This document shows positions 1 through 8,114 of a stretch of DNA of 8,114 bases, one piece after another. Positions within the stretch are counted from its first letter, which is position 1. Every line of letters begins with the position of its first letter. The translations under genes were made by a program, and so were the position numbers. Source of the DNA: a bacterium (GTDB lineage Bacteria > JALSQH01); NCBI GenBank assembly GCA_026985515.1, contig JALSQH010000205.1, positions 1 through 8,114 on the forward strand, written 5' to 3'. The notes under the pieces are model-generated. The model had not been told where the DNA came from, ran no database searches, and was given only the letters and a program-made list of their open reading frames with translations.

Positions 1-761
1 CCTATTGTGTGTCCAAAGTTAAGAATTTTCCTCAGTCCCGATTCTCTCTCGTCTTTCACAACTATTTCTACCTTGTTGAGACAGCTTCTGTAAATCATGA
101 ATTCCAGGGCGTCAGGGTTTCTTCTTTCAATTTCATCTCTGTTTTCATTTATCCATCTGTAAAAATCTGCATCTCTTATCAGCCCATATTTAATAACTTC
201 GGCGAGTCCGGAAAAGTACTCCTCATCTTCAAGGGTGGAGAGGGTCCTTATATCTGCAATGACCCCTGAGGGTTGATAAAAGGTGCCAATCAGATTTTTT
301 CCATAAACTGTGTCCACCCCTGTTTTTCCCCCTACTGAACTGTCTGTCATTGCGATGATTGTGGTGGGTAGTTGATAAAAGGGTATCCCTCTGTAATAGG
401 TTGAAGCAATAAATCCCGCGAGATCACCAACGACTCCTCCTCCGAGAGCCAGGATAATTGAATCTCTGGCAAATCCTGCTATTAGCATTTCATCTTCAAT
501 CTGCTCCTTTGTTTTCCTTGTCTTGCTTTTTTCCCCTTCTGGAAATGAAAAAAGCATGGATCTTGGGTTAAATTTTCTTATGTGATTTAGAAGATTTTCT
601 CCATATAGCCTGTGTACCCTTGAATCTGTGATTATTGCGATTCTGATTCCCTCCTTTAATGGAGGTATGTAATCCTCTATTTTGTCAAGCAGATTTTCAC
701 CTATAAAAATCGAGTAACTGAAGAATTCTTTTCTTGGTATCTTCACATCAATGTTTTTCAT
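1..761 (-). CDS. aroB: 3-dehydroquinate synthase, C-terminus beyond window
   Basis: AroB converts DAHP to 3-dehydroquinate, the second step of the shikimate pathway to aromatic amino acids, in the cytoplasm. I translated 253 codons from the ATG at 761. Family motifs appear in order: the NAD-binding GGGVVGD (residues 107-113), the PTT...DSSVGGKTGVD stretch (132-150), KNLIGTFYQP (155-164), the metal-ligand Glu of GLAEVIKYG (Glu188) and the metal-ligand His of NFGHT (His251). The last metal-ligand His and the C-terminal helical domain lie beyond the left edge; the family is usually about 350 residues. The start lies 1 nt after the stop of the upstream M55 gene, with an AAAGGG-like ribosome site inside that gene's last codons, so translation is probably coupled. 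It is the last visible gene of a minus-strand operon. Identification is very secure. Confidence 0.96.
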   Translation of the reverse strand, partial: MKNIDVKIPRKEFFSYSIFIGENLLDKIEDYIPPLKEGIRIAIITDSRVHRLYGENLLNHIRKFNPRSMLFSFPEGEKSKTRKTKEQIEDEMLIAGFARDSIILALGGGVVGDLAGFIASTYYRGIPFYQLPTTIIAMTDSSVGGKTGVDTVYGKNLIGTFYQPSGVIADIRTLSTLEDEEYFSGLAEVIKYGLIRDADFYRWINENRDEIERRNPDALEFMIYRSCLNKVEIVVKDERESGLRKILNFGHTI

Positions 762-762
762 C

Positions 763-1668
763 TTAAAAACCCTTTATAATTCCTTTGCTTTTGAGTTTTC
801 TTATGAAATTCTGCCAGGAAAGTTTCAGCCCCGGTATATATGTTTGAAACCTGTGGTTGAAATATGCATGTGTAAAAATTATCCAGAGAGGCTCTTCTGG
901 TGAAGAAAATTTGTACTTTAATTGTTTCCCCTCTTTTTGACACCTGAATCCGGGAATACACCAGGTTGAATAATTATCTTTCAGTTCTATCAGGATTTCT
1001 CCTTCCTCAACAACATCTGGCACCTTTGCCTCTTTTGTGAAGGCTTCTCCTATTTTTTCTCTGTAATCATTCCAGATTTTCATTACGTATCTTCTCAGTG
1101 AAACGTTTCCCTCCCTCCACTTCTCAGGATCTTTTGAAATTGCAAGGGTGGTTACCCATGGGTATTTTTTCTTCGCCTTTTCAGTTACTTCTTCTGTTCC
1201 ACTTACGAAGAAAAGCGGAACTTTTTTTATGCCGAGCATCTGGGAGAAAAATTCCAGTTCCCCCCAGTTTTCGTTATTTACCAGTATTTTTTTGAATTTT
1301 GGCTTGAAAATGTATGCTGCAAACCCCTTTTCCCCTGGTCCTGTGTGGAAGCCGATAAAAAGGGCACCGTCAACGGGGGGAAACTTTTTGAAAAAGGGAA
1401 GTTCGCCACTGTTTATCCCTGAAAGTATGACCAGATTTTTGCCAGATGGAGGTTTGGGGAAATTGTATCCTTCTTCGTGAACATCTACAAGAAAAATCAG
1501 AGGTGATTCAAGAGCTATCTCAAGTCCATCTATGACAGCATTGACGTCGTCAAGATAATCATATCTTGCTTCTTTCCACGAATTTGTACCCTGAAAAGTC
1601 TGGAGTCTTCTCCAGATGTTGCTGCATCCATCCATATCTGCAATGAGGAGGATTTTATTCCGATTCAT
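763..1668 (-). CDS. M55 family D-aminopeptidase-like protein (DppA-related)
   Basis: This 301-residue protein matches the M55 (DppA) family of zinc D-aminopeptidases, which release D-amino acids from peptides. Recognisable blocks are LLIADMDGCSNIW (7-19), VDVHEEG (61-67), the GALFIGFHTGPGEKG block (101-115), NWGELEF (134-140) and VPLFFVSGTEE. Using remembered DppA ligands (Asp8, Glu10, His60, His104, Glu133), the equivalents are Asp11, Asp13, His64, His108 and Glu137, at a nearly constant offset. Glu10 is therefore replaced by Asp. The position corresponding to the catalytic His115 appears to be Tyr119, since the usual His-Thr after the GxHA motif reads AAYIF here. The protein may thus be divergent in chemistry or use another residue. 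The ATG overlaps the upstream stop as ATGA, with GAGGA just before it. No signal peptide is seen, so it is probably cytoplasmic. Family assignment is good; activity is uncertain. Confidence 0.82.
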   Translation of the reverse strand: MNRNKILLIADMDGCSNIWRRLQTFQGTNSWKEARYDYLDDVNAVIDGLEIALESPLIFLVDVHEEGYNFPKPPSGKNLVILSGINSGELPFFKKFPPVDGALFIGFHTGPGEKGFAAYIFKPKFKKILVNNENWGELEFFSQMLGIKKVPLFFVSGTEEVTEKAKKKYPWVTTLAISKDPEKWREGNVSLRRYVMKIWNDYREKIGEAFTKEAKVPDVVEEGEILIELKDNYSTWCIPGFRCQKEGKQLKYKFSSPEEPLWIIFTHAYFNHRFQTYIPGLKLSWQNFIRKLKSKGIIKGF

Positions 1669-2582
1669 ACTTCCTCATAAATATTTTTGCTTCTCCTTAT
1701 CCTTTCAAATTTTTCCCAGTCTATCCTGAACCTGTGAGATTCAAAGGCTTTTCTCTTTTCCTCCTGATACCATTTTGATTTGAAGTAGCGAATTGTTTTC
1801 TCTGAAATGGGAAGGATCTGCTCCTCTCTGAACCAGGGAAAGATCTGATTTGAATTTTCTTCAATTAAGCAGTTGTAGAAAATGGCGTAGGAGATGTCTG
1901 AAAGATTGTGTTCAGGGTCTCTTTCCAGATCCCTGACCATTGCCTGAAAGATACCTTCTTTTTCAGGGTTGTAGAACCTGAATTCTGTGGAGTAAAGCCT
2001 TGCATTGTGAAAAAATTCAGGAAAATCCATCAATCCATCTTTTTCAAGATTTTTTGCCATACCAATCAGGAGATCAAGAACTTCCCTGCCCACTCCCAGC
2101 CCGGGAAATCTCTGTCCCGGTAACTTGGGCCTTGCTTCTGAAAATTTTTCTCTGGGATTCTGCATGCATAACCATTCGATAATTATCACATCATATTCAC
2201 AGGTTGAGAATTCATCCGGAAGGTGCAGTTCCTTTTTGGGTCTTATTATTCCTTCACGTGCTATGAAGTGGGCCAGAAGATTTTCAGGAGATTCTTCTGT
2301 GTCGTAAATGAGAACTTCCTGATGAAAGGGGTCATCAATGTTTAGTTTAATCACAAGATTCGTGAAGCCTTTCTCTTCAAGTTTTGCTTTTATTCCATAT
2401 CTTTCAAGGGCATTGAGAATATCAGTTTCTGAGTAGAGACCCAGGAAAAGGGCCTGCCTTTTTTCCATAATGTCGTCTGAGGCAAGCCCCTCCAGATTCA
2501 GAAGCGAATTTCTGGAATCATAAATTTCGAAACTTTTGAGCCCCTTTTTTATAAGTTCTAATTTGTCCTGAAAATCTGGCAT
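1665..2582 (-). CDS. conserved-looking protein of unknown function, 305 aa
   Basis: I do not recognise this family. The protein is soluble-looking, mixed alpha/beta and rich in charged residues, with no signal peptide or membrane segment. A central block around residues 130-195 looks like a real domain core: IIIEWLCMQNP, then LPGQRFPGLGVGREVLDLL, then DGLMDFPEFFHNARLYS. The Arg/Gly/Pro pattern and FHNA resemble a binding or catalytic site, but I cannot name it. The C-terminus is strongly basic with many Lys/Arg and aromatic residues. The ATG follows the stop of the coiled-coil gene directly (TAAATG), and its own stop overlaps the M55 start (ATGA), so it is made from the same transcript and probably by coupled translation. 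The context gives no specific role beyond co-expression with the peptidase and AroB. Confidence 0.85.
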   Translation of the reverse strand: MPDFQDKLELIKKGLKSFEIYDSRNSLLNLEGLASDDIMEKRQALFLGLYSETDILNALERYGIKAKLEEKGFTNLVIKLNIDDPFHQEVLIYDTEESPENLLAHFIAREGIIRPKKELHLPDEFSTCEYDVIIIEWLCMQNPREKFSEARPKLPGQRFPGLGVGREVLDLLIGMAKNLEKDGLMDFPEFFHNARLYSTEFRFYNPEKEGIFQAMVRDLERDPEHNLSDISYAIFYNCLIEENSNQIFPWFREEQILPISEKTIRYFKSKWYQEEKRKAFESHRFRIDWEKFERIRRSKNIYEEV

Positions 2583-2804
2583 TTATTCAGATTCAGCCTC
2601 CACCTTTTTAGGCTGAGTTTTTTCAAAAAGTATTTTATATTTTCTCAATTTCCTCTGGGCTCTTCTCAATTTCTTTTTTAATAGTCTGAATTCAGGCTTG
2701 TTTTTAATATCAGGGTCTTTGCTCAGAGCTTCATTGATCTTGTTTTTAAAATATTCAACCTGTCTCTGAGCTTTTTCCATCCTTTTTTCCAGTTTACTGC
2801 TCAT
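2583..2804 (-). CDS. small basic coiled-coil protein, 73 aa
   Basis: This is a short, highly charged, helical protein of no family I can name. Residues 1-62 are nearly all Lys, Arg, Glu, Leu and Gln with heptad-like spacing (for example KLEKRMEKAQRQVEYFKNKI and LLKKKLRRAQRKLRKYKILF), which suggests a coiled coil or helical hairpin broken near the DPDIKNKP turn at about residues 31-38. The tail is acidic. A GGAGGTGG ribosome site sits in the last codons of the PUR-like gene, 11 nt of which overlap this one, supporting the ATG at 2804. The basic surface and tight coupling to a nucleic-acid-binding protein suggest a helper or RNA/DNA-associated role, but that is inference from context only. Confidence 0.8.
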   Translation of the reverse strand: MSSKLEKRMEKAQRQVEYFKNKINEALSKDPDIKNKPEFRLLKKKLRRAQRKLRKYKILFEKTQPKKVEAESE

Positions 2805-3018
2805 CTATTCCACCTCCCGTTTCATCAATCATCCTGGTTATCTCCTCAAGCACCTCTCTTAATATTTTCAGTCCTCCTATAGGCATCAGCACGTTGTGTT
2901 TTCTCCCCCCACTTTTCTCACTGATTTTGATATACTTACCATTTTTATTGGCTTTGACATCGACATAGAAGATCTTTTGCTCCACCTGAAACTGCCTGCT
3001 GAAGAGCTCTTCATCCAC
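2794..3018 (-). CDS. PUR-alpha-like nucleic-acid-binding protein (PurA/DUF3276 type)
   Basis: The 74-residue sequence fits the bacterial single-PUR-repeat proteins that bind single-stranded DNA or RNA as dimers: FSRQFQVEQKIFYVDVKANK (strands 1-2), GKYIKISEKSGGRKHNVLMP (strands 3-4), then a helix GGLKILREVLEEITRMI. This order of four beta strands and one helix, with YVDVK and YIKISE, is the PUR signature as known from the Borrelia and Bacteroidetes proteins. The start is a GTG at 3018, chosen because a strong AAGGAGGTG lies 4 nt upstream and no in-frame ATG precedes it. Such proteins are proposed RNA/DNA binders or regulators; the target here is unknown. Its gene overlaps the coiled-coil gene by 11 nt, so the two are likely made in fixed ratio. 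Confidence 0.86.
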   Translation of the reverse strand: MDEELFSRQFQVEQKIFYVDVKANKNGKYIKISEKSGGRKHNVLMPIGGLKILREVLEEITRMIDETGGGIDEQ

Positions 3019-3038
3019 TTTACACCTCCTTCTTTACG

Positions 3039-3308
3039 TTATCTTTGCCAGCTGATATAAAAGGAATCTATCACATAGCCGTTCATGATAACAACAATTT
3101 CCTTACCGTAATACCATTTTTCGACCTGAAGAGTTCCCACCGGTCCGATTTTTTTATCAGGTTCTCCTTTTTCCTTCAGTACTTCCTCCACTCTGGTACC
3201 GGTCTTGAATTCCCCGTCCCATGTTACAGGTACTCCCTGGTTTGCGATGAGAGGTGAGTAAAAAAACAGTACAAAAATAAAACTCAAAATAAAAAAAATC
3301 TTTTTCAT
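3039..3308 (-). CDS. small secreted protein with SmpA/DUF2845-like fold
   Basis: This encodes 89 residues with a clear Sec signal peptide: MKK, a Phe/Ile/Leu-rich core (residues 4-17) and a likely cut after LIA at residue 22. There is no lipobox Cys, so it is probably periplasmic or exported. The mature part has the pattern of SmpA/OmlA- or DUF2845-like small domains: GTRVEEVLKEKGEPDKK, then a strand with GTLQVEKWYYG, then VVIMNGYVIDSF, i.e. a helix with GxP followed by a beta hairpin and a strand with an Asn-Gly turn. An upstream in-frame ATG at 3338 would add ten residues, but the ATG at 3308 is preferred because a GGGGGAG ribosome site precedes it and it gives a standard signal sequence. 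It is the first gene of the minus-strand operon. The exact family is tentative. Confidence 0.78.
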   Translation of the reverse strand: MKKIFFILSFIFVLFFYSPLIANQGVPVTWDGEFKTGTRVEEVLKEKGEPDKKIGPVGTLQVEKWYYGKEIVVIMNGYVIDSFYISWQR

Positions 3309-3328
3309 ATTTCTCCCCCTTTTGGTGA

Positions 3329-3357
3329 ATTTTATCATAAGTGAAGCTGTTTCTCAA
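3329..3357 (-). promoter_or_regulatory. sigma70-type promoter for the minus-strand operon
   Basis: Read on the minus strand, TTGAGA (3357-3352) is followed after exactly 17 nt by TAAAAT (3334-3329). Transcription would start near 3322, just ahead of the GGGGGAG ribosome site of the small secreted protein, giving a very short leader. Five of six bases match each consensus box. No operator or attenuator was seen. Confidence 0.6.
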
Positions 3358-3410
3358 ATTCGGAGAGTTTATTCTTTTTCCCATTTTTCCTCTTTTGCTA
3401 TAGTATATCC

Positions 3411-3554
3411 ATAAAGAAGATTCTCTATGGCATTGCCAATTATGATTTACTGAAGAGGGATAATTACTATTTTGGGGATAAAACTCATTTTATTCCAGAA
3501 CTGGAGGAGCTTGGCAGTCGTTATCTCTTCTTTCTCCGTCCCTGCAGGTTTGTT
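3411..3554 (+). pseudogene. 5' remnant of an AAA-ATPase-like (PF09820-type) gene
   Basis: Frame 3414 onward reads KKILYGIANYDLLKRDNYYF, then GDKTHFIPELEELGSRYLFF, then LRPCRF. This is the conserved N-terminus of the AAA-ATPase-like/PD-(D/E)XK proteins, whose family pattern is roughly KxPYGIxxFxxIxxxNYYYVDKTxFIxxLE...RYxFFLRPRRFGKS. The match breaks at the GKS of the nucleotide-binding motif: after RPCRF the frame reads VHFPPFF and stops with TGA at 3597. The usual start ATG appears as ATA (3411-3413), no ribosome site is present, and VDKT reads GDKT. The remaining hundreds of codons are missing from this window. The break coincides with the start of repeat copy 1, whose first ~15 bp still fit the gene. 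It is therefore a dead fragment cut off by the repeat region. These genes are typically numerous and mobile-like within one genome. Confidence 0.8.
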
Positions 3555-3665
3555 CATTTCCCCCCCTTTTTCGACCTTCTGTCCCTCCGTTTAATGTGAC
3601 TCCGCGGCAGTGAGTTCATTTGCATAAATCACTTTCACAGCCGACCCGATGGGGGGCTCCGCAAA
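3540..3665 (+). repeat. ~125-bp repeat, copy 1
   Basis: The unit begins CCCTGCAGGTTTG, has a pyrimidine-rich stretch, the core GACCTTCTGTCCC (3573-3585), GTGACTCCGCGGCAG, and ends ACAGCCGACCCGATGGGGGGC...CGCAAA. It is aligned over its full length with copy 2 at 3766-3890, roughly 85% identical by eye, with a first part shared by copy 3 at 4485. It is visibly richer in G+C than the flanking genes. No long ORF with coding character runs through it. It joins directly to the truncated AAA-ATPase-like gene. Confidence 0.85.
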
Positions 3666-3744
3666 AGGGATGTTTTCCTCTGCGGGCATTCCACGATTGC
3701 TCCGCCTTTACCCCATCGTGTCTGTCTCCGTCACAAACCACTCC

Positions 3745-3757
3745 GGGACAGAAGGTC
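3745..3757 (-). repeat. inverted copy of the repeat core
   Basis: GGGACAGAAGGTC is the exact reverse complement of the core GACCTTCTGTCCC found at 3573-3585, 3798-3810 and 4517-4529. It lies between copies 1 and 2. With the core of copy 2 it could form a 13-bp hairpin with a 40-nt loop; pairing with copy 1 is also possible. A second inverted pair, CGATGGGG (3647-3654) and CCCCATCG (3711-3718), lies in the same interval, so the spacer is structured rather than random. Confidence 0.75.
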
Positions 3758-3765
3758 TCCACCCG

Positions 3766-3890
3766 CCCTGAAGGTTTATTCACTTTCCCCCTTTTCCGAC
3801 CTTCTGTCCCTCCGTTAAGTGTGACTCCGTGGCAGTAGCTTCACTTGAATAACCCACTTTCACAGCCGACCCAATGGGGGGCTCCGCAAA
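3766..3890 (+). repeat. ~125-bp repeat, copy 2
   Basis: This is the second nearly full copy: CCCTGAAGGTTTATTCAC at the left, core GACCTTCTGTCCC at 3798-3810, GTGACTCCGTGGCAG, and the well-kept right end CACTTTCACAGCCGACCC...GGCTCCGCAAA. It sits 226 bp from copy 1 in the same orientation and ends about 75 bp before the antitoxin start. The right end is better conserved between copies 1 and 2 than the middle. Confidence 0.85.
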
Positions 3891-3965
3891 GCGGTGGATA
3901 AAGAGCAACGAGAATTAGTAAGATTTTTGTTAAGCTGGTAAAATTACAGTGGAAGGAGGTATGAG

Positions 3966-4163
3966 ATGGAAACGAAAGTGAAAGATCTTACTGTTTCTGA
4001 ATTAAAATCCTTGATAGAGGAAACAATCAGGGAAACTCTTGAGAATTTAGTCGAAGATTTGATTGCCCTTTCAAGTAAAGAGTATCTAAGCTCTATTGAA
4101 GAGGCAAGAAGTGATTATAAGAAGGGTAAAGTAAAAGAACTTGAAGAAATCTCAGATGTATAA
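3966..4163 (+). CDS. antitoxin of a RelE/ParE-type toxin-antitoxin pair
   Basis: This 65-residue acidic, helical protein starts at an ATG with a strong AAGGAGGT site (3953-3960) 5 nt upstream. The N-terminal part (KVKDLTVSELKSLIEETIRE) is a helical segment likely to dimerise and perhaps bind its operator. The C-terminal YLSSIEEARSDYKKGKVKEL fits the pattern of antitoxins that wrap RelE-type toxins, where the EARxDYKxGKVxxLEEI tail is common. Its last codons overlap the toxin start by 8 nt, the usual antitoxin-first order for such pairs. The complex normally represses its own promoter; a TAAAAT at 3939-3944 could be the -10 box, but I see no convincing -35. The fold subfamily (RelB, ParD or other) cannot be set from sequence by eye. 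Confidence 0.82.
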   Translation: METKVKDLTVSELKSLIEETIRETLENLVEDLIALSSKEYLSSIEEARSDYKKGKVKELEEISDV

Positions 4164-4404
4164 GGTTGTTTTCACGCGGCGGGCACTTAAGGATTGGGAG
4201 GGTATTGATAGGGAAGCAAAGAAGAGAATAGTGGAGAAGTTAAAGATATATTCGGAGGACCCTTTCAGGTATGCCAGGCGGCTGGTTAATCCTGAAATTG
4301 GTTCTTATAGATTCAGAATAGGAGATTACAGGGTTATTTTTGATGTTGATGGTGATAAGATAGTGGTGTTGAGAGTGGGGCACAGGAAGGATATTTACAG
4401 ATAG
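4156..4404 (+). CDS. relE: RelE/ParE superfamily toxin, 82 aa
   Basis: The protein has the compact RelE fold order: strand YKVVFTRRALKDW, two helices with LKDWEGIDREAKKRIVEKLK, then RRLVNPEIGSYRFRIGDYRVIF and a last strand with VVLRVGHRKDIYR. The GxYRxRxGDYRVIF motif and terminal VGHRxDIY are typical of the mRNA-cleaving RelE branch. Basic residues Arg52, Arg54, Arg59 and Arg77, with Tyr81, are placed as in active toxins, so it looks intact. I chose the ATG at 4156 rather than the in-frame TTG at 4141, because the ATG gives the standard MYKVVF start and overlaps the antitoxin stop by 8 nt. It should act on translating ribosomes when the antitoxin is lost. The symbol is by family resemblance only; a gyrase-targeting ParE role is less likely. 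Confidence 0.85.
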   Translation: MYKVVFTRRALKDWEGIDREAKKRIVEKLKIYSEDPFRYARRLVNPEIGSYRFRIGDYRVIFDVDGDKIVVLRVGHRKDIYR

Positions 4405-4442
4405 TCCGGCTGGGAGCGGGCCTGTGGCCGGCTGTATTTTTT
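4403..4442 (+). terminator. possible intrinsic terminator after the toxin gene
   Basis: Starting in the toxin stop codon, AGTCCGGC (4403-4410) can pair with GCCGGCT (4427-4433) with one bulged T. Three nt after the stem comes a run of six T (4437-4442). The loop is long (16 nt), so the hairpin is of moderate strength. Confidence 0.5.
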
Positions 4443-4484
4443 GTCATCACCAGAAGCTCAGTTGCAGAGAGATTGTGAATCGCA

Positions 4485-4536
4485 CCCTGCAGGTTTGTTC
4501 ATTTCCTCCCCTTTCCGACCTTCTGTCCCTCCGTTT
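4485..4536 (+). repeat. ~125-bp repeat, truncated copy 3
   Basis: CCCTGCAGGTTTGTTCATTTCC followed by the core GACCTTCTGTCCC (4517-4529) and CTCCGTTT matches the first ~52 bp of copy 1 almost exactly. After this the homology stops, with no GTGACTCCG or GGCTCCGCAAA end. It has the same orientation as copies 1 and 2, and with copy 2 it brackets the toxin-antitoxin genes. Confidence 0.85.
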
Positions 4537-4565
4537 TTACTCTTGCAGATATAACTCCAGGGAAT

Positions 4566-4694
4566 ATGGCTCCCATCGTGATTGAACCAGCATTTATCCC
4601 GCTATCTATCTGGTATTTAAGTATTTTTATTGACTTGTGGGTATTCTGGTGCTACACTTTAGATAGAAGAAGCAAGAAGGGAGGGTTGAAATGA
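4566..4694 (+). CDS. possible 42-aa membrane peptide overlapping the lipoprotein leader
   Basis: An open frame from the ATG at 4566 encodes a hydrophobic peptide. It begins MAPIVIEPAFIPLSIWYLSI, continues through FIDLWVFWCY and ends in the basic tail TLDRRSKKGGLK, which looks like a membrane span followed by a positive cytoplasmic end. Its TGA (4692-4694) overlaps the ATG of the next short frame (4691) as ATGA. Against it: the ribosome site is weak (CAGGGAAT), the frame is open upstream into the repeat, and the strong promoter at 4630-4658 lies inside it, so the main transcript would not carry it. It may be chance or the tail of a lost gene. Confidence 0.25.
   Translation: MAPIVIEPAFIPLSIWYLSIFIDLWVFWCYTLDRRSKKGGLK
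4630..4658 (+). promoter_or_regulatory. sigma70-type promoter for the leader/lipoprotein gene
   Basis: TTGACT (4630-4635) and TACACT (4653-4658) are separated by exactly 17 nt, with transcription expected near 4665. The leader of about 26 nt contains the AAGGGAGGG ribosome site (4677-4685) placed 5 nt before the ATG at 4691. This shows that the transcript is built to begin translation at 4691, upstream of the CATT repeat. Confidence 0.7.
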
Positions 4695-4753
4695 AAAGCT
4701 TTAAATTTCAGACACTTATCTCCTCATTCATTCATTCATTCATTCATTGGTAA
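4691..4753 (+). CDS. 20-codon leader frame running into the CATT repeat
   Basis: An ATG with a near-perfect AAGGGAGGG site 5 nt upstream opens a frame reading MKSFKFQTLISSFIHSFIHW, stopped by TAA at 4751-4753 directly after the CATT repeat. The frame is +1 relative to the lipoprotein frame. With seven CATT units (or four) it would instead continue as ...SFIHSLVNLQGSERVMVRF and into the lipoprotein. It is therefore either the out-of-phase 5' end of the lipoprotein gene or a short coupled leader peptide. Because promoter, leader length and ribosome site all point to this ATG, I think it is translated. In the six-unit state the downstream gene would depend on re-initiation 24 nt later at 4777. 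Confidence 0.6.
   Translation: MKSFKFQTLISSFIHSFIHW
4725..4748 (+). repeat. (CATT)6 tetranucleotide tandem repeat, candidate phase-variation switch
   Basis: Six perfect CATT units lie inside the 5' reading frame that starts at 4691, and 28 nt before the ATG at 4777. Because the unit length is not a multiple of three, each gain or loss by slipped-strand mispairing changes the frame. Six units give a stop at 4751. Seven or four units join the 4691 start to the lipoprotein frame. Five units give a stop in the third frame soon after the repeat. No other tetranucleotide array is seen in the window. Confidence 0.9.
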
Positions 4754-4776
4754 ATCTTCAGGGTAGCGAGAGGGTT

Positions 4777-6504
4777 ATGGTGAGGTTCCGATATATATCT
4801 TCTCTTACGATTGTGTTATCACTTTTGATTTTGCTTCCTGCTATCTTTCCATCCTGTAAGGGTGAGTCTACCGATAATGGTTCATCCAATCAAACTACCT
4901 TTTCTCCTCTTTTCCACGCTCTCACCTTTGGAGGGTGGCACAGGGTTAATCTTGAGGGCAGTTTCAATGATGGTTTTGCCCTGTATGGATGCAGAAAACT
5001 GGATGTCAAAGATACTCGTGTTGGTTCGGTGGATTTTGAAGGAGGATTGAGTTTTGATTATGATGGGAGTGTTGGGGGGATGGGAGAGATTAAGATAGAG
5101 GGAAAGAGTTTTATATCTGGGGATTTGACCTATTCTCCAGAGGGAACCTACAGTGTGGGGGGAGATGTTGATATTGAGGGGGTTGAGTATTCCTATGGAA
5201 TCAGTGAGTGCCCCTGGTGGAGTTACGGTGGAGAGGTGAGCGGTGGTGGGGGTGGATATCCATTGTATCTTACTGTTTCTTCTTCGGATGAAGTGACTCT
5301 TCCTGCAGGAGAGTATCATTTTAAGAAGCTTGTGGTAAAGGGAGGATTTTCGGTTGGATATGATGAGATATTTCAGGGGTATGGTAATCGTGTATATGTG
5401 GATGAGATGTATGTGGAGGGTGGGAAGGTGGATCTTGGGCTTGGAGTGGTGATAGCGAAGAGGTATGTGGAGAATGGAGGTGAGTTTCGTGGGAGGTTGT
5501 ATGGTGAGAAGGTCAGTGTGGTGGGAGGCAGAGTGATAGGTAAGGTTGTGGGTGAGGATGTATATGTTGGGGATAGTGACATTTACTGGAATGGTGAGAT
5601 GATATGTAAGAGTAAAGATAAGGTGTGTAAGGTGCTAACAGCAATTTACTCCCGTGATTACTGGGAAAAAATTATTGAAGAATTTGAAAGTGTGAGTGAG
5701 GAAAGAAGCATTTTAGAGGGCACAGTTGTGAAAAATAATCTGTTTGTTAAGCGTTATGCATATCTCAGCCCTCTTTCCATGGGATATTATGTAAATTCCA
5801 GAATGGGCAAAAAGAAATTGGAAAACATTTTAGAAGTTCTTGTCAGACAGGGATATTCTATGGGAGGATATGGCGTTGAAGATTATCGCCAGCCTGATGA
5901 ATATTATCTCTCTACTTTCACTGCCTTGAATATTTATTCACATGACCCTGATGAGGCACCAGGTAATTTGTGGAGGTTATTTAGATTATTCTATGGTTCC
6001 GGAATTGAGGTTGTTTACTATGGAGTGGTTACATCTCCAGTTTATATTTACTCGCTCGGGGAACTGGTGAAGGAGAGAAAACAGGAAGGTTGTAGTTATC
6101 CAGATGGTATTACCAGTGACACTTTTCAGTATGGGTATGATGATAGATTTTATAATCCCTGTGAAGATGTTTTTTACCGGGAGGGATGGGGTGCCTGGAT
6201 TGGGATTATGCATCTGTTTTTTGATATAAGAAAGGATCTAACAGATGATATTAAGGAGAAGTTTAAGGAGGAAGAGGGAAAATATGGTGTCCTTTCACCG
6301 ATCCTGTATGATTTTCATTTTTCAGATAGTGACGATCTTCTGGGAGTTATTTTTCCACGAAAGGTCACAGAGGACTGGATAGAAGCACATGAAATTTCAT
6401 TTTATTTTCCACTCTTAAAAGACCTTGCAAAAATCAAAGGGTTTGAGAATGCTCATTTTGGTGGGGAAGGGGAGATTAAGTTGACTCTTTCTTCCTCTTA
6501 TTGA
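4777..6504 (+). CDS. large surface or periplasmic lipoprotein, candidate phase-variable
   Basis: From the ATG at 4777 the product has 575 residues. Residues 1-26 are a signal peptide (basic MVRFRY, then a Leu/Ile/Val core), and PAIFPSC places a lipoprotein Cys at 27, though Phe at -3 and Pro at -2 make a loose lipobox. Residues ~45-275 are Gly/Val/Asp/Tyr-rich with many short strands. The LPAGEYHFKKLVVKGG...YVDEMYVEGG pattern suggests a right-handed beta-helix, or a fold like the AGTYxFxxLxVxGG domains of pilus-associated proteins. Residues ~275-575 are mixed and Tyr-rich, with Cys pairs (for example ICKSKDKVCK), and match nothing I know. The first half is strikingly G-rich on the coding strand and changes character near 5636. 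GTG at 4780 has better Shine-Dalgarno spacing (GAGAGGG, 4768-4774). The real start may be 4691 in another repeat state, giving 601-605 residues. Function is unknown. Confidence 0.85.
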   Translation: MVRFRYISSLTIVLSLLILLPAIFPSCKGESTDNGSSNQTTFSPLFHALTFGGWHRVNLEGSFNDGFALYGCRKLDVKDTRVGSVDFEGGLSFDYDGSVGGMGEIKIEGKSFISGDLTYSPEGTYSVGGDVDIEGVEYSYGISECPWWSYGGEVSGGGGGYPLYLTVSSSDEVTLPAGEYHFKKLVVKGGFSVGYDEIFQGYGNRVYVDEMYVEGGKVDLGLGVVIAKRYVENGGEFRGRLYGEKVSVVGGRVIGKVVGEDVYVGDSDIYWNGEMICKSKDKVCKVLTAIYSRDYWEKIIEEFESVSEERSILEGTVVKNNLFVKRYAYLSPLSMGYYVNSRMGKKKLENILEVLVRQGYSMGGYGVEDYRQPDEYYLSTFTALNIYSHDPDEAPGNLWRLFRLFYGSGIEVVYYGVVTSPVYIYSLGELVKERKQEGCSYPDGITSDTFQYGYDDRFYNPCEDVFYREGWGAWIGIMHLFFDIRKDLTDDIKEKFKEEEGKYGVLSPILYDFHFSDSDDLLGVIFPRKVTEDWIEAHEISFYFPLLKDLAKIKGFENAHFGGEGEIKLTLSSSY

Positions 6505-6547
6505 GTATCAGATAGTTCTGGAAGAGGAAAATTGTACTCTCTTTCCC

Positions 6548-6576
6548 TTGACACCTGTTCATAAGAACCCGATAAT
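6548..6576 (+). promoter_or_regulatory. sigma70-type promoter for the ABC transporter operon
   Basis: A perfect TTGACA (6548-6553) and GATAAT (6571-6576) are 17 nt apart. Transcription would start near 6583, about 18 nt before the ATG at 6601, with AAAGGGA (6585-6591) as the ribosome site. The ABC genes can therefore be expressed independently of the lipoprotein gene. Confidence 0.72.
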
Positions 6577-6600
6577 AGAGTAAAAAAGGGAAAAACAGAG

Positions 6601-7305
6601 ATGGCTGGCAGATTTGTTGTGGAATTGAGGAATGTGAGTAAGGTGTATACTCCGGGAAAGGTTGAGGTTGTTGCTTTGAGAAATGTATCTCTTGTCATAG
6701 AGAGGGGGGAATTTACAGCTATAGTGGGACCTTCTGGTAGTGGTAAAACAACCCTTCTAAATTTAATGGGGTGTCTTGATGTTCCCACTTCCGGGGATGT
6801 GCTGCTTGAAGGTATTCCCCTCAGGAACAGGAGCAGAGGCGAGCTTGCGGACCTCAGGAGAGATTACATAGGGTTTGTCTTTCAGACATTCAACCTCATT
6901 CCTGTTCTCACCGCCTTTGAAAATGTTGAATTTTCACTCAGTATCAAAGAATCGGAACTCGACAGGAGAGAGAAAAGGGTAAGGGTGCTTAAAATCCTTG
7001 AGAGGGTTGGATTGAAGGGCCTTGAGAACAGAAAGCCAGGGGAAATGTCGGGTGGGCAGCAACAGAGAGTCGCCATTGCAAGGGCACTTGTCAAGGAACC
7101 TGCACTGGTTCTTGCAGATGAACCCACTGCTAATCTTGATTCAAAAACTGGCAGGTCAATAATGGAATTGATGAGGGATCTCAACGAGAAAAATGGAGTT
7201 ACATTTGTGTTTTCAACACATGATGAGATGGTGATGGATTTTGCGAGAAGAATTGTGAAGCTCCACGATGGGGAGATCGTGGAGGATATCAGTAAGGTGA
7301 AATGA
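6601..7305 (+). CDS. ABC transporter ATP-binding protein, MacB/LolD type
   Basis: The 234-residue protein is a complete ABC ATPase of the MacB/LolD/FtsE-like subgroup. Visible are Walker A GPSGSGKTT (43-51), the Q-loop FVFQTFNLIP with Gln95, the signature SGGQQQR (150-156), Walker B LVLADE with catalytic Glu174, the D-loop NLDS and the switch His207 in STHD. The VALRNVS opening, the FNLIPVLTAFENVE block and the short length are typical of the group. It powers mechanotransmission or lipoprotein-release systems at the inner membrane rather than classical import. The stop overlaps the permease ATG (ATGA), so the two subunits are translationally coupled. All catalytic residues are present. LolD versus MacB cannot be decided without the complete permease and a tree. 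Confidence 0.93.
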   Translation: MAGRFVVELRNVSKVYTPGKVEVVALRNVSLVIERGEFTAIVGPSGSGKTTLLNLMGCLDVPTSGDVLLEGIPLRNRSRGELADLRRDYIGFVFQTFNLIPVLTAFENVEFSLSIKESELDRREKRVRVLKILERVGLKGLENRKPGEMSGGQQQRVAIARALVKEPALVLADEPTANLDSKTGRSIMELMRDLNEKNGVTFVFSTHDEMVMDFARRIVKLHDGEIVEDISKVK

Positions 7306-8114
7306 TAGGAGAAGTTCTCCTTCTCTCCTACAGAAATCTCTGGAGACATCCAAGAAGAACGATAATTACCTCAATAGCCATAGGCATTGGGATCGCCGCT
7401 CTGATCTGGATTCACAGCATGTTAAAATGGGCAAATGATAAGTCTGTTAGAAATCTTATTGAGTATGAAACTGGTAATTTCACCATAATGAGGAAAGATT
7501 ATAAAAAGGAGAGGGAAGATTTTCCCGTGGATAAAGCCATGAGCAGAGAAATTGTTGATAAAGTTATGAAAATAGCGAAGGAGATCTCATGCTATGCGGC
7601 GCCAAGGACCGCCTTTATGAGCGTTGTCAGTTTTAACAGGGGATTTGGATTACCCTATGTGGTTTACGCCATTGATCCTGCTCTTGACTCAAAAGTTTTT
7701 AAAATAAAAGAATCTATCGTTGAAGGGAAATATCTTAATGAAAACAGCGATGGAATTCTCATAAGTTCCACACTGAAGGATCAATTGGGTGTTAAACTGG
7801 GTGATTACATAACGGTTGAAACAAGAACCAGATACAACACATATCAGGTCCTCATGCTGAAGGTGACCGGTATATATGAGACACCTGATCCTGTGGTTGA
7901 TATGAATCAGTTATTTATAACACAAAAAGTTGCGGAGGGACAGTTGCAGATGGAAGGCTCCTCCACAATGATAGCCTTCAGATCACCTGATGAGAGGGAT
8001 GAACCATATCTGACAGAGGTGAAGAGGTTACTTTCCAGAAAAGGGCTCAGCAATCTTTCCATTCTAACATGGAGAGAGTATGGAAAAGATTATCTTGCCG
8101 CCAGTGAAGGTGAT
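7302..8114 (+). CDS. FtsX/MacB-type ABC permease, C-terminus beyond window
   Basis: The visible 271 codons begin MIGEVLLLSYRNLWRHPRRT, the standard cytoplasmic start of MacB/LolC/E permeases. This is followed by the first membrane span (about residues 20-42, IITSIAIGIGIAALIWIHSM). The rest is the extracytoplasmic MacB_PCD-like domain: GNFTIMRKD, a segment with YVVYAIDPALDSKVF, VEGKYLNENSDGILISSTLKDQLGVKLGDYITVET and VTGIYETPDPVVDMNQLFIT, which are typical blocks of this family. The remaining domain and the three C-terminal spans of the FtsX core lie past the right edge. The start overlaps the ATPase stop, with AAGGTG just upstream. Together they form a type VII ABC system, likely for lipoprotein sorting or envelope export; the substrate is not known. 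Confidence 0.9.
   Translation, partial: MIGEVLLLSYRNLWRHPRRTIITSIAIGIGIAALIWIHSMLKWANDKSVRNLIEYETGNFTIMRKDYKKEREDFPVDKAMSREIVDKVMKIAKEISCYAAPRTAFMSVVSFNRGFGLPYVVYAIDPALDSKVFKIKESIVEGKYLNENSDGILISSTLKDQLGVKLGDYITVETRTRYNTYQVLMLKVTGIYETPDPVVDMNQLFITQKVAEGQLQMEGSSTMIAFRSPDERDEPYLTEVKRLLSRKGLSNLSILTWREYGKDYLAASEGD

Follow-up and report, generated by a model that had tools for sequence, protein, structure and literature searches.

The CATT tract of the DNA analysed here, a stretch of 8,114 nucleotides (the window; contig C205 of the 268-contig genome G000), probably represents a slipped-strand contingency switch and would be one member of a multi-locus family gating secretion, a reading to which we assign a probability of roughly 0.8. 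Ten loci that are alike in layout, differ in their repeat units and include copies differing by whole units strongly support the frame switch proposed in a preliminary description of the window. Its designation as an on/off switch proved too strong for the window gene itself, which possesses a lipoprotein signal of its own and a usable GTG at position 4780.

Architecture of the CATT locus

The leader region of the window, located on the forward strand, starts with a sigma-70-like promoter (TTGACT-17-TACACT, 4630–4658), followed by a strong Shine-Dalgarno (SD) sequence (AAGGGAGGG, 4677–4685), which forms a duplex of −11.8 kcal/mol with the anti-SD and is spaced 5 nt from an ATG at 4691. In the six-unit state this ATG opens a leader ORF (4691–4753) that encodes MKSFKFQTLISSFIHSFIHW, belongs to the conserved MK..KFQ start cassette and is terminated in the same frame by a TAA at 4751–4753. 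Within the leader, the tetranucleotide tract TCATTCATTCATTCATTCATTCATT displays a perfect period of 4 over 25 nt (4724–4748), the six CATT units comprising positions 4725–4748. Re-reading of the sequence confirmed all of these elements as previously described (promoter, ATG, six CATT units and TAA). The downstream lipoprotein ORF, with its stop codon at 6502–6504, lies in the −1 frame relative to the ATG at 4691. Addition of one unit (seven in total) gives rise to a single ORF of 605 amino acids starting at 4691 and removal of two units (four in total) to one of 601, so that the frame arithmetic bears out the earlier statement of a lipoprotein frame offset by one step and fused by seven or four units; the remaining unit numbers of the window yield peptides of 16–27 residues. 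Four consecutive CATT units occur at a single site of the 2.36 Mb genome, which is the window tract.

The lipoprotein-like ORF (4777–6504, forward strand) displays a signal ending in LILLPAIFPSC. Its candidate start is a GTG at 4780, preceded by an internal SD sequence, GAGAGGG, at a spacing of 5 nt (4768–4782 including the start); the ATG at 4777 is situated too near to this SD. With −6.3 kcal/mol, the interaction at the GTG is much weaker than the −11.8 kcal/mol at 4691. Behind the tract the window continues with SLVNLQGSERVMV and then with the complete lipoprotein signal RFRYISSLTIVLSLLILLPAIFPSC. The post-tract residues SLVNLQGSERV lack the immediate hydrophobic core found at the other loci, the core following about 20 residues further on. 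Both the lipoprotein signal and the GTG start are present in every repeat phase. The leader ends at 4753 with six units, 26 nt before the GTG, and at about 4766 in present coordinates with five units, about 13 nt before it. Since it stops upstream of the GTG in both cases, reinitiation at 4780 is possible. The protein gave no significant match in Pfam, NCBIfam, PHROG or PDB, relatives were absent from wider genome-contig and plasmid collections, and an AlphaFold prediction from single-sequence input reached a pLDDT of 36.

A lipoprotein paralog on contig C13 of the same genome is 37–39% identical over the N-terminal ~286 residues. The stretch upstream of the promoter (4536–4629, forward strand) is near-identical to its C13 counterpart, within an alignment spanning 4530–4710 at 92% DNA identity. 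The C13 leader contains no tract; its TGA overlaps the ATG of the lipoprotein gene, which has an independent strong SD. This layout indicates that the cassette can be converted to a plain leader and keeps a passive role of the window tract viable. With its own lipoprotein signal and its weaker GTG start, the window gene is an atypical member of the family. Because this signal and the GTG are usable in every phase and the C13 paralog is tract-free, the six-unit state may be 'reduced' or 'unfused' rather than 'off'. Most likely, the switch alternates between a fused precursor with strong initiation (seven or four units) and one that is started independently and more weakly.

A family of tetranucleotide tracts behind related start cassettes

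The cassette, RBS-ATGAAAA..TTAAATTTCAA followed by a tetranucleotide tract, was found at eight loci, seven in G000 and one in G001, a genome of another genus of the same family. Two further loci of G000, on contigs C110 and C96, share the layout but have another leader, bringing the tract loci to ten. DNA around the start at 4691 matches contigs C207, C211, C168, C65 and C106, in each of which an RBS-ATG leader leads at once into a tetranucleotide tract. These tracts consist of CATT units plus two CAGT in C207, of CTTC units in C211, C106 and C65, and of CACT units in C168. In C110 an (AACC)4 tract directly follows RBS and ATG in a leader reading MKLN..., and the signal-peptide core behind it lies in a different frame; C96, 69% identical to C110 in a protein search, repeats this layout with about six ACCT units. 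Over all ten loci there are four unit types (CATT, CTTC, CACT and AACC/TACC), the period is invariably 4 and the tract begins 9–33 nt past the leader ATG. Some tracts are short (10 nt in C65, 9 nt in G001), that of C207 is interrupted, and that of C11 is also shorter or interrupted. Promoter-like hexamer pairs upstream of the other leaders show on average 9.6 of 12 matches, versus 8.0 in random windows.

A leader profile built from sequence only, using seven loci, recovered two members outside the build set, both with CATT units: C11 (E = 5e-8), located upstream of a separately found lipoprotein homolog, and G001:C23 (record JALTID010000023.1; E = 2.5e-5). In the 145 genomes only one further match has E ≤ 0.001 (7e-4); it is a tract-free, in-frame signal peptide of the ordinary kind. 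Neither the sub-threshold profile matches nor the match in G104 contain a tract; genomes searched beyond G001 are related to G000 at the domain level only. Matches to the leader pattern among wider genome contigs, in Xenorhabdus and Methylococcus, were in-frame chance matches, a third being G001's own record, and two in viral contigs were likewise due to chance.

That the window tract is more than a chance occurrence is indicated by a background sample of this genome: 754,511 non-N bases, taken outside the contigs fetched for the leader, contained one period-4 tract of at least 16 nt, namely the (AACC)4 of C110, itself a leader locus. With the fetched contigs included (835,797 bases), all such tracts lie at leader loci. 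Three other sampled tetranucleotide tracts are 13 nt long and situated within ordinary open frames, and periods of 5, 7 and 8 yielded nothing above threshold in the 836 kb searched.

Frames, signal peptides and selection downstream of the tracts

At nine of the ten loci a hydrophobic core lies directly 3' of the tract but never in the frame of the leader, so that a change in unit number is needed to join both. These cores, mostly with a plausible cleavage site, read LIILLFLIVGSTSGNSA, LALFLLFNPLLNWDLHAG, IIFQLFLVGPALLFLTTNSYA, VILIFFSIGTVPVIAES, HIFGYFFLIISFLLLSDLPLEAHP and VIFFLVFSGPIYAH. After the appropriate unit step the charged n-region, MK..KFQ or MKLN, runs into the core, and the maximum KD11 reaches 2.4–3.4, whereas the other phases do not exceed 1.9. 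In the sense of a signal-sequence SSR, a segment of the signal peptide is tract-encoded at nine loci and, loosely, in the window. The joined ORFs comprise 601/605 residues in the window, 704/708 in C207, 769/773 in C110 and 784/788 in C96; those of C168 and C65 are only short because of further breaks or stops. In the C110 and C96 ORFs (769 and 784 codons when joined) no ATG, GTG or TTG occurs until 172–178 nt after the tract, where the signal peptide has already ended, and only the leader ATG, after a unit change, would therefore give an exported protein.

Every one of the ten loci is OFF as assembled, with six in one of the wrong frames and four in the other; given a one-in-three probability of ON at each locus, the chance of finding none ON would be (2/3)^10 = 0.017. 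ON alleles presumably exist at the ten loci. The unit-number differences that could be compared are those between paralogs: C211 and C106 share an identical 33-nt leader and 60 nt downstream, yet the tract measures 31 nt in C211 and 19 nt in C106, a gap of exactly three units; for C110 and C96, whose flanks are otherwise near-identical, the gap is two units.

The C110 and C96 ORFs are under purifying selection, with a dN/dS of 0.47 for the whole and of less than 0.45 for every segment, and thus have not been dead for long. Between C110 (L122) and C96 (L204), dS climbs from 0.05 next to the tract to more than 1 about 330 codons downstream, which suggests that the 5' cassettes have been homogenised by recombination or gene conversion between paralogs.

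Among the downstream products, the mature part of C207 comprises DUF7305/Bactofilin-like and subtilase (S8) domains and the ORF following C11 an S8 domain; a candidate cysteine-protease-like stretch, recognised by eye, is common to C168, C96 and C110. Frame breaks are observed in the mature coding regions of C168 (L095, 7556–10066), C207 (L094, near 9107) and C11 (L099, near 8234). They may mark OFF copies that are decaying, switches at a second level or errors of the assembly, and the further breaks in C168 imply that some family members may be decaying. G001:C144 (L215, 1–521), a homolog of C207 with 52% identity, has lost leader and signal peptide, and an SD abuts its mature region. At the C-terminus, a Gly-rich stretch is followed by CSETEPSD.. 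in C96 (L204) and G001:C23 (L093) and by CSMGNL.. in C168 (L095); in C168 and G001:C23 a hydrophobic segment and a basic tail come next, and C96 runs off its contig. These ends look like a candidate sorting signal.

Proposed mechanism and alternative explanations

In the proposed mechanism, the start cassette would provide promoter, strong SD, ATG and a short, positively charged n-region (MK..KFQ), with the tetranucleotide tract next; the signal-peptide hydrophobic core and a secreted or surface protein would follow, in a different frame as assembled. Gain or loss of units at replication would shift the frame, presumably by slippage in living cells. In one of the three unit-number classes, n-region, tract residues and core would combine to a full signal peptide, so that the protein is made and exported, presumably to the surface; in the other two, translation would end within tens of codons, and expression would differ accordingly. 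Each unit (CATT, CTTC, CACT, AACC/TACC) is stop-free and specifies one and the same short peptide whichever of the three frames is read, so that the tract can be tolerated inside a signal peptide. In the window, seven or four units would produce the fused lipoprotein precursor, and with six or five units a lower amount of lipoprotein may come from the GTG at 4780 by reinitiation. More tentatively, recombination may have spread and homogenised a modular start cassette ahead of different secreted proteins, in an uncultured lineage that is possibly free-living, resulting in a genome-wide, mostly-OFF phase-variable secretome with a repeat unit interchangeable between loci.

The alternative with most weight, possible but doubtful, concerns the window gene, where the ORF at 4691 could be a short regulatory or coupled leader, the lipoprotein always being made from the GTG at 4780 and the CATT tract representing a passive remnant of the start cassette. 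The SD at a spacing of 5 nt from this GTG, the complete lipoprotein signal with which the downstream protein opens, and the nearest paralog C13, tract-free with its TGA overlapping the lipoprotein ATG and a strong SD, are all in line with such an arrangement. Nevertheless, the window tract is perfect and among the longest, unlike a decaying remnant, and the SD at 4691 is far stronger than that at 4780; moreover, at most of the other loci a usable start is missing between tract and core, hence the tract matters there. That the family is decaying, with copies permanently off and the tracts being products of neutral slippage, is unlikely. It would account for the ten OFF loci, the extra breaks in C168, the downstream coding breaks in C207 and C11, and the G001:C144 homolog without leader and signal peptide. 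It conflicts with C110 and C96, intact over more than 760 codons at a dN/dS of 0.47, and with the confinement of equal-period, different-unit tracts to this one position in the sampled genome; Neisseria autB, moreover, looks alike, being OFF in most strains, yet works when in phase (PMC5118866).

Programmed ribosomal frameshifting within the tract, joining leader and downstream ORF at constant DNA length, would reconcile ten out-of-frame loci with selection on the ORFs tested. It was rejected as highly improbable, given that both wrong frames are occupied among the ten loci, so a single shift direction cannot serve all; in addition, none of the four unit sequences provides a typical slippery heptamer, and copies differ by whole units. 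Least probable of all is that repeat lengths or indels were mis-called in a fragmented metagenome-assembled genome: although there are 268 contigs, several members lie at contig ends and the G001 contig has a coverage of 1.5, the tracts do not exceed 31 nt and are thus below usual read length, two independently assembled genomes show the layout, at ten loci in all, and the adjacent genes are intact.

Comparison with known contingency loci

Judged by sequence, the family would work like AutA/AutB, Opa and the Haemophilus influenzae loci and has the structural characteristics of contingency loci. Among the closest parallels, AutA/AutB of Neisseria meningitidis and Haemophilus carry an AAGC tetranucleotide tract in signal-sequence DNA; autB has 2–10 units, is OFF in most strains and shows extra disruptions in some copies (PMC5118866). 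Shared features are the tract just past the start codon in signal-sequence DNA, small unit numbers and a secreted product, and the uniform OFF state of the ten loci echoes autB. AutA/AutB, however, are autotransporters with one unit type and with proven length variation and expression in pathogens and commensals, whereas here several different secreted proteins follow a homologous start cassette with different units, the known variation being that between paralogs. Neisseria Opa (P.II) genes contain CTCTT repeats in signal-peptide DNA (PMC4534519, PMC3899988) and likewise form a dispersed multi-copy envelope family, each copy switched by a repeat coding for part of the signal peptide; in contrast, their unit is a pentanucleotide identical in all copies, and the proteins are unrelated. 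Homology to AutA/AutB or Opa proteins was not found, the window protein having no Pfam match and its relatives carrying DUF7305, Bactofilin-like and S8 domains.

Haemophilus influenzae harbours 12–14 tetranucleotide loci per genome, which also lie just downstream of start codons and use several unit types, with mostly envelope functions (PMC2651432). Unlike the present lineage, it is a host-adapted gammaproteobacterium with strain-level proof. Its tetranucleotide loci are not known to have a single homologous start cassette in common. Repeat-driven variation in an uncultured lineage is also seen in a hypervariable gene of Gracilibacterium BD1-5, but there in-frame 9-mer repeats alter the protein (PMC6851277) and do not switch its frame.

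The mechanism itself is known. What is new is the setting in an isolated, uncultured lineage and, in addition, a homologous start cassette whose units are interchangeable. Four units at one position in one family argue for selection on frame switching itself rather than on a given sequence. A 2025 review regarded it as a major open question why genomes rich in phase-variable loci seem confined to pathogens, and whether this reflects database bias (PMC11868660). With at least nine tetranucleotide loci in one genome of an uncultured lineage, near the number in H. influenzae, this question becomes testable outside the usual hosts.

Neighbouring elements in the window

A dispersed repeat of about 225 bp with an internal inverted repeat is found at 3541–3940 and 4485–4535 and stands in tandem on C13. 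The latter stretch is a third, partial copy on the forward strand, immediately upstream of the promoter region, and the repeat directly precedes the promoter both in the window and in C13. Ten more copies or fragments lie on nine other G000 contigs; none was detected in G001, and Rfam gave no match. A remnant at 3424–3550 looks like the beginning of a PF09820 AAA-ATPase-like gene and is cut where the 225-bp repeat begins; a long copy of this gene is located on C13 (L008:4805-5458). Between 3966 and 4404, a small acidic ORF and a ParE-family toxin (PF05016) constitute a toxin-antitoxin-like pair.
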